Assembly (NCBI RefSeq): GCF_014193675.1
Contig: NZ_BLXZ01000003.1
Location: 558,001 to 622,000 of the forward strand
DNA length: 64,000 nucleotides
Reading direction: 5' to 3'
From: Geomonas limicola
Lineage (GTDB): Bacteria > Desulfobacterota > Desulfuromonadia > Geobacterales > Geobacteraceae
Shown here in pieces: positions 1-64,000 of the stretch (position 1 is the first letter of the stretch; every line of letters begins with the position of its first letter). The position numbers and the translations under genes are program-made. The notes below the pieces were generated by a model that did no database searches, was not told the DNA's origin, and worked only from the letters and a program-made list of their open reading frames with translations.

Positions 1-602
1 CTGCCCGGATCAAGCTCGATGTGCCGGTCTACTCCTTCGACAACGATTCGGGGGTCGATCAGCGCGAGTTCAGTTTCTACTTCCTGTGGCAGAACCCCAG
101 CGACTTCATAGCAGTGGTGAACTGCTTCTCGGTACTCTCGCTCAACGGCGCGTGCGAGCTGTACGCCAACTCCGGCATCACCTCCGGAGACACCACCTCG
201 CTCTCCATCGATGCCTATCTCTTTCCGATCGCCTATTGGCTGCCGCTCGCGCCCGGCGGCAACATACGGCAGTTGCGCATGGGCGGCGATCCGCAGCAGC
301 ACCAGTCAGTGCTCTCCGAGCTCACCGCAACAGGAGGGGCCATATTCGGCGACGCGGGTACCGCGAGCAAGCTGTTCCCGTCCATCTCGGTCGGCATGAG
401 TTATGGGACCTACGGTGGTCTCAGTATTCCGGCCCGAGCCACGGCTCTTTTCGAGGTGAACCTGACCATGAGCTACAGCTGGAGCGGCAACACCTTGCCC
501 GACGAGATCATCGCCGATTTCGCAGACGAAGGGCACCACTACAACGTCGAATGCCCGATAGTAGTTCTGCAGTTCCTGACGGCACCGCCCATGGCGGCCT
601 AG
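1..602 (+). CDS. Partial hypothetical protein (C-terminal part)
   Basis: The reading frame is open from the first bases of the window (codons from position 3) to a TAG at 600-602, so about 200 C-terminal residues are visible and the start lies upstream. A GTG at 21 could serve as a start but has no Shine-Dalgarno sequence. The residues are rich in Ser, Thr, Gly, Tyr and aromatic residues with alternating hydrophobics, which suggests a beta-rich fold. No membrane segment or catalytic motif is recognised. I do not recognise the family. Function unknown. Confidence 0.6.
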   Translation, partial: ARIKLDVPVYSFDNDSGVDQREFSFYFLWQNPSDFIAVVNCFSVLSLNGACELYANSGITSGDTTSLSIDAYLFPIAYWLPLAPGGNIRQLRMGGDPQQHQSVLSELTATGGAIFGDAGTASKLFPSISVGMSYGTYGGLSIPARATALFEVNLTMSYSWSGNTLPDEIIADFADEGHHYNVECPIVVLQFLTAPPMAA

Positions 603-1088
603 CGGTCACCTGCCGGACCTTCAGTCTCCAGCGGGTCACACTACGTTGTGGAGAGTGCAGCCCTTGAACTTTTGTGTAGCAGAGAGGGTGGTCAAGGAAG
701 TCATATCTTCTTGCTGCGCTGACCGCGCTTCTGATGATGGTGAGCTGACTCTAGGTCCTTGCCAAGAGGAGTTGGGGACCTCCATCCCCTTGTATGCCAT
801 TGTCAGAAGCGCATCATCGCGCAGACGTCCCCACCTGTTTTTCTGGGAGCTGACAGTCCCAATCTCCCCTTAAAGATGGTGCCACGGTAATCCGGTGGTG
901 CCTTCGAGACTTCACCCCCTCTCATACAGATTCTCACCACCATTGCAACAGAACGCAAAATTCGTTTCGGCGTGTCTCGGCATATCCTCCCCATGACAGA
1001 GTGAAATCATCTGATCTTAGGTATGCCCCCCTGCGTTCATCTGACAAGCTTTAAAACGCGTTTATGAGCTCCTGCGCTTGTTAGAACC
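603..1088. other. Noncoding stretch before the PEP-CTERM gene
   Basis: No ORF here has a convincing ribosome binding site or protein-like composition. The region ends at the twin activator-type sites at 1089-1127. I see no tRNA, terminator or repeat that I can name. Confidence 0.5.
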
Positions 1089-1127
1089 TGTAAGATTTTC
1101 CGTCAGCGGCTGTCGGAGACCTTTACG
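1089..1127 (+). promoter_or_regulatory. Twin 17-bp activator-type sites upstream of a sigma-54 promoter
   Basis: Two 17-bp sites, TGTAAGATTTTCCGTCA at 1089-1105 and TGTCGGAGACCTTTACG at 1111-1127, start 22 bp apart. The second matches the reverse complement of the first in about 11 of 17 positions. Each has a TGT...CA or imperfect dyad form, as expected for a dimer site of an NtrC-type enhancer-binding protein. They lie about 65 bp upstream of the -24 box at 1192. The same motif pair occurs at 32648-32686. The identity of the activator is inferred only; PrsR-type regulators are the obvious candidate because they are known from other PEP-CTERM bacteria. Confidence 0.6.
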
Positions 1128-1191
1128 TTTTTCGTTATGAGATACGTGCCGCGAACAGCCCCAACCCACACATTTCAACCGTATACAGAGG

Positions 1192-1207
1192 TGGCATCGC
1201 TTTTGCT
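1192..1207 (+). promoter_or_regulatory. Sigma-54 (-24/-12) promoter
   Basis: TGGCATCGCTTTTGCT fits the RpoN consensus TGGCACG-N4-TTGCW with GG and GC exactly 12 bp apart. It lies 38 bp upstream of the ATG of the PEP-CTERM gene, which places the transcription start near 1217-1219. Confidence 0.75.
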
Positions 1208-1245
1208 GACACTAAGCCAATTAATCCTTTTTAGGGGAGGTTACT

Positions 1246-2088
1246 ATGGAGTCACACAAGAAATTGATGTCAGCTTTGGCGCTTGCCGTTATGGTTGGTG
1301 CCACACAGGTTCCTAGCGCAGAGGCACTGACGGTGAGTACCACAAACGATGCCAACGTCTTGGCCTCAAACATCCTCGGTTCGGGCATCACTCTGGTTGG
1401 CAGCGCCAGCTACTCTGGGGGGTCGACCGCCTCAGGGACCTTCACCAATGGCGGAAACATCGGAATGGCCAGCGGCATCCTGCTTACCTCCGGGAGCGCT
1501 GCGCTCGCTCAAGGGCCTAACAACGTTGGCAACGCCGGACTCTCCAACGGAGCCCCCGGTTACACGCCGCTCAACGCGTTGATCCCCGGGTATTCCACCT
1601 ACAATGCCTCCGTGCTCTCATTCAACTTCACCACTAAAGGAGGGGACCTCTTCTTCAACTACGTCTTCGGTTCTGAAGAGTACAACGAGTGGGTCGGCTC
1701 ACCTTATAACGACGTCTTTGCCTTCTTCTTGGACGGAAAGAACATAGCCCTGATACCCGGCACGTCCACTCCCGTCAGCATCAATAACGTCAACAATGGC
1801 AAGAACTCGGCCTACTTCAGGGACAACACCAACGGTGCTTTCAATACCCAGTATGACGGCTTGACCACTGTGCTCACTGCAACCGCTCTGGCCCTCGCCG
1901 AGGGACAGCATCATATCGACATCGCCATCGCTGATACCAGCGACACCTACTGGGATTCCGGCGTTTTCATCCAGGCGGGCACCTTCTCCGACACCCCAAC
2001 TCCGACGGTTCCTGAACCTTCCACCTTCGTCTTGCTGGGCTTGGGTCTGGCCGGCGTTGGCCTGGCCCGGCGGAGAAGCAAAAAGTAA
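1246..2088 (+). CDS. PEP-CTERM protein with choice-of-anchor-L-like domain
   Basis: The 280-residue protein has an N-terminal signal peptide (about residues 1-27, cut after AEA). Its secreted body contains the motif VFGSEEYNEW followed by NDVFAFFLDG, typical of the choice-of-anchor L domain. The C-terminal sorting signal reads VPEPSTFVLLGLGLAG followed by ARRRSKK. PEP-CTERM proteins are recognised by exosortase, cleaved near the PEP motif and passed to the cell surface or extracellular matrix. The ATG at 1246 is preceded by GGGGAGG. A sigma-54 promoter and paired activator sites precede it. No exosortase gene lies in this window. Confidence 0.9.
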   Translation: MESHKKLMSALALAVMVGATQVPSAEALTVSTTNDANVLASNILGSGITLVGSASYSGGSTASGTFTNGGNIGMASGILLTSGSAALAQGPNNVGNAGLSNGAPGYTPLNALIPGYSTYNASVLSFNFTTKGGDLFFNYVFGSEEYNEWVGSPYNDVFAFFLDGKNIALIPGTSTPVSINNVNNGKNSAYFRDNTNGAFNTQYDGLTTVLTATALALAEGQHHIDIAIADTSDTYWDSGVFIQAGTFSDTPTPTVPEPSTFVLLGLGLAGVGLARRRSKK

Positions 2089-2205
2089 AAAATCACGGAG
2101 AGAGAATCAGTCCGTCATCGTGGCAGCTTCAATGGGTCATGCCCGAGAACGGATCGACTCCCTGTAGGGCCTAGCACAAGGCCTCCTCCCAGGATACCCG
2201 GGAAG

Positions 2206-2248
2206 AAAAAGGCCCCCACGCCGAAAGGTGTGGGGGCCTTTATTTTCA
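2206..2248. terminator. Bidirectional rho-independent terminator
   Basis: The stem GGCCCCCAC (2211-2219) pairs with GTGGGGGCC (2230-2238). A T-rich run follows on the plus strand and the A-run at 2205-2210 gives U's on the other strand. It closes the PEP-CTERM gene and could also stop minus-strand transcription. Confidence 0.85.
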
Positions 2249-2390
2249 GGGCATGAGGGGAAGTAGCGGTCCGGTTGCCAGGTCTTGAAAAAATATGTTT
2301 CTCTGATGTCACAACCTTATAATTCAAGACCGGGCACCCGCCTGTGCAGCCCATGTCCTGGTGTGAAGCAGAGGGTGGTCGAGGAGGTGT

Positions 2391-2530
2391 TCAGGTCCGG
2401 GCCTTTGATCTCATTGTGCCTGCGGCGAGCAGGCCAAGTCCCGGGGCGAGCATGGCGAGCGTACCGGGCTCCAGGGCCGGGTACCAGTTGGGGATCGTAG
2501 CTGAAATTATCGATGAACGTCGGAGAGTAA
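2391..2530 (-). pseudogene. Remnant of a PEP-CTERM protein C-terminus, frameshifted
   Basis: On the minus strand one frame reads FIDNFSYDPQLVPGPG. A second frame, overlapping at about 2470-2485, reads LEPGTLAMLAPGLGLLAAG and then TMRSKA before a TGA at 2391. Together these make a standard PEP-CTERM tail (a strand ending in FIDNFS, the VPEPGTL motif, a hydrophobic segment, a basic end) broken by a small indel at the VPEP motif. No N-terminal body is found upstream, because the kinase gene ends at 2608. It is probably a decayed or truncated paralogue of the exosortase substrates. Confidence 0.6.
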
Positions 2531-2607
2531 GAGAAATTTCTTGGTGACGCGCAGGGGGATGCTGCGATAGGTAACCTAGCACCCCTCACCCCATCAGCGC
2601 TCCTGAA

Positions 2608-5505
2608 TCAGACCTCCTGGGTCAACTCGGCAATGGCCTGCCTGAGCACGCTCACCGTGTACGGCTTTTGGATGAACCCAACCGGGCCTCCACCCACGAG
2701 CTTTTGGGTCACCTCCTGCTCGTTGAAGCCGCTGGACATGAGGATCTTCGCCTCAGGGGCCATTTTTTTCAGCTCACGGAAGCACTCTACGCCATCCATA
2801 CGTGGCATGGTCAGGTCGAGGATGACGCAGGCGATGTCAGCCGTGTTCCGGAACACCTCGAGCGCTTCCCCGCCGTCATGGGCGGTGAGTACGGAAAAAC
2901 CCAGCTCCTTAAGTATCTCCGTGCCGACAGTCAGCACCGCTTCCTCGTCGTCCACCAGCAGGACAGTCCCCTCCCCCTGCCACTCCTCCTGCCCCGGCCT
3001 CGCGTCGACGCTTCGATCCGGCCGCCTCGATGCGGGGAACAGGATCCTGAAGGTGGTGCCGCGGCCCGGCTCGCTGGAGACCTTGATGCTCCCCTTGTGC
3101 CCTCTCACGATACCGAGTACGGCGGCCATCCCCAATCCGCGACCGGTGAACTTGGTGGTGAAGAAGGGATCGAAGACCCGGCTCAGGGTTTCCTGGTCCA
3201 TGCCGCACCCGTTATCGGTGACCTCGAGATATACGTACAGCCCCGCGGGTGCCGGATCGCTCGGCCAGGCGCCGGCCAGGTAGCCCTCGGCGCACTCCAG
3301 GGAGCCGGTCGACACGGAGATGATCCCGTCCCCCTCGCCGAGGGCCTCGGAGGCGTTGATGACCAGGTTCATAATGACCTGGCGAACCTGCGTGACGTCG
3401 GCCTCGATGGGGGGCAGGTGCTCCTGCCGGTTGAAGCGGAGCGCCGCCTTCTTCGAGATGGAGACCTTCAGCATATGCAGCATCTCCTCGAGCACCCGGC
3501 CCAGGTCGATGCTTTCCACGAGAAATTTCCCCTTGCCCGAATAGGCCAGCATCTGCCGAGCCAGGTCGGCGGCCCGCAGCGCCGACTGTTCGATGCGCCG
3601 CAGGTTCTCCGCAACCGGCGACTCCTTGGCGATGCGCATGAGGGCGAGGTCGGCGTTGCCGAGGATGGCCATCAGGATGTTGTTAAAATCGTGGGCGATC
3701 CCCCCGGCCAGCACGCCGAGGCTCTCCAGCTTCTGGGCGTGGAGCAGTTGCCGCCCCAGCTCCTGCTGTTTTGCCTCCAGGGCTTTGCGGTCCGAGATGT
3801 CCTCGTGGGTGCCGCACATGCGCAGCGGCGCACCATCCGGCCCGTATTCCACGATCATGGCCCTGTCGCGGATCCAGATCCACTGGCCATCCTTGCAGCG
3901 CATGCGGTATTCGGCGGCGTGCAGCGGGGTCTTGCCGGCCAGGTGGTCGTTGATGGAACGCCACACCTCCGCGCGGTCCTCGGGGTGGATCAGGGTGTCC
4001 CAGTTTTCCACGGTGAACCGGATCTCTTCCATGGTGTAGCCGAGCATTGCCGCCCAGCGCTCGTTGCGCTTGACTTCCCCCGTCGCGATGTTCCAGTCCC
4101 ACAGGCCGAGCTGGCTGCCGCGCAGCACCATGGCCAGCTGGTTTTCGCTCTGCCTGAGCGCATCTTCGGCCTGCTTGCGCTGCGAGACATCGGAGATGAC
4201 GCCGATGAGCCCCTGTTCCTGGCCATGGAGATCGTAAAAGCGCCTGCCGACCAGGTGCCCCCAGAACACGCTGCCGTCCTTGCGCCAGTAGAACCGTTCC
4301 AGATCCACCGACGGGATCGCGCTCCTGAGCAGTGCCACCATCTTTTGCCGTCCGATTTCCCGTTCGGAAGGGTGGATCAGCTCGACGTAGGTACTCCCCG
4401 TCAATTCCCCGCTGCTGCAGCCGAACATGTCCGCCATCTGCCGGTTGGCGTGCAGGATCCGCCCCTGGAGGTCCACCTGGAAGATGGCCACGCTCGCCGT
4501 GTCCATGATCTGTTGCAGCATCGCCTTGTGTTCGGCGATCTCCTGGTTGGCCTTTTGGTTGGAGCGCCACTGGCGCAGCATCAGCCAGGCCCCGGCCAGG
4601 GTCATGGCGAGAAAAACCGCCATGCCCAGGGACAGCGCCAGGACTTCGGTATGCCATACTGCGAGGTAGTCCTGCGTCGCCAGCCCGACAAAGACCTTGA
4701 GTGGACGCGGCAAGGCCAGCGTGCGGAAGGAGAAGGTCCGTTCCAGACCGTCGGAGGTGCTCTTGGCGGTATAGGTCCCGACGCCTTTCCCCGCCTCCAC
4801 CAGGGCCTTTAGGCGCGGCGACAGGATTTTCATCCCTACCCCGTGCTCCTTGCCGGGAAGCTCCGGGTAGCGGGCGATGAGGCTCAGGTCGTCGTCGTGC
4901 AACGCGATGATGCCGTGGGGGCCTACGTTGATGTTGGAGAACGACTTGGTGAGGTAGTCGAGACCGACGCCGGCATACACCAGCCCGGCAAAGGAGCCAT
5001 CGGGGTGGCTGATGCGACGGGCCAGCACCACCATCCATTTCCCCGAGATCCCCCCCACCAGCGGCTTGGAGATTACCAGTCCGGCGCCGGGATGGTCCCG
5101 CAGGTAGCGGAAGTAATCTCGCTGGGCCAGGCTTGAGGTGGTGACCGGGGTTACCGGCGCCCCGTAGACGGCTCGCCCGGAGGCGTCGGTGGCCCTCAAC
5201 GCCGTCAGTCCGGAAATGCGGGAGTGTTCCTGCATCAGCAGGTTGTCGAAATACCCCTTGTCGATAGCCCCCCTGGAGAGCTCACGTTGTGCGGCATTGA
5301 CCATTGCCTGCAGCACCGTGTCGATACGGGCGACGGTACCGGAAAGGTTCTCGTCGAGCACCTGGGCCAGGTTCTGCGCGGTCACCGCCGCCCGCTCCTC
5401 GTAGCGCGCCCTGCTCTGCTGCAGGGAGAACCAGATTATGGCGGCTACCACCAGGTTGAGCAGCAAGACCCCGCCAAAAAGCTGCCTGACGAATGGGCTC
5501 TTCAT
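2608..5505 (-). CDS. Membrane hybrid sensor histidine kinase (Cache-PAS-PAS-HK-REC)
   Basis: The 965-residue protein has a membrane segment at about 9-28 and a periplasmic double-Cache-like sensor (about 30-285, with the SLAQRDYFRYLRDHPGAG region typical of PDC sensors). A second membrane segment at about 290-312 precedes two PAS domains (about 325-445 and 450-575). The phosphoacceptor site GGIAHDFNN (His near 604) is followed by an ATPase domain with NLVINASEAL, DNGCGMD and GRGLGMAAV boxes. A C-terminal receiver carries VLLVDDEE and the Asp in VILDLTMPRMDG. Signal transfer is presumably periplasmic ligand to HK to its own receiver; there is no DNA-binding output. The transmitter and receiver are very similar to those of the kinase at 37265-39799. 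It is transcribed alone, and the ligand is unknown. Confidence 0.92.
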   Translation of the reverse strand: MKSPFVRQLFGGVLLLNLVVAAIIWFSLQQSRARYEERAAVTAQNLAQVLDENLSGTVARIDTVLQAMVNAAQRELSRGAIDKGYFDNLLMQEHSRISGLTALRATDASGRAVYGAPVTPVTTSSLAQRDYFRYLRDHPGAGLVISKPLVGGISGKWMVVLARRISHPDGSFAGLVYAGVGLDYLTKSFSNINVGPHGIIALHDDDLSLIARYPELPGKEHGVGMKILSPRLKALVEAGKGVGTYTAKSTSDGLERTFSFRTLALPRPLKVFVGLATQDYLAVWHTEVLALSLGMAVFLAMTLAGAWLMLRQWRSNQKANQEIAEHKAMLQQIMDTASVAIFQVDLQGRILHANRQMADMFGCSSGELTGSTYVELIHPSEREIGRQKMVALLRSAIPSVDLERFYWRKDGSVFWGHLVGRRFYDLHGQEQGLIGVISDVSQRKQAEDALRQSENQLAMVLRGSQLGLWDWNIATGEVKRNERWAAMLGYTMEEIRFTVENWDTLIHPEDRAEVWRSINDHLAGKTPLHAAEYRMRCKDGQWIWIRDRAMIVEYGPDGAPLRMCGTHEDISDRKALEAKQQELGRQLLHAQKLESLGVLAGGIAHDFNNILMAILGNADLALMRIAKESPVAENLRRIEQSALRAADLARQMLAYSGKGKFLVESIDLGRVLEEMLHMLKVSISKKAALRFNRQEHLPPIEADVTQVRQVIMNLVINASEALGEGDGIISVSTGSLECAEGYLAGAWPSDPAPAGLYVYLEVTDNGCGMDQETLSRVFDPFFTTKFTGRGLGMAAVLGIVRGHKGSIKVSSEPGRGTTFRILFPASRRPDRSVDARPGQEEWQGEGTVLLVDDEEAVLTVGTEILKELGFSVLTAHDGGEALEVFRNTADIACVILDLTMPRMDGVECFRELKKMAPEAKILMSSGFNEQEVTQKLVGGGPVGFIQKPYTVSVLRQAIAELTQEV

Positions 5506-5799
5506 GGGACCACCTCCCGGTCGCCTGGGTGACTACTCCGTTGCGTGGAGGCTTCATTCATGGCAGCATTCCTTGAAGCCCTCATATGCGATCTCCGCCC
5601 AACCGTTCAAAACGGTTTCACTTTCCAGGCATCCCACTATTTTGGATTCTTGGAGCGTCCCCCTCCTTCTCCCCCCGGGGCGTCCAATCGCGGCTGTCTC
5701 GGCTCCGTTACCCCTAATCCGTGGTCTTCACTCACCTCCAGACAACTTATACAACGTACTGACCTCCCATTGCATCCCTCTTTTTCTTCCTCTGTTCGA
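5506..5799. other. Intergenic region, no gene recognised
   Basis: This C- and T-rich stretch lies upstream of the kinase and downstream of the YARHG gene. The overlapping short ORFs have no ribosome binding sites. No terminator or repeat was recognised. Confidence 0.4.
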
Positions 5800-7053
5800 T
5801 CACTTCTTTTGGGGCAGCGGTTTGCCGAGGTAGATGAGCACCTCGAGTCCCTCGCCCGAAGCGCTGCCATTGGACAACATGGCGTAGACCACCTCCGGGG
5901 TGAGCTGAACGAGTTGGCGGGGCTCCAGGCTCCAGCCGAAAACTTCATCCAGCGTATGCGAGGGCAACCGGAAATCGATTATCGGTTTACCGCCCTTCCC
6001 GATGACCGCGATCCGGTCCGATAAGCCGGTAACTGAACCGTTGGAAAGCTCAAGCTCGTTCCTGATCCAGGCAAAGATGTGGTCACCCCAGTACGGCTTG
6101 ATGTAGTCCAGGTAGCCATTCTCCTCACCCTCTCGTCCGAAATTTGAGCTGAAGTTTATGGCTCCATCCCGGTCCATGATCGCGGTGACTCCCTCGGAGA
6201 CACCGCAACAGCCGCCCTGCCAGTAGGAAATCACGGCTCCAATGTCCTTGTTGTAGAAGAGGTTGCCAGCAACCGAGGTGAAGTTCTTGAGCTCCTTGCC
6301 ATCGGTATCGAACACTTTCATTCCGACGGCATCCGTGACACCTGACACCTGATGTTCAGTGCGCCAGGCCTGCACGAAAACCAGGGGGAGGTCGTCGAAC
6401 ATCCCTGCCCGCTCGAAATCGGTGAAGAGCTTCACGTTGTCCTTGTCCTTCATCACCTTGTGGGACAGCTTCACACTTTTACCCGTGCTCAAAAAGGTGA
6501 GCCCTCCCTTGGCAACGGAGACAGGTCCCCTTTCCCCGCTGATTTCTTTTAGCGCCACCCCAGGATTGGAGAGCATCGTCAAAAGGGTGCGCGTCTTGCT
6601 CGACTTTACGAATTCCAGCCTGTTGAGCAGGAAGGCGTTCTCCTTTTCGACCTTGGTGAGCCGTGATTCGGAATAACCGGGGTCTTCTTGGTACCAGGGA
6701 AAACTCCGGAACCAGGAGTCGAGGTTGGCAGACTTGAATTTCATGCCATGGCGGGCATAGATCTCGTTTTTCAAAAGCCCTATTTGCCGGTGGTCGAGCA
6801 AGGCGGCCTCCCACAGGAACAGGGGCTTATCGAGCCGTTCTCGCAGATTTGAAAAAAGGGCCTCCTTTTCGGCAGCGGTCGCGACTGGCAGGGGGACAAA
6901 TGAGGGTTGTGTCGTTTGGTTCGCCACATAACTCTCGCGAGCGTAGTTGGCCATTTCGGCACGAGCCTCGTAGACGGTGGCTGCAGTGCACTCGGCATAG
7001 CTGAAGAGGAGCAGAAAGCATAAAAACGAGCGTATTCCGTACCGAGTCCCCAA
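5800..7053 (-). CDS. YARHG domain-containing exported protein
   Basis: I choose the TTG at 7053 as start because GGAGG lies 7 bp upstream and it gives a clean signal peptide (GIRSFLCFLLLFSYAECTAA). An in-frame start at 7131 would add an unlikely 26-residue leader. The 417-residue protein contains a YARHG domain near residues 95-150, with the diagnostic NEIYARHGMKF and WFRSFPWYQ stretches. The remaining 250 residues look beta-rich and are not recognised. YARHG domains are extracellular modules of unknown function, often in lipoproteins; no lipobox Cys is clear here. It is transcribed alone. Function unknown. Confidence 0.8.
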   Translation of the reverse strand: MGTRYGIRSFLCFLLLFSYAECTAATVYEARAEMANYARESYVANQTTQPSFVPLPVATAAEKEALFSNLRERLDKPLFLWEAALLDHRQIGLLKNEIYARHGMKFKSANLDSWFRSFPWYQEDPGYSESRLTKVEKENAFLLNRLEFVKSSKTRTLLTMLSNPGVALKEISGERGPVSVAKGGLTFLSTGKSVKLSHKVMKDKDNVKLFTDFERAGMFDDLPLVFVQAWRTEHQVSGVTDAVGMKVFDTDGKELKNFTSVAGNLFYNKDIGAVISYWQGGCCGVSEGVTAIMDRDGAINFSSNFGREGEENGYLDYIKPYWGDHIFAWIRNELELSNGSVTGLSDRIAVIGKGGKPIIDFRLPSHTLDEVFGWSLEPRQLVQLTPEVVYAMLSNGSASGEGLEVLIYLGKPLPQKK

Positions 7054-7161
7054 CTGGATTCCTCCTTTTTCTAAGGGCGTAGAGGGTTCACCCCGGGTTC
7101 CGGTGACAGGCCCCGTGGGGGATGTCAGCACCTGGTGGTATCCCCAGACGATTACAGAATG

Positions 7162-7178
7162 ACAGGGGCGCCCCTTGA
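7162..7178. repeat. Short palindromic repeat, copy 1
   Basis: ACAGGGGCGCCCCTTGA matches ACAGGGGCGTCCCCTTA at 8383 and 9963. It is a REP-like palindrome lying between genes. Confidence 0.5.
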
Positions 7179-7189
7179 TGGTCCCTTAT

Positions 7190-7840
7190 TTACGACCGAC
7201 TGTCTCTCAGTCTTTCATCCACGAGGTCGGCAAGCCTCAGATTTTGGTGGGGGTCGGTTTCGTCACGCAGGCCCTCGACAACTCCCAGCCTGTCCACCTC
7301 AGACTTGTTCTGGCTCATTTTCCATTTGCCTTCAATATGCCGAATCGGAATTTCGATGCCGACGATAGCTTTCAACTGGGCGTCGAGGTAGTCTGTTGCG
7401 GCATCACCAAGTGACCAGGGGTGTGGCCTTTTTCCTTCGTGGCTGGCAACAAGGTGCTCAAGCATCCCATGCAGCCATGCAGGGTCCTGGATGACGGTCG
7501 GGGTGCCCCGGACTTCGACGGCACAATAATTCCAGGTCGGAACCTGCCGATGCGTTTGTGCCTTGCTGGGATACCAGGACGGCGTAACGTAGCCGTTTTC
7601 ACCCTGAAACATCACCAGGCAATCACTCTCCCCATCCACCTCCTGCCAGTGTGGATTTGCCCTGGACAGGTGGGCACGCAAGACACCAAACTCACCTTCG
7701 TCCGGAAAGAGCGCAAACGGCAAGGGGCTCGCCTGAAGGCCGCTAGCACCGTGGGTAACCAGGAGGCCAAACGGGTTATCTCGAATGAGCGCATGTAGCC
7801 GTTCAATACGCTCTTCACTAAAATGATTCGGTATAAACAA
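7190..7840 (-). CDS. FMN-binding PaiB-like protein
   Basis: The 216-residue protein fits the PaiB / FMN-binding negative transcriptional regulator family. It begins MFIPNHF, continues with PFGLLVTH, then HLSRANPHW and GYVTPSWYPSK, then VPTWNY, the usual order of conserved blocks in these split-barrel flavin proteins. The start is a TTG at 7840 with GGGGGAG about 6 bp upstream. Family members are annotated as regulators from Bacillus PaiB, but most are likely flavin-dependent and are not shown to bind DNA. It stands alone between the YARHG and cupin genes. The biochemical role is inferred only. Confidence 0.85.
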   Translation of the reverse strand: MFIPNHFSEERIERLHALIRDNPFGLLVTHGASGLQASPLPFALFPDEGEFGVLRAHLSRANPHWQEVDGESDCLVMFQGENGYVTPSWYPSKAQTHRQVPTWNYCAVEVRGTPTVIQDPAWLHGMLEHLVASHEGKRPHPWSLGDAATDYLDAQLKAIVGIEIPIRHIEGKWKMSQNKSEVDRLGVVEGLRDETDPHQNLRLADLVDERLRDSRS

Positions 7841-7959
7841 GGTAGCTCCCCCTCAGCGGTTCATGGAATTAAATCCGGTATTTCACCTTGGGCACGCCAC
7901 CATTCTTGAATTCTTGGGGGGCCCCTTGTCCAACCCCAGAGGGCGACGCTCCACCAGGA

Positions 7960-8298
7960 TTACGACTCTCTAGCCGAATACCGATGCGGTTCGTCAAAGA
8001 AGGTGATATCGGCGTACCCGGCATAGATTTTCCCCGAGTGCTTCATCCCAGCCGGAATGTAGTAGCGGTCGCCCTTGGTATAGGAGTGGGTAGTGCCCCC
8101 GATATTCAGCTCGATGCGCCCTTCCAGCACAAACCCGACCTGCGCGGCATGCGAGTGTTCCGGCAGATCCACGTCGTGTTCGAACTGCATGAAAAGAGTC
8201 TGGTGCGAGTTGGCTTGAGAGAGGTAAGCCGTCACCCCCTCCAGGGGAATGTCGGCCTCAGGCAGTTGGGTGATGGGAGGCGGAAAAATTGTCTTCAT
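7960..8298 (-). CDS. Small cupin-domain protein
   Basis: The 112-residue single-domain cupin has motif 1 around LPEHSHAAQVGFVLEGRIEL, with metal-ligand His residues in EHSH and a conserved G. Motif 2 is around YYIPAGMKHSG (P, G and His). Stand-alone cupins of this size often bind a metal and act as small isomerases, oxygenases or sensors; the substrate cannot be told from sequence. The ATG at 8298 has only a weak upstream AGGAA. It is transcribed in the same direction as its neighbours with gaps of about 110 bp. Confidence 0.8.
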   Translation of the reverse strand: MKTIFPPPITQLPEADIPLEGVTAYLSQANSHQTLFMQFEHDVDLPEHSHAAQVGFVLEGRIELNIGGTTHSYTKGDRYYIPAGMKHSGKIYAGYADITFFDEPHRYSARES

Positions 8299-8382
8299 CT
8301 TGAGGTTCCTGTACCTTGTGCGGAGAAAGGTGGAACTGCATTCCTAGGGGACTCAACAGTTATCTCATGGAGCATAGCATCT

Positions 8383-8400
8383 ACAGGGGCGTCCCCTTAA
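8383..8400. repeat. Short palindromic repeat, copy 2
   Basis: ACAGGGGCGTCCCCTTAA lies 9 bp beyond the stop of the FliG-like gene. It matches copies at 7162 and 9963. Confidence 0.5.
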
Positions 8401-8409
8401 CACCTCTTC

Positions 8410-8634
8410 TCAGCGCTGCCTCAGCAGTGACTTTATCAAGGCATCGATCTCTTCGAGGACCTCGTCCGGCAACTGGTCGACATGCACGATCCTGCTCACC
8501 AAGTCAGCCTGAACGAAGTCGGGCAGCATCTTCATAATCTCGCTTGAGTGCTCTTTTTGCAGCCTGGCCAGCACAACAGCAATGGTCTGCGGCTGTTCTC
8601 GCAGCAGATTCTTGGCAACGGCACGATAGTCCAT
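8410..8634 (-). CDS. Small stand-alone FliG-like domain protein
   Basis: The start at 8634 (MDYRAVAKNLL) is preceded by AAGGGGAA and gives 74 residues. The sequence EQPQTIAVVLARLQKEHSSE, then a Leu-Pro turn, then VSRIVHVDQLPDEVLEEID follows the pattern of the FliG middle domain (hPQtiAlvLa...LP...v..Ri...d.v..evl.eie). Full FliG is about 330 residues with three domains, so this is a single helical module. No flagellar genes are adjacent. It could be a remnant, or a small adaptor using the armadillo-like FliG fold for protein contacts. Real by ribosome binding site and composition; role unknown. Confidence 0.7.
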   Translation of the reverse strand: MDYRAVAKNLLREQPQTIAVVLARLQKEHSSEIMKMLPDFVQADLVSRIVHVDQLPDEVLEEIDALIKSLLRQR

Positions 8635-8699
8635 TTCGATAGTTCCCCTTACGTCTCTCTGATGCTCCGGCAACTGGTGGCTGGCCCCCACTAACCGTC

Positions 8700-9185
8700 C
8701 TACTCCTCGTCGGCGTCGAGGATGTGGCCTTGCTTGATTTCTTCGGGACCGGCCTCCCGGATGGCGGTGACGGTGCAACTGAAAACGATGGATAAACCCG
8801 CCAGAGGGTGATTGCCGTCCAGCACCACCTTTTCATCATCGATATCGGTGACCCGGTAGAGAATGAACTCCTCGTCGTCAGCACCTTCCGCGGCGCCTTC
8901 AACTTGGCTGCCGACTTCGAGGTCCTCGGGAAATTCCTCGCGAGGCTCCACTTGGACCAGGCTGGCGTCGTATTCTCCGAATGCTTCGGCAGGCAGCAGC
9001 TTGACCTGGACGGAATCGTTCACTTTCTTACCCTGCAGGGCTTCCTCAATCTTGGGGAAGATATCTTCATAACCGCCATGCAGATAGCAGAGGGGCTCCA
9101 GCCCTTCATCGACCAAGACACCATCGGAATCGGTGACAGTGTAATCAAGAGTTACCACCGTATTCTTTTTTACCTCTGAGACCAT
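8700..9185 (-). CDS. FKBP-type peptidyl-prolyl isomerase, SlyD-like
   Basis: The 161-residue protein starts at the ATG at 9185, preceded by GAAGGAGAAG; an upstream in-frame start at 9248 lacks such a site. An FKBP domain forms the N-terminal half (TLDYTVTDSDGVLVDE, then FPKIEEALQGKK), with an inserted flap. The C-terminal DGNHPLAGLSIVF block is the hallmark of SlyD-type enzymes. Family members catalyse proline cis-trans isomerisation and chaperone folding in the cytoplasm. The His/Cys-rich nickel-binding tail of E. coli SlyD is absent. Downstream on the same strand, 65 bp away, is the FliG-like gene, possibly co-transcribed. Confidence 0.88.
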   Translation of the reverse strand: MVSEVKKNTVVTLDYTVTDSDGVLVDEGLEPLCYLHGGYEDIFPKIEEALQGKKVNDSVQVKLLPAEAFGEYDASLVQVEPREEFPEDLEVGSQVEGAAEGADDEEFILYRVTDIDDEKVVLDGNHPLAGLSIVFSCTVTAIREAGPEEIKQGHILDADEE

Positions 9186-9238
9186 ATACTCTTCTCCTTC
9201 AGTTTGGATCAAGATATAAAGTTTTCCGCAGCTTTTAC

Positions 9239-9278
9239 GGGGACACAATACCTATTATTTCACAACACATTATCTATT
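9239..9278. repeat. Dispersed repeat starting GGGGACACAATACC
   Basis: The 40 bp from GGGGACACAATACCTATT onward match, with few changes, 10581-10620. It lies just upstream of the slyD-like gene and may touch its promoter. The end of the 10581 copy (GGTATTGTGTCCC) is the inverted complement of this start, so the family has inverted termini. Confidence 0.55.
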
Positions 9279-9314
9279 ATTGTTACGGCAGTCCCCACGG
9301 ATGCATCTGGTCAT

Positions 9315-9743
9315 TCACTTTCTTTGGTGGATGCTACACGTCCCACTGTCGCATTGATGTCGTTTGGGCAGATAAGGCCTAACCTGGGCAAACAACCAGT
9401 AGCCAATGCGGGCCAACCAGTTTACCAGCGGCAACTGGATGACGCGCCCCATGACACCATACAAGGTCGAGGCTGGAAATGCCTGCCAGATTGCCCAGAA
9501 CGAATCGACCCCTTGAAAAACCTGTCCATCACGATCGATGGCATGCATGCTACGCATGAAATCACCGAACGAGATGTGATAGGGAGCCGGGTCGAAGTCA
9601 GGGCTACTGATGTCAATCGCCACCAGCTTTTCACCGTGATCCTTCCGCAGGTAGTGTCCGATTTCGGTGGCGCAGACGATACACGCGCCATCGTAGAAGA
9701 CCTTCAGGGGGAAACATGGCGCTCTCATGCGGCCACGATCCAC
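9315..9743 (-). CDS. DCC-type thiol-disulfide oxidoreductase family protein (DUF393)
   Basis: The 142-residue protein carries FYDGACIVC near the N-terminus, which is the YDGxCxxC signature of the DCC1/DUF393 family, followed by IDISSPDFDP and MHAIDRDGQVFQGVDSFWAIW. These proteins have a thioredoxin-like fold with a CxxC pair. Their substrates are mostly unknown. The start is either GTG at 9743 or ATG at 9728; neither has a strong ribosome binding site. A tail with CDSGTC may add a second Cys pair. Confidence 0.82.
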   Translation of the reverse strand: MDRGRMRAPCFPLKVFYDGACIVCATEIGHYLRKDHGEKLVAIDISSPDFDPAPYHISFGDFMRSMHAIDRDGQVFQGVDSFWAIWQAFPASTLYGVMGRVIQLPLVNWLARIGYWLFAQVRPYLPKRHQCDSGTCSIHQRK

Positions 9744-9868
9744 AGGCCTTGCTGCAGAGACAGATCGTTCAGGTCCATGATGGTCAACTCCTGGTAACGG
9801 GTATCAGTACAAGTATGCAAAGCCCAAGCAGGAAAAGAAGAGTTGCCGAAGCTAGGGTGCGGCTCAGA

Positions 9869-9980
9869 GGGACACCCCTGTAATACTGTAATTCCTAGCC
9901 AACGACGGCCCTAGGGTCCTATCGCTTCAAACTGCAGACATCTCGAAAACAATTACAGGATTACAGGGGCGTCCCCTTAT
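9869..9980. repeat. Inverted-repeat (BIME/MITE-like) element
   Basis: The left arm GGGACACCCCTGTAATACTG at 9869-9888 (continuing AATT) is the near-complement of the right arm at 9951-9976 (AATTACAGGATTACAGGGGC, then GTCCCC). The arms are about 25 bp and enclose about 57 bp. The right tip contains the ACAGGGGCGTCCCCTTA palindrome also found at 7162 and 8383. There is no coding capacity. The rest of the 9744-10045 gap shows nothing I can name. Confidence 0.65.
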
Positions 9981-10045
9981 TCTTTCCAACAGAGTCTGAT
10001 GGAAGTTGATAGTGTCCTCGTCCTTTGCCCATACCTTCAGTGATG

Positions 10046-10549
10046 TTATTCAGGCTCAAAGGGGGACTTATGATTTAGCTCGGCAAAAGACAACAGGATT
10101 GTGATGTTTCTGATAGCATCATTACGTTCGCTTAGATGGTCTGCGTAGGTAGCAGGATTAAAATATTTCCTGAGATGCACATAAATCTTGCCATCGTCAC
10201 TTTTATGGTGGCAATACTCACTCCATGCAAGGTCAAAGGCAAGTTTCTTTTCTTTAGGAAGAAACTGTCGATATTTTTGATAAGCCAATACGTGCCGAGG
10301 AAAGTCCTCCTCAAGAATTTTTACCAGTGTATCGCCAGGGAAGGAATAATCGTTAATTCCGAGTCCAAGATGTGGGTCGATTTTTGCCAGAGTAGGTTGA
10401 AAAGAGAGTTGAAACTCGATGACCGCCTGGTTTTTTTCTTTTCTTACTGCAGCACCTATTGCAGAAGCGTATCCCACTAGCCCGGCAATCGCAGCGCCCA
10501 AAAGCGCAAATAGTCCGTTTACTAAATTGTCTGGCACGGTCATCTCCAC
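10046..10549 (-). CDS. Hypothetical membrane-anchored protein
   Basis: The 167-residue protein has one N-terminal membrane segment (about residues 10-31, FALLGAAIAGLVGYASAIGA) followed by KKEKNQ-type charged residues and a soluble helical domain of about 130 residues. No known family is recognised. An N-terminal anchor with a cytoplasmic helical body is a common architecture in accessory-region orphans. The ATG lies at 10549 (or 10543). It is AT-richer than the core genes and sits between dispersed repeats, which suggests acquisition. Function unknown. Confidence 0.7.
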   Translation of the reverse strand: MEMTVPDNLVNGLFALLGAAIAGLVGYASAIGAAVRKEKNQAVIEFQLSFQPTLAKIDPHLGLGINDYSFPGDTLVKILEEDFPRHVLAYQKYRQFLPKEKKLAFDLAWSEYCHHKSDDGKIYVHLRKYFNPATYADHLSERNDAIRNITILLSFAELNHKSPFEPE

Positions 10550-10580
10550 ATACTTCTATTGGATTATCCGGTGGCTTCTC

Positions 10581-10665
10581 GGGGAAATAAAACCTATTAT
10601 TCACAACACATTATCTATTTTGCCTCCGCCGCACATATGTCACAAATTAATTGGTATTGTGTCCC
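10581..10665. repeat. Dispersed repeat with inverted ends, complete copy
   Basis: This runs from GGGGAAATAAAACC at 10581 to GGTATTGTGTCCC at 10665, so the ends are imperfect inverted repeats. Its left half matches 9239-9278 and its right half (CCGCACATATGTCACAAA onward) matches 14387-14433. The unit is about 85 bp. Confidence 0.6.
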
Positions 10666-10719
10666 ACGAAATCACCTCCGGAATTCTCCCTCACCATTGT
10701 GATAGCCTGACAATCACAT

Positions 10720-11229
10720 CTAGCAGGTGGCCTCAAAAGGCTCGCTTAGATACATGGTACCTATCTTGTCACGATACGCCCCTCTTATTTTTATGCGTCC
10801 CGAGTAACCAGCTTTATTAAGGCCAGAGGTTAATTCTGCCACAGTAATTAAAACGCTGCACCCTTCCCCTGGTTCTAGGCGGCATGGAAATATTGAGTCA
10901 GAATGAAAATATCCTCCTGGAAAAACCATGGTACGTCGGTCAGGAAGTTGTATGAAAGGGCTATCGACTGTCACAGAAAGCAAGCCTTTGTTCGCAGCCG
11001 ACACGGAGAAGACATCAACTATCTGACCATCCCCCATCGGCACCAACGCTCCACAAAAAGATACTCCTATATCGGGTGCTTGCGATTTACGGAGCAACTT
11101 CAACTGTTCATTGGTGAGAGATGTGAGTTGATGGGCTCTAAGGGCATACCAAGATGTAACCAGAACCAAGACCACTGTCGATATAGCTTGTATTGCAGCA
11201 GAATTGGTATTTAGCCATTGCATCGCCAT
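10720..11229 (-). CDS. Hypothetical single-pass membrane protein
   Basis: The 169-residue protein has one N-terminal membrane segment (about 12-32, IQAISTVVLVLVTSWYALRA), a short basic-helical linker (LTNEQLKLLRKSQAP), then a beta-rich domain of about 115 residues ending at 10720. The layout resembles many orphan proteins with an N-terminal anchor and a cytoplasmic or periplasmic beta sandwich. No family is recognised. Neighbours are another orphan membrane protein and a transposase element. The start ATG is 11229 or 11223. Function unknown. Confidence 0.72.
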   Translation of the reverse strand: MAMQWLNTNSAAIQAISTVVLVLVTSWYALRAHQLTSLTNEQLKLLRKSQAPDIGVSFCGALVPMGDGQIVDVFSVSAANKGLLSVTVDSPFIQLPDRRTMVFPGGYFHSDSIFPCRLEPGEGCSVLITVAELTSGLNKAGYSGRIKIRGAYRDKIGTMYLSEPFEATC

Positions 11230-11314
11230 CCGATTCTCCTTTCGCTCAAGGGCATGAGTATACCGTCGATGAGGCGCTTGGGGCTTTTCAGGGGGATGTC
11301 CTATAAGGGCCCAA

Positions 11315-12408
11315 GGGGGACGCTCTTAAGAATATAAGTTTCTCTGTAACAGATCTTTCAGCTGCAGCCCTCTTTCAGCAGCAAGCCGCTCACCTCGCTC
11401 GAGAGCTTGCGTAACTGCTGGCTGGCTGATACCTAAAAACTTCGCCATCGATACCCCCGTTAGTCCAATCTCTCGAATCGCCCAGTAACATAACAGGCTC
11501 CGGGCCTGAACTTGTTTTGGATGTTTGCCGACTGCACAGACCTCACCTTCAGCAATTGCCAGTACGCTGGCAACAATAGATATAAGCTTTTCAAGAGTTA
11601 CGTCTTCCCGGTGATACCAGGTTTTTCTTTCCAAATCCTCTTCCGAGGCCTGCAGCGCCGAATCCACGAAATCGGCATCACCGAGGATTCGCTCATCGCT
11701 ATTGAGGAATATCCCAGCTTCTCTGGCAGCGTGTAACTCACGCCAGCCTCCTGCACTCCTTAGCAACCCACCTCCAGTTAGATCTGGTCGATGACCCTTT
11801 GATATACCATCAAGCACGAAAGCCTCATACGCAGCCATGCTTTCCCTCAAACTGCCTCCGAACCTATTAAGAACCTGATCTCTTGCCATCCAGGAGTCTA
11901 AATCCTTATGACGGCCAAGGAGGCAACTGTGTCCACAATAGCGATAGTCCCGCAGATCTTCGAATGAGGCGACGATACCAGCCCGAAGAGGATTCAGATG
12001 GATGTATCGCACTAATTCCAGTAGGTACGTCTCTTCCTGGCAAAGGATCGACTTGTAGCGATTTTGAAACAAGTGGCCATGGCGCCTATGGCGCAAGTTG
12101 AATGCCGTCGCGTAGCCCGTGAGAAGCTTTTGCATCAGCTGCGAAATAGGTATGAGTCCCGTTTCAAGCAGCAGATGGAAATGATTAGGAATCAAAGCCC
12201 ACGCAAAACAGCGAGTGGACGTGATGGTCGTGATCTCCACCAACCGCGAAAGAAAGTTATTCCTGTCTTGGTCATCATGAAAAATGTCGCCACGTTCAAT
12301 GCCACGGCAAATAATGTGGTGCAACGCCCCAGGGATGTCGATCCGTGCCTGCCTTGGCATATCCCCTCCATCAGTGAGAGAAACTTATAATCTTAAGTGC
12401 GTCCCCCT
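11315..12408. mobile_element. REP-associated-type transposon with terminal inverted repeats
   Basis: The left tip is AGGGGGACGCTCTTAAGAAT at about 11314, continuing ATAAGTTTCTCT. The right tip ends AGTGCGTCCCCCT at 12408 and is its inverted complement over about 31 bp with 2-3 mismatches (AGAGAAACTTATAA begins at 12377). Between them lies one transposase gene on the minus strand. A deleted copy with the same tips sits at 13945-14230, so both tips are real boundaries. No clear target duplication is seen. Confidence 0.75.
11326..12360 (-). CDS. Y1 (HUH) transposase, REP-associated tyrosine transposase type
   Basis: The 344-residue protein begins MPRQARIDIPGALHHIICRG, the standard start of this family. 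It has the HUH metal-binding motif in WALIPNHFHLLLE (about residues 56-68) and the GYATAFNLRHRRHGHLFQNR segment that holds the likely nucleophilic Tyr. A C-terminal helix-turn-helix-like part reads GVSMAKFLGISQPAVTQAL. Family members cut and join single-stranded DNA at palindromic repeats and are linked to the spread of REP elements. The reading frame is intact, so it may be active. Its ends lie 11 and 48 bp inside the element tips. Confidence 0.9.
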   Translation of the reverse strand: MPRQARIDIPGALHHIICRGIERGDIFHDDQDRNNFLSRLVEITTITSTRCFAWALIPNHFHLLLETGLIPISQLMQKLLTGYATAFNLRHRRHGHLFQNRYKSILCQEETYLLELVRYIHLNPLRAGIVASFEDLRDYRYCGHSCLLGRHKDLDSWMARDQVLNRFGGSLRESMAAYEAFVLDGISKGHRPDLTGGGLLRSAGGWRELHAAREAGIFLNSDERILGDADFVDSALQASEEDLERKTWYHREDVTLEKLISIVASVLAIAEGEVCAVGKHPKQVQARSLLCYWAIREIGLTGVSMAKFLGISQPAVTQALERGERLAAERGLQLKDLLQRNLYS

Positions 12409-12773
12409 GCCTCCCCCCGGCCGCCGCCAGGTAAGTGCACTATCCTCAATACATTGTGCCATTCGTTTTTCATTCGTGGTCCTTCAGCCAACGCCGGCGT
12501 GACCGGCGGAGCGCTCGGCTCCCTTCAGCTACTCCCCGCTCTCACCGTCCGCGGAGTCCGGTCCTCGCCGTTGTTGGCGTCTGCCGTTCCTCAACTTCCT
12601 TGGTTGGTCTCGGCCTTCCATCAACTTCCATCATCTGGATCGTCCCTCACCGGCTTTCATGTACTTCCTTAAGCCCAATGCACTAAATCAGTCGAGCCTT
12701 TCTGCCAATAAATGCCCCTCTCTCTACATTGCCAGCCAAATCACCAATACGGCCTCTTTACTTTCCTTAAAAG
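12409..12773. other. Intergenic region, origin unclear
   Basis: A GC-rich block (about 12490-12600, including GCCGGCGTGACCGGCGGAGC) is set in otherwise AT-rich DNA. The ORFs here lack ribosome binding sites. It may be decayed coding sequence; no identifiable remnant. Confidence 0.35.
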
Positions 12774-13586
12774 TCATTTGTTTAGTGTCACACGCCATAC
12801 CAAGAAACCTGCCACTACACTGACTATCAACCCTACTATAACCACCCAAAATACATTTTGTATCAACTTCCGACGTTTCTCATAGTTCTGCCTCATTTTC
12901 CCAAAAATAAATTCATTAGATGGAAAGATTATTGATAATGTTTTTTCTGGAATTTTGCCAATAGAAATCATGGCAAGTGCAAATGGAATAATGATAGGCC
13001 AGAATTGAGACCATCTATTAAATGTTCTGGACTGACTGTCACTTATTAGGAAATTTAGCTTAGCATGAATGTCAGATGATTTTAATATGTTGGTCACAAC
13101 TGTAGGATTGCTAGCTGGCATATCTTGCCCTAAATTAAAAGCAAACCACACTAAAGACCCAGACATCGCTATAAAGAAGATAAACTGGTCTAACCATTCC
13201 GGTGGCCGCCATCCAACTGATAATTCATTAACAACGTATTCTCGAATGTCGCTGTATAGCAAAAAAACAGTGTCTCTATCTTCACCTGTTATATTAAGCC
13301 TTGTGCCATTTTTTGAGAACTCTAGTTCAAAATCGATTACACCTTTTTCTTTGACAACAATGTCAAGCATCGAAATCTTACGCCAATCATTGTTATCCTC
13401 AGAGATAACGTCGTCAATAAGGCTGGTTGTGTATGAATAGGAATCTCCCCTGTAAACATTAAAAGCACACGTTAGCGGTGGCTCAAGTTTGGCGAGACGG
13501 GCCGTTATGATTTCATAGATTTTCCGCAGCCGTCCTTCGTCTAAAATAAATCCTTTTTTAAACTCATGTTCAACGAAAGCTCCCAT
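12774..13586 (-). CDS. Hypothetical membrane protein with two C-terminal membrane segments
   Basis: I place the start at ATG 13586 (MGAFVEHEFKKGF) because a G-rich Shine-Dalgarno run precedes it; the longer frame to 13700 has a poor leader and no such site. The 270-residue product has a soluble N-terminal half of about 135 residues, then hydrophobic segments at about 137-155 (FIFFIAMSGSLVWFAFNLG), about 195-212 (FWPIIIPFALAMISIG) and about 245-262 (VFWVVIVGLIVSVVAGFLVW). Codon use is AT-rich. No family recognised. Upstream it carries several copies of a palindrome (13695-13755) that may be its operator. Function unknown. Confidence 0.68.
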   Translation of the reverse strand: MGAFVEHEFKKGFILDEGRLRKIYEIITARLAKLEPPLTCAFNVYRGDSYSYTTSLIDDVISEDNNDWRKISMLDIVVKEKGVIDFELEFSKNGTRLNITGEDRDTVFLLYSDIREYVVNELSVGWRPPEWLDQFIFFIAMSGSLVWFAFNLGQDMPASNPTVVTNILKSSDIHAKLNFLISDSQSRTFNRWSQFWPIIIPFALAMISIGKIPEKTLSIIFPSNEFIFGKMRQNYEKRRKLIQNVFWVVIVGLIVSVVAGFLVWRVTLNK

Positions 13587-13679
13587 ACCCCCCCCATAAT
13601 TGAAAATATAAATCCTGTTTATGGCACTAAAACTGGCAATCGCCTCTTGCCCACAAGTTATTATGCATAAGAAAAAGCA

Positions 13680-13940
13680 TCTACTATTATATGTCTGCAT
13701 CTAATATTAGATGTTTGTTTATAATATTAGATGCTTTTCTGGCATCTAATATTGGATGCTTTTTCGAAGTGCGGCTACCGGATTTTGCCGGAGAGCCGCT
13801 ACGCATTTGTTTGGGAGGCATTTACTTGCACACCGAGGTCCCCCCCAACCAGCCAAGGCACCCAAAGGGAACGTGATACGAAACTCAATTCCGTTCTCCT
13901 TCTGACACTGTCAACTGATCCCGCTCTATGTCAGGGCGGG
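13680..13940. repeat. Diverged long repeat, copy A, with CATCTAATATTAGATG palindromes
   Basis: Three related dyads occur in about 65 bp: CATCTAATATTAGATG near 13699, a half-degenerate one ending ATATTAGATGC near 13722, and CATCTAATATTGGATGC near 13743. The following about 180 bp align with 15800-16000, both ending TGACACTGTCAACT(G/C)ATCCCGCTCTATGTCAG. Each copy lies upstream of a minus-strand gene (membrane protein, ankyrin protein), so they look like a duplicated promoter/operator region. Confidence 0.6.
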
Positions 13941-13944
13941 CCCA

Positions 13945-14230
13945 GGGGGACGCTCTTAAGAATATAAGTTTCTCTCTAACAGGTCTTTCAGCTGCAGCCC
14001 TCTTTCGACAGCAAGCCGCTCACCTCGCTGGGGAGCTTGCGTAACTGCTGGCTGGCAGATACCCAACCGCGAAAGAAAGTTATTCCGGCCTTGGTCATCA
14101 TTGAAAATGTCGCCACGTTCAATGCCACGGCAAATAATGTGGTGCAACGCCCCAGGGATGTCGATTCATGCCTGCCTTGGCATATCCCCCCCATCAGTGA
14201 GAGAAACTTATAATTTTAAGTGCGCCCCCT
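13945..14230. mobile_element. 286-bp internally deleted derivative of the 11315-12408 transposon
   Basis: Both tips match the full element (left AGGGGGACGCTCTTAAGAAT; right ending AGTGCGCCCCCT), but about 800 bp corresponding to roughly 11435-12239 is missing. It has the structure of a MITE that could be mobilised in trans by the intact transposase. It is inserted directly after the copy A repeat. Confidence 0.8.
13956..14147 (-). pseudogene. Deletion remnant of the Y1 transposase
   Basis: A 63-codon frame joins the transposase N-terminus (HHIICRGIERGDIFNDDQ, up to NNFLSRL) directly to its C-terminus (GICQPAVTQAPQRGERLA to the end NLYS). The HUH motif and Tyr are lost, so it cannot be catalytic. 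The first MPRQAR codons correspond to sequence just upstream but out of frame. Confidence 0.85.
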
Positions 14231-14386
14231 GCCTGGATTATCGCAGCCATTTTTTTGGTTTTTAAGCAAAGACCACTCATCCGCTTTACATGGATTAGCA
14301 AAAAATATGCAATTACCTATACAAAGAAGCAGGACAGCGAAATTTGGTAAATTTCTTGTCTAACGGCGTGTCTCTATGCATTTAAC
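14231..14386. other. Short AT-rich intergenic stretch
   Basis: Nothing recognisable lies between the MITE and the dispersed repeat at 14387. Confidence 0.35.
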
Positions 14387-14433
14387 TCCTCGATGTCGCA
14401 CATCTGTCACAAAGTAATGGGCATTGTGTCCCC
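14387..14433. repeat. Right half of the GGTATTGTGTCCC dispersed repeat
   Basis: CTCGATGTCGCACATCTGTC, then GCATTGTGTCCCC, matches 10623-10665. It ends about 15 bp before the stop of the ankyrin gene, whose last repeat is cut short, so the repeat may mark the break. Confidence 0.5.
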
Positions 14434-14448
14434 GGAATTCCGGCACAA

Positions 14449-15726
14449 TTACGGGGAAGATGCATTACCACCCGTTTTTTCTTTTGTATTGTCGATGGCA
14501 CCTTTTGACAAGAGCAGTTTTATAACTTCAGAGTTACCTGCTTGAGATGCGAACGTTAGCGCTGAAAATCCTTTCTCATCTTTTGCGTTTACATCGGCTC
14601 CATTTTCCAATAAAAGCTTTACAACTTCAACATTCCCCTCACTGATATTTAGCCCCGCCATCATCAATGCATTACCACCCGCTTTTTCTTTAGCATTGAC
14701 CATGGCACCTTTTTGCAAGAGTAGTTTCACAACTTCAGAGTTACCTGCTTGAGACGCGAACATTAACGCTGACCACCCATTATTATCTTTTGCGTTTACA
14801 TCAGCTCCTTTTTCCAATAGAAGCTTCGTTACTGCAACATTCCCTTCACTAATATTTAGGCCAGCCAGCATCAATGCAGTATCACCTGATTTTTCTTTAG
14901 CATTGACCATGGCGCCTTTTGCCAAGAGTAGCTTTACAACTTCAGTGTTCCCTTTTCGAGATGCTTGCATTAGTGCTGACCATCGATTTTTATCTTTTGC
15001 GTTTACATCGGCTCCTTTTTCCAATAAAAGTTTTACAACTTCAATATTCCCCTCACTACTGTGGAGTGCAGCTCCCATCAATGAATCCATCCCATCTTTA
15101 TCTTTAGCATTGACGATGGCCCCTTTTGATATAAGAAATTTAGCTGTTTCGACTTGACCTGTATAGGCTGCACCCATTAAAGGCGTAGCCCCTCCTTTAT
15201 CCTTCCAGTTGACACTTAAATTCTTCTTCAAAAACTTCTTCACGGCTTCTAAATCGCCCCGCGCAGAGGCTTCATTCGACTTATTTTTAACTTTGAATGA
15301 GTTTGTGCCGCCATTCATTTTCACGAGAGTAGCTTTACTTTTCTCTGGCTTGATAGATGTAGAAATCCGTTGCAACATCAACGTATCTTTTTTTATCTTA
15401 AATCTATATTCGAAAGACTCTTTGTCTGAAATTGTGAAATTAACCCTATCCCCTGAAATCGAATACTTATTGAAAACCGTAATTTTGTCATTATTGTAAA
15501 TTACGACAAGCTGGTAGCTTCCGTTATTTTGTAATTTCAAGAAAGCACCTGGATTAAATAAGGCTTCTTTTGAAGCAGATTTGACCTCCCAATCACCCAA
15601 TAGTATTGGCGGGGTTTCGCTCATTTCCTCTTGCTCATCATGTTTCGGTTTTTCCTCCGCATACCCCATGGTGCTAAAGGCAAAAATCAAAACGGCGATC
15701 AGATAAATGGCTAGCTTGAAATTCAT
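14449..15726 (-). CDS. Exported ankyrin-repeat protein, C-terminally truncated array
   Basis: The start at 15726 (MNFKLAIYLIAVLIFAFS) has AAAAAGGAATC upstream and gives a signal peptide cut near GYA-EE. Residues about 35-145 form a lipocalin-like or unknown beta domain (LLGDWEVKSAS...). From about 150 on there are 8 or so ankyrin repeats (EVVKLLLEKGADVNAKD type), arranged as 69-residue pairs encoded by 207-bp DNA repeats. The last repeat breaks off after KEKTGGNASSP where its sister units continue into NISEGN. It is likely periplasmic, mediating protein contacts. The AT-rich codon use fits acquired DNA. Confidence 0.85.
   Translation of the reverse strand: MNFKLAIYLIAVLIFAFSTMGYAEEKPKHDEQEEMSETPPILLGDWEVKSASKEALFNPGAFLKLQNNGSYQLVVIYNNDKITVFNKYSISGDRVNFTISDKESFEYRFKIKKDTLMLQRISTSIKPEKSKATLVKMNGGTNSFKVKNKSNEASARGDLEAVKKFLKKNLSVNWKDKGGATPLMGAAYTGQVETAKFLISKGAIVNAKDKDGMDSLMGAALHSSEGNIEVVKLLLEKGADVNAKDKNRWSALMQASRKGNTEVVKLLLAKGAMVNAKEKSGDTALMLAGLNISEGNVAVTKLLLEKGADVNAKDNNGWSALMFASQAGNSEVVKLLLQKGAMVNAKEKAGGNALMMAGLNISEGNVEVVKLLLENGADVNAKDEKGFSALTFASQAGNSEVIKLLLSKGAIDNTKEKTGGNASSP
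14461..15110 (-). repeat. 207-bp tandem coding repeats within the ankyrin gene
   Basis: TGCATTACCACCCG occurs at 14461 and 14668, exactly 207 bp apart, and related sequence recurs at about 14875 and 15082. There are three full units and a partial one. High DNA identity between units indicates recent duplication or recombination-driven homogenisation. Confidence 0.8.
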
Positions 15727-16291
15727 GCTCTGATTCCTTTTTTGTGTACAACTCATTATTGATCAGATCACGCCAAAAAGTAATTATGCAGAACAAACTG
15801 CATCTAATATTGCATGCTTTTCAAATGCGATCTACCCGGTCTCGCCGGAGATTTCGCCACACATTTGCCTGGGGATCATTACCCGCGGCCTTTCTGCAAG
15901 TTTACCAGCTAGCCTAGAACACCTAAGGAGGGCTTTGATACGCAAACTTAACTTCCTGCTCCTTTTGACACTGTCAACTCATCCCGCTCTATGTCAGACG
16001 ACTTCCGCACTAATCCTCCGGAACACTCCCATATCCAGTGGCGAATATATGTCAACACTTATGTTATGTAAATTAAAAATATTGTAGATTTTATACATGT
16101 CTGTTCCTAAGATTGCTTCTTCATCTGTCTGTCACCATGGAGGTGTCGTCCCCCACGATTTGCGCTCCACCCCTTCTTCTCCGGCGCTTGCCGGGCTGAT
16201 CAAAAAAAATTTGCAGCACCCACTTGCCAACCATTTTCGGCGTGTCATACTTCGCTACCATTAAGTTTTGCTAATTTCAAAGGAGGTAGGT
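15727..16291. repeat. Intergenic region holding diverged long repeat, copy B (about 15790-16000)
   Basis: CATCTAATATTGCATGC at about 15800 and the following 200 bp align with 13740-13940, ending TGACACTGTCAACTCATCCC then GCTCTATGTCAG. Copy B lies upstream of the ankyrin gene. From 16001 to 16291 no gene is seen; the fibronectin-type gene's ribosome binding site ends this stretch. Confidence 0.55.
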
Positions 16292-16948
16292 ATGACACCT
16301 AAACTGATGGGGTTCTCGGGGTTGAGCCACGTCGAGTTTTTGGCGAAAGGCGAATATATCCTGATGAACATTGAAACGCACCGTCTCGCCCAAGGTGATG
16401 CGCACCCACCCTTTGTCAACAAGGGAGAAGTGACCGAGGCATTCTGCCTCTTCCGCGACCTGCAACACGCCTCGAACAACAAGGATGTAGTGACCATGGC
16501 GAAGCGGGATCAGGCCCGCAAGGTCGCAGAGGAGAAGCTCGAAAACTTCGGGAACTATATGCTCATGAAGGCAAACGGGGATGTGACACAGATGCTGGGG
16601 AGCGGCTATGATGTAGTTCCGCCGCGGGCACCCAAGAAACCCATCTCGGTGAACGAGATCCTCCTTGCCCCCATCACTCTGTCCGCCAGACACCTCATCG
16701 TCAACGGCCAGCCGGCACCCAGGAAAATTGTCCTAAAATGGACCTCGATCCACGGAGCTAGCGCCTACCAGGTGCAAATGACCGAAGATCCCTCCGCCGA
16801 GGCGAACTGGACGACGATCATGCACACCAGCCATTGCCGGGAAGAAGTGGAAGGAGAGTCCGCCAAGCGTTGTTACTTCAGGGTTCGGGTGCTCTCCGGC
16901 CAAAGCTTCGGTCCGTGGTCCGAACCGGTAAATATCCTCTTCCTCTAA
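16292..16948 (+). CDS. Hypothetical protein with fibronectin type III-like domain
   Basis: The ATG at 16292 has AAAGGAGGTAGG directly upstream; the longer frame from TTG 16268 runs through that site. The 218-residue protein has an N-terminal helical part (about 1-100) typical of Geobacter proteins of unknown role. The C-terminal domain (about 135-218, RKIVLKWTSIHGASAYQVQM and PWSEPVNILFL) has the Trp, Tyr and WSEP pattern of an FN3 fold. There is no signal peptide. FN3 modules mediate protein contacts. Function unknown. A terminator follows at once. Confidence 0.8.
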   Translation: MTPKLMGFSGLSHVEFLAKGEYILMNIETHRLAQGDAHPPFVNKGEVTEAFCLFRDLQHASNNKDVVTMAKRDQARKVAEEKLENFGNYMLMKANGDVTQMLGSGYDVVPPRAPKKPISVNEILLAPITLSARHLIVNGQPAPRKIVLKWTSIHGASAYQVQMTEDPSAEANWTTIMHTSHCREEVEGESAKRCYFRVRVLSGQSFGPWSEPVNILFL

Positions 16949-16964
16949 ATCACCGACAGTTCCA

Positions 16965-17002
16965 CGCCGGCTTCCCCTTCGAAAGGGAAGCCGGCTTTTT
17001 TT
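16965..17002 (+). terminator. Rho-independent terminator
   Basis: GCCGGCTTCCC pairs with GGGAAGCCGGC around a CTTCGAAAG-type loop (16966-16995), followed by seven T's. It ends the FN3-like gene. Confidence 0.9.
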
Positions 17003-17604
17003 ATCCATCCTCCCTGGAGCGTCTCTGCTCAGCACAAGATAAATAAACCTCCGCCCCCGTTCCCACAGAAACGGCAACGCCCCCGCCTCTCTGATTCCTC
17101 ACCACGTTCCCCAAGGTACGCGCGGTAACAGCAAAATCCTTGCGTGGCGAAGCCCCCCCCTCCCCCGACCAGGGCACAAACCTATCGCACTCGAGGTTAA
17201 AAAGTAACACTTCCGGCACTGTTTTCTGAAACAGCAATGGGTTGGTCTCTTTCTCAGGAATAATCATTTATAAAAGATAGTTGAGGGAAGCTCCACATGG
17301 TGATATCGTAAACGCCATTCACTCAGAGCGGGTTGCGGTCTCACTGTTTGCGCTTTTTTGCCGAAACTCTATCTATAACTAAGCAATCTGCCTCAACCTT
17401 CCTTGATACCCAGAAAAGATTTACAAAGCTCTAATCTCTTTAAAACAAGACTTGCCAGGATTATACATACCTTCCAAATGCGCTGTATCGTAGTTTCACT
17501 GTCAAAGTCAGGCAGCAGCTTTATGCAGATACCAGGTTCCTATCCCATTACAGAGGGTTCTGCCCCCTGAAATTCTCTGAAGATTGTTACAGAAAGGGAC
17601 GACC
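17003..17604. other. Long leader/intergenic region before the corrinoid operon
   Basis: This holds the upstream region of the operon at 17605. I looked for a cobalamin riboswitch (GCCACTG box) and saw none. A minus-strand ORF at 17001-17267 has no ribosome binding site. The sequence 17380-17500 is AT-rich and probably holds the promoter, but no clear -35/-10 pair stands out. Confidence 0.4.
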
Positions 17605-18273
17605 ATGAATCTAACAGAGCTAAGCGACCGGCTGTTTTCGGCAATGATCGAGGCGGACCGCCCCGGTGCCTCAAACATCGTGGAAGAGGCGCTGTCGGGG
17701 GGTATCTCCCCGCGCGCCGTCATAGCCGACGTCCTCGACCCCGCCATCGTCAGGTTGGGCAAGCTGTGGGAAGAACAAGCGATGTCGCTGGCCCAGAATT
17801 TCGTGGCCTCAAAAATTGCCGAGGATACCCTCTTGCGCTGCGTCCCGGTGAGAAAGGACCGGGAATCCGGAAAGGGTTCGGTGGTGATCGGGAACATAGA
17901 GGATGATTTTCACAGCCTCGGCAGACGGGCCGTGAGCCTTTTTCTGGAGGCCGCAGGATGGGACGTCCATGACCTGGGCAACGACGTCCCGGCTGAGCAG
18001 TTCGTCGAAAAGGCTCTTGAGGTAGATGCCTGCGTCATCGCGGTCTCCGCCATGATGCAGACCACCGCCCTGAACATCCGCAAGGTCCGGGAGCTCCTCG
18101 ACGCAAACGACCTGAAGGGCTCCATCAAGCTCGCGGTCGGTGGGGCCGTTTTCAACTGGCGCCCGGAACTGGTGGCCGAGGTGGGTGGCGACGGCACCGC
18201 GTCCAACGCAATCGGTGCGGACGAATTGTGTCAAAGGCTCCGGACCGAGACAGGCAGGGCGGTGCAGCCATGA
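17605..18273 (+). CDS. Corrinoid (B12)-binding protein of methyltransferase type
   Basis: The 222-residue protein has the two-domain form of MtaC/MtbC-type corrinoid proteins. A helical cap (about 1-85, with GGISPRAVIADVLDPAIVRLG and LGKLWEEQ) precedes a Rossmann B12 domain (about 90-222). The cobalt-ligand motif DxHxxG is present as DFHSLG with His near 103, along with SAMMQTT and VGGAVFN loops. Such proteins carry a methyl group on cobalt between two methyltransferases. The start at 17605 follows AAAGGGACGACC. It is the first gene of a four-gene operon whose starts and stops overlap by 4 bp. No substrate-specific MtxB partner is nearby, so a carrier role in metabolism is uncertain. Confidence 0.9.
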   Translation: MNLTELSDRLFSAMIEADRPGASNIVEEALSGGISPRAVIADVLDPAIVRLGKLWEEQAMSLAQNFVASKIAEDTLLRCVPVRKDRESGKGSVVIGNIEDDFHSLGRRAVSLFLEAAGWDVHDLGNDVPAEQFVEKALEVDACVIAVSAMMQTTALNIRKVRELLDANDLKGSIKLAVGGAVFNWRPELVAEVGGDGTASNAIGADELCQRLRTETGRAVQP

Positions 18274-19295
18274 ATGCCTACCAGAGAGTGATGGGTACCC
18301 TGCTCGGCCAGCCGGTCGATCGCGTGCCGGCTTTTGCGGTATTGGGGGCCTATGGCGCCCGCCTTACCGGACTCGACCTGCGCACCTTGTACACCGACGC
18401 AACGGCGTACGTCTCGGGCCAACAGGCGGTGTACAACCAGTTCGGTTTCGACCTGGTCATCACCCCGTTCGTCTACACCGCCATAAGCGAGGCATTCGGC
18501 GGTGAGACTGCCTGGAGCATCAACCAGCCCCCCAACATGAAACGGCCCGGGTGGCCGTCGGCGGCCCGGGCGCTCCACGCGGAACTCCCCGTCCCCCAGA
18601 CGACCGCATGCCTGGCAACCGTCCTGGAGGCGACCGGCAGGCTCGCGGACCTCTACAAGCAGCAGGTCCCGATCGTCGCGGTGCTGCCCGGTCCGGGGAT
18701 CCTCCCCTCGCTGGTGATCGGCCTGGAACAGTGGATGGAGACCGTGCTCTTCGAACCGGAGTTGGCCCGCAGGCTCTCCGACCACCTGACCCCGTTCTTC
18801 GTCACCTGGGCAAATGCCCTACTGGCTGCAGGGGCCGACTGCCTGGTAATCACCGAGGGCATGGCATCTGCCGAGATAGCGCCTCGCGATCTCTTCGCAG
18901 AGCGTTTCCTTCCCCTGCTCACCACGACCTTTGCCCAGATCGATGGGCCTAAGGTGCTGCACCACACGGGGGGAAGGATCAATCACGTGCTCGACCTGGT
19001 GACCGGGCTGCCGGGGCTCGTCGCGCTGGCGATCGGCTCGAAAGACTCACTGGCCGAGGCAAGATCGATCGTGGGCCCCGACCTGAACCTCATCGGGAAC
19101 CTGGACAACCTCTCTTTCCCCTCGGCTAGCGTGGAACATATCTACCGTGCCTCCCGTGACTGCCTCCGCGAGGCTGCGGGAGGGGGGCACTTCATACTGG
19201 CTAATTCCGGTGCAGATATCCCGCTGTCCACCTCGCCAGAAAACCTGCACGCCATGCACCGGGCCGTAGCAGACGCCGTCAGGGAAGCGTCGTGA
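18270..19295 (+). CDS. UroD/MtaA-family protein lacking zinc-ligand cysteines
   Basis: The 341-residue TIM-barrel protein belongs to the uroporphyrinogen decarboxylase / methylcobamide:CoM methyltransferase (MtaA, MtbA, CmuA) superfamily. It opens MNAYQRVMGTLLGQPVDRVP and has GADCLVITEG, ENLHAMHRAV and GNLDNL blocks. In active MtaA-type enzymes zinc is bound by an His-x-Cys and a later Cys near the C-terminus. Here the first site reads LHHTGG (Thr for Cys, near 232) and the second ANSGADIP (Ala for Cys, near 314). Thiol methylation as in MtaA is therefore unlikely. The ATG at 18270 overlaps the stop of the corrinoid gene (ATGA), implying coupled translation and probable physical partnership. 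Confidence 0.88.
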   Translation: MNAYQRVMGTLLGQPVDRVPAFAVLGAYGARLTGLDLRTLYTDATAYVSGQQAVYNQFGFDLVITPFVYTAISEAFGGETAWSINQPPNMKRPGWPSAARALHAELPVPQTTACLATVLEATGRLADLYKQQVPIVAVLPGPGILPSLVIGLEQWMETVLFEPELARRLSDHLTPFFVTWANALLAAGADCLVITEGMASAEIAPRDLFAERFLPLLTTTFAQIDGPKVLHHTGGRINHVLDLVTGLPGLVALAIGSKDSLAEARSIVGPDLNLIGNLDNLSFPSASVEHIYRASRDCLREAAGGGHFILANSGADIPLSTSPENLHAMHRAVADAVREAS

Positions 19296-19900
19296 AGGCC
19301 GGCACGCTCTGGCTCAGTTGCGGGGTCCTGCGCCCCGAGTTGGAGGAGCTGCTGCGCACCTCCAGGATCGACGGCACCTTGCTCTGTTTGGACTCGATGC
19401 TGCACATGGAGCCGACCAAGCTGGAGCAGGCGCTCACGACGACCCTGGAACGCCTGTCAAAGAGAGCGGCGACCGTCGTGCTCGTCTACGGGGATTGCGC
19501 GGCCCACCTGCTCGACATCGTCAAGAGATTCAAGGTCGTCAGAATACCTTTCATCAACTGTGCGCAACTGCTGGTCGGACGAGAACGGTACCGCCAACTG
19601 ATGCGCGAGGGGGCCTTCCTGGTGCTCCCCGAATGGGCCCCCAAGTGGGAGCAGATCATTAAAAACGAGCTGGGGTTGGACAGGGGGGTGGCCCACGACC
19701 TGATGAGCGAACACCGGGGGGTGCTGGTCTACCTCGACACCGGCATCGTCGAGGTACCCTTAGAGCTGCTCCGCGAGTTTTCGGCATACACCGGACTGAC
19801 GTGGCGGGTCGAGCCGATATCTTTGGACCTCATGCTGGAGAGCCTGCTCGCGGCACAGTCCGAACCTCTCCAGGCGCATCCCGCAAAGGAGCGGGCATGA
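19292..19900 (+). CDS. DUF1638 family protein
   Basis: The 202-residue protein starts at GTG 19292, overlapping the stop of the UroD-like gene by 4 bp (GTGA). The pattern VVLVYGDCAAHLLDIV followed by RIPFINCAQLLVGRERY matches DUF1638, a family regularly found beside corrinoid proteins and MtaA-like enzymes. Several Cys residues (in LSCG, LLCLD, YGDCA, FINCA) could bind metal. No enzyme activity is known to me for the family. The C-terminal part (about 120-190) may contact the corrinoid protein; this is inference from context. Confidence 0.82.
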   Translation: MKAGTLWLSCGVLRPELEELLRTSRIDGTLLCLDSMLHMEPTKLEQALTTTLERLSKRAATVVLVYGDCAAHLLDIVKRFKVVRIPFINCAQLLVGRERYRQLMREGAFLVLPEWAPKWEQIIKNELGLDRGVAHDLMSEHRGVLVYLDTGIVEVPLELLREFSAYTGLTWRVEPISLDLMLESLLAAQSEPLQAHPAKERA

Positions 19901-21996
19901 ACGATATCCCGAGCAGACTCTCCGCACAGTTGATGGCCGTCGACATCATATCCGAGCTGCTGGTGTCCTCCGCGCCCCACACCCTCGGAGAACAGTTCAC
20001 CGCCCAGTTGCGCGAACTTACCGGGGCGAGAACTGCGATCCTCGTCGTCCACGATGCGTCGACGGGCCGTAACGAGATCCTTTCGGTAAGCCCGGAACGC
20101 CGTTCGGGCATCATCGCGGCCGACGAGGTGACCGCGCTGTGTGCCGCGGCAACGCAGCGCAGCCACCCTCTGGTCGTAGCAGAGCTTCCCGACGATCACC
20201 CGTCCAAGTCAGCCCTGTTGCACAACGGCGTCACCGACGTCGCCCCCTACCCACTTATCGTCGGCTGCGAAGCGGTCGGCACCTTGCTCCTGTTGAACCT
20301 CCCCGGCCTCGATCGCATCGAGGAAACCGACGATATCATCCACCTGCTTGCCCCCCCCATCGCCCTGGCCCTCAAGAATTCCCTCGCATTTCGTCAGATC
20401 GAGCGGCAGGCAAACGAGTTGGAGCACCAGGTCGAAGTCAGGACCGCACAGCTGATGCAGAAAAACGCCGAGTTGCAGCGGCTGGAAAACCTGCACAGGG
20501 CCATCGTCCTGTCGGCGATGGAGGGATTCTGCCTCGTCGACGCCACGTTGAAGATCGTCGATGTGAACGAGGCCTACTGTACGATGAGCGGTTATCTGCG
20601 TGGGGAGCTGATCGGAACCCAGATAGCCCAGCTCGACGCCATCGATTCCCCGGACGATGTGGCAGCTCGTGCGCGCAGGCTGATGGAGACCGGCTCGGAC
20701 AGGTTCGAGTCACAGCACCGCCGCAAAGACGGCAGCCTTTTCCCCGTCGAGGTGAGCGTAAGCTGTGTGCCCGTCGAGGATCTGCTGCTCTCGGTGTTCA
20801 TAAGGGATATATCCGACCGAAAGCTGGCGGAAGAGGCGCTGCGCCGCAGCGAGGAACAACTCCGGCAATCCCAGAAAATGGAGGCCATCGGTCAGCTTGC
20901 CGGAGGTGTGGCACATGATTTCAACAATATCCTCCAGGTGATCGAGGGATACTGTTCCCTTCTCCAGGTCGACCGTTTGCTGACCCAGGAGCAGCGGCAA
21001 AAGATCGACCAGATCGCCACCTCGGCCGATAAGGCCGCCCAGCTCACGCGCGGCCTGCTGACCTTCAGCCGGAAGCAGGCCCTGCTGATGAAACATGAGG
21101 ATCTCAACGACATCGTAAAGCATGTCCACCAACTCCTGGTGCGGGTCATCGGCGAGGACATCAACCTTACCGTGTCCTGCTGCGCTGCGAAACTCCCCAT
21201 CGTGGCCGATCGGGGGCAGATGGAGCAGGTACTCATCAACCTTGCCACCAACGCCCGTGATGCGATGTCGGGCGGCGGTGTTTTCACCGTCCAAAGCGAG
21301 CGGATCATCCTGGAGGACTCATTTTCCGGCACCCACGGGTACGACATTCCCCCCGGCGCATATGCCCGACTGACGGTATCCGATACCGGATGCGGCATCA
21401 AGAAGGAGCATCTGGAGCGTGTTTTCGAACCCTTTTTCACCACCAAGCAGGTGGGTAAAGGGACCGGGCTCGGGATGGCAATAACCTACGGCATCATCAA
21501 GCAGCACAACGGCCTCATTACCGTGTACAGCGAGCAAGGGCAAGGGACCATCTTCCGGATCTATCTCCCGATTGACGAAATGGCCGTGCAGCCTGTCGTC
21601 AAGAAGGAAGTGGCGCAGCCGGTGGGTGGCCAAGAAACCATACTGGTCGCCGAGGATGATCCTTTTGTCCGGTCTCTGGTGTCGAGTGTTCTGACGAGCT
21701 ACGGGTACCAGACCATCCTTGCGGCAGACGGTCAGGAGGCCATTGAGAGATACCAGGAGAACCAGGGGGAGATCTCGCTGATTCTTATGGACGTGATCAT
21801 GCCCAACAAGAACGGCCGGGAGGCCTTCGAGGAAATCCAACGGATCAGGCCGGGCGCGAAGGCACTTTTCACCAGTGGTTACACCGCGGACTTCATTCAG
21901 AAGAGAGGAGTCTCCGAGGAGGGGATCGAATTGATCATGAAGCCGGTGCAGCCGATGGATCTGCTGAGGAAGGTACGAGAGATGCTGGACGGATAA
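19897..21996 (+). CDS. Soluble hybrid histidine kinase (GAF-PAS-HK-REC)
   Basis: The start at ATG 19897 overlaps the DUF1638 stop by 4 bp (ATGA) and follows AAGGAG. The 699-residue protein has no membrane segment. An N-terminal GAF domain (about 15-165) is followed by a coiled coil (LEHQVEVRTAQLMQKNAELQ), a PAS domain (about 195-315), and the phospho-His in GGVAHDFNNILQ (near 339). The ATPase domain has NLATNARDAM, DTGCGI and GKGTGLGMAI. The C-terminal receiver has Asp in LILMDVIMPN (near 630). All predicted sensing is cytoplasmic, and its coupling to three corrinoid-pathway genes suggests it reads their state. The output partner is not in the window. Confidence 0.92.
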   Translation: MNDIPSRLSAQLMAVDIISELLVSSAPHTLGEQFTAQLRELTGARTAILVVHDASTGRNEILSVSPERRSGIIAADEVTALCAAATQRSHPLVVAELPDDHPSKSALLHNGVTDVAPYPLIVGCEAVGTLLLLNLPGLDRIEETDDIIHLLAPPIALALKNSLAFRQIERQANELEHQVEVRTAQLMQKNAELQRLENLHRAIVLSAMEGFCLVDATLKIVDVNEAYCTMSGYLRGELIGTQIAQLDAIDSPDDVAARARRLMETGSDRFESQHRRKDGSLFPVEVSVSCVPVEDLLLSVFIRDISDRKLAEEALRRSEEQLRQSQKMEAIGQLAGGVAHDFNNILQVIEGYCSLLQVDRLLTQEQRQKIDQIATSADKAAQLTRGLLTFSRKQALLMKHEDLNDIVKHVHQLLVRVIGEDINLTVSCCAAKLPIVADRGQMEQVLINLATNARDAMSGGGVFTVQSERIILEDSFSGTHGYDIPPGAYARLTVSDTGCGIKKEHLERVFEPFFTTKQVGKGTGLGMAITYGIIKQHNGLITVYSEQGQGTIFRIYLPIDEMAVQPVVKKEVAQPVGGQETILVAEDDPFVRSLVSSVLTSYGYQTILAADGQEAIERYQENQGEISLILMDVIMPNKNGREAFEEIQRIRPGAKALFTSGYTADFIQKRGVSEEGIELIMKPVQPMDLLRKVREMLDG

Positions 21997-22160
21997 CCGA
22001 GTCCTGCTTGCATCTGCCTATTTGGTTCCTTCATTCACTTCACGCCCACCGCGTTTATCGGTGCAGCCCCTCATTGGCCCGGCAGCCTGCCGGGTTCCTG
22101 GTCCCTGCCAACATCTGCCGAAACGGCGGAGCGTTCTATTACCTTAGGCTCTTATCAACT

Positions 22161-22660
22161 CCCAGTAGAAGCCGATAGCAGTTCTCCCGAGCAGATAGCG
22201 GTTTCCTAAAGCGGATAGCTATTTCAGCGAGCCCATAGCAATTTCCGTGAGTTGATAACTATTCCGGCTAGCCGTTACTATTTCCGAAAGCCGATAACCC
22301 CATTTCTGCAAGCCGACAACTATTCCTGCTAGCCGATAACTATTCCCGAGAACCGGCAGCTATTTCCGCGAGTCGATAACTATTCCCGAGAGCCAATAGC
22401 TATACCTTCGGGCCGATAACTATTTCTGTTCGCCAGCAACTATTTCTGTTCGCCAGCAACTATTTCTGTTCGCCAGCAACTATTTCTGGGAGCCGATAAC
22501 CATTTCTGCAGGCCGATGACTATTTTTGAGAGCCGATAACTGTTTCCGCGAGCCGACACCTTTTTCTACAGGCGGATAACTATTTCCGCACGCGGGGTAG
22601 CTACTTCCTCAAGCCGATGACTTTTTTTACCAACGGAGAACTATTTCCACGAGCGACAAG
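22161..22660. repeat. Array of about 25 degenerate 20-bp tandem repeats
   Basis: The consensus TATTTCYGNNAGCCGATAAC recurs with a strict 20-bp period from about 22161 to 22660. Three adjacent units at 22441-22500 are almost identical (TATTTCTGTTCGCCAGCAAC), and the edges are more degenerate. No unique spacers are present, so it is not a CRISPR array. No ORF spans it. The remaining parts of the 21997-22789 gap hold only the terminator listed below. Confidence 0.9.
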
Positions 22661-22723
22661 ACAGATTCCCGTGGTGAACATCAGATTCCTCCTCCCAATC
22701 CCCTATTCCCTGCTTCAGCACAT

Positions 22724-22758
22724 AGAAAAGCCCGCGGAGTCGAAGCTGCGCGGGCTCT
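22724..22758 (-). terminator. Rho-independent terminator of the small membrane gene
   Basis: AGCCCGCG (22729-22736) pairs with CGCGGGCT (22749-22756). Read on the minus strand the stem is followed by TTTTCT. It lies about 30 bp beyond the stop of the gene at 22790. Confidence 0.75.
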
Positions 22759-22789
22759 GTTGTTCATGATTGCCTACCGCTTGGTCGGA

Positions 22790-23050
22790 TTAGGTCCGCG
22801 TCAGCGGGTCTACCGTAAGGCCTGCCTCCTGGTGGTGTGTCGGGATCTGCTGTACCAAGTCGGCACCACGCACCACTCTCAGTAGCGCGATGACCAAGAC
22901 GATTGCCATGACCACGATGATGAAGATGAAAGTTGCACGATTCTCGGTCGGAGCATTAACCCCGCGTGGTCCGCTGCCCGGTTGATCTTTGTGGCCGATA
23001 TCGTCAGTTGCGTCCCTCTCTCCTTTCCTGTGCTCGAACAAGTGTGCCAT
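22790..23050 (-). CDS. Small single-pass membrane protein
   Basis: The 86-residue protein starts at ATG 23050 after GGAGGAGGCGGT, a strong ribosome binding site. The first 38 residues are hydrophilic, rich in charged residues, Gly and Pro. A single membrane segment (about 40-58, FIFIIVVMAIVLVIALL) is followed by a 28-residue tail. No family recognised. A terminator follows, so it is a monocistronic gene. Function unknown. Confidence 0.72.
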   Translation of the reverse strand: MAHLFEHRKGERDATDDIGHKDQPGSGPRGVNAPTENRATFIFIIVVMAIVLVIALLRVVRGADLVQQIPTHHQEAGLTVDPLTRT

Positions 23051-23251
23051 ACCGCCTCCTCCCGCCAGCCGGTCAATCGTCCTGCGGCCGACGGATTCGG
23101 GTCCTCCGGTTTGTATGAAGCTCCTACCTAAATTGTGGGACGCCTATTGTTCAGGTGCAAGAGAAAAGGCAGGGACTGGGGGCTGGTCGGGAGAATGGTG
23201 GCGGGCTGGTGCCGGCTTTTTGTTGGTTAATTCTGCAGTGGTGGAGATGGC

Positions 23252-23294
23252 AGCCCCCTCACCCCCTCCCCTCTCCCAGGGGGCGAGGGGGGCT
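23252..23294. repeat. GC-rich inverted repeat between genes
   Basis: AGCCCCCTC at 23252 pairs with GAGGGGGGCT ending at 23294, around CACCCCCTCCCCTCTCCCAG. It is a dispersed intergenic type with no U-run, so terminator function is doubtful. Confidence 0.5.
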
Positions 23295-23317
23295 CATTGT
23301 CCATCGTCAATTGGGCC

Positions 23318-26110
23318 TCACCCGGTATTTCTTAAACCCGAGGCAATGCCGTTGATAGTTGCCGCCAGCACGAAGTCGATGTCGCCGTCACCCTGGCCGG
23401 CTCGTCTGCGCCGCAGGAGCTCGATCTGGATCAGGCTGAGCGGGTCGACGTAGGGGTTTCTGAGCTTGATGGACCGGGCCAACGCCGGGGTCTGCTCTAA
23501 CAGGGCCTGCTGGCCGGTGATCTGCAGGATGTGACGCCGGGAGCGCTGGAACTCCTCGACGACCATCCCGAAAACGCGCTCCCTCAAGGCCTGGTCGCTC
23601 ACCAGCTCGGCATAGAGACTCGCCAGGGGGAGATCGACCTTGGTGAGCGCCAACTCCACGTTGCGGATCAGGTCGTTGAAGATGGGGACCTTCACGAGCA
23701 TCTCCTGTAAAATCCGCAGGCCGTCGGGCTCCTCTGCCAGGAATCGCTCGACGGCCCAGCCAACACCGAACCAGGCCGGAATCACGTGCCGGCTCTGCAT
23801 CCAGCCAAAACCCCAGGGAATCGCCCGCAACTCGCTCAGCTCGCGGCTCCCCCCACGCTTGGCGGGCCGGGAACCGATCTTCGCAAGATCGAACTCCAAA
23901 AGCGGGGTCGCCTGCTCCAGGTAGGGCATGATGTCGGGGTTCTCGGCGATGTGCTCGCGGTAATAGCCGTAGGAAGCCTCGGAAAGCCGCTCGAGGGTCG
24001 CCTCCCAGGGGAGTTCGGCGGGCGGCTGCAGCTGCGGGGCGAGTACCCGCGAGGTGAGGCTTGCCGCCACCATGAGCTCAAGGTTGCGCTCGGCGAGGAT
24101 GGCGTCGGAATACTTCCAGTTGATGACCTCACCCTGCTCGGTGAGCCGCACGGCGCCGCTGAACCCTTCGGGGGGCTGCGCGGTTATGGCGCGGTAGGTC
24201 GGTCCGCCGCCGCGCCCCACGGTGCCGCCGCGCCCGTGGAAAAGCCGCAGGGTGACGCCACACTCGACTGCCACCTGCTGCAGGGCGCGGTGCGCCTTGT
24301 AGATCTCCCAGGTGCTGGTCAGCATGCCGCCGTCCTTGTTGGAATCGGAGTAGCCGAGCATCACCTCCTGGCGCCGTCCCCAGGAGTCGAGGTAGCGCGC
24401 GTAGTCGGGGCTCTGCCAGAGTTCCCGGCAGATCTGAGGCGCGTTGTGCAAATCGTTGATCGATTCGAAAAGCGGTACCGGCATAACACCCGGATCGCGC
24501 CCGTCGGCGCTCGCCGCGACCTGAACACCACAGAGTTCCATGAGCCAGATAAGCGAGGCTACGTCGTTTCCGGACTCGGAGCCGCTGATCACGTAGCTCG
24601 TGATCGCCTCGGGGGGATAGCTCCGTTTGAGCTCGGCCAGGGTGCGCAGGGTGTCGAGCAACGTGATGGTCTCGGGCGCCGCCCCGGCACCCTCCCCTGC
24701 CCCAGCTAAACCGAGGTCCTTACCGTGCGCGAGATCCTCGACTGCCCGGGTGTGTACCTTGGCGTGCTGCCGGATGTCCAGGGTATGCAGGTGGAACCCG
24801 AAGGTGTCGACCTGGCGCAACAGCGGATCGAGGTAGTGATAGGCCATCCGGTCGCCGCCGCGCTCGGCGAGACTTTGACGCACCAGCTTCAGATCGGCGG
24901 CGAAGGCGGCCGCGTCGGGATACCCCTCGGGATCGTGCGGGCCCAGCCGGGTAGCCTGCAGCCGGTGCAGCACCAGGGCCAGGAAACGCCGGTACTGCTC
25001 GCACTCCGGGTAGCCCGCAATTTTGGGGGCGAGCGCCGGATACTCGCGACAGTAGCGCTCGGTCGCTTCGGAAACTTCGGGTGCGAAGGCGACCCGGCAG
25101 CTGGACATGGTGAGCAGTTCGCGCAATTCATCGATCTGGGCGAGGTAGTAGGAGAGGATGGTTTCGCGCGCCAGGCGCAGCGCCTCGCCGGTGGTCTGGG
25201 TGGTGACAAAGGGGTTGCCGTCCCGGTCGCCGCCGGTCCAGGAGCCGAAGCGGATCACGGTGGGGAGCTCGGTGGCGCTCAGGTCCAGGTCGTACACCTC
25301 CCGGAAGGCGTCGGCCAGGTCCTGGTAGAAATGCGGCAGGGGCTGGATCAGCGAACCCGGGTAGTGGTTCAGGCTCATCCGGATCTCGTCGTGCACGGTG
25401 GGCTTGGTGCGGCGCACCTCGTCGGTCTGCCAGAGGGCGGTGATCTCGGTGAGGATCTCCCCCTGCCCGTGGGCCGCGGCGTGCGGGGTAAGCGGGAGCC
25501 GGTCCAGCTCCTCGAGAATCCGGGCAATGCGCCGGCGCTTGTAGAGTACCACCCGGCGCGCGACCTCGGTCGGATGCGCGGTAAAGACGGGAACCACCTC
25601 GACGTGCCCGAGCTGCTGCAGCGCCTCTTCCCCGGTAAGTCCCGCCTCGCGCAGGCGGCGCAGCGTGCCGCGCAGGGAGCCGGGCTTGTCGTGGTCTTCG
25701 GTACTGAGGCGCGCGGCGGTGAGCCGACGCTTGCGGTGGTTCGTCTCCGCCAGGTTGGTCAGTTCGAAGTAGGTCCCAAAGGCCTTGACGATGTGGTAGG
25801 CGTCGGCCACGGACATGCCGCGCACCAGCGCGACCATGCGCTCGATGATCCGGCGCCCTTCTTCGCTGGCGCCGGCCTCGACATCGCCGTCGTAGAGCTG
25901 GCGCAGCCGGATCGCCAGGTGGCGCAGCTCTTCTTCCGCTTCGTAGACCGCGACACCCGCCTGTTCGCGGATCACGGTGCCAAGGAGCATCCCCAGCGAG
26001 CGCACGTCGTGCTTGAGCGGGCGATCCTTGAGCGTGGGATCGCTGCCGGTCAGCTCATCGAGCCGCGCGCGCTGGTCCCGGACTACCCAGTACAGTTCCC
26101 GATCGCTCAT
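23318..26110 (-). CDS. ppc: Phosphoenolpyruvate carboxylase
   Basis: The 930-residue protein is full length for PEPC. The active-site His block VFTAHPTEVARR (His near 178), the GYSDSNKDGGMLTS block, and the phosphate-binding loop FHGRGGTVGRGGGP are all intact, and the end AATINGIASGLRNTG is canonical. The reaction is PEP plus bicarbonate to oxaloacetate and phosphate, an anaplerotic feed of the citric acid cycle in the cytoplasm. The start at 26110 follows AAGGAGGGGAGT. It is monocistronic. I see no regulatory site in the 26111-26644 upstream region apart from a dispersed repeat. Confidence 0.96.
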   Translation of the reverse strand: MSDRELYWVVRDQRARLDELTGSDPTLKDRPLKHDVRSLGMLLGTVIREQAGVAVYEAEEELRHLAIRLRQLYDGDVEAGASEEGRRIIERMVALVRGMSVADAYHIVKAFGTYFELTNLAETNHRKRRLTAARLSTEDHDKPGSLRGTLRRLREAGLTGEEALQQLGHVEVVPVFTAHPTEVARRVVLYKRRRIARILEELDRLPLTPHAAAHGQGEILTEITALWQTDEVRRTKPTVHDEIRMSLNHYPGSLIQPLPHFYQDLADAFREVYDLDLSATELPTVIRFGSWTGGDRDGNPFVTTQTTGEALRLARETILSYYLAQIDELRELLTMSSCRVAFAPEVSEATERYCREYPALAPKIAGYPECEQYRRFLALVLHRLQATRLGPHDPEGYPDAAAFAADLKLVRQSLAERGGDRMAYHYLDPLLRQVDTFGFHLHTLDIRQHAKVHTRAVEDLAHGKDLGLAGAGEGAGAAPETITLLDTLRTLAELKRSYPPEAITSYVISGSESGNDVASLIWLMELCGVQVAASADGRDPGVMPVPLFESINDLHNAPQICRELWQSPDYARYLDSWGRRQEVMLGYSDSNKDGGMLTSTWEIYKAHRALQQVAVECGVTLRLFHGRGGTVGRGGGPTYRAITAQPPEGFSGAVRLTEQGEVINWKYSDAILAERNLELMVAASLTSRVLAPQLQPPAELPWEATLERLSEASYGYYREHIAENPDIMPYLEQATPLLEFDLAKIGSRPAKRGGSRELSELRAIPWGFGWMQSRHVIPAWFGVGWAVERFLAEEPDGLRILQEMLVKVPIFNDLIRNVELALTKVDLPLASLYAELVSDQALRERVFGMVVEEFQRSRRHILQITGQQALLEQTPALARSIKLRNPYVDPLSLIQIELLRRRRAGQGDGDIDFVLAATINGIASGLRNTG

Positions 26111-26644
26111 ACTCCCCTCCTTGATCCTCGGTGTTCGAAGCTGCCAGCACCCGGCTTCTCCGCATGTGCGAGGAGGACCGGGGGCTTCCCATTAAAAGGG
26201 ACGATCCAAGGATAACTGGTCCTGGCGGATAGGCAATGAGGGTGGTGATGGAGACAGGTCGGTAGATCTGGAGCGATTAAGGCAAATCCCCCCTGTCCCC
26301 CCTTTTTCAAAGGGGGAGGAACGTGAGGCCGCCTGCAAGCGCTGGGAACGGACCCTCTTGAGGCTTCCCCAGAACCTCTATAAAAGGAGAGGACGCGGGG
26401 CCGACAGCGATCGCGGGACAGGGACCTTATCCTCGAGCCGGTACTTATCAGCACATTGCACTGGACAAGAAACCAATTTGAACGTATGTTCTGACGTCTA
26501 ACTATCAATAATTACTGGATGGAATCGGGCCTGACGTTCCCGGAACGTCTCGGGCCCGTCACGCGCCGGCTTTAACCTCTAAAGGGAGTTTTGCTTTCAG
26601 CCGAAACGGATAGTGGAGCAAATCACCCTTATGAGACAGGTGAC
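26111..26644. repeat. Divergent intergenic region with a dispersed GCAAATCCCCCCTGTCCCCC repeat
   Basis: At 26282-26319 GCAAATCCCCCCTGTCCCCC continues into a short CTTTTTCAAAGGGGG hairpin. The same block occurs at 39854-39890. The region separates ppc (minus) from a kinase (plus), so it must hold both promoters; neither is clear to the eye. Confidence 0.5.
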
Positions 26645-29272
26645 ATGGAACAGGTTCCCGAACTCCGACAGAAAAAAGACGCCCTGGCTTCGCGCCGCTT
26701 CCTGATGCGGCTCATGACCGGGGTGCTGGTCGTCCTGGTCTCCGTGACCGGGCTGGCCGTGCTGTCCCTGTACCGCAGCAAACAGCAGTACGACAGCCGG
26801 ATCGCGGTACAGACCCAGAACCTGGCCCAGTCGCTCAACTTAAGCCTCACCGGGATCCTGGACAAGGCGAGCGTCGCCATCTTCGCCGTCAAAAAGGAAC
26901 TGGAGCAGCAGGCCCAGACCGGCGGCGTCAACCCGGAACGGATCCACAACTACCTCGCCGAGCACAAGGCACGCCTCCCCGAGGTGGACGGGCTCAGGGT
27001 CGCCGATGCCCAAGGCTTCATCCGCTACGCCGACCACAGCACCGACCTCCCCCGCATCAACCTGAGCCACCGCGACTACTTCAAGGAACTGCGCGACAAT
27101 CCGCAACGCAGGGTCGTCATCGGCAAGCCGGTCCTTGGCATGCTCTCCAAGAAGTGGCAGGTCTTGATCGCCACCCGGGTGGACAACCCGGACGGCAGCT
27201 TCGCCGGCATCGCCTACGCGGCAATCTCCCTCGATTACCTCTCCCGCCTCTTCGCCACGCTGGACCTGGGACACGACGGGGTGATCAACCTGCGCGACCG
27301 GGACCTCCACGTGGTGGTGCGCTACCCGGACATTTCCGGCAACCCGACGGTTGGGAGCAAGCTGGTATCGCGCGAGCTGAAGGCCCTGGTCGGCGCGGGT
27401 CGCAACAAGGGGACCTACCAAAGCAAGGGGAGTGTCGACCCGATAGAGCGCGTGATCTCCTTCCAGAAGCTCCCCGACTACCCTCTGTACATCGCCGCCG
27501 GCCTCTCGATCAGCGAGAACCTGGCCCCCTGGTACCAGGAGGTCAAGGGGACCCTGGCGCTGTGCCTTCTCTTGAGCGCCATCCTCTCCTTGAGCGCCCT
27601 TTTGCGCTACCGCAAATACCAGCAGGAGAAGCTGGGGGAGCGCCGGCTGAGCGAGTACCAGGAACAGCTCGAGGAGACGGTACAGCTGAGAACGAGCGAG
27701 CTGGAGCTGCGCAACCGGCAGCTTGCCGACGAGATCGGGCTGCGCAAACAGGCCGAGGCGGAACTGGAAAAGGCGGCGGTCATCATGCAGAAGATGTCGG
27801 ACGTGGTGCTCTGGGTGTCGGCGGACGGAAAGATCCTCTACGCCAACGACGCGGCCTCCAAGCTGCACGGCTACAGCGGCGAGAACCTGCGCCGCATGAC
27901 GGTGCTCGACCTCAACCCGAATTTCGATGCAGCCTCGTGGCAAAGCCACTGGGAGGATCTCAAGCGCGAGGGGACCCTGACCATCGAGACGCTGAACCGC
28001 AGCCTCAGCGGCCGGGAGTTCCCCGTGGAGGTGACCGCGAACTACCTGTGCCTGGACGGCGCCGAGTTCAACTGTGCCATCATCCGGGACATCACCGAGC
28101 GCCGGGAGGCCGAGGGTGAGAAGCAGCTCCTCATGCAGCAGCTCTTCCAGGCCCAGAAGATCGAATCGGTGGGGCGGCTGGCCGGCGGGATCGCCCACGA
28201 CTTCAACAACCTGCTCACCCCGATCCTGGGGTATGCCGAACTCCTCAAGATGGACCTGCCACCCGAGGGGAACCACTACCGCCGGGTCGACCTGATCACC
28301 CAGGCCGGCGACAAGGCGAAGGTGCTCATCAAGCAGCTCCTCGGGTTCGGACGCCAGCAGGTCCTGGACATGAAGCTGGTGGACGTAAACGAGGTGGTGC
28401 GCGACTTCTACGAGATTCTGCGCCGGACCATCAGGGAGAGCATCGACATCCGGCTCTCCCTGTGCCAGGAGTCCCTCGGGGTGCGCGCCGATGTGAACCA
28501 GCTGGAGCAGATCGTCATGAACCTCGCGGTGAACGCCCAGGACGCCATCGGGGACAGGGGGGCGATCCGTATCGAGACGGCCCGGATTGTGGTGGACCAG
28601 GAGTACGCCCGCCAGCACGCCGAGGCAAGTCCGGGGGAATACCTGATGCTCGCGGTGATCGACAACGGCAGCGGCATGAGCGAGGAGATCCGCTCGCACA
28701 TCTTCGAGCCGTTTTTCACCACCAAGGGGATCGGCAAGGGGACCGGGCTGGGACTGGCCACCATCTACGGGCTGGTCAAGCAGCACAACGGCCACATCTC
28801 GGTCGAGAGCGAGCCGGGGCGCGGCACCGTCTTCAAGGTCTTTTTACCGGTGACCGGCGAGGCCCGGGAGGCGGCAGTACCGGTACCGGAGCGCCTGCCG
28901 CGGCAACGGGCGCGCGAGGCGCGGCTTTTACTGGTGGAGGACAGCGAGGTGGTGCGGGACATGGTGGCGGATCTCATGGTGAGTTCCGGCTACCGGCCGC
29001 TGGTCGCTGCAACGCCGATGCAGGCCTTGCGGCTCGCGCACCAGCACGACATCGACCTGATGGTGACCGACGTGGTGATGCCCGACATGAGCGGGCCGGA
29101 ACTGTACCGGGAGCTCGTGAAGATCCGACCCGAGGCGAAGGTGCTCTACATGTCCGGGTACACCTTCGACGTGGAGGTGGAGGGGCGCGACCTGGACGAG
29201 GGGATCCACTTCCTGCAGAAGCCCTTCGCGGTGAACGACCTCACCGACAAGATCGATACCATCCTGGGGTAG
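26645..29272 (+). CDS. Membrane hybrid sensor histidine kinase (Cache-PAS-HK-REC)
   Basis: The start could be ATG 26645 or an in-frame TTG at 26591; both have weak ribosome binding sites. From 26645 it is 875 residues. Membrane segment 1 (about 20-43) is followed by a Cache-like periplasmic sensor (about 45-295, with [20 protein letters not shown] as in PDC sensors), membrane segment 2 (about 302-322) and a coiled coil. Next are a PAS domain (about 385-500), the phospho-His in [13 protein letters not shown] (near 517), ATPase boxes ([27 protein letters not shown]) and a receiver with [11 protein letters not shown] (Asp near 808). The sensor half is homologous to that of the 2608-5505 kinase. 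Monocistronic. Confidence 0.92.
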
Positions 29273-29291
29273 GTGCCGGCTGCGGCCCAAT

Positions 29292-29336
29292 CCAACAAAA
29301 AGGGGGACTGCCATGCGGCAGCCCCCTTTTTGTTGG
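29292..29336. terminator. Bidirectional rho-independent terminator
   Basis: CCAACAAAAAGGGGGACTGC pairs with the complementary arm ending CCCCCTTTTTGTTGG at 29336. T-runs lie on both strands, so it ends the kinase (plus) and the cohesin-like gene (minus). Confidence 0.85.
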
Positions 29337-29371
29337 AGCCCTGCACCCGGAAGACCCGGGCCGCGCCCCCC

Positions 29372-29872
29372 TTAGGGGAGGACGACCTGCAGCGACGCGG
29401 TGACGCCGGATACCGGCTGCAGGAACAGGTCGGAGGCGTTCAGTTCGGTCAGCAAGAAGTCGTCGGCAACGGGACGGGCTCCCGTGGCCAGATTGCAGGT
29501 CACCGTCGCGAACTCCCCGTTGCCAAAGCCCGCTGCAAGATTGCTGCTCACCACGATGGCGATGGTGGCCCTGGCAGCGCCGGACGCGGGGACGTAGACG
29601 GACGGTCCCACCGTCCCCGGTACCGCTATTCCGGATACCGCCACCACCCCGTTGGCGACCCCGGTCTCGCTGGCCGTCACGCTTACCCCGGCGGGGAGCG
29701 TCACCTTGACGGCTGCCCCCGCCAACGGGACCGCAGCCCCCGCGAGGCTTATCCGCAGTACCGCCTTGGCAGAAGGGGTGCTATCCGTCGCGACGCCACC
29801 AGAATCGCCGCAACCGGCCATGCTTAAAACAAGCGGAATCAACGCGAGTACACCAAAGAACAGACGTTTCAT
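29372..29872 (-). CDS. Lipoprotein with cohesin-like domain
   Basis: The start at 29872 (MKRLFFGVLALIPLVLSMAGC) gives a lipoprotein signal with the lipobox Cys at residue 21, so the 166-residue protein is predicted to be lipid-anchored. The rest (about 45-165, AAVKVTLPAGVSVTAS and ATIAIVVSSNLAAGFGNGEF followed by ATVTC) has the beta-sandwich pattern of cohesin or cohesin-like modules, with the phrase FGNGEFATVTC typical of Geobacter versions. It starts 24 bp downstream of the dockerin gene on the same strand, so they form an operon. The cohesin call is moderate. Confidence 0.72.
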   Translation of the reverse strand: MKRLFFGVLALIPLVLSMAGCGDSGGVATDSTPSAKAVLRISLAGAAVPLAGAAVKVTLPAGVSVTASETGVANGVVAVSGIAVPGTVGPSVYVPASGAARATIAIVVSSNLAAGFGNGEFATVTCNLATGARPVADDFLLTELNASDLFLQPVSGVTASLQVVLP

Positions 29873-29895
29873 GGGTAGTCTCCTTGCCACGCGTG

Positions 29896-32313
29896 TCAAA
29901 GGCTGAACATCCTGCGCAGGATGCCGATCACGTCGAAGATATCGATCTTGCCGTCACCCTTGGAAAGCCCGGTTGCGGGGTCCAGCGGGGCGATGTCCCC
30001 GGTGTCCAGGTCGGCGTCGGTCGCCGTGAGGGCACCGGTCACGATGCGCACGGCCTTGAGGGCGTCGACAAGCGTCGGAATGCTCCCTTCCGTGGCAAGT
30101 ATGCCGTTACGCAGCGGTGCCCGGAAAGGGACCTCGGTCCAAGCGCCCCAGGCCTTGCCGTCGAAGAGCCGGACGCGCAGGTAATAGACGGTGCCGGGGA
30201 CCAGGAGCTCCCCGTTGTAGCGCACCACGCTACTCGCACCGGTGAAGGTGATTGGGCTCCACATGATGTTGCCGGTGGCAGCGGCGCCGGTCCAGACCTG
30301 GACGTCGAAGGCGGTCTGGGCGTCCTGGGTCGGGCTGTAGTAGCTCCAGCGGATGTTCCCCCCCAGCGAGGAGAGCCCGCCGGCGGGGATGCTGGGTGGC
30401 ACGTGATCGGGGAGGCCGGACCACTTGAATTCGGTCCAGCGGTTGCGCTCGCCGGAGCCGAAGTAGAGGGCCTGGCTGTCGACGGCTGCGACCAGATCTT
30501 TGATGTCGCTACCGCCTCTCATGTCGATGGCCGTGGCGAGCACACCGGTGATGCTATCGACCGTCATGCCGACGTAGTCGATATAGGCCGACTCGTAGCG
30601 GTAGTCCTGCCAGATGCGCACCTTGAACTCGCCGCTGGGGTCGGGGAGATAGGAGGAGAGGTCGAAGACCTTGGTTTCCATATTGGACGAGCTGGTGGAA
30701 GTAAAGGAAACCGCGTCACGCTGGACCCAGGTGGTGCCGTTCCAGGTATAGATGAAGAAGGTGTCGCCATGGGGGATGTAGTACCCTTCGCTCACCAGGA
30801 GGAAATCCCGCGCCTGGCCATCGGCAAGCGGAGGGGCCGTGAAGGAGGCGCCGAAGGCGTTGCCGCTCCCCATCTGCACGGACTGGCCGTCGGCGGCGTT
30901 GAGGACCTCCCGTACGTCCCGGCCGCCGTAGCTCGCCGCAGCGAGGTTCAGCTCGGTCACGCCAAAGGGAGGCTGTGCCCCCGGCGACAGGGCCACCAGG
31001 TCGACCTCGTGGAACTTTACGTCGTGGGAGATGGAACTCAGACGCATCTTGAAGGGCTGCGGCGGGTCGGGGAGGTACCGGGTGACATCGAAGGCCCCCA
31101 CGGACCAGTCGAAGCGCGGGTTGAGCCGGCCGATCTCCTGCCAGGAACCGGCGGGACCGGCAACCTGGAGCAGCACGGCGGGGGGCTCGGTGTAGGGGAC
31201 GGCATCCCCCTCGCCCCGGATGAACCCCTTGATGCGCAGGACCACCCGGGCTCCACCGGCAGGATCGACGGCCGGGAAGCTCACATCGAGGTAGTCCCCG
31301 CCATAGGCTTGGTATCCGGCATTGTTCGCAGTCGCCACCAATCCCCGGACCTCGCCGCCCACCTTGTTCAATGCCGAAAGGGGTGCGAGGAGAGCCGCCG
31401 GCTTGTAGGCGGCAAGGGTGCCGTGGCTGTCCGGGGCCACCGCCACGTCCGGGGCATGATCGATGGTCTTGAGGGCGAGGTAGTCGGTCCAGGAGTCCTC
31501 CGCCTCAAGCTCGCGCACCTCGATCCGGTACTGCCCATCTTGCGGGACGAGCGGTTTCTGGAGCAGGTAGAAGTCGCGCTGCTTCCCTGCCACGCCGCGG
31601 GCCACCGAGTAGATGTCGTTGTCCTGAACGAAACGGGTGCCGTCCCAGGTGAAGGCCCAGGGGCAAGAGGCATAGTCGGCAGGGTCCTCCCAAGCCCGCA
31701 GGGTGAGGGTCTTGGAGGGGGTCGGGAGGTCGACGATGGTAATAGCCACGTCGTCGAGATAGAACCCCACGTCCGCGGCGTCGCTCGCCATGAAGCAGTA
31801 AAAGCGCAGGTTGACGGTCTGCCCCGCGAACTCCGAGATGTCCAGGTCGTAGCGCTGCCAGCCTCCGGCCATCTTCTCCAGGAGATGTGCCAGTTTTTTC
31901 CAGGTCTGCTTGTTGTCGCTGGAAATGTAGATGTCGCCGTAGCCTGCGTTGCTGGCCATGACGGCGACTTCGATGTAGGCGTGGAAGCTCAGCCTGGCGA
32001 CCTGTCCGGCGGCCAGAGTGGGGATGGTGATGGCGGGAGAAACGACGTTGCCGGTACCCGAGGTGATGGCACTCAGGCTGGTGCCCCAGCACTTCTGACC
32101 GCCGTTACAGGCCGCGGGCCCTTCCGGTTTTGCCGCGGTGTTGGGGGCTCCGTACTGCCAGAACCCCTCGTCGGCCTGGTATTGGCCGTTGTCCTGTTCG
32201 AACCCGGTCGCGTAGATGACCCGCTCGGCGGCGAGGCCCTGGGTGGGCAAGATGGCGAAACACGTAAGGAGAGTCAAAAGTATCCGGTAGAGAAGAGGTC
32301 GTTTTGCGAACAT
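29896..32313 (-). CDS. Large secreted protein with C-terminal dockerin
   Basis: The 805-residue protein has a signal peptide (RILLTLLTCFAILPTQGLAA). An N-terminal beta-sandwich (about 30-190, VIYATGFEQDNGQYQADEGF, FYLDDVAITIVD) resembles MAM or choice-of-anchor-J domains. The middle (about 200-640) is an unrecognised repeat of beta structure. A type III fibronectin-like region (about 650-740) leads to a dockerin-like end (about 748-805: DALKAVRIVTG, DADLDTGDIAPLD, GDGKIDIFDVIGILRR) with two calcium-loop-like motifs. Dockerins bind cohesins, and a cohesin-like lipoprotein is encoded directly downstream. A sigma-54 promoter with paired activator sites precedes it. Confidence 0.78.
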   Translation of the reverse strand: MFAKRPLLYRILLTLLTCFAILPTQGLAAERVIYATGFEQDNGQYQADEGFWQYGAPNTAAKPEGPAACNGGQKCWGTSLSAITSGTGNVVSPAITIPTLAAGQVARLSFHAYIEVAVMASNAGYGDIYISSDNKQTWKKLAHLLEKMAGGWQRYDLDISEFAGQTVNLRFYCFMASDAADVGFYLDDVAITIVDLPTPSKTLTLRAWEDPADYASCPWAFTWDGTRFVQDNDIYSVARGVAGKQRDFYLLQKPLVPQDGQYRIEVRELEAEDSWTDYLALKTIDHAPDVAVAPDSHGTLAAYKPAALLAPLSALNKVGGEVRGLVATANNAGYQAYGGDYLDVSFPAVDPAGGARVVLRIKGFIRGEGDAVPYTEPPAVLLQVAGPAGSWQEIGRLNPRFDWSVGAFDVTRYLPDPPQPFKMRLSSISHDVKFHEVDLVALSPGAQPPFGVTELNLAAASYGGRDVREVLNAADGQSVQMGSGNAFGASFTAPPLADGQARDFLLVSEGYYIPHGDTFFIYTWNGTTWVQRDAVSFTSTSSSNMETKVFDLSSYLPDPSGEFKVRIWQDYRYESAYIDYVGMTVDSITGVLATAIDMRGGSDIKDLVAAVDSQALYFGSGERNRWTEFKWSGLPDHVPPSIPAGGLSSLGGNIRWSYYSPTQDAQTAFDVQVWTGAAATGNIMWSPITFTGASSVVRYNGELLVPGTVYYLRVRLFDGKAWGAWTEVPFRAPLRNGILATEGSIPTLVDALKAVRIVTGALTATDADLDTGDIAPLDPATGLSKGDGKIDIFDVIGILRRMFSL

Positions 32314-32579
32314 AACTCAGCTCCTTTCTGCGGTTTTGAAAGCATCCTCGATGGTGTGCCGACCTGTTGTCGTGCGAAGCTACTCGATCCACCTCCTTTT
32401 TCTTCAGAAAAGACGTGCTGGCCCTTTCCCGTATCGCTATCGTTTCTGCTGCGGAAATCTTCGGGCGTGCAAAAATGCGCCTTTCCCGGCACCGAACGGG
32501 CGCGCCTTTTTTAAGGCGGGGAGAGCGGTACGGGTAACCTCAAAGACAACGCAGGGTAGCGGGATATAAGGAGATGTGA
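32314..32579 (-). other. Long 5' leader of the dockerin gene
   Basis: If the sigma-54 promoter at 32580-32595 is used, the leader is about 255 nt. It contains a G- and C-rich stem region near 32480-32520. I compared it by eye with c-di-GMP/cGAMP riboswitch cores and found no convincing match. Confidence 0.4.
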
Positions 32580-32595
32580 CGCAAGTTACATGCCT
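32580..32595 (-). promoter_or_regulatory. Sigma-54 (-24/-12) promoter
   Basis: On the minus strand AGGCATGTAACTTGCG fits GGCAYG-N4-TTGC with exact 12-bp GG-to-GC spacing. It lies about 52 bp from the nearest activator-type site at 32648. Confidence 0.65.
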
Positions 32596-32647
32596 TAGGG
32601 GATGTTGTTGATTGCAGGGAGATTAGCGGTGGGCGCATGCCAGAAAC

Positions 32648-32686
32648 TGTAAGATCTTCCGACATCACCTGTAAGATTAATCGACA
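32648..32686 (-). promoter_or_regulatory. Twin 17-bp activator-type sites
   Basis: TGTAAGATCTTCCGACA (32648-32664) and TGTAAGATTAATCGACA (32670-32686) start 22 bp apart, the same spacing as the pair at 1089-1127. The first is an imperfect palindrome. The rest of the 32687-32787 stretch holds nothing I can name. Confidence 0.65.
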
Positions 32687-32787
32687 CTACTTGTAGTGCC
32701 AGGGACGAGTGTAGGGGAAGGGGGCTGCCGGGAAGGGCCCGAGCCGGAGCCCACTGTCAGCAAAAGGGAGCTAAGGGACGAGCCTAC

Positions 32788-33153
32788 TTACAGGAGGTAT
32801 TCGCAGTAGACCTGGTCGAGCTCGCGGCGCCAGGCGGCGGCCGGGTTGGCTAGGTCGCGGCCGTGCTTTTCGGCGAGCAGTACGAACTCGAGCCTGGGCT
32901 CGATCTCTCCGAGCACGTCGACCACCAGCGCCGGGAGCAGCGGGCGACCTTCCTGGGCCTCTTCGGTACCTAGTTCGAACAAAAGCCTGGTGAGCCGGGG
33001 ATCGTCCGGCGTAAGTTCGATGGTCCTGATGCGCTCGACCAGGGCGGCGCAGGTGATGAGCTCCTTGGCCCGGGCAGTTTCCACCAGCACCCTTCTCGCC
33101 TCGGACTTTGCCGCGTCCCAGACCCCGAGTTTGAACCCGTAGTTTCCCAGCAT
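32788..33153 (-). CDS. Hypothetical protein
   Basis: The start at ATG 33153 (MLGNYGFKLGVWD) gives 121 residues; the longer frame from 33237 lacks a good leader. The product is predicted soluble and mostly helical (AAKSEARRVLVETARAKELI; EEAQEGRPLLPALVVDVLG). No family or motif is recognised, but composition and codon use match the core genes. It stands alone. Confidence 0.65.
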   Translation of the reverse strand: MLGNYGFKLGVWDAAKSEARRVLVETARAKELITCAALVERIRTIELTPDDPRLTRLLFELGTEEAQEGRPLLPALVVDVLGEIEPRLEFVLLAEKHGRDLANPAAAWRRELDQVYCEYLL

Positions 33154-33261
33154 GACGTGTCTCCGTGTTCTTGGTTGAAAGCCGGGGCTTAGGGTATGAT
33201 GTTCTTGGTGTTTTTGCAAGAGGGCATGAAGGACCAAAGCGACGAACAGGACAATGAAGAC

Positions 33262-33402
33262 AACAATTGACGATGGACAATTGACAATTGACGATGGGCA
33301 CGGCCCCAGCCCAGCCCAGCCCAGCCCCCAGTCCCCAGTCCCCAGTCCCCAGTCCCCAGTCCCCAGTCCCCAGTCCCCAGTCCCTAGTCCCTAGTCCCTG
33401 CC
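33262..33402. repeat. Microsatellite: ACAATTGACGATGG repeats and (AGTCCCC)n
   Basis: ACAATTGACGATGG occurs twice at 33272-33298, then CCCAGCC-type 5-mers, then about 10-12 copies of the 7-bp unit AGTCCCC up to about 33402, the last ones changed to TAGTCCC. It lies in the 33154-33469 gap. Confidence 0.8.
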
Positions 33403-33469
33403 TTTAGCCCCTGCCTCATCCCCCGATTTTCCTTTCCCGTTTCCTGCCCGATGGGCTACAATCCGCGCC

Positions 33470-35155
33470 ATGAAAATCGTCTTCGCCACCCTGCACGCCA
33501 AGTACGTGCACGCCTCGCTCGCCCTCCCCTATCTCGCCGCCACGGTGGCCGACCTCGAGGGGATCGAGTCGCAGATCCTGGAACTTACCGTGAACGAGCA
33601 ACCGGACCAGCTCCTGGCCCGACTCTTCGCCACCAACGCCGACGCACTCTTCTTCTCGTGCTACATCTGGAACACCGAACTCACCCTGAAGCTCGCCAGC
33701 GACCTGAAACAGCTCGCCCCCCACTCCCGCATCGTCCTGGGGGGACCTGAGGTCTCTTTCGGCTCCTTCGAACTGATGGTCCGCAACCCCTCAATCGACT
33801 GCATCGTGCGCGGCGAAGGGGAACTCACCTGCCGGGAGCTGGTGAGCGCCTGGCGCGCTGGCACCCCGCTCGAGGAGCTGGCCGGCATCTGCTACCGCGA
33901 GGGGGACGAGGTGATCGCCAACCCGGAACGCTCGCCTATTTCCGACCTGGACAGCATCCCCTCGCCCTTCGCCGCCGGGCTCGTCGACCTCGAAAAGCCG
34001 CTGACCTACTACGAGACCTCGCGCGGCTGCCCCTTTTCCTGCGCCTTCTGCCTCTCCTCGGTGGAGCGCGGGGTGCGCTCCTTCTCCGCCCAACGGATCG
34101 AGCGGGACCTCGAGACGCTGATCGCCGCGGGGGCCCGCACCGTGAAGCTGGTAGACCGCACCTTCAACTACGACGCCCGGCGCGCCGACCGGATCTGGCG
34201 CTTCATCCTCGACAAGAACTGCCAGGCGACCTTCCACTTCGAGATCGCCGCGGAGCTCTTGACCGACGAGAACCTGGCGCTTTTGGCCCAGGTGCCGCCG
34301 GGACAGTTCCGCTTCGAGATCGGGGTGCAGTCGGCAGGAGAGGCGACGCTCGCCCAGGTGGAGCGGCAGATGAGCCTCGAGAAGCTGAACGAGCGGGTGT
34401 CCCGGCTGATCCGGGAGACCGAGGTCACCGTGCACCTCGACCTGGTGGCCGGACTTCCCGGGGAAGGGTTTCCCGGTTTTCTCGATTCGCTGCAGGGGCT
34501 CTTCGACCTTGCCCCGAACCACATCCAGGTGGAGCCGCTCAAGGTCCTCAAAGGAACCGCCATGCGCGGCATCGCCCGCCGCGAGGGGTACGCCTACGCG
34601 GAGGCGGCGCCCTACAAGATACTCACCACCCCGTGGCTCGACTTCTGGGAGGTCCGGCGCATCGAGACGGTGAGCCGGCTGGTGGAGCTCTTCTACAACT
34701 CCGGCCGCTTTGTCGCGAGCCTCGCGGTCCTGACGGAAAAGGCCCCCCTGTCGCGGGTGTTCGCCGAGGTGGCCGTCTGGTTCGAGGAGCGGGGACTGGT
34801 GGGGCAGCTCTCCCTGGCGCTCCTTTTCGAAAAGCTCTGGGAGTTTGCCGGGGAACGGCTGGCGGGGGAGGAGCGGGAACGCCTGCAGGACGCGCTCTGC
34901 TTCGATTACTGCCTGGTGGGGTATCCGGGAGGGGCGCGCCCTGCATTTTTCACGGCGCAGGAGGAAGCGGTCCAGGCGGGGGCGCCGGCAAAGCTCCCGA
35001 AGGGTGGGAAGGACGAGCGGGTACGCTACTATCGGCGCCGCTTTGCCCGGGACTACCGGCAGACGCCCTGGCAGGAGGGGGAGCTGGTGATCAGCTTCCT
35101 GTACCGCTCGGCACCGGGGGCGGGGCTCAGGGTGGAAGTGGGCGGGGACGCGTAA
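33470..35155 (+). CDS. B12-binding-domain radical SAM protein (DUF4080)
   Basis: The 561-residue protein has an N-terminal B12-binding-type domain (about 1-130, MKIVFATLHAKYVHASLALP, VLGGPEV). A radical SAM core follows with the 4Fe-4S cluster motif CxxxCxxC in SRGCPFSCAFC (about 188-195), and a C-terminal DUF4080 region. The usual DxHxxG cobalt-ligand motif is not evident in the N-terminal domain, so corrinoid binding is unsure. Substrate unknown. Monocistronic. The next gene downstream on this strand starts at 35385. Confidence 0.88.
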   Translation: MKIVFATLHAKYVHASLALPYLAATVADLEGIESQILELTVNEQPDQLLARLFATNADALFFSCYIWNTELTLKLASDLKQLAPHSRIVLGGPEVSFGSFELMVRNPSIDCIVRGEGELTCRELVSAWRAGTPLEELAGICYREGDEVIANPERSPISDLDSIPSPFAAGLVDLEKPLTYYETSRGCPFSCAFCLSSVERGVRSFSAQRIERDLETLIAAGARTVKLVDRTFNYDARRADRIWRFILDKNCQATFHFEIAAELLTDENLALLAQVPPGQFRFEIGVQSAGEATLAQVERQMSLEKLNERVSRLIRETEVTVHLDLVAGLPGEGFPGFLDSLQGLFDLAPNHIQVEPLKVLKGTAMRGIARREGYAYAEAAPYKILTTPWLDFWEVRRIETVSRLVELFYNSGRFVASLAVLTEKAPLSRVFAEVAVWFEERGLVGQLSLALLFEKLWEFAGERLAGEERERLQDALCFDYCLVGYPGGARPAFFTAQEEAVQAGAPAKLPKGGKDERVRYYRRRFARDYRQTPWQEGELVISFLYRSAPGAGLRVEVGGDA

Positions 35156-35161
35156 AACCGG

Positions 35162-35277
35162 CACGCGGATGACGCGGAAACCCGGGCAAAAAGGCAGGAT
35201 TCAAACTGGGGGGAGAATCCCTTAAGCCGTTAGTTTTATCCGGTTTGTTTGCTTTGGTTTCCGCGTCATCCGTGTCC
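35162..35277. repeat. Inverted repeat pair around 75 bp
   Basis: CACGCGGATGACGCGGAAAC at 35162 is matched by the inverted copy GGTTTCCGCGTCATCCGTGT ending near 35276. It may be a MITE-like relic between genes. No ORF. Confidence 0.55.
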
Positions 35278-35384
35278 AGACGTTTTTTTAGGGTACCGAG
35301 GAGCTGCCACGCTTGCCAACGGGCCAAGGCCCTGAATACTTTATTGGCGATTTCCAACCTGTAAAAAAACAGGGACGGGTGGCC

Positions 35385-35621
35385 ATGGAGTACTTCACGG
35401 CGACAAGCCTGCGCCGGGGCAGGATCTACCTGGACGGGAACTACCTCGGGGAAAACCGGGAGGGGGAGCTGCCACGCGTCTTTTGCTGCCCTCCCGGCCT
35501 GCACGACATCTGCTTCGAATTCCTGAACCACGGCGCCTGGCACCGCCACACCAGACGCCTGAGAATCGCCGGAACTACCCGGATCCTCCCGCTGGACATC
35601 CCCTTCATCTGCGCACTCTAG
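35385..35621 (+). CDS. Small PEGA-like domain protein
   Basis: The 78-residue frame from ATG 35385 contains RGRIYLDGNYLGENREGELP and CPPGLHDICFEF, which fit the PEGA pattern (a G-x-V-x-V-D-G turn followed by a G-H turn). There is no signal peptide. The ribosome binding site GGACGGGTGG is weak, so it could be a shorter or spurious gene; composition favours a real protein. Function unknown. Confidence 0.5.
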   Translation: MEYFTATSLRRGRIYLDGNYLGENREGELPRVFCCPPGLHDICFEFLNHGAWHRHTRRLRIAGTTRILPLDIPFICAL

Positions 35622-35625
35622 CCCG

Positions 35626-37080
35626 CTACCTCGCCTCCAGGATCGCTACCAGGAACGCCCAAAAGGTGCCGACGCTGTCGATGTAGATCTTCTCGTCGGG
35701 CGAATGCACCGCCTCGAGGGTGGGACCGAAGGAGATCATGTCCAGCCCTGGGACGCGCTCACCCAGGATGCCGCACTCAAGCCCCGCATGCACCGCCTTC
35801 ACCTTGAGCTCGCGGTTGAAAACCTCTCGATAGCAGCGCTGGGCCGTCTTGAGGATCGGCGAGTCGAGGTTCGGCTTCCAACCGGGATAACCGTCGCTTT
35901 GCAGCACCTGGGCCCCACCCAGGGTGAGGAGCGCCGCGACGCCCTGGGCCACCTCCTCCAACCGCGAACCGACGGAACTGCGCTGGCTGGTCACCAGGGT
36001 GATCTCGCTGGCCGCGGTCTGCACCACGGAGACGTTACTCGAGGTCTCCACCAGCCCCGGGATGTCGGCACTCATGCGGATGACGCCGCTGGGAAGCGCC
36101 GCGATGCTCCGGCAGATGCGCTCCTGGTCCTCGATGCTCAAAACGCTGCCGGCCTGCGAAGGATCGGCGAGGATCAGCGTTACGGCGAGTTCGGGATCGA
36201 CCGGCTGCAGCTCGGCCCTCAACTCCGCCTCGAAACCCGCCACCAGTGCCTGGGCCTCTTCGACGCGCGCCTTGGGGAGGTAGACAAGCCCCCGGCACTC
36301 GCGCGGGATGGCGTTACGCATCTTCCCGCCGTCCAGCGCCGAGAGGCGGGCACCCAACCCAGCCAGGCGCAGCACCACCCGGTTCAGGGTCTTGATGGCG
36401 TTACCCAGCCCCTTGTCGATGTCGAGCCCCGAATGCCCCCCCTTGAGCCCTTTCACCGCGAGCACCGCGGCCACGCTCTGCTCCGGCGCCTCCTCGAGCC
36501 TGGGGTGCCAGCTGCCGACCGTGTCCCTGCCGCCGGCACACCCGACGTAGACGGCCCCCTCCTCCTCGGAATCGAGGTTCAAAAGGATCCGGCTCTTGAC
36601 CATGCCCGGGGTGAGGTTGAGCGCCCCGGTGAGCCCGATCTCCTCCTCCACCGTGAAGAGAAACTCGAGCGGGCCGTGCTTCAGGTTACCATCTGCCAGG
36701 ACCGCGAGACTCGCGGCCACCCCGACGCCGTTGTCGGCACCCAGCGTGGTGCCGTTCGCCATGAGGACCGGACCGGAGCGAACCAGCTCGATGGGGTCCT
36801 GGAAGAAGTCGTGCACCTTGTCCTGGTTCTTCTCGCAGACCATGTCGAGGTGGGACTGCAGGCAGATGCCGGGCACCGCCTCCCGTCCGGGGGTCGCCGG
36901 CTTTCTCACCAGCACGTTGCCGCAGGCATCCATCTCCGCCTCGAGACCGAACTCTTCGGCTACCTGAAGGACGAAGCGCGCGGCCTGCTGTTCGTGCCGG
37001 GAGGGGCGCGGAATCCGCGACAGGGCGGCAAAGTAGTGCCAAAAAAGCTCGGGCTGCAATCCTTCGATGGCGTGGGACAT
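35626..37080 (-). CDS. pepD: Aminoacyl-histidine dipeptidase
   Basis: The start at ATG 37080 follows CAGGAGAGTCCC. The 484-residue length matches PepD (M20 family). Metal-binding and catalytic blocks are present: QSHLDMV (about 76-82), GADNGVGVA (about 115), EEEIGLTGAL (about 145, catalytic Glu), and HAGLECGIL (about 430). The enzyme hydrolyses X-His dipeptides such as carnosine in the cytoplasm with two zinc ions. It is monocistronic, with the small PEGA-like gene ending 4 bp away on the other strand. Confidence 0.93.
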   Translation of the reverse strand: MSHAIEGLQPELFWHYFAALSRIPRPSRHEQQAARFVLQVAEEFGLEAEMDACGNVLVRKPATPGREAVPGICLQSHLDMVCEKNQDKVHDFFQDPIELVRSGPVLMANGTTLGADNGVGVAASLAVLADGNLKHGPLEFLFTVEEEIGLTGALNLTPGMVKSRILLNLDSEEEGAVYVGCAGGRDTVGSWHPRLEEAPEQSVAAVLAVKGLKGGHSGLDIDKGLGNAIKTLNRVVLRLAGLGARLSALDGGKMRNAIPRECRGLVYLPKARVEEAQALVAGFEAELRAELQPVDPELAVTLILADPSQAGSVLSIEDQERICRSIAALPSGVIRMSADIPGLVETSSNVSVVQTAASEITLVTSQRSSVGSRLEEVAQGVAALLTLGGAQVLQSDGYPGWKPNLDSPILKTAQRCYREVFNRELKVKAVHAGLECGILGERVPGLDMISFGPTLEAVHSPDEKIYIDSVGTFWAFLVAILEAR

Positions 37081-37264
37081 GGGACTCTCCTGTAGATTTC
37101 GGGTACACGGCAACCGCCCCGTCTCGCGGTGCAGCAAGGGGTGAAGAGCTGCGGGGCGGCGGATGTGGCTCTAAAAGATACACTAAGAGCCGCACGAAGA
37201 AAAGCCCGCTCAGCTCCCTGTGGCACGTCAAACTAAACACTTGTCATCCGTGTGCCGAAGAGGT

Positions 37265-39799
37265 ATGAAGATGCATCTTTTCCGACACCCGCGAGACGTT
37301 ACGTTGAATTCAACCTCTGACAACCACGATGCCCGTCCATCCCGGCACTCCCGGCCGTTACGCAGCGTCCGCTCCGCGACTTTCGCTGCGCTGCTGGTCG
37401 CCCTTTTGTTCAGCGGCACGTCGATGTGGCTCTTTGAGAGCAAGCGCATCCAGAACCAGCGCCAGTCGGTCGCCGAGCTCACCCGCCAAGTCTCCTACGA
37501 AATCCAGGAACAGCTGAACCGCTCCCTTTCGGCAACCTACGCCCTTGCCGCCGTGATCCGCCAGGAAAACGGCGATCTCATAAACTTCCAGCAGCTCGCC
37601 CGGGAGATGCTGCAGCTCTACCCCGGGGTGAGCACGCTCATGATCGCACCGGGCGGGGTGATCTCGCAGGCGGTGCCGCTTAAAGGAAACGAGCGGGCGA
37701 TCGGCCACAACATCCTCACCGACCCGCGGCGCAACAAGGAGGCGCTGCTCGCCCTGCATACCCGCCGGCTCACCCTGGCCGGACCGTTCCTGCTGGTCCA
37801 GGGGGGCGAGGCGGTGGTGGGGAGGCTGCCGGTCTACCTGACCGACCCGCGCGGCGAGCAGGTGTTCTGGGGGTTCAGCATCGCGCTGATCCGGATCCCG
37901 GTCTTTTTGAAGGAGGTCGGCGTCAAGCGGATCGCCGGCAACGACTGCAACTTCGAGATCTCGCGCCTGGACCCCGACCGGGGGCACCGGGTCGCCTTCT
38001 TCACGGCGGGAGCGCCGCTGTCCAACCCCATCAACCAGAAGATCGAGATCCCCAACGGGGAGTGGACCCTGTCGGTGGAGCCGGTCGGGGGGTGGTACCA
38101 GCCCCGGGTGATCGCGGTGGAGGTCGCGCTGGTGCTGTTGTTCAGCGCCCTGGTGGCGCTCGCGGTACACCGGCTGGCCCAGCAGCCGCTGCTCATGCAG
38201 CAGATGGTGGATGAGCGGACCCGCGAACTCTCCGAAGCGAACCTGGCCCTGAAGGCGGAGGTCAAGGATCGCGAACTGGCCCAGGAGGCCCTGGTCGCCT
38301 CGGAGCACAAGCTGCGCGCGATCTGCGCCGCGCTCACCGATGCCATCCTGATCGTCAACGCGGAGGGGCGCTACCTGGAGATCGCCAGCACCAGCTCCGG
38401 ACGGCTCTACCGCCCCGCCTCCATGGTCGGCAAGACCGTCCACGACATCTTCCCCCGGGAAAAGGCCGATTTTTTCCTCAGCACCATCGGCGAGGCGCTC
38501 GGCACCGGCAGGACCGTTTCGGTTGACTACTCGCTGGTGCTCGACGGGGAAGAGGTCTGGTTCGCGGCCAACGTGTCGCCGTTTGCCGCGGACACCGTGG
38601 TCTGGGCGGCCCAGGACATAACCGAACGCAAGGTGGCCGAGGCCGAGCAACAAAGGCTGGAACAGCAGCTGTTGCACGCCCAGAAGCTGGAGAGCCTGGG
38701 AGTCCTGGCCGGCGGGATCGCCCACGACTTCAACAACATCCTGATGGCCATCATCGGCAACGCGGACCTCGCCCTGATGCGGCTGGGTGAAAACTCGCCG
38801 GTGGTGAAGAACCTGCAGCAGATCGAGCAGGCGGCGGCGCGTGCCGCGGACCTGACCCGGCAGATGCTGGCCTATTCGGGACGCGGCAAGTTCGTGGTCG
38901 AGGCGGTGGATCTGAACCGCCTGCTGACCGAGATGCTGCACCTGCTGGAAGTCTCCATCTCGAAGAAGGCACGACTGCGCCTGGAACTGGCCACGAACCT
39001 CCCCCCGATAGAGGTGGACGTGACCCAACTGCACCAGGTGGTGATGAACCTGGTGATCAACGCCTCGGAGGCAATCGGTGACCAAAGCGGCGAGATCGCC
39101 GTGAAGACCGGCATACTCCCTGCCGAGCACCCCTCCTTCAAGGAAGGGTGGTTTGCCGAGAACCTGGTACCCGGCCCCTACGTGCTGCTCGAGGTGAGCG
39201 ACACCGGCTGCGGCATGGACGCGGAGACCTTGTCCCGGATCTTCGACCCCTTCTTCACCACCAAGTTCACCGGGCGCGGCCTGGGGATGGCGGCGGTGTT
39301 GGGGATCGTGCGCGGGCACCACGGCGCCATCAAGGTGCTGAGCGAGCCCGGCCAGGGGAGCGTCTTCAGGGTAGTGCTGCCGGCCAGCGTAAAGCTGGTC
39401 TCGGGAGACGGCCTGGAGCTGGGGGACCAGGCCTGGTGCGGCGAGGGAAGGGTGCTCCTGGTGGACGACGAGCAGACGGTGCGCGAGGTGGCGAGCGAGA
39501 TGCTGGAAGAGTTGGGATTTTGCCCGATATTGGCCACGGATGGCCGGGAGGCCCTGGAGCGCTTCGGCTCGGAACCGGGGCTGCGCTGCGTGATTTTGGA
39601 TCTGACCATGCCCCAGATGAGCGGGGAGGAGTGTTTCCAGGAGTTGCGCCGGCTCGACCCGGCGGTGCCGGTCTTTCTCTCCAGCGGCTACAGCGAACAG
39701 GAGATCGCCCCCCGGTTCTCGGGGTGCGGCCTGGCGGGTTTCATCCAGAAGCCCTACTCCCTGACGGCACTCAGGGAGCAGCTTAAGAAGCTGGGGTAA
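37265..39799 (+). CDS. Membrane hybrid sensor histidine kinase (CHASE-like-PAS-HK-REC)
   Basis: The start at ATG 37265 follows GAAGAGGT; upstream in-frame start 37220 is less likely. The 844-residue protein has membrane segments at about 38-57 and 282-302 with a periplasmic CHASE-like sensor between them (TLMIAPGGVISQAVPLKGNE, RRLTLAGPFLLVQGG). Then follow a PAS domain (about 345-460), the phospho-His in [13 protein letters not shown] (near 487), ATPase boxes (NLVINASEAI, DTGCGMD, GRGLGMAAV) and a receiver with VILDLTMPQMSG (Asp near 779). The transmitter-receiver half is a close paralogue of the 2608-5505 kinase, while the sensor is unrelated. Confidence 0.92.
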   Translation: MKMHLFRHPRDVTLNSTSDNHDARPSRHSRPLRSVRSATFAALLVALLFSGTSMWLFESKRIQNQRQSVAELTRQVSYEIQEQLNRSLSATYALAAVIRQENGDLINFQQLAREMLQLYPGVSTLMIAPGGVISQAVPLKGNERAIGHNILTDPRRNKEALLALHTRRLTLAGPFLLVQGGEAVVGRLPVYLTDPRGEQVFWGFSIALIRIPVFLKEVGVKRIAGNDCNFEISRLDPDRGHRVAFFTAGAPLSNPINQKIEIPNGEWTLSVEPVGGWYQPRVIAVEVALVLLFSALVALAVHRLAQQPLLMQQMVDERTRELSEANLALKAEVKDRELAQEALVASEHKLRAICAALTDAILIVNAEGRYLEIASTSSGRLYRPASMVGKTVHDIFPREKADFFLSTIGEALGTGRTVSVDYSLVLDGEEVWFAANVSPFAADTVVWAAQDITERKVAEAEQQRLEQQLLHAQKLESLGVLAGGIAHDFNNILMAIIGNADLALMRLGENSPVVKNLQQIEQAAARAADLTRQMLAYSGRGKFVVEAVDLNRLLTEMLHLLEVSISKKARLRLELATNLPPIEVDVTQLHQVVMNLVINASEAIGDQSGEIAVKTGILPAEHPSFKEGWFAENLVPGPYVLLEVSDTGCGMDAETLSRIFDPFFTTKFTGRGLGMAAVLGIVRGHHGAIKVLSEPGQGSVFRVVLPASVKLVSGDGLELGDQAWCGEGRVLLVDDEQTVREVASEMLEELGFCPILATDGREALERFGSEPGLRCVILDLTMPQMSGEECFQELRRLDPAVPVFLSSGYSEQEIAPRFSGCGLAGFIQKPYSLTALREQLKKLG

Positions 39800-39853
39800 C
39801 GGGGCAGGCGGGTAACGTTCGAGAGAAGATTTTTGCCACGGCGACACGGAGAG

Positions 39854-39890
39854 AGCAAATCCCCCCTGTCCCCCTTCGCAAAGGGGGGGA
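39854..39890. repeat. Dispersed GCAAATCCCCCCTGTCCCCC repeat, second copy
   Basis: This matches 26282-26319 and continues into a CTTCGCAAAGGGGGG hairpin. It lies in the 39800-39995 gap between convergent genes, where it may end transcription. Confidence 0.5.
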
Positions 39891-39995
39891 CCTGAGGTGG
39901 GCTGCAACTCTTCGTGGCAACAGGTTGGCGGTTTAGGACGTGGCCAACCTGGAACCGAAAACTGGAACGTAGCGCTTAGAACTGGATCCCGTGGT

Positions 39996-40469
39996 TCACT
40001 TTGGCCTCGAGGAGGTGATGGACAGGATGGTCACCACGAGGTCGCCCGCCGGGCGGCGGATGGTTACCTCGTCGTCCACTTTTTTACCCATGAGTGCCTT
40101 CCCCACCGGGGAATCCACGCTGATCCGGCCGGCGTTCACGTCGAACTCGTCCGGCCCCACCAACTGGTAGCAACGCTCCTCCCCTTCCTCGTCTTCATAG
40201 CTCACCCAGCAGCCAAAGCTCACCGTGGTCGGGTTGAGCGGCGGATAGACCACCTTGAGCACCTTCAGCCGGTCCCCGAGATGCTTCAACTCCCGATCGA
40301 TCTCCCTCAAACGTTTCTTGGAATAGATGTACTCAGCGTTCTCGGATCGGTCCCCTTCGGCGGCCGCATCGGCCATATTCTTCACCATATGCGGGCGCTC
40401 CTTCTCCCACAGATGGTCGTAGCGCTCCTGGAGGCGTCTGCGCCCCTCGGCGCTGATCATGTTGGTCAT
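39996..40469 (-). CDS. greB: Transcription elongation factor GreB
   Basis: The 157-residue protein has the N-terminal coiled coil with GDRSENAEYIYSKKRLREID, the GreB signature (two acidic residues at the tip) and a C-terminal FKBP-like domain (VSYEDEEGEERCYQLVGPDEFD, SPVGKALMGKK). It rescues backtracked RNA polymerase by stimulating transcript cleavage. The start is ATG 40469, with a weak AAAGGGATGG site upstream. Stands alone. Confidence 0.93.
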   Translation of the reverse strand: MTNMISAEGRRRLQERYDHLWEKERPHMVKNMADAAAEGDRSENAEYIYSKKRLREIDRELKHLGDRLKVLKVVYPPLNPTTVSFGCWVSYEDEEGEERCYQLVGPDEFDVNAGRISVDSPVGKALMGKKVDDEVTIRRPAGDLVVTILSITSSRPK

Positions 40470-40587
40470 GGTTCCATCCCTTTCTAGGTGCTGCGTTTTT
40501 CGTTCCTGGTTCTACGTTTGAGGCTGCGGGTTCGGGCCGTCTCTCTCTAAAGGCCGGGCCCCTGGCGTCGCGGCAAAACGCTTGAAA

Positions 40588-40633
40588 CGAAAGACGCGCG
40601 AGCACCGGCGTTACACCGACTCACGCGTCTTTT
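40588..40633 (-). terminator. Candidate terminator hairpin
   Basis: AAGACGCG (40591-40598) pairs with CGCGTCTT (40624-40631) around a 25-nt loop that can itself fold. Read on the minus strand the stem is followed by a short TCTTTCG tract. It lies 50-95 bp beyond the stop of the gene at 40683. Confidence 0.5.
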
Positions 40634-40682
40634 GATGAGGCCCAGGTTACGGCAACGATGCGGGGCTACGCCCCAGATTGCG

Positions 40683-41306
40683 TTACTGCAGTGAGGGGGG
40701 TTCCTCCGGTTGGAGCGGAACGGCCGGCACTTGGGGAGCGGCAGGCGCGGCCGGGACCGCAGGGGCCGCGGGAGAAGCTGGTTCCTCGGGAGCGGCAGGA
40801 GCTGCAGGAGCACCGGTGACGAGCGGAGCCATCGACGGCTCGGCCGGTGTCGCCTCCGAGGGGAGCGCAGCGTGCTCCGGCTCCTCTTCCTGCTCGCCCC
40901 GGTCCTGGCAGATCTCATCCTGGGCCAGTTCAAGCACCGATTCGGGGGGCACCGGTTCGAAGGCCGGCTCGCGCTCGGGAACGACCTTGCTGACTTCCCG
41001 GCGGTTCTTGTCGAACAGGATGGTTCCCCGGACCCGGTAGCTGGAGACAGCGCAGTCCAGCTCGTAGCTGGTGAACATGTAGGAGACGTTATTCTGGTTG
41101 TACTCCCTGCGGAAGTAGTCACGGTCCTTGGCGACCGACTTGACCCAGAAGATATAGACGTTGTCCGGCAAGGCGATGATGGACTTCTCATCGAGGTAGT
41201 ACTTGAGTTCCTGATCCTCGGCGAAGTTGCTCCAGCGCTCGGCGCCCTGACTGACGCCGCACCAGAAAACAAGCAGCAGCGCTGCGAGTGCTATCCTGGC
41301 TGCCAT
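40683..41306 (-). CDS. Exported surface-adhesin-E-like protein with Pro/Ala-rich tail
   Basis: The start at ATG 41306 follows GGAGGGAACC and gives a signal peptide (ALAALLLVFWCGVSQGAE). The 207-residue protein has a domain (about 22-105) with WSNFAEDQELKYYLDEKSI, FWVKSV, SYELDCAVSSYRV and FDKNRREVSKV, resembling surface-adhesin protein E-type domains. A tail (about 130-207) is rich in Pro and Ala (APAAPAAPEEPASPAAPAVP), probably extended. Likely outer membrane or periplasmic. Monocistronic. Confidence 0.75.
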   Translation of the reverse strand: MAARIALAALLLVFWCGVSQGAERWSNFAEDQELKYYLDEKSIIALPDNVYIFWVKSVAKDRDYFRREYNQNNVSYMFTSYELDCAVSSYRVRGTILFDKNRREVSKVVPEREPAFEPVPPESVLELAQDEICQDRGEQEEEPEHAALPSEATPAEPSMAPLVTGAPAAPAAPEEPASPAAPAVPAAPAAPQVPAVPLQPEEPPSLQ

Positions 41307-41445
41307 GGTTCCCTCCGAACCTACGGGATTGACGACTGACTCACACCGGCACGACGCCGCCATATTAGACCAGTTTCTCCGACGATGCAACGGTTGGCAG
41401 GTGGAAACGAACCTTCGGGTTGCCGTGGCACTCATTCAGAGGACG

Positions 41446-42456
41446 TTACTGGTCCTCGTGCCGGTACTGCTTGATGGAGCGCTCGTAGGTTTTCTTGATT
41501 TCGTTGGGGTTGCCCGCCTCGTGGAAATTGATCAGGTAGCGGACCAGGTAGAAGGTGACGATGAGCACCAGCAGCGACCAGAGGACCCGGTTCAGGATCT
41601 GCTGCCGGGTAAGCGGCTCGGGGGCCGGCTGTTCGTCGGAGATCTCGTGAACCCGCATCTCGGCAAGCCTGCGCAGGTGGGCTATCTGGGTCACCGAGAT
41701 GTGCCGGAAAATGAGGTCGCGGTCCCGCTCGTCCAGCAACAGGAAGCGCACCCCGGTGGGATAGTAGGCGACGCCGTCTTTTTGGCAGGGGGGCATCACG
41801 TGCACCACCTCGACCACCGCCTGCACCCGGCGCAGCGGTCGCAGGGGGAGCTGCAATTCCAGACAGACCAGGCGCTCAGGTGCGAGCGGCCGGGGGAGCC
41901 GCAGCAGCACCCCGCCGCCGCCCAGGTTGATCTCGGACCAGGGGAGATTCTGCCACTCGAGTTCCAGGTGGGGGCGGTAACGTGCCTGGTGGGCGGCGAT
42001 CACCACCTGATCGTACCCCTGGAACTTCATGTGCTCCAGGTCCCGGCGCTGCTTCCAGTCGTTCTCGATCTCTTCGCGGTCCACCACCGGCAGCAGCGCG
42101 TACTTGATGCGCAGGTTGAGTTCGAGGCGGAAGAACTGGCGCCGCTCCCGCAGGGTGAACGTTCCGAAGAGCTGGACCTTGAGGATCCGCCCCCCCTGGC
42201 GCTCGACCACGATACCCGAACAGGTGTAGACCTCCTTCTTCACCCAGACGCTGACGTCCAGGATGAAGCCGAGGTCGATGCGCACGTTGGCGGGCAGGAC
42301 GTCGCGCGAGATCTGCACCCAGAGGTCGTCTTCGTGCCCCTCCTGGACGATCGCCCAGTCCCGGAACACGCCGCCGCCGGAGAGCGGGATGCCGATCTCG
42401 ATACGCATGCCGCTGCGCAAATACTCTCGGTATGCGGAGTAGTGGTCTTCTTGCAT
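41446..42456 (-). CDS. PilZ-type c-di-GMP effector with C-terminal membrane segment
   Basis: The 336-residue protein has an N-terminal YcgR-like (PilZN) domain (about 15-105) and a PilZ domain (about 105-250). The arginine motif is RERRQFFRLEL; the second PilZ motif, normally D/NxSxxG, is INLGGGG, so Ser is replaced. A membrane segment (about 290-312, VLWSLLVLIVTFYLVRYLI) follows, then a charged tail. PilZ proteins bind c-di-GMP and act on motility, surface or secretion. The ATG is 42456. The altered second motif leaves c-di-GMP binding uncertain. Confidence 0.8.
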   Translation of the reverse strand: MQEDHYSAYREYLRSGMRIEIGIPLSGGGVFRDWAIVQEGHEDDLWVQISRDVLPANVRIDLGFILDVSVWVKKEVYTCSGIVVERQGGRILKVQLFGTFTLRERRQFFRLELNLRIKYALLPVVDREEIENDWKQRRDLEHMKFQGYDQVVIAAHQARYRPHLELEWQNLPWSEINLGGGGVLLRLPRPLAPERLVCLELQLPLRPLRRVQAVVEVVHVMPPCQKDGVAYYPTGVRFLLLDERDRDLIFRHISVTQIAHLRRLAEMRVHEISDEQPAPEPLTRQQILNRVLWSLLVLIVTFYLVRYLINFHEAGNPNEIKKTYERSIKQYRHEDQ

Positions 42457-42578
42457 CGTCCCCTTTTTTAGCTCCCTGGCCCTCTAATTTGCTAACACAT
42501 TAAACTGCAAACGGCACGTTTTGCAAGGCTTGCGGAAAAATTCCCGGTGTTAACTGCAGGTTACCGGCCCCTGCTTGC

Positions 42579-42606
42579 TTGACAACGGCGCCTGCCATGT
42601 TATGAA
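42579..42606 (+). promoter_or_regulatory. Sigma-70-type promoter of the cytochrome gene
   Basis: TTGACA (42579-42584) and TATGAA (42601-42606) are separated by 16 bp. The pair lies 39 bp upstream of the ATG. Confidence 0.5.
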
Positions 42607-42644
42607 AGAGACGTTTATTAACGTCAGCAGCAGAAGGGAGAGGT

Positions 42645-42950
42645 ATGAAAAAAGTAGCGTTGGCAGCAGTTCTGGCCGTGGCATGCGCAGCAGCCCAGGC
42701 CTATGCCGTTCCGGCAAGCAAGAGCGTGGAGTGGAACACCTCGATGGGGAAGGTGGTCTTCAAGGGTAAGGACCATGCCGGCGAGGGGATCAAGTGCTCC
42801 GAGTGCCACCCGAAGATCTTCCCGATGAAACACCCGGGTGCGGCGATGAAGATGGCAGACATCAACGCCGGCAAGTACTGCGGTGAGTGCCACAACGGCA
42901 AGCGGGCCTTCAAACCGGCCGGCAACTGCGCCAAGTGCCACAAGAAGTAA
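42645..42950 (+). CDS. Triheme c7-type cytochrome c
   Basis: The 101-residue protein has a signal peptide (KKVALAAVLAVACAAAQAYA) and three CxxCH heme sites (CSECH, CGECH, CAKCH). This number and spacing fit the c7 cytochromes of Geobacter that carry electrons across the periplasm, although it is not obviously one of the named Ppc proteins. Extra His residues (KDHAGEG, MKHPGA) can serve as distal heme ligands. The start follows GGGAGAGGT. The stop at 42950 is 1 bp from the stop of the convergent chromate transporter gene. Confidence 0.92.
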   Translation: MKKVALAAVLAVACAAAQAYAVPASKSVEWNTSMGKVVFKGKDHAGEGIKCSECHPKIFPMKHPGAAMKMADINAGKYCGECHNGKRAFKPAGNCAKCHKK

Positions 42951-42951
42951 C

Positions 42952-43473
42952 CTAGAAGTTGAAGATCAAGCCGATCGCGGCTGCTCCAAGTATCACGGCC
43001 ATGGGTGCCAGGGTCGTGAACTGGAGCACCGCGAACCCGGCGACAAGCAGGATGAAGTCCCGCGGCTGGGAGAGCGAGGTTTTCCCGAGGTTGAAGGCCG
43101 CCGCGAAGACGAGCCCCACCACCGCCGGGAGCACCCCGTCCAAAAGGTCCTTCATGGTGTCGATGCTCCGAAACCTCTCGTAGCGGCTGGAGAGAAAGAG
43201 CATGAGCGCGGTGCAGGGGAGAAAGATGCAGACCGTGGCGACGAGTGCGCCCGCAAAGCCGGCGCACTTGAACCCCGCGAAGGTGGCCAGCATGGCAAGC
43301 GGTCCCGGGGTAAGCTGGGAAAGCGCCACCCCGTCCAGGAATTCCCTCAGGGTCAGCCAGTGAAGTTCATCCACCATGATCCGGTGCAGCAGCGGGATCA
43401 GTACGTAGCCTCCCCCCACGAAGACCACCCCTATCTTGAGAAAGAGCCAGGCCAGTTTTAAAAGCGCCGTCAC
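42952..43473 (-). CDS. Chromate transporter subunit (C-terminal-half type)
   Basis: The start is GTG 43473, overlapping the preceding gene's stop by 4 bp (GTGA) and following GGAAGGAGG; an upstream start at 43518 would overlap more. The 173-residue protein has about six membrane segments and the CHR-family block FVGGGYVLIPLLHRIMVDEL with SQLTPGPLAMLATFAG. It corresponds to one half of full-length ChrA, and its partner is at 43470-44036. The pair is a split short-chain CHR transporter; the substrate may be chromate or another anion. Confidence 0.88.
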   Translation of the reverse strand: MTALLKLAWLFLKIGVVFVGGGYVLIPLLHRIMVDELHWLTLREFLDGVALSQLTPGPLAMLATFAGFKCAGFAGALVATVCIFLPCTALMLFLSSRYERFRSIDTMKDLLDGVLPAVVGLVFAAAFNLGKTSLSQPRDFILLVAGFAVLQFTTLAPMAVILGAAAIGLIFNF

Positions 43474-44036
43474 GAGCGCCTCCTTCCCGAGCGCCACCCC
43501 TTGAAGAGTCCCCAGCACCCCGCCGCCAAAAGCACACTCAAGGCCCCCAGGTGAAAAAACGCCGCGGCTGCGAAGGCCCCGAGCATCAGCAGCGCGTTTT
43601 CCAGGGTGCGTCCCCGGTGGCGCATCATGCCGATCCCGGCGACCAGGATGAGCGCGATGACCACGGGGTTGGAGCCCGCCAGGGCGGCGTTGAGCTGCGG
43701 CAGGTGGTGGAAGCGGAAGTACAAAAACCCGAGCAGGCTCACCAGCAGAAATGAAGGAGCGATGAAACAGGTGGCGGCGACGATCCCGCCCGGGACGCCG
43801 CGCAGGTAGTAGCCGACGAAGGTGGTGATGTTGAGGGAGAAGGGACCGAGGATCTGTCCGAAGGCGATGCCGTGCAGGAACTCGTCGTGCTCGATCCAGC
43901 GTTTTTCCTGTACGCAGCGACGCTCCACGAGGGCGACGATGGCCATGCCGCCGCCGAAACCGGTGGCCCCGATCAGGAAGAAGGTGGCGGCGAGTTCCGC
44001 GAGGGAAACCTTGGGCGTGACGGGTTCGGTGCTCAT
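43470..44036 (-). CDS. Chromate transporter subunit (N-terminal-half type)
   Basis: The start at ATG 44036 (MSTEPVTPKVSLAEL) gives 188 residues; the longer upstream frame to 44261 is unlikely. It contains FFLIGATGFGGGMAIVALVE and GQILGPFSLNITTFVGYYL, the CHR N-terminal signature, and about six membrane segments. The upstream gene of the coupled pair. Two-gene CHR transporters are common and functional as heterodimers. Confidence 0.88.
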   Translation of the reverse strand: MSTEPVTPKVSLAELAATFFLIGATGFGGGMAIVALVERRCVQEKRWIEHDEFLHGIAFGQILGPFSLNITTFVGYYLRGVPGGIVAATCFIAPSFLLVSLLGFLYFRFHHLPQLNAALAGSNPVVIALILVAGIGMMRHRGRTLENALLMLGAFAAAAFFHLGALSVLLAAGCWGLFKGWRSGRRRS

Positions 44037-44406
44037 GCCGGCTTTATACAGGAGGCGGGGGCCGGGAGCAAGGAGAAACGGCAAAGATTTCTGTTGCCCA
44101 AAGGGGGCAAAACCACTAAATATGAGGGGGCCTTGGAGCGCTGCGGGAAGCAGGGGCACCGGCTCATGACCTCGGCCAAATCCCCTCTGGTTCGCGCTTA
44201 GCATTAGGCTCATCGGGGGGATTGCCGGAAAGCTCGCCTCACCTGCCAGGTCGCTTGCCACATAAGCCGCTTCGTGAGGCCGCTACCTTGGCTGTTGAGT
44301 CTTTGGCTTAGCAGTTGCGCCTCTGGCTGGGCTGTTTTCAGCGTGGAAAGAACTTAGAACGTGGAACTTGGTATCTAGCCTTAAACCTGTTTTTCAGGAG
44401 AACGAT
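44037..44406. other. Intergenic region between divergent genes
   Basis: A GAACGTGGAACTTGG-like block (44346-44367) resembles decayed dispersed repeats seen elsewhere. No ORF with a site. Promoters for both neighbours presumably lie here. Confidence 0.4.
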
Positions 44407-46410
44407 ATGAGCGTCACCAAACGAAGCGTCTGCCCGTTCGACTGCCCCGACACCTGCGGCCTCCTGGTCGAGGTAGATAACGGCAAGGCCGTGAAGGTCG
44501 CCGGCGACCCGGAACACCCCTTCACACGCGGCACGCTCTGCCCCAAGATGCTGCACTACGAAAAAAGCGTGCACTCGCCTTCGAGGCTCACCCGCCCGCT
44601 CAAGCGCAGCGGCGCCAAGGGGAGCGGGGAGTTCACCCCGATCTCCTGGGACGAGGCTATCGCGGAGATCGCGGAGCGCTGGCGCGGCATCGCCGCGCGC
44701 TACGGTGCACAGGCCATCCTCCCCTACTCCTACGCCGGGACCATGGGGGTGGTGCAGCGCAACGCCGGGCACCCCTTCTTCCACCGGCTAGGCGCCTCCC
44801 GGCTGGACCGGACCATCTGCTCGCCCGCCAAGGGGGCCGGCTGGCAGGCGGTGATGGGTCGCACCCCGACGCCGCACCCGGACACGGCCGGCGCAAGCGA
44901 CCTCCTCATCCTGTGGGGGATCAACGCCGCCGCCACCAGCATCCACTTCCTGCACGCGGTGAAACAGGTGAAGAAAAACGGCGGCCGGGTGCTGCTCATC
45001 GACACCTACCGGACCCCTACCGCCTCGAGCGCCGATCAGACCTACCTGGTGCGCCCGGGGAGCGACGGCGCTCTGGCCCTCGGGATCATGCACATCCTCT
45101 CCCGCGAGAACCTGGTGGACCGCGCCTTCCTGGAACGGGAAGTCCAGGGGTATCCGGAACTCGAGCGCGAGGTGCTGCCGCGCCATACTCCCGAGGAGAC
45201 GGCGCGGCTCACCGGCCTGGAGATCGCCCAGATCGAGGAACTGGCGCTCAGCTTCGGCCGGGCCCGCGCCCCGTTCATCCGGCTGGGAAGCGGCCTGTCC
45301 CGCTACGGCAACGGCGCCATGACGGTGCGCACCATCTCCTGCCTGCCGGCAGTGGTGGGGGCCTGGGGGAAGCAAGGGGGGGGGATGTTCCCGGATACCT
45401 CGACCGGCGCCGCCTTCGCCCTGGCGGAGTTGACCCACGAGGATTTCCAGCGCGAGCCGACCCGGCTTATCAACATGAACCGGCTGGGACACGCCCTGAC
45501 CGAGCTTGACGACCCGCCGGTCATGAGCCTCTACGTCTACCACTCCAATCCGGCGGCGGTGACCCCGGACCAGAACGCGGTTCTCAGGGGGCTCTCCCGC
45601 GAAGACCTCTTCACCGTGGTGCACGAGCGCTTCCTGACCGACACGGCGCGCTACGCGGACCTGGTGCTGCCGGCCACCTCGTCCCTGGAGCACAGCGACA
45701 TCTACCGCGCCTACGGCACCTACTGCATCCAGCGCGCCCAGGCAGCGGTCCCCCCGGTGGGGGAGAGCCGCTCCAACTGGGAGGTGTTCTCCCAACTCGC
45801 CGCAGCGCTCGGCTTTAAGGAGCCGATCTTCAAGGAGACGGCAGACCAGGTGATCGACCGGCTCCTGGCACTCCCTTCACCGCTGCGCCAGGGGATCGAC
45901 GCGGCGGCGCTTGCCGAGGGGCGCGCGGTAGAGCTTACCGTGGACCGCAGCGGCGGCTGGCTCACCGACTCGGGGAAGATCGAGATACTTTCCCCGCAGC
46001 TCACCCACCCGCTCCCCGTCTACCTGCCAAGCCATGAAGAAGCGGGAAGGCTCCCCTTCCGGCTCATGACGGCGCCCAACCCCTATGCGCTGAACGCCAC
46101 CTTCTACGAGCAGGAGGAACTGCGCCGCAAGCAGGGGGGGATGCAGCTCAAGATGAACCCGGCGGACGCCCGGGCCCGCGCCCTTTCCCACGGCGACGCC
46201 GTGGTCGCCTGTAACGAACTGGGCGAGGTCGAGTTCCACCTCGAGGTTACCGACCAGGTCCCGTCGGGGGTGGTGGTCGCCGAGGGGGTCTGGTGGATCG
46301 AGTACGCGCCGGGGAAACGCTCGGTGAACGCGCTCACCTCCCAGCGCCTGACCGACGACGGCGGTGGGAGCACCTTTTACGACAACCGGGTCGAGGTGCG
46401 GCCCGCCTGA
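44407..46410 (+). CDS. Molybdopterin oxidoreductase with N-terminal 4Fe-4S cluster
   Basis: The start at ATG 44407 follows CAGGAGAACG. The 667-residue protein opens with SVCPFDCPDTCGLL and, about 30 residues on, TLCPKM, the four-Cys 4Fe-4S site of the DMSO reductase superfamily. Mo-bisMGD binding regions follow, and the C-terminal dinucleotide-binding domain is typical (NALTSQRLTDDGGGSTFYDN). No Tat signal precedes it, so it is probably cytoplasmic. Redox partner subunits are absent. Substrate not determinable: formate dehydrogenase-like and other oxidoreductases share this form. Confidence 0.88.
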   Translation: MSVTKRSVCPFDCPDTCGLLVEVDNGKAVKVAGDPEHPFTRGTLCPKMLHYEKSVHSPSRLTRPLKRSGAKGSGEFTPISWDEAIAEIAERWRGIAARYGAQAILPYSYAGTMGVVQRNAGHPFFHRLGASRLDRTICSPAKGAGWQAVMGRTPTPHPDTAGASDLLILWGINAAATSIHFLHAVKQVKKNGGRVLLIDTYRTPTASSADQTYLVRPGSDGALALGIMHILSRENLVDRAFLEREVQGYPELEREVLPRHTPEETARLTGLEIAQIEELALSFGRARAPFIRLGSGLSRYGNGAMTVRTISCLPAVVGAWGKQGGGMFPDTSTGAAFALAELTHEDFQREPTRLINMNRLGHALTELDDPPVMSLYVYHSNPAAVTPDQNAVLRGLSREDLFTVVHERFLTDTARYADLVLPATSSLEHSDIYRAYGTYCIQRAQAAVPPVGESRSNWEVFSQLAAALGFKEPIFKETADQVIDRLLALPSPLRQGIDAAALAEGRAVELTVDRSGGWLTDSGKIEILSPQLTHPLPVYLPSHEEAGRLPFRLMTAPNPYALNATFYEQEELRRKQGGMQLKMNPADARARALSHGDAVVACNELGEVEFHLEVTDQVPSGVVVAEGVWWIEYAPGKRSVNALTSQRLTDDGGGSTFYDNRVEVRPA

Positions 46411-46495
46411 CGCTGCCAGATTTAGCTCATGTTTTTGCTTGACAGGCCGAAGAGAGAGGAACCGATCGGTAATTTAAGCAAAGGCGAGGGCACTT

Positions 46496-47437
46496 ATGGA
46501 AGCCAATAACAAGATCCTTCTGGAAAGCGGCACCAACGAGCTTGAGATCGTGGAGTTCCGGATCGACGAGCGCGACAGCAAAGGGAACGTGATTCCTTGC
46601 TTCTTCGGCGTCAACGTGGCGAAGGTGCGGGAAATCATCCGGCTGCCGAACCTGCGCAAGGTGGTGAACGCCAACTCCGCCATCAGCGGCATGATCAAGC
46701 TGCGCGACCAGGTCATCACGCTCATCGACCTCTCGCAGGCTCTCAACAAGGATACCGACGGCATCGCCGCGGACCGGGTGATCGTCCTCGAGTTCAACCG
46801 GATCATCGTCGGGATCCTGGTGCACTCGGTTTCCCGGATCTACCGGATCTCCTGGGAGAACGTGGAGCCGCCGGTACGCGCCATCCACGACGCCAACATA
46901 ACCGGCGTGGTGAAGATGGAAGACCGGATCATCCTGATCCTCGACTTCGAGAAGATCATAGGCGAGCTCTCCTCCGCGGAGGCGCTGCACGCCCCGACCC
47001 AGGAGCTCATGCTGGCCCACTCCCCGGTGAACCGCGGCGAGAAGACCATCCTGGTCGCCGACGATTCGAATTTCATCCGCCACACCATCTGCGGCTCGCT
47101 GCGCGAGGCGGGTTACCAGGTGCTGGAAGCGGAAAACGGCGAGGAGGCCTGGGACAAGGTGAGCGCGCTGCTGACCCAGTGCCGGGACCAGGGAACCGGG
47201 ATCCAGAGCCTGCTCAACCTGATCATCACCGACATCGAGATGCCGCGCATGGACGGGCTGCACCTGACCTCCCTGGTGCGCAAGGAGTCGATGCTGGACC
47301 AGATCCCGGTGGTGATCTTCTCATCGCTGGCGAGCGAGGACAACAAGATGAAGTGGAAAAACCTCGGCGCGAGCGACATTCTGACGAAACCCGACCTCCC
47401 CAACCTGGTCGAGAAGGCGGATAACCTTGTCCTTTGA
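46496..47437 (+). CDS. cheV: Chemotaxis coupling protein CheV
   Basis: The 313-residue protein joins a CheW domain (about 10-165, with FGVNVAKVREIIRLPNLRKV and GMIKLRDQVITLIDL) to a receiver domain (about 180-313, TILVADDSNFIR, Asp in LIITDIEMPRMDG, TKPD). CheV couples receptors to CheA and can be phosphorylated. The ATG at 46496 follows GCGAGGGC. Its stop overlaps the glycosyltransferase start by 11 bp. No other che genes are near. Confidence 0.92.
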   Translation: MEANNKILLESGTNELEIVEFRIDERDSKGNVIPCFFGVNVAKVREIIRLPNLRKVVNANSAISGMIKLRDQVITLIDLSQALNKDTDGIAADRVIVLEFNRIIVGILVHSVSRIYRISWENVEPPVRAIHDANITGVVKMEDRIILILDFEKIIGELSSAEALHAPTQELMLAHSPVNRGEKTILVADDSNFIRHTICGSLREAGYQVLEAENGEEAWDKVSALLTQCRDQGTGIQSLLNLIITDIEMPRMDGLHLTSLVRKESMLDQIPVVIFSSLASEDNKMKWKNLGASDILTKPDLPNLVEKADNLVL

Positions 47438-48494
47438 GCAGCACCCTGAGCTTTCGGTGATCGTGCCGGTTCTCAACGAATCGGCCGCACTCCTCCCCTT
47501 CCTTACCGGCCTGGCCCGCCAGGAGCAGATCCGCTTCGAGGTGATCCTCTCGGACGGCGGGTCCCGGGACGGCAGCGTGGAGCTCGCCGAAAGCTTCAAG
47601 GAGCAGCTCCCTTTCCCGCTCAGCGTGCTTGCCGGCCCACGGGGCCGCGCCGGCCAGTTGAACCGCGGGGCCGCGCTGGCCCGGGCCCCGCAGCTACTCT
47701 TTCTGCACTGCGACTGCGAGCTCCCCGACCCCCTCGCGCTGCGTAACGCCCTGGACGCCCTCGCCAGGGAAGCAGCGCGCGGGGACCGGGTGGCCGGTCG
47801 TTTCCGACTCGAGTTCGACTTTCCCGGCCCCATCCCCCTCCCCTACCGCTACTATGGAGCCAAGGCAACCCTGGACCGCCCCGGATGCACCCACGGCGAC
47901 CAGGGTTTTCTCATGTCTGCGGCACTGTTTCGGGAGTGCGGCCCTTTCGACGAGACCCTCCCCATCATGGAGGACACCTTCCTGGCCGAGCGGCTGCGCC
48001 GTACCGGGCGCTGGCTGCTCTTCCCCGCCACCCTGAAAACCTCCCCGCGCCGCTTCCTGAGCGAGGGGCTGTTGCCCCGCCAGACCCTGAACGCCATGAT
48101 CAGCAACCTGGCGGCCATCGGGCGGCTGGATCTCATCGAGGAGCTCAAGGGGTGCTACCGGAGCCAGCACGCCGCGACCCGGCTGGAACTCGCCCCCTTT
48201 TACCACACCATACGGCTGTGGATCGACCGGCTCCCCCAGGAGGAGCGCCGGGAGTTCTGGCTGGCGACCGGGAATTTCGTGCGGCAAAGCGCCTGGCAGA
48301 TCCCGTTTTTCTGCGACGTGCTGCTCGCAAGCGCCCTGCCGGGAACCGGGGGGAGCTTCCTTAGGCTGCACGACCGCTTCCTGGCGCGCCTTCTGGACTG
48401 CCGGCTCGCCGACCGCCTGGCGGCCCGACTGGTGCGGATCTGGTTCTGGGCGGTCTGCCGAAACCTGGCGCGGCAGACGCAAAACGGCCGGTGA
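47427..48494 (+). CDS. Family 2 glycosyltransferase (TIGR04283-like)
   Basis: The likely start is TTG 47427, inside the cheV end. The 355-residue protein opens with LSVIVPVLNES, has SDGGSRDGS, the DxD-like HCDCELPD, and HGDQGFLMSAALF followed by FDETLPIMEDTFLAERLR, as in GT-A glycosyltransferases. The GDQ block and MEDTFLAERLRR fit the TIGR04283 branch, some of which occur in arsenosugar pathways; no such pathway is visible. There is no clear membrane segment. The 11-bp overlap with cheV suggests co-translation. Confidence 0.85.
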   Translation: MSFEQHPELSVIVPVLNESAALLPFLTGLARQEQIRFEVILSDGGSRDGSVELAESFKEQLPFPLSVLAGPRGRAGQLNRGAALARAPQLLFLHCDCELPDPLALRNALDALAREAARGDRVAGRFRLEFDFPGPIPLPYRYYGAKATLDRPGCTHGDQGFLMSAALFRECGPFDETLPIMEDTFLAERLRRTGRWLLFPATLKTSPRRFLSEGLLPRQTLNAMISNLAAIGRLDLIEELKGCYRSQHAATRLELAPFYHTIRLWIDRLPQEERREFWLATGNFVRQSAWQIPFFCDVLLASALPGTGGSFLRLHDRFLARLLDCRLADRLAARLVRIWFWAVCRNLARQTQNGR

Positions 48495-48615
48495 AACCGA
48501 ACGGGAACTCGGCGGCACCGGCCGTGACAATTTTAAGGATTTAAAGGACTAAGGACTTAAAGGACCTGAAGGGACGCCAGGGACCTAAAAAGGGCCGGGC
48601 GACTGGGCGATAACT

Positions 48616-49338
48616 TCAGTGACGCTCCCCGGTTTCTCTCATGATCTCGTCCACCACCACTTTCAGGGTCTCGCGCAACTCCTCGTCGAGATCCAGGAAC
48701 TCGAGGCCCACCCCCGGCGGCAACCCCGGGTTGACCCGGTTACCCTCCTCGTTGACCCAGGCGATGCGGGCGCGCAACTCGCGCAACACCAGCTTCGACT
48801 CGGGGAGGTAGAACGCCACCTTGATGAGCTGCTCGGCACGCAGCGGCTCGTGGCTCGCCAAAAAGACCCCGCCGTCGCTGATGTCCATCACGTTCCCCCC
48901 CACGGCACTCCCCCCCACCACGAACAGGGCCGGCAACTGGCAGGGAACCCGCACCTCCCGCCGGTCCACCGCATCGGTGTAGCGGCGCGCCTTCTCCAGG
49001 AACTCACGGCGGTCGATCGGCTTGGTGATGAAGTCGTCGCAACCGACCTGGGCCGCCCGCTCGCGGTCCCCCTCCCGCCCCGCAGTGGTCACCATGATGA
49101 CCGGAATGGTGCTCAAAAAGGGATCCGCCTTGAGCTGGCTACAGCACTCGCAACCATCCATGACCGGCATGTTCATGTCCATAAAGATCAGGTCAGGGGG
49201 ATCCTTGCGGACCATCTCCAGCGCCTGGGCACCGTTGAGCGCAATCAGCACCTCGACGTGCGAGAGCTTCAGGAAGCTCTTCTCCAACTCCAGCACCAGC
49301 TTCGTGTCGTCCACCAGCAGTATCTTAGGTTTGGCCAC
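48616..49338 (-). CDS. Response regulator with PilZ output
   Basis: The start is GTG 49338 (MAKPKILLVDD) with GGGAGCGGAGC upstream. The 240-residue protein has a receiver (about 1-118; VDDTK, Asp in LIFMDMNMPVMDG, Lys in FITKPID) and a PilZ domain (about 125-235; RREVRVPCQLPALF and the DISDGGVFL motif). It links a phosphorylation signal with c-di-GMP. The kinase is unknown. The 48495-48615 gap has only short AGGACT/TAAAGGAC repeats. Confidence 0.88.
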   Translation of the reverse strand: MAKPKILLVDDTKLVLELEKSFLKLSHVEVLIALNGAQALEMVRKDPPDLIFMDMNMPVMDGCECCSQLKADPFLSTIPVIMVTTAGREGDRERAAQVGCDDFITKPIDRREFLEKARRYTDAVDRREVRVPCQLPALFVVGGSAVGGNVMDISDGGVFLASHEPLRAEQLIKVAFYLPESKLVLRELRARIAWVNEEGNRVNPGLPPGVGLEFLDLDEELRETLKVVVDEIMRETGERH

Positions 49339-49473
49339 GCTCCGCTCCCTTTGCACAAAGTTGTTGCTGCATTAAATATCAATCGCCGCAGAGGTCATTA
49401 ATCTCTCAGGACGCAGGGTTTGTCAAGCCTGCAGGTGAACTCCGCTATCGGACCTGGACGGGGCGGGCCGCGA

Positions 49474-50343
49474 TCAGCAGATCACCCGCACGAATGCGCC
49501 GAGGGAGCGCAGGGTAAGCGGCGCAGCGCCGAAGTAGTCGCCGTCCAGCTGGACCGGCTTGTCCCCGGTGACCGCCAGCTCGTCGGCCGCAAAGCAGGTG
49601 ACCGCGCGCCCCAGGATCGGGCGTTTGCAACCGAGCTTCAGGGCGAGCTTCAGGTAATTGAGCGGGCCACCCTGGATGCAGAGGACCTGGAAACCGGGGC
49701 TGAAGAGGTCCGCCTCGGGGGCGAGCAGGAAGTCCCCACCGTAGCGCGCCGCGTTGCAGACGATGACCGAGTGGCAGATCACGCTGCGCCCCGCGCCGCT
49801 CACCTGCAGGGTGCCGCGCTCCCAGCCCGCCACGACGCGCAGTGCCGAGAGGAGGTAAGCCCCCTTCCCGAGAAGCCGCTTCTCGGCAAGGCGCACTCCG
49901 CGCACCACCTGGCCGTCCACCCCCACTCCGGCCATCAAGAGAAAGCGGCGTTTCACCCCGGCGCACTCAAGTTCCCCCACCGAGATCGGCCGCGCCACGC
50001 CGCGCCCGATCCGTTCCAGGGCGTCCTCAAGCGAGCGGATCTCAAGTTCCCGCGCCAGCACGTTTGCGGTCCCCAGCGGAAGCACCCCGAGGGTCGCCAC
50101 CCCGGGGACCAGGCCGTTCAAGACCCCGTTCAGGGTGCCGTCACCCCCCATCACCAGGATAAGCGGCGCAGCCTCCTCGGCGCAGATCCGCGCGGCGAAA
50201 CGGGCGGGGTCGTCGGCAGAGCCGGTTTCCAGCAATTCGGGGGCGAAACCACGTGCGCGCAGCGCGGCAAGGGCCTGATCGAGGGAGGCTTTGGAGAAGC
50301 TCCCGGAGGTGGGGTTCACGACGACATGGCAGCGTTGCGGCAT
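49474..50343 (-). CDS. Diacylglycerol/lipid kinase family protein (YegS/BmrU type)
   Basis: The 289-residue protein begins MPQRCHVVVNPTSG and has the catalytic-loop motif LVMGGDGTLNGVLNGL (about 62-77), LPLGTANVLARELE, and GVGVDGQVV. These are standard for the bacterial lipid kinase family that phosphorylates diacylglycerol-like lipids at the membrane. The start at 50343 has no strong site. It faces the same way as the lon-like and lipoate genes but with a 177-bp gap. Confidence 0.88.
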   Translation of the reverse strand: MPQRCHVVVNPTSGSFSKASLDQALAALRARGFAPELLETGSADDPARFAARICAEEAAPLILVMGGDGTLNGVLNGLVPGVATLGVLPLGTANVLARELEIRSLEDALERIGRGVARPISVGELECAGVKRRFLLMAGVGVDGQVVRGVRLAEKRLLGKGAYLLSALRVVAGWERGTLQVSGAGRSVICHSVIVCNAARYGGDFLLAPEADLFSPGFQVLCIQGGPLNYLKLALKLGCKRPILGRAVTCFAADELAVTGDKPVQLDGDYFGAAPLTLRSLGAFVRVIC

Positions 50344-50520
50344 CTGGGCATCCGGTCGGAAAGGGGCGCGCGAGGCGCCCCGGGCTGTGGTTCGGCAGGT
50401 TTCGAGGAGTGGAGTTTAAAACAGATGAGGAGTTTGGGAAAGCTCTTTTTGGCGGCCCGCGCTCCTGCGCGAGGCGCGGGTGGCGCGGGCCCCGGCGAGG
50501 GTGGTCGGCGGGGGTGGAGG

Positions 50521-52953
50521 TTACCCCTCCCCGCCCCTCCTGGCAGGTTCCTTCTCGTCTGGTTTGGCGAAGCTGCGCAGCCGCTCCACCATGCTCTTCA
50601 GCCGCTCGTTCACCAGGAAGTTCACGCTCCCCTCGGGATAGCTGCCGTCGGGGCCGGGTGCGCCGGCCGGCACCCCGGTCAGCACCTCGATCCCCTGGTC
50701 CACGGTCTCCGCGCTCCAGACGTGGAACTCGCCGGCCTGGATCGCCTGCACCACCTCGTCGCTCAGCATGAGGTTGCGCTCGTTCAATTTCGGGATCAGC
50801 ACCCCCTGGTCGCCGGTGAGCCCCTTCGCCTTGCAGACCGCGAAGAACCCCTCGACCTTGTAGTTCACCCCGCCGATGGGCTGGATCTGGCCGTGCTGGT
50901 TCACGCTGCCGGTGACGGCGATCCCCTGGCGCACCGGGAGCCCGGAGAGCGCCGAGAGGAGCCCGTAGAGCTCGGCCGAGGAGGCGCTGTCCCCCTCGAT
51001 CCCCTCGTAGGACTGCTCGAAGCAGAGCGAGGCCGAGAAGGAGAGCGGCTTATCCTGGGCGAACTTCCCCCCCAGGTAGCCGGTTAAAATCAGCACCCCC
51101 TTGTCGTGGATCGGCCCGGAGAGCTTCACCTCGCGCTCGATGTTCACCATCCCGGCGCGCCCCAGGGTGACCCGCACGGTGAGCCGCGAGGGGCGGCCAA
51201 AGGTGTAGTCGGCAAGCGTCATCACCGACAGGCCGTTGATCTGCCCGACCACGCTCCCCTCGGTGTCGCAGAGGATGGTGCCGTCGGTCAGGAACTCCTG
51301 CAGGCGCTGCTCGAGCCGGTTCGAGCGGTGCGCCTTCTCTTCGAGCGCCTTTTTCACCCAGGTGCGGTCCACCAGCTGGGCGCCGCCGTTGGTCGCCCAG
51401 TAGCTCGCCTCGCGCAACAGGTCCGAGAGCTCCATGAACTGCGCGGAGAGCCGCTCCTGGTCCTCGACCAGCCGCGCCGCGTGCTCGAGGACCGCCGCCA
51501 CGCCGCTGGGGTCGAAGTGCAAGAGCCCCTCCTTGCGACAGTGGCTCGCCACGAACAGGGCGTAGTCCTGCATGAGCTGCGGGGTCCTCTTGATGTTGGC
51601 GTCGAAATCGGCCTTCACCTTGAAGAACTTGCGGTAATCCGGCTCGAGGTAGAAGAGCAGGTAGTAGATCATGTACGAGCCGATCATGATGATCTTGGCG
51701 TGCAGCGGGATCGGTTCGGGCTTGAGCGACACCACGGTCATGAAGCGGTACTGCTCAAGGACGTCCTCGATGCGGATCTCGGAGTTGCGGATGGCGCGTT
51801 TCAGGGACTCCCAGGCAAAGGGGTTGATGAGCACCTCGCGGGCGTCCACGATGAGGTAGCCGCCATTGGCGCGATGCAGCGCCCCCGGCTTGATCAGGGT
51901 GAAGTTGGTGGTGGCCACGCCACCTACCTGCATGATGTTCTCGATGCGGCCGAACAGGTTGTTGTAGGTGGGATTGGTCTCGGAGACGATGGGGGCGCCG
52001 CGGTCGGGATCGTTCTCGACCAGGACGTTCACCTGGTAGCGCTCGAAGGTCGGCTCCTGCCTGGGGAGCTTGAGCCCCGGGATCTGCGGGGGAGGTGCCT
52101 GGGGCTTGAAGTCCTCGAGGTTCTCGAGGAGGTCCTCCTGCACACTCTCCAGGTAGGCGAGCACCTTCTGGAAACCGGCGTACTTCTCCTTGAGCGGGTT
52201 TAGGTGGTGCCCCACCGCGGAGAGCCCGAGCTCGCGGTCCAACTGGGCCAGGGCATCCCGGAGCGCCTTCTCGTTCTCGCGCACCTGGCGCAGCACGTCG
52301 TTCAGTTTCTCGGTAAGCTCGCGCCCCAGGTTGTCGATCCGCTCGCGCTCCTCGGGCTCCAGGGAATCGTACTCCTCCTGGGTGAAGTTGCGTCCCTCGC
52401 GCTGCGGGACGATGACCAGCCCCGAGACGGTGCGCTGCAGGGCGAACCCCTGCTCCACGGCCTCCTTCTCGAGATCGGCGAACATCTCGCCGTTTTTTTC
52501 CTGGAAGGTCTCGACGATGGCAACCCGGTTGGTCTCGTACTCCTTGCTCTCCAGGGCGGTCGGGATGTTCACCCTGACGTAGTCCAAGAGCTCGCGCAGG
52601 TCGGCGGCGAGCTCCGCCCCCTTTCCGGCCGGCAGAGAGAGGGCAAGCGGAGAGTCGGGGTTGATGAAGTTGTGCACGTAGCACCAGTCGCTGGGGGGAG
52701 ACTCCTCCCTCGCCTTGCGCTTGAGCAGGTTGCAGATGGTGGAGCTGCGGCCGGTGCCGGATTCGCCAGCCAGGAAGAGGTTGAACCCGTTGTTGGTCAT
52801 CCCCAGGCCGAACTCGATGGCGGCCAGCGCGCGCTCCTGGCCGATGCTCCCTTCGAGGTTGGTGAACTCTTCGGTGGAGGTGAAGCTGAACTGCCCGGGA
52901 TCGCATACCCAGCGCAGTCTCTCGACAGGAACCAGACGATCTGATGCAGACAT
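50521..52953 (-). CDS. ATP-dependent Lon-like protease (LonB/LonC-type)
   Basis: The start at 52953 follows AAGGAGGCCCGC. The 810-residue protein has an N-terminal ATPase-like region with Walker A GESGTGRSS (about 65-73) and a long inserted helical region. The C-terminal Lon protease domain has catalytic Ser in EGDSASSAE (near 655) and Lys in NYKVEGFF (near 697). It lacks the LON N-terminal substrate domain and differs from housekeeping Lon; it is the family annotated as Lon protease family protein. Cytoplasmic quality control is expected. The next gene, lipB, begins 42 bp upstream. Confidence 0.9.
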   Translation of the reverse strand: MSASDRLVPVERLRWVCDPGQFSFTSTEEFTNLEGSIGQERALAAIEFGLGMTNNGFNLFLAGESGTGRSSTICNLLKRKAREESPPSDWCYVHNFINPDSPLALSLPAGKGAELAADLRELLDYVRVNIPTALESKEYETNRVAIVETFQEKNGEMFADLEKEAVEQGFALQRTVSGLVIVPQREGRNFTQEEYDSLEPEERERIDNLGRELTEKLNDVLRQVRENEKALRDALAQLDRELGLSAVGHHLNPLKEKYAGFQKVLAYLESVQEDLLENLEDFKPQAPPPQIPGLKLPRQEPTFERYQVNVLVENDPDRGAPIVSETNPTYNNLFGRIENIMQVGGVATTNFTLIKPGALHRANGGYLIVDAREVLINPFAWESLKRAIRNSEIRIEDVLEQYRFMTVVSLKPEPIPLHAKIIMIGSYMIYYLLFYLEPDYRKFFKVKADFDANIKRTPQLMQDYALFVASHCRKEGLLHFDPSGVAAVLEHAARLVEDQERLSAQFMELSDLLREASYWATNGGAQLVDRTWVKKALEEKAHRSNRLEQRLQEFLTDGTILCDTEGSVVGQINGLSVMTLADYTFGRPSRLTVRVTLGRAGMVNIEREVKLSGPIHDKGVLILTGYLGGKFAQDKPLSFSASLCFEQSYEGIEGDSASSAELYGLLSALSGLPVRQGIAVTGSVNQHGQIQPIGGVNYKVEGFFAVCKAKGLTGDQGVLIPKLNERNLMLSDEVVQAIQAGEFHVWSAETVDQGIEVLTGVPAGAPGPDGSYPEGSVNFLVNERLKSMVERLRSFAKPDEKEPARRGGEG

Positions 52954-52995
52954 GCGGGCCTCCTTAGTGCAATCGGGGTGAGGTCGTGGCAAAGC

Positions 52996-53613
52996 TCAGC
53001 AGCGCGGCAGCCGCCGCTCCAGGTGGCGCGGGAAGAGCTCCCCCACCAGGTCCTGCACCTGGTCGAGGCGGAGCGTCGTGCCCCGCTCGCGGGAGAGCGA
53101 GGTGATACTGCAGCCGGGCATGCCGCAGGGATTGATCCGGTCGAAGGCCGAGGTGTCGGCGTCGACGTTGAGACAAAAGCCGTGCATGGAGACCCAGCGC
53201 CTGACCCCAACCCCGATGGAAGCGATCTTGCCGCGTTCGGTCCAGACGCCGGTCCTGCCGGGGACCGGGAAGCTTTCGACGCCGAATTCGGCGCAGAGCT
53301 CGACCAGGAACTCCTCCAGAAAGCGCAGGTAGCGGTGCAGGTCCCTGCCGCGGCAGGCGAGATCGAGCATGGGATAGCCGACCAGTTGCCCCGGACCGTG
53401 ATAGGTGACGTCGCCGCCGCGGTTCACCCGGAGCGCCTCGACGCCCGGGTCGAGCACGTTGCCGAGATCGCCGCCGGTCCCCACCGTGTAGACCGGTGCG
53501 TGTTCCAGGAGAAGCAGGGTTTCCGCCCCCGCATCCCGGACCTGGGCGACACACTGCTCTTGGATGTCCAGGGCCTCGGCGTAGCCGATCAGCCCGAGAT
53601 TTCTCATGATCAT
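52996..53613 (-). CDS. lipB: Octanoyltransferase LipB
   Basis: The start at 53613 (MIMRNLGLIGY) or 53607 gives about 205 residues. Signature blocks NRGGDVTYHGPGQLVGYPML, GKIASIGVGVRRWVSMHGF and NPCGMPGCSITSL include the catalytic Lys (GKIASIG) and Cys (MPGCS). It transfers octanoate from ACP to lipoyl domains. It supports the adjacent 2-oxoglutarate dehydrogenase. Confidence 0.93.
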   Translation of the reverse strand: MIMRNLGLIGYAEALDIQEQCVAQVRDAGAETLLLLEHAPVYTVGTGGDLGNVLDPGVEALRVNRGGDVTYHGPGQLVGYPMLDLACRGRDLHRYLRFLEEFLVELCAEFGVESFPVPGRTGVWTERGKIASIGVGVRRWVSMHGFCLNVDADTSAFDRINPCGMPGCSITSLSRERGTTLRLDQVQDLVGELFPRHLERRLPRC

Positions 53614-53881
53614 GCTTGGGTCCTGCCTTTGATGGGAAAAAGTGTCGCACCGCACGGGAAATAAACGGGGGGACACGGAGTTTCGCGGGAGCGCCCGGCA
53701 ACCGGCGGGCGAGCGGCACAACAGGTAAGGTAATTCTAACACATCGACATGAAAAGGGGATTCGGGACGGCAAAAAAATGGTGCGTTGCCTGCCCCGGAT
53801 CCCCTTTAGTGGATCCTGCGTCACCCGTGTGGACGCCTACATGTTCATCTTTGTCTCTTCATTCATGAAGAGGTGTCAGAG

Positions 53882-55291
53882 CTAGCCGTGGATCGCCCGT
53901 TTTTCCACATCGAGGGCCGCCTCCTTGAGCGCCTCCGAGAGGGTGGGATGGGCGTGCACGGTGAGCATGATGTCCTCGGCGCTGCCGCCGAAACTCATCA
54001 CGGTGACCGCTTCGGCTATCATGTCCGAGGCGCGCGGGCCGAAGATGTGGATGCCGAGCACCCGGCCCCCTTCAGCTTCGGCGATCACCTTCACGAACCC
54101 TTCGGTCTCGTCCATGCACTTGGCGCGGCCGTTCCCCATGAAGTTGAACTTGCCGACCCGGTAGGCGATCCCTTCTTCCTTCAAGGCCTCTTCGGTCTTC
54201 CCCACCGAGGCGGCCTCGGGCCAGGTGTAGCAGACCCCGGGGATGCAACCGTAGTCGACGAGGCTCGGTTCGCCGTGCATCCGCTCCAGGCAGACCGCCC
54301 CCTCCTCCATCGCCTTGTGGGCCAGCATCGGCCCGAAGATCAGGTCGCCGATGGCGTAGATGCCGGGGACGTTGGTCTGGTAGTTCTCGTCCACCAGGAT
54401 CTTGCCCCGCTCCAGCTTGACGCCGAGCTCCTCGAGGCCGAGCCCTGCCGAGAGCGGCCGGCGCCCGACCGCCACCAGCACCCGGTCGCAGACCACCTCC
54501 TGGGTGCCTCCCTCGACCTCGACCCGCGCCGCCAGCCGCCCGTCGCGCTCCTCCACGCCGGCCACCTTGGCCCCCAGCAGGAAACTCATCCCCTGCTTCT
54601 TGAGGGAGCGCAAAAGGGCATCGGCCACCTGGCCGTCGCTTCCCGGGACCAGGCGCGGCAGCATCTCGGCCACGGTCACCTTGGCCCCGAGGCGAAGCCA
54701 GACCGAGCCGAGCTCCAGCCCGATGTAGCCGCCCCCCACCACCAGGAGGTGCTCCGGCACCTCGGGGAAACTCAAGGCCTCACGGGCGCTCCCTACCCGG
54801 TTGCCGTCGAACTTGAGGGTGGGAAGTTCGACCGCCTCGCTGCCGGTGGCCACCAGTACCTTGGCGGCCTTGAGCAGCGCCGGCTTGTCCCCCTGGACCT
54901 CGACCTGGTGCAGGCCGTCGGCTCCGGGTTTGAGCAGCTTCGCGACGCCCGAGTAGCTCGCGATCTTGTTCTTCTTGAACAGATAGGCGATGCCGTCGGT
55001 CAGTTTCTTTACCACATCGTCCTTGCGGGCCATGAGCGTCGCCAGGTTGAGTTTCGGCTCGGGGATCTCGATGCCGTGGGCGGCAAAGCGGTGTCCGGCC
55101 AGGTGGAACAGCTCGCTCGAGTCGAGGAGCGCCTTCGAGGGGATGCACCCCTCGTTGAGGCAGACCCCGCCCATGGTGGCGCGTTTTTCGACCACGGCCA
55201 CCTTCATGCCCAGCTGGGCGCCTCGTATCGCTGCCACGTAACCGCCGGGCCCCGCCCCGATTACGATGATGTCAAAGGTCTCTTCTGCCAT
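53882..55291 (-). CDS. lpdA: Dihydrolipoyl dehydrogenase
   Basis: The start at 55291 (MAEETFDIIVIGAGPGGYVA) gives 469 residues, full length. The FAD motif GAGPGGYVAA, the redox disulfide GVCLNEGCIPSK, the NAD motif VVGGGYIGLELG, and the C-terminal HAHPTLSEA with catalytic His are all present. E3 component of the 2-oxoglutarate dehydrogenase complex (reoxidises dihydrolipoamide, reducing NAD). Downstream of odhB by 129 bp. Confidence 0.95.
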   Translation of the reverse strand: MAEETFDIIVIGAGPGGYVAAIRGAQLGMKVAVVEKRATMGGVCLNEGCIPSKALLDSSELFHLAGHRFAAHGIEIPEPKLNLATLMARKDDVVKKLTDGIAYLFKKNKIASYSGVAKLLKPGADGLHQVEVQGDKPALLKAAKVLVATGSEAVELPTLKFDGNRVGSAREALSFPEVPEHLLVVGGGYIGLELGSVWLRLGAKVTVAEMLPRLVPGSDGQVADALLRSLKKQGMSFLLGAKVAGVEERDGRLAARVEVEGGTQEVVCDRVLVAVGRRPLSAGLGLEELGVKLERGKILVDENYQTNVPGIYAIGDLIFGPMLAHKAMEEGAVCLERMHGEPSLVDYGCIPGVCYTWPEAASVGKTEEALKEEGIAYRVGKFNFMGNGRAKCMDETEGFVKVIAEAEGGRVLGIHIFGPRASDMIAEAVTVMSFGGSAEDIMLTVHAHPTLSEALKEAALDVEKRAIHG

Positions 55292-55420
55292 GCCGTTCTC
55301 CTTATCTTGTGCTCGGGGAGCAGCCCCCCCTCCCGTCAAGGGAGGGGGACCGTCGTTGTCTTTCAAATTGCTGCCCCAGGTGAGAATCGGGAAGAATCCC
55401 CGCCTGCCTCGCGCTTACCC

Positions 55421-56668
55421 CTAAAGCAGCATCTCCTCGGGTTGCTCGATGAACTCCTTGACCTTTTTCAGGAAGCCGACCGCCCCCTTGCCGTCCACGA
55501 TGCGGTGGTCGTAGGAAAGCGCCAGGTTCATCATGGGACGGATCACGATCTGTCCGTCACGCACCACGGCGCGCTCCTGGATGGAGTGCATGCCGAGCAC
55601 CCCGCTTTGCGGCGGGTTGAGGATGGGCGTGGAAAGGAGCGAGCCGTAGATGCCGCCGTTGGAGATGGTGAAGGTCCCCCCCTCCAGGTCGGCAAGGGCC
55701 AGGGTGTTGTTGCGCACCTTCTCGGCGAACCCTGCGATGGCGCGCTCGACCTCGGCAAGGCCCATGGTCTCGGCGCCGCGCAGGACCGGCACGACCAGCC
55801 CCTTCTCGCCCCCTACCGCCACACCGATGTCGCAGAAGTTGTGGTAGACGATGTCCTCACCCTCGATGCTCGCGTTCACCTCGGGGAACTCGGCGAGCGC
55901 CAGGCAGCAGGCCCGTACGAAGATCGACATGAACCCCAACTTCACCTGGTAGCGTTTCTGGAAGTACTCGCCGAACTTCTGGCGCAGCGCGAGCACCTCG
56001 CTCATGTCCGCCTCGTTGAAGGTGGTGAGCATGGCGGTATTCTGGCGCACCGACACCAGGCGCTGGGCAATCTTCTTGCGGATCGGGCTCATCGGCTTGC
56101 GCACGATGCGTTCCCCGACCTCCGCACTCTTTTGGGGCGGCGCCGGGGCAGGCTGCACTGGCGCCGCAGCGGGAGCCGCCGGCGGGGCCGGCTGGGCAGG
56201 CTGCGCCGCTGCAGCGGGCTGGGCCGCCTGGACCGGCGCCGGGCGCGCTGCCAGGAGGTCCTCATTGGTAAGCCGGCCACCGCGACCGGTCCCTTTCACC
56301 TCCTTGGGCTCGACTCCCATCTCGCGGGCGAGCTTGCGTCCCGAGGGTGACATGGGGGGCTCCTGGCCCGGAGCCGCCGGCGCTTCGGGTTCTGCCGGCG
56401 TTTTCTCGGCCGATGCCGACAGGGCGGGCTTTTCCGCACCCGCCGCTTCCAGGGTGCCGATGACCGTGCCGATCTTGACCGTCTCCCCCTCCGGGACCGT
56501 GATCTTCAGGATCCCCTCCCCTTCGGCTACCACCTCGAGGGTCACCTTGTCGGTCTCGATCTCGAAGAGCGGCTCATCACGCGAAACGCGCTCGCCAGAC
56601 TTTTTCAGCCACTTGGCGATGAGCGCCTCGAACACGGACTCGCCTACTGCCGGCACCTTTATTTCCAT
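55421..56668 (-). CDS. odhB: Dihydrolipoyllysine-residue succinyltransferase (E2)
   Basis: The 415-residue protein has a lipoyl domain (about 1-75, EIETDKVTLEVVAEGEG with the lipoyl Lys near 42), a Pro/Ala linker, an E3-binding domain (SPSGRKLAREMGV, GRGGRLTNEDL, about 105-145), a Pro/Ala/Gln-rich linker, and the catalytic domain with LSYDHRIVDGKGAVGFL. The E2o start MEIKVPAVGESVFEA is typical. It transfers succinyl to CoA in the core of the complex. ATG 56668 follows GGGGGAGCAT. Confidence 0.94.
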   Translation of the reverse strand: MEIKVPAVGESVFEALIAKWLKKSGERVSRDEPLFEIETDKVTLEVVAEGEGILKITVPEGETVKIGTVIGTLEAAGAEKPALSASAEKTPAEPEAPAAPGQEPPMSPSGRKLAREMGVEPKEVKGTGRGGRLTNEDLLAARPAPVQAAQPAAAAQPAQPAPPAAPAAAPVQPAPAPPQKSAEVGERIVRKPMSPIRKKIAQRLVSVRQNTAMLTTFNEADMSEVLALRQKFGEYFQKRYQVKLGFMSIFVRACCLALAEFPEVNASIEGEDIVYHNFCDIGVAVGGEKGLVVPVLRGAETMGLAEVERAIAGFAEKVRNNTLALADLEGGTFTISNGGIYGSLLSTPILNPPQSGVLGMHSIQERAVVRDGQIVIRPMMNLALSYDHRIVDGKGAVGFLKKVKEFIEQPEEMLL

Positions 56669-57081
56669 ATGCTCCCCCTACCCTCTGATGTGATCGTAGC
56701 TGCTGCGCAATATACCTGTTCCTGAGTAACCCCAAGCTTCCGCTCGTAAAATGCTCCCTCCCCTTCAAGGGGAGGGGCGGGGATGGGTCAAACAGTGGCA
56801 CGGAGTTGATCCCCATCCCCCTCCCGTCCTCCCCCTTGAAGGGGGAGGGACGCACTGGCGGAAAGATCGACGCTTATCAGGTAATTTTTTTTGGTTCTGC
56901 TCTCGACGGGAGCCGCTGGTCCGGTCTGGTGTTTTGAAAGTGCTCCGGAGGCGGGTGCCGATTTCCGTAGAAACGGGAGTCCCCTCTCCCGCCAGGGGAG
57001 AAGGGACTCTGGTTCCTCGTCTCCTATGCTCCCTGCCCGACAACCACGTAAGGCAAGTTCCCCAGGCGGTTCGGCGTCCTG
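56669..57081. repeat. Intergenic region with GC-rich palindromic repeats
   Basis: CCCTCCCCTTCAAGGGGAGG at about 56757 is a palindrome, and CCCCCTTGAAGGGGGAGGG at about 56832 is similar, enclosing about 70 bp. A third block CCCTCTCCCGCCAGGGGAG at about 56981 is the same dispersed type. It splits sucA from odhB, so they may be read through or have a separate promoter. Confidence 0.55.
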
Positions 57082-59772
57082 CTAGGGAAGCTGCAGCGCC
57101 TCGGTCACGATGCGGTGCTGCTCCACCCGGTCCAGGCGGTGCGAACCCGAGGCGGGTGCGGCGGCGTCGGGACGCCCCACGTACTCCGGTTCCTGCCCCA
57201 AGAACTCGGCCAACTGGTTGCGCAACGAGCGCCAGGCCCCCATGTTGCGCGGTTCCTCCTGGACCCACCGGAAGCGGGTGCCGGAGGGATAGCGGCCCAG
57301 GGCTTCCTTCAACTGGTCCGCGGCCAGCGGGTAGAGCTGCTCCACCCGGATGAGCGCGATCCCCTTGGTCTGCTCTTTCTGGATCCGCTCCAAAAGGTCG
57401 TAGTAGATCTTGCCGGTGCAGATCAGCACCTGGCGCACCTCCTCGCCGGCGGAATCGGCGATCACCTCCCGGAAGCCGCCGGAAGCGAGATCGCTTAAGC
57501 TGGAGACGCAGAGCGGGTGGCGCAAGAGGCTCTTCGGGGTGAAGAGCACCAGGGGCTTGCGGAACTTCTGCAGCATCTGGCGCCGGAGGACGTGGAAGAG
57601 CTGGGCCGGGGTGCTCGGGTAGACGATCTGCAGGTTGTCGCCGGCCGCCTGGGCCAGGAAGCGCTCGATGCGGGCGCTGGAATGCTCGGCCCCCTGCCCC
57701 TCGTAGCCGTGCGGCAGCATGAGCACGAGCCCGCTGCAGCGCTCCCACTTGGCCTCACCGCCGGAGACAAACTGGTCCAGGATCACCTGGGCGCCGTTCA
57801 CGAAGTCGCCGTACTGGGCCTCCCAGATGGTGAGCGCCTCCGGGGCCTCCAGCGAATAGCCGTACTCGAAGCCGAGCACCGAGAATTCGGCGAGCATGCT
57901 GTCGTAGGCACGAAACCATGCGCCGTTTTTGGCGACGGTCTCAAGCGGCAGGTACTCCTTGCCGTCCAACTGGTCGCGCAAGACTGCGTGACGGTGGCTG
58001 AAGGTGCCGCGGCGGACGTCCTGCCCCGAGATGCGCACCGGAAAACCCTGGTCGAGAATCGTTGCGAAGGCGAGCGTCTCCACGTTGCCCCAGTCCAGCG
58101 CCCCGCTGTTCAACACCGCCTCGCGGCGCTTGCCCAAAAGTGCCGCCACCTTCGGGTGCGGCGTGAATCCGTCCGGGAGCAGGCTCAGCTTGCCGGAGAG
58201 CTCCTGCAGGGTGGCCGGGGCCACCGCGGTCGCCACCGGCTCCTTGACCGGACCCGGTTTGCGCCCGGTCCAGCGGGCCAGAAACGCAGACTCCATCGGT
58301 ACCGGGCCGCGCTCGCTCGCCCCCTGGATTTCGGAGAGCACCTGATCCTCGAGCGCCTTCAGCTCTTCGACATTGAACCCCTCGTCCTCGAGCTCGGCCT
58401 GGTAGATGGCGTGCAGCTGCGGGCGCAGCTTGATCCGCTCGTACATGAGCGGCTGGGTGAAGTAGGGCTCGTCCCCCTCGTTGTGGCCGTGCCGGCGGTA
58501 GCAGATGATCTCGACCACCACGTCCTTGCGGTAGGCGTCGCGGTAGGCAAGGGCGAGTTCGGTCGCGTGCAGGACTGCCTCGGGGTCGTCGCCGTAGACG
58601 TGGAACACCGGTACCCGCACCATCTTGGCCACGTCGGTGGCGTAGAGGCTGGAACGTGCGTCTTTGGGGGCCGTGGTGAAGCCGATCTGGTTGTTGACCA
58701 CGATGTGCAGCGTGCCGCCGGTGCGGTACCCCTCGAGCTGCGAGAGGTTGAGCGTCTCGGCCACCACCCCCTGCCCGGCGAAGGCGGCGTCGCCGTGGAT
58801 CAGGACCGGAAGTACCCGCGCCTCCCCCTCGCTCCCCATCCGGTCCTGCTTGGCCCGGACTTTCCCCTCTACGACGGGGTCGATCGCCTCGAGGTGGCTC
58901 GGGTTCGCCGCCATCGAGAGGTGGATGGCGCGCCCGTCGATGCTGAGGTCCGAGGAGAACCCCTTGTGGTACTTGACGTCCCCCTCGCCCACCACACCGT
59001 ACTCGGCGTTGTCGGCGAACTCGGCAAACATGTTTTCCATCGGCATCCCGAAGATGTTCACCAGGACGTTCAGGCGCCCGCGGTGCGGCATGCCGAGCAC
59101 GATGTCGGTCATCCCGAGCTTCGCTGCCGTACGCACGGCAAGGTCGAGCATCGGGATCAGCACGTCGCCCCCCTCCAGGGAAAACCTGGTTTGGCCGGGG
59201 AACTTCTTCTGCAGCTGCCGCTCGAAAAGTGCCGCTTCCTTCAGCTTTCTCAGGGTGCGCAGCCGATCCGCGGCCTGATAGGTGCCGCGATTACTGGTGG
59301 GTTCCATCCGGTCGATCAACCACTGCCGTTCTACCGGATCCTGGATGTGCATGAATTCGACCCCGATGGAACCGCAATAGGTCGAGCGCAGCACCTGCAG
59401 GATCTCCTTCAGGGTGGCCGTTTGTTTCATGAAGCGCCGGGTGTGGAAGGTCTTATCGAGATCGGAGATTTCGAGGTCGAAGGCCGACAGGGCCAAGAGT
59501 GGGTGATCGATCTGACAGGGAGAGAGGGGATCGGTGCAGGCGAGCAGGTGCCCGATGTCCCGGTAGCGGTAGATGAGCGACTGTACCGCGGAGTGTTTCA
59601 GGGCGTCGCCGGTGACTAACTCCGCGTGAACAGGAGCCTCGGTTCCAGCGCCACCCAAATCGAATCCGGTGAAGAACGCGCGCCACTCCTCGGAGAGGTT
59701 TTCCGGTTGCTGTTTCCAAAGCTTGTACTGATTCTCAATCCAGAGGGGGCTCACATTGTCCAGCAGACCCAT
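57082..59772 (-). CDS. sucA: 2-oxoglutarate dehydrogenase E1 component
   Basis: I choose ATG 59772 (MGLLDNVSPLWIENQYKLW) because AAAGGAGCG lies 7 bp upstream. The 896-residue protein has IGVEFMHIQD, the thiamine-binding MPHRGRLNVLVNIFG and GDAAFAGQGVVAETLNLS, VNNQIGFTT, RRHGHNEGDEP and LPHGYEGQGAEHSSARIERF. It decarboxylates 2-oxoglutarate and loads succinyl onto the E2 lipoyl group. Length is typical. First gene of the sucA-odhB-lpdA-lipB run. Confidence 0.95.
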   Translation of the reverse strand: MGLLDNVSPLWIENQYKLWKQQPENLSEEWRAFFTGFDLGGAGTEAPVHAELVTGDALKHSAVQSLIYRYRDIGHLLACTDPLSPCQIDHPLLALSAFDLEISDLDKTFHTRRFMKQTATLKEILQVLRSTYCGSIGVEFMHIQDPVERQWLIDRMEPTSNRGTYQAADRLRTLRKLKEAALFERQLQKKFPGQTRFSLEGGDVLIPMLDLAVRTAAKLGMTDIVLGMPHRGRLNVLVNIFGMPMENMFAEFADNAEYGVVGEGDVKYHKGFSSDLSIDGRAIHLSMAANPSHLEAIDPVVEGKVRAKQDRMGSEGEARVLPVLIHGDAAFAGQGVVAETLNLSQLEGYRTGGTLHIVVNNQIGFTTAPKDARSSLYATDVAKMVRVPVFHVYGDDPEAVLHATELALAYRDAYRKDVVVEIICYRRHGHNEGDEPYFTQPLMYERIKLRPQLHAIYQAELEDEGFNVEELKALEDQVLSEIQGASERGPVPMESAFLARWTGRKPGPVKEPVATAVAPATLQELSGKLSLLPDGFTPHPKVAALLGKRREAVLNSGALDWGNVETLAFATILDQGFPVRISGQDVRRGTFSHRHAVLRDQLDGKEYLPLETVAKNGAWFRAYDSMLAEFSVLGFEYGYSLEAPEALTIWEAQYGDFVNGAQVILDQFVSGGEAKWERCSGLVLMLPHGYEGQGAEHSSARIERFLAQAAGDNLQIVYPSTPAQLFHVLRRQMLQKFRKPLVLFTPKSLLRHPLCVSSLSDLASGGFREVIADSAGEEVRQVLICTGKIYYDLLERIQKEQTKGIALIRVEQLYPLAADQLKEALGRYPSGTRFRWVQEEPRNMGAWRSLRNQLAEFLGQEPEYVGRPDAAAPASGSHRLDRVEQHRIVTEALQLP

Positions 59773-59826
59773 TCGCACGCTCCTTTTTTCATGAATGTGG
59801 GAAGTGTAGCAGACGGGTAGAAGCTT

Positions 59827-60177
59827 TCAACTCCTTGAGCTTTTCGGATAACGCCGTACTAAAACGCGCTCCAGGGTGATCATCCCGCCGTCCATCATCT
59901 CTTCGGCACGGGGGAGCACCTGCTCAAGGCGTTCTTTCGTGTCGACGACCTCGAGCACCATGGGGAGCTCGCTGGAGAGGCGCAAGAGGCGGTCGGTGTG
60001 GTAGGTGTGGTGGGCGCCGAAGCCGGCAACACCGCGCAAAACGGTGGCTCCGGCGAACCCTTCGCTACGGAAGAGCTCCACGAGCGCCTCGTAGAGCGGG
60101 AGGTGACCGTGACGGTCGTTCTCGCCGATGTAGATCCTGAGCAGCGCCTGTTCTTCGAGGGTGTCGTTCTGATCCAT
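59827..60177 (-). CDS. DUF190 family protein
   Basis: The start at 60177 (MDQNDTLEEQALLRIYIGEND) gives 116 residues. The pattern LLRIYIGENDRHGHLPLYEALVELF and FAGATVLRGVAGFG, then VLEVVDTKERLEQVLP, is DUF190, a PII-like small protein. It is next to crcB (90-bp gap), a frequent pairing, and may modulate fluoride export. A short ATG with weak site. Confidence 0.88.
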   Translation of the reverse strand: MDQNDTLEEQALLRIYIGENDRHGHLPLYEALVELFRSEGFAGATVLRGVAGFGAHHTYHTDRLLRLSSELPMVLEVVDTKERLEQVLPRAEEMMDGGMITLERVLVRRYPKSSRS

Positions 60178-60266
60178 GCCGCGTTCGCTCCCGGCGCGCC
60201 GGCTTAAAAGCCGCCTGCCGCGCCACAATTATTTTTGGTCCATGGGTTTTTCGGGAAAAGCGCCAT

Positions 60267-60641
60267 TCACAGGGCCCGGGCCACGACGATGCCGAGCCAG
60301 GTACAGGCCAGGCAGGCGACGACGCTGGACAGGATATTGCCAAAGGCGTTGAGCACAGCCCCTTCCTCGATGAGCCGGAAGGTTTCGAAACTGAAGGTGG
60401 AAAAGGTGGTGAGCCCGCCCAGGAAACCGATGGTGAGCGCGGTGCGCAGGGTCGGCGAGATCAGCACGCTGCGGATCGAGAACTCCATGATGAGTCCAAT
60501 GAGGAAGGCGCCGATCACGTTGACGACGAAGGTGCCGTAGGGGAAGGCCCGGCCGCAGAGGTCGTAGACCCAGCCGGAGAGGAAATAGCGGGCGAGGCAG
60601 CCGAGTGCGCCGAAGAAGGCTATGGAAAGGATCTGCTCCAT
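60267..60641 (-). CDS. crcB: Fluoride efflux channel CrcB (Fluc)
   Basis: The 124-residue membrane protein has four segments and the Fluc signature: GALGCLARYFLSG, FVVNVIGAFLIG and GFLGGLTTFSTFSFE. Fluc forms an antiparallel dimer that exports fluoride. No fluoride riboswitch is visible in the short upstream region. The next gene upstream (60665) starts 23 bp away, so the genes from 61465 may be co-transcribed. Confidence 0.93.
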   Translation of the reverse strand: MEQILSIAFFGALGCLARYFLSGWVYDLCGRAFPYGTFVVNVIGAFLIGLIMEFSIRSVLISPTLRTALTIGFLGGLTTFSTFSFETFRLIEEGAVLNAFGNILSSVVACLACTWLGIVVARAL

Positions 60642-60664
60642 ATTGAGCGCGTGCTCCGCGGGGT

Positions 60665-61465
60665 CTAGAAGGTCCAGCCGAGGTTGAGGCCGATCAGGTC
60701 GGAGGTGGATTCGGGCTGCAAAAAGCCCTTCTTGAGCGGGGAGGCGCCGAAGCGGAACCCCTCGTAGCTGACCGTTACCCTGAGGCCTCCGTAGCGCAGG
60801 CCAGCTTGGGCGAAGGGACTCCAGAGCCCTTCGGGGCTGAAGGTGGTGGGACCGACACTCTTCAGCTTGACGTAGTTACTGGCGTAAAACGGGTAGGTGG
60901 CGCCCGCCTCGCCGGTGACCTGGAACTTCGGGCCGACCTGGCAGCTCCCGCGCCCCCCCAGTTTCAGGTAGCCGGTCTGCCAGTACTCTGTGTAGCCCTG
61001 GGAAGGCTGGCCATTGGCCGAGGTGGCGTCCTGCAACCCCCTGAACCACCAGCGGTAGCCGAGCGAGGTGAACGGCTCCAGCGTCCAGCCCCCTGCGTCG
61101 TGACGCCACCCCGCCCCGATTTCGTGCCGGGTACCGACGTAGCTCACCTCGGTCTTGACCGGGATCTGTTCCTGAGTCTCCCCGTCGTAGTCGACGTACC
61201 CCCCGAACACCTCGTGCCGCGACTCGATCATCAGGGAGTTCGGCGCCTGCCGGTACACCGGCAGGGCGAGGTCGAGCCCACCGGCGAAGAGCGGGCCGGT
61301 CTCCTTGAGAAGCCGCCGCGCCGCGTGGTACTCGCGCCAGGTGAAGTACTGCGCGGAGAGGTACGGAGTGATTTCCGGACCCGCCGCGCAGGCGGTCTCG
61401 AGCGTGCCGGCCAACAAGAGGAATGCGATGCCGATTCTAAGAAACAAGCCGGTCTGACCCCTCAC
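60665..61465 (-). CDS. Putative outer-membrane beta-barrel protein
   Basis: The 266-residue protein has a signal peptide (LRIGIAFLLLAGTLETACAA) and many alternating hydrophobic strands rich in Tyr, Trp and Gly (YGGLRVTVSYEGFRFG; ending GLNLGWTF with C-terminal Phe), as in outer-membrane barrels. The family is not recognised. Its GTG start at 61465 overlaps the TAG of the RNase gene, so they may be translationally coupled. Function unknown. Confidence 0.75.
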   Translation of the reverse strand: MRGQTGLFLRIGIAFLLLAGTLETACAAGPEITPYLSAQYFTWREYHAARRLLKETGPLFAGGLDLALPVYRQAPNSLMIESRHEVFGGYVDYDGETQEQIPVKTEVSYVGTRHEIGAGWRHDAGGWTLEPFTSLGYRWWFRGLQDATSANGQPSQGYTEYWQTGYLKLGGRGSCQVGPKFQVTGEAGATYPFYASNYVKLKSVGPTTFSPEGLWSPFAQAGLRYGGLRVTVSYEGFRFGASPLKKGFLQPESTSDLIGLNLGWTF

Positions 61466-64000
61466 TACGGGTTTTCTTCTTTCTTCTTGCGCGGTGCCCG
61501 CGGCTTCTTCGCCTTGGGCTCCCCGGCGCTACTCTCGGCTGCCGGCTCCTGGGGAGCCGCTGCGGCAGCCTTGGTCCTGGCGGGGCGCTTCTTGGCTGCG
61601 GGAGCCTCGGCAGGCGCCGGGGCCGCTTCGGCAGCCGGAGCAGCCGGCGCCGCTACGCCCTGGGGTGCGTCCTGGGACTTTTGAGTTTTGGGTGCCTTGG
61701 CCGCCTTGGGAGCCTTCGCCTTTTTGGCGGGCTCCGCTTTGGGCTCTTCGGAGCCGGCAGCCGCACCAGCGGTGGGAGCCGGAGCCTCGGAGGCCGCCGC
61801 ATCCTGTGCCGCCTTTTGGGCCTTGCCCTTCTGCGCGCCGCCACGCTTCTTCGCGGCGGGGGCCGCAGCTGCCGGTTCGCCGGCTTCGACTGCCGGTGCC
61901 GGCTGGGAAGCAGCCGGAGCAGCCTCGGCAGCGGGTTCCGCTGCACCTTTTGCCGTGCGGCGCGGGCGTGCAGGCTTGGCGGGAGCTGCCTCGGCCGGGG
62001 CCAGTGCAGGCTGCACCGTTTCCGGCTGGGCGGGAGCCTCGGCCGGCGCAGCAGCGGCGCTGCCGGAAGCCTCGCCGACCGCTTTCTTCTTGCGGCGCGG
62101 GCGCTTCTTGGCCTTCCCTTCTCCAGAGTCGTGGGCGGCTTCCTCACCAGCGGCGGGTACCGTCTCGGCCGGTGCGGCGGATTCCGCTAGAGCTCCGTGC
62201 TCCGGGAGGGCCGCGCCATCGTGGGCCGCATCGTGCCCTTTGCCCCGCCGTCTCTTGCGGCGCCGCTTCTTCTTCGCTTCGGGGTGTGCCTCGCCGAGAG
62301 CGCTCTCGTGCAGTTCCGTCTCGGAGCCCTCGCCGGCAGGCTCGGCGGGCTCGGCAGCCGAAACGGCTTCAGCGGCTGCCAGCGCGAGTTCGCTTTCGAC
62401 GGTCACCTCGCCGGTCGACGGAGTGGACTCTGCCGCCCCCCCTTTGCGCTTGCGCTTGCGACGACGCTTCTTCTTGTGCTCTTCGTGCTCGCCTTCGAGC
62501 GAGGTCAGCACCTCGAGCTCCTCTGCGGCCCCTTCGGGAGCAGCCAGGGTCTCCTCAAGAGCCGGCGGTGTCTCCAGCGAGCTTTCGAGGACGGCCTCGG
62601 GCTCGGCCGGTGCCTTCCCTTTTTTCTTCTTCTTTTTGCGGCCGTCGCCGGCCTCGGCCTGGACGGCCTCTTCCTTGGCGGCACGCGGCATGGCCCTCTC
62701 GGGAAGCTCCTCCTGCGGGAGCTTCTCGCGCTTGACGAGCTCGAGCTCCATCTGGTTCAGGAGGTAGGACGGCTTCCCTTTCACCGTCACCTCGATGTCG
62801 TAATCGCTCTCGATCTGGGAGAGCTCATGGCGTTTGCGGTTCAAGAGGTAGTAGGCGACCTCCAGCGGCAGGCTGCCGATCACCTCGCCGATGGTCCCCT
62901 TGGCGGCGGCCGCGTGCACCTTGCGCAGGAAGGAGAGCGCCATCGCCTCGACCGACTTCACCTTGCCGCGCCCGTCGCAGTGCGGACACTCGAGGGTACT
63001 GGCCTGGTTCAGGGTCTGGCGGATGCGCTGGCGGGACATCTCCAGAAGGCCGAACTCGGAGATCCGGGAGACGTTCACCCTGGCCTTGTCGGCCTTGAGG
63101 GCGCTCTTGAGGGTTTTCTCGACCTCGGCGTTGTGCTTTCTATCCCGCATGTCGATGAAGTCGATGACGATGAGACCGCCCAGGTCGCGCAGCCTGAGCT
63201 GGCGCGCGGCCTCTTCGGCGGCTTCCAGGTTGGTCTTGAAGGCGGTGTCCTCGACCCCTTTCTCGCCGGTGGACTTCCCGGAGTTGACGTCGATGGAAAC
63301 GAGGGCTTCGGTGGGCTCGATGAAGATGGAGCCGCCGGACTTGAGCGGCACCTTTTTTTCGTAGATCAGGTCGATCTGCTCCTCGAGCTGGTAGCGGGAG
63401 AAGATCGGGCGTTTCTCCTGGTGCATCTTGACCAGTTTCTCGAATTTCGGGTCGATCTCCTTCAGGCAGTCACGGACGTCCTTGAAGACCTCCTTGCTGT
63501 CCACCAGGACCTCGTCGATGTCGGCGGAGAAGTAGTCGCGGATGGTGCGGATGATGAGCGCGGACTCCTGGTAGATCATCCCGGCCCCCTTCATGGCGGC
63601 CCCCTTCTCGCGGACCCCTTCGTAGAGGGCGATCAGGTTATCCAGGTCCTTTTGCAGTTCGTCGCGGGTGCGCCCCATCGCCTCGGTACGGATGATGTAG
63701 CCATACCCCTCGGGGATGGTCATCTCGGCGATGATCTCCTTGAGCTTCTTGCGCTCCCCCTCCCCCTCCACCTTGCGGGAGATGCCGGCCGAGTCGCTTC
63801 CCGGCATGAGCACCATGTAGCGCCCCGGCAGCGAGATGTAGGTGGTCAGAGCCGAACCCTTGTTGTCGCGCTCCCCTTTCTCGACCTGCAGCACCAGTTC
63901 CTGGCCGCGGCGCAGCACTTCCTGGATGCGCGGGCGGCGGTGCTGGTCCTCGGGGATGTCCTCGCGCCACTTCCAGTTCTCCGGGTGCAGCTCGCCCATC
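61465..64000 (-). CDS. Ribonuclease E/G family protein, 5' end outside window
   Basis: About 845 residues are visible and the frame runs off the window end, so the start and most of the S1 domain are missing. The catalytic domain shows VSIDVNSGKSTG, GLIVIDFIDM (metal-binding Asp residues) and the zinc-link CPHCDGRG. The C-terminal about 420 residues are low-complexity, rich in Ala, Pro, Lys and Glu (KKKKKKGKAPAEPEAV; KKRRRKRKRKGGAAES), presumably disordered and possibly a scaffold for RNA or partner binding. It initiates mRNA and rRNA processing. Confidence 0.9.
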   Translation of the reverse strand, partial: MGELHPENWKWREDIPEDQHRRPRIQEVLRRGQELVLQVEKGERDNKGSALTTYISLPGRYMVLMPGSDSAGISRKVEGEGERKKLKEIIAEMTIPEGYGYIIRTEAMGRTRDELQKDLDNLIALYEGVREKGAAMKGAGMIYQESALIIRTIRDYFSADIDEVLVDSKEVFKDVRDCLKEIDPKFEKLVKMHQEKRPIFSRYQLEEQIDLIYEKKVPLKSGGSIFIEPTEALVSIDVNSGKSTGEKGVEDTAFKTNLEAAEEAARQLRLRDLGGLIVIDFIDMRDRKHNAEVEKTLKSALKADKARVNVSRISEFGLLEMSRQRIRQTLNQASTLECPHCDGRGKVKSVEAMALSFLRKVHAAAAKGTIGEVIGSLPLEVAYYLLNRKRHELSQIESDYDIEVTVKGKPSYLLNQMELELVKREKLPQEELPERAMPRAAKEEAVQAEAGDGRKKKKKKGKAPAEPEAVLESSLETPPALEETLAAPEGAAEELEVLTSLEGEHEEHKKKRRRKRKRKGGAAESTPSTGEVTVESELALAAAEAVSAAEPAEPAGEGSETELHESALGEAHPEAKKKRRRKRRRGKGHDAAHDGAALPEHGALAESAAPAETVPAAGEEAAHDSGEGKAKKRPRRKKKAVGEASGSAAAAPAEAPAQPETVQPALAPAEAAPAKPARPRRTAKGAAEPAAEAAPAASQPAPAVEAGEPAAAAPAAKKRGGAQKGKAQKAAQDAAASEAPAPTAGAAAGSEEPKAEPAKKAKAPKAAKAPKTQKSQDAPQGVAAPAAPAAEAAPAPAEAPAAKKRPARTKAAAAAPQEPAAESSAGEPKAKKPRAPRKKKEENP

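Follow-up and report, generated by a model that had tools for sequence, protein, structure and literature searches.

Why should a corrinoid protein and a URO-D protein be encoded directly ahead of a soluble histidine kinase? Such an arrangement occupies positions 17605-21996 of the window, by which we mean the whole 64,000-nucleotide stretch of Geomonas limicola DNA analysed here. Four genes follow one another in the order corrinoid protein, URO-D/MtaA-like protein, DUF1638 protein and hybrid kinase, with 4-bp overlaps at all three junctions (18270-18273, 19292-19295, 19897-19900), and both the sequence and the Pfam domains confirm the four-gene set with overlapping starts and stops that a preliminary description had reported. 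In our reading, these genes probably form one sensory unit: the trio would be an input module, based on a corrinoid and serving soluble signalling proteins, and DUF1638 would be its transmitter. The features of the locus are as follows.

17605..18273, + strand: predicted corrinoid (B12) binding protein, MtaC/MtbC-like, 222 aa, cap domain and Rossmann B12 domain (PF02607, 47.9 bits; PF02310, 79.4 bits)
17905..17922, + strand: DxHxxG cobalt-ligand motif, DFHSLG, residues 101-106, with His103 (codon 17911-17913), read from the sequence
18270..19295, + strand: URO-D superfamily protein, MtaA/CmuA-like fold lacking the HxC of MtaA, 341 aa (PF01208, 168.3 bits; cut-off 23.9)
19292..19900, + strand: DUF1638 protein, 202 aa, GTG start, proposed transmitter between the corrinoid pair and the kinase (PF07796, 88.6 bits; cut-off 27)
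19897..21996, + strand: predicted soluble hybrid histidine kinase, 699 aa, GAF-PAS-HisKA-HATPase-REC (Pfam)
19897..20466, + strand: N-terminal GAF input domain, co-varying with the trio (identity correlation over 54 loci; GAF fold in homologues)
20491..20823, + strand: PAS domain (PF13426, PF00989)
20890..21081, + strand: HisKA dimerisation/phosphoacceptor domain (PF00512)
21208..21576, + strand: HATPase_c kinase catalytic domain (PF02518)
21640..21975, + strand: REC receiver domain (PF00072)

The four proteins and their surroundings

The corrinoid protein has the architecture of the TIGR02370 (MtaC/MtbC) type, a B12 cap and a B12 Rossmann domain with DxHxxG, at an NCBIfam score of 121 bits, below the cut-off of 215.3. 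The cobalt-ligand motif is intact with its histidine at residue 103, as the preliminary description had it, and recurs in 75 of 76 homologues, the window protein included; Ser148 and Gly179-Gly180 are invariant in all 76. Its PDB relatives are 1y80 and 7xcn, and 8j2w and 8j2x ('cobalamin-binding protein') are also matched. Pfam finds only PF02607 and PF02310 in it, without a fused DNA-binding HTH of the CarH type.

The URO-D protein can be called MtaA-like for its fold alone, because the HxC motif of MtaA is missing from it (alignment to MtaA, 4ay7) and from every one of the 76 homologues. We take HxC and a distal Cys, residues visible in the 4ay7 alignment, to be the zinc ligands of MtaA. Against TIGR01463 (MtaA/CmuA) the protein scores 120.8 bits in NCBIfam, below the cut-off of 235.4. 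The protein has invariant residues of its own, Gln51 and Asp61.

DUF1638 is patchy within the order, where 77 of 141 genomes have no match. Cys69, Cys90, Trp115 and Trp119 are kept in 77/77 sequences. The structure model has a pLDDT of 93.5; the PDB yielded no sequence relative, and fold searches gave no clear relative either, the best Foldseek hit having an E-value of 2e-3 (transcarbamoylases) and all VIA hits a Z below 8, led by CcpA and other LacI-type proteins.

The domain set of a hybrid histidine kinase (HisKA, HATPase_c, REC) is complete in the window kinase. PAS, HisKA, HATPase_c and REC exceed their Pfam cut-offs, and the GAF domain scores 20.7 bits against a cut-off of 22.4. The GAF reading of this N-terminus is supported by the homologue at locus L072, which at 23.5 bits passes the cut-off, and by the natural DUF1638-GAF fusion at L110, whose confident structure model shows a GAF fold. 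No membrane segment is evident, in line with the earlier account; the highest 19-residue Kyte-Doolittle mean is 1.75 and lies within the GAF domain.

Six neighbouring ORFs (11.3-29.3 kb, Pfam) comprise an IS200-like transposase, an ankyrin protein, a PEP carboxylase, a Cache hybrid kinase and two unmatched ORFs. None is a substrate-specific methyltransferase (MT1), and the claim that no such enzyme lies close by holds for these six. A cobalamin riboswitch controlling the set was considered and rejected, with no Rfam match in the window or at seven cassette loci. Elsewhere in the source genome, where the preliminary description had allowed for an ordinary methyltransferase partner that would explain the trio, we find no MttB (PF06253) and no MtaB (PF12176), the two partner families that the search covered. 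The genome has four URO-D genes, one HemE-like, two in cassettes and one orphan.

Conservation of the trio with a particular GAF domain

A DUF1638 alignment of 22 diverse rows was too variable for scanning, so a narrower one of 12 rows picked by similarity was used for the genome scan. It yielded 67 loci spread over about a dozen phyla. Given this choice of rows, they stand for a single DUF1638 branch, and some of their genomes had already figured in the order survey, as the identical coordinates of G023 and L053 (Geomesophilobacter sediminis) show. Geomonas edaphica (L073) and Malonomonas rubra (L077) are further named holders. Many of the loci come from MAGs, which may be incomplete or misbinned. 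The HMMs behind the locus, co-variation, motif, fusion and control counts are home-made from the same loci.

The preliminary description had made its proposal depend on conservation of the kinase with the trio, and this is what the scan returns: at 65 of the 67 loci, DUF1638 is followed by a gene whose N-terminus holds one particular GAF domain. The other two are L119, at a contig edge, and L098, where a GAF-PAS ORF is followed by a kinase ORF. Upstream, URO-D is present at 64/67 loci and the corrinoid gene at 62/67, all three and all five absences being contig edges. The overlap of 4 bp recurs at 44/60 Cor/URO-D, 46/62 URO-D/DUF1638 and 22/65 DUF1638/GAF junctions. A kinase core lies within the GAF ORF at 59 of the 65 loci. 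Among the remaining six, L072 ends in HD_5 in place of the kinase, another output on the same input; the ORFs at L075 and L101 are cut short by the contig end; and L079, L095 and L103 have PAS only, with a kinase ORF following at L095.

The association was also approached from the GAF side. Among 395 genomes of the phylum, 361 have no match to the GAF domain, and 30 of the 40 matches were retrieved. All four strong loci retrieved sit directly after DUF1638, and a fifth strong match, G181:C428, one of the ten left out, adjoins a DUF1638 match by coordinates. The other 26 of the 30, all weak, have no DUF1638 match in the retrieved flanks and are read as ordinary GAFs. As a control, 30 other DUF1638 loci of the phylum gave no GAF, kinase or REC match (kinase within 1.5 kb), and these loci separate from the kinase-linked branch in the tree with a support of 100.

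Over 54 loci, the pairwise identity of the GAF domain follows that of the corrinoid protein, URO-D and DUF1638 (Pearson 0.91, 0.92 and 0.90; Spearman 0.60, 0.72 and 0.59). Part of this co-variation comes from common descent and from a handful of close relatives, the rank correlations being lower than Pearson's. The kinase core lies far below the GAF domain by both measures (Pearson 0.41 with each of the three; Spearman 0.24, 0.30 and 0.25).

Since mechanical ORFs in GC-rich DNA can have false N-terminal extensions, a fusion was defined as a same-frame domain pair in one ORF. DUF1638-GAF fusions occur at 5/65 loci and URO-D-DUF1638 fusions at 3/62. DUF1638 is also fused to kinases at L045 (in the source genome), L047, L050 and L052, and to GGDEF at L049. 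In the L110 model, the last DUF1638 helix (180-227) runs almost directly into the GAF helix (229-244). The natural DUF1638-GAF fusions favour a physical coupling of the two domains.

A proposed corrinoid-based input module

CarH and photocobilin are one-protein B12 photoreceptors in which the B12 domain serves sensing, as we propose for the trio; we know of no URO-D or DUF1638 partner for either. In our model, the corrinoid protein would carry a B12-type cofactor, as its intact His motif suggests, and the URO-D protein would offer its cobalt a substrate or ligand. DUF1638 would dock on this pair, reading the methylated, redox or ligand state of the cobalt, and would pass a conformational change to the kinase GAF. 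The kinase would then phosphorylate its REC domain and also some partner elsewhere. The preliminary description had the trio report a one-carbon or corrinoid redox state to the kinase. A feed from trio to kinase is strongly supported by the conserved order, the fusions and the GAF co-variation; what is reported might be one-carbon status, the redox state of the cobalt or the supply of corrinoid. Reductive recharging by the RACo activase is not a constant partner, since RACo turns up in just 25 of the 50 cassette genomes.

The set appears to be a so far undescribed sensing device based on B12, and we found no description of it in the open-access literature searched. The excerpted account of HbpS-SenS-SenR offers a likeness, a kinase modulated by an accessory protein that binds tetrapyrroles including aquo-cobalamin, but HbpS is secreted and GAF-like and is not a corrinoid protein of the methyltransferase type (PMC4991794).

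More broadly, and with some doubt, these loci may represent a whole class of chemical sensors that put methyl transfer to a corrinoid to use in detection rather than in metabolism. The URO-D protein without the zinc motif and the corrinoid protein would be the detector, and DUF1638 a plug-in transmitter. Across about a dozen phyla, DUF1638 would have been joined, as a separate protein or within a fusion, to GAF-kinases and other kinases, to a diguanylate cyclase and to an HD-type phosphohydrolase. If so, bacteria would have reused parts of one-carbon methyltransferases as an intracellular sensor. This would give a role to the DUF1638 branch and to 'orphan' MtaC/MtaA-like genes otherwise read as methylotrophy genes, and a testable way to learn what a set of soluble GAF kinases responds to, in Geobacterales and beyond.

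Metabolic and other readings

The trio shares protein families and the corrinoid motif with MtaC/MtaA (MtbC/MtbA) of methylotrophic metabolism, and the set might be an ordinary operon for a catabolic methyltransferase that includes its regulator: the URO-D protein would then serve as MT1 or as MT2, and the kinase would do no more than control expression. URO-D proteins can indeed be MT1, such as CmuA and the candidate MecE, and in the excerpted account of the mec dichloromethane cassette a corrinoid protein, a CmuA/MtaA-family protein and a histidine kinase likewise share one cluster (PMC9768040). That cassette has features of its own, a PocR kinase, an MTII and several MTI genes, and DUF1638 is not named in its gene table (PMC9768040); at our locus, Pfam finds no PocR domain in the kinase, and MTII is absent among the six neighbouring ORFs. 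We consider the catabolic reading quite unlikely. Unlike MtaC/MtaA, the trio is linked to kinases, its URO-D has no HxC, and its genome has neither MttB nor MtaB; MttB is present in 4 of 50 cassette genomes. DUF1638 is fused into kinases, a GGDEF protein and an HD_5 protein, and at 34 of 65 loci the set is flanked on neither side by a same-strand ORF closer than about 120-150 bp. Annotation of 20 chosen neighbour ORFs (two beside L045) and a few more revealed no conserved catabolic neighbour and no MT1. Seven of the 20 were unmatched; the others matched signalling domains (two-component, PAS, GAF, PocR, SpoIIE), T2SSE (beside L045), UvrA, RtcB, OMP decarboxylase, SAM-type Methyltransf_23, NMT1, HZS_alpha with F5/F8, and RUBY_RBDX with DUF2231 and PAS.

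There is a small chance that the corrinoid protein is instead an apo/holo gauge of corrinoid supply, so that the kinase answers B12 availability and not a substrate or redox change. A cofactor motif conserved in a source genome without MttB or MtaB would fit such a gauge, which leaves unexplained why a URO-D with its own invariant residues is retained, and the absence of a cobalamin riboswitch from the window and from seven cassette loci speaks against it. In favour of a gauge, DUF1638 has been linked to B12 handling in Phaeobacter, where, in the excerpted account, it occurs with a split methionine synthase beside an MtbC-like corrinoid protein, as here, and is tied to methionine synthesis and probably to B12 reactivation (PMC5764234). 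A metabolic role is therefore possible, but our DUF1638 adjoins or sits in kinases; our tree was built without the Phaeobacter protein.

It is very improbable that the trio no longer performs corrinoid chemistry and binds some other ligand purely as a protein scaffold. The missing HxC and the conserved DUF1638 cysteines, which could bind a metal, would suit a scaffold, but not the near-universal cobalt-ligand motif and the invariant serine and glycines of the corrinoid proteins. Hardly any weight can be given to a kinase that hitchhikes downstream of a metabolic trio by chance. Its catalytic half varies a great deal and follows the trio only weakly, as a hitchhiker's would; the retention of one particular GAF at 65/67 loci in many phyla, with fusions, 4-bp overlaps and co-variation with the trio, rejects this reading.

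The window operon and its conservation

The four genes and the positions assigned to them in the preliminary description were confirmed, and every adjoining pair overlaps by 4 bp:

17605-21996, plus strand, genes for a corrinoid protein, a URO-D protein and a DUF1638 protein (the trio), followed by a GAF-PAS hybrid kinase; together, the cassette

According to Pfam, the corrinoid gene product comprises a B12-binding cap and a B12-binding domain, the second and third genes encode URO-D and DUF1638, and the kinase is arranged as PAS-HisKA-HATPase-REC, with a GAF domain that scores slightly below the Pfam cut-off. The window proteins score far under the curated NCBIfam cut-offs for the methyltransferase corrinoid family and MtaA/CmuA. 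We read the cassette as a corrinoid-based input module. Among six neighbouring ORFs tested with Pfam, four were assigned (IS200-like transposase, ankyrin protein, PEP carboxylase, Cache hybrid kinase) and two had no match. Elsewhere in the window, a 561-aa ORF at 33470-35155, with a B12-binding match at G000:C3:591488-591841 (G000, the window's own genome; C, its contigs), looks, by eye, like a radical SAM protein of the B12-dependent type.

The kinase goes together with the trio. The DUF1638 protein query matched 64 of 141 genomes of the order, and an ORF like the window kinase lies downstream in all 21 closest loci (L002-L022, at least 50% identity, the window counted). Scanning genome contigs with a 12-row DUF1638 alignment yielded 67 homologous loci (L-numbers), annotated with profiles built from the same loci. 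A GAF-type gene lies immediately 3' of DUF1638 in 65 of them; of the other two, L119 is cut off by a contig edge, and in L098 a GAF-PAS ORF is succeeded by a kinase encoded in an ORF of its own. On the 5' side, 64 of the 67 have URO-D and 62 have the corrinoid gene, and the absent upstream genes coincide with a contig edge in every case. GAF and kinase core share one ORF in 59 of the 65 loci. In the rest, the GAF ORF ends in HD_5 and has no kinase core (L072), has PAS only, with a kinase ORF coming next (L095), has PAS only (L079 and L103), or extends past the contig end with no kinase core seen (L075 and L101).

By record title, the 67 loci fall into Thermodesulfobacteriota (31), Acidobacteriota (9), Spirochaetota (7), Bacteroidota (6), Myxococcota (2), Planctomycetota (2) and, with one locus each, Omnitrophota, Verrucomicrobiota, Kiritimatiellota, Chloroflexota, Nitrospirota, Walliibacteriota and Riflebacteria; three titles name no phylum. 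MAGs are the majority; among the strains with names are Geomesophilobacter sediminis, three Geomonas strains, Malonomonas rubra and Desulfopila aestuarii. At L089:3841-8243, two further proteins precede the cassette, one bearing a GAF domain of this type but no kinase, the other with the architecture HAMP-PocR-GAF-PAS.

The GAF domain and alternative outputs

Pairwise identities were correlated over the 54 loci possessing all five domains. GAF identity correlates with that of the corrinoid protein, URO-D and DUF1638 at 0.91, 0.92 and 0.90 (Spearman 0.60, 0.72 and 0.59), and identity of the histidine-kinase core at 0.41 with each (Spearman 0.24, 0.30 and 0.25). The spacing from GAF to kinase core lies anywhere between ~0 and 557 residues, and 39 of 65 loci also encode a receiver domain in that ORF. 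Since the GAF domain co-varies with the trio and the kinase core does so weakly, while spacing and receiver vary, the GAF domain is inherited with the trio and the remainder is swapped, the pattern that an input port would show. As a query against 395 genomes of the phylum, the GAF domain alone gave 40 matches in 34 genomes. All four strong matches fetched come right after DUF1638, and a fifth (G181:C428) adjoins a DUF1638 match; none of the 26 weak loci fetched follows DUF1638.

DUF1638 is joined to GAF in a single ORF at L072, L094, L109, L110 and L116, and to URO-D at L075, L077 and L102. Arrangements at four of the loci are as follows:

L072:10001-12568, DUF1638-GAF-PAS-PAS-HD_5 fusion, 3' of corrinoid and URO-D genes
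L045:6276-10619 (G000:C2:729000-748000), minus strand, locus of an 877-aa DUF1638-PAS-HATPase-REC fusion in the own genome, outside the window
L049:7118-10423, minus strand, corrinoid and URO-D genes, then a DUF1638-GGDEF fusion
L052:826-12543, minus strand, dense cluster of two corrinoid proteins, URO-D, a DUF1638-kinase fusion and more kinases

The GAF domain of L072 scores over the Pfam cut-off. A second DUF1638 branch gave no match to the cassette GAF domain. At L045, the corrinoid and URO-D genes lie 5' of the fusion, and further DUF1638-kinase fusions occur at L047, L050 and L052. Because it is joined to GAF-, kinase-, GGDEF- and HD_5-proteins, DUF1638 behaves like an input domain attachable to various outputs. 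The L049 fusion is a possible direct route from corrinoid state to c-di-GMP. At L072 the same input module is coupled to an HD-type output, and one L052 corrinoid protein (388 aa) has an N-terminal part without assigned identity.

The model of the window DUF1638 protein (pLDDT 93.5, pTM 0.88) has no clear relative in the PDB. In the model of the natural DUF1638-GAF fusion of L110 (pLDDT 95, pTM 0.73), the final DUF1638 helix (180-227) continues almost at once into a GAF helix (229-244). This model matches best to a dual-sensor histidine kinase (E 1.2e-9) and to phytochrome-type GAF domains, and whole-model TM-scores are low (~0.2-0.35) because the match is driven by the GAF half.

Conserved residues and methyltransferase partners

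The DxHxxG motif is kept in 75 of 76 corrinoid proteins, the exception being the second one of L052, and Ser148 and Gly179-Gly180 in all 76. In DUF1638, Cys69, Cys90, Trp115 and Trp119 are present in 77 of 77 sequences and Cys10 in 72, the remaining five being gaps. The URO-D proteins invariantly have Gly29, Gln51, Asp61, Gly77, Pro88, Gly151 and Gly188. Where the MtaA structure 4ay7 has HIC and GC, the aligned window URO-D has HHT and SGA. HxC is found in none of 76 URO-D proteins; a Cys lies close to the first equivalent site in 10 and to the second in 12, and the three with Cys near both still lack HxC. The missing residues are the zinc ligands of MtaA. Loss of HxC alone would still leave methyl transfer possible, the comparison being with MtaA and not with CmuA or other URO-D-type substrate-specific methyltransferases (MT1).

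Neither MttB nor MtaB was found in the own genome, which has one match to the RACo activase, 19 B12-binding matches and five B12-cap matches, two of these being cassettes. Across 50 cassette genomes (50 of the 67), many of which may be incomplete, MttB is present in 4 and RACo in 25. The own genome has four URO-D genes: one HemE-like, two in cassettes and an orphan on C13:

L154:8581-9657 (G000:C13), minus strand, orphan URO-D gene of the cassette type, scoring 379 bits against the cassette profile

The orphan sequence has no HxC, and contig C13 no B12-binding match. This gene starts 3 bp past a polyphosphate kinase gene. On C9, a separate B12-binding domain protein (L188:1621-2139) with, by eye, an ExHxxG-like motif is perhaps another B12-based regulator.

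Published work and other DUF1638 loci

In the portions of the literature available, DUF1638 is associated with methionine synthesis and, probably, with reactivation of B12, no definite proposal being put forward (PMC5764234), cited for cobalamin recharging (PMC12478193) and also named in PMC12542648. The available parts of two further papers concern a mec cassette with a PocR kinase (PMC9768040) and HbpS (PMC4991794), and those of PMC5847659, PMC3306737 and PMC10572898 contain nothing on this corrinoid module. A description of it is likewise absent from titles and abstract openings in the open literature, a scope that leaves out most subscription papers and bioRxiv preprints.

PF07796 (DUF1638) matches occur in 94 of the 395 phylum genomes, and the 30 best-scoring served as control loci. 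Within 1.5 kb, all 30 are free of GAF, kinase and receiver matches; a corrinoid gene adjoins DUF1638 in 17. A tree was built from 113 DUF1638 domains by a quick method and carries a long-branch warning. Support for splitting off the 30 control sequences is 100, the 72 cassette sequences require one label change with support of just 30 for their own branch, and the second DUF1638 branch does not form one group. The non-kinase DUF1638 branch also contains fusions that possibly represent a different corrinoid activation arrangement:

L167:1336-3555, DUF1638 fused to hydantoinase/oxoprolinase domains
L184:1399-3555, DUF1638 fused to hydantoinase/oxoprolinase domains
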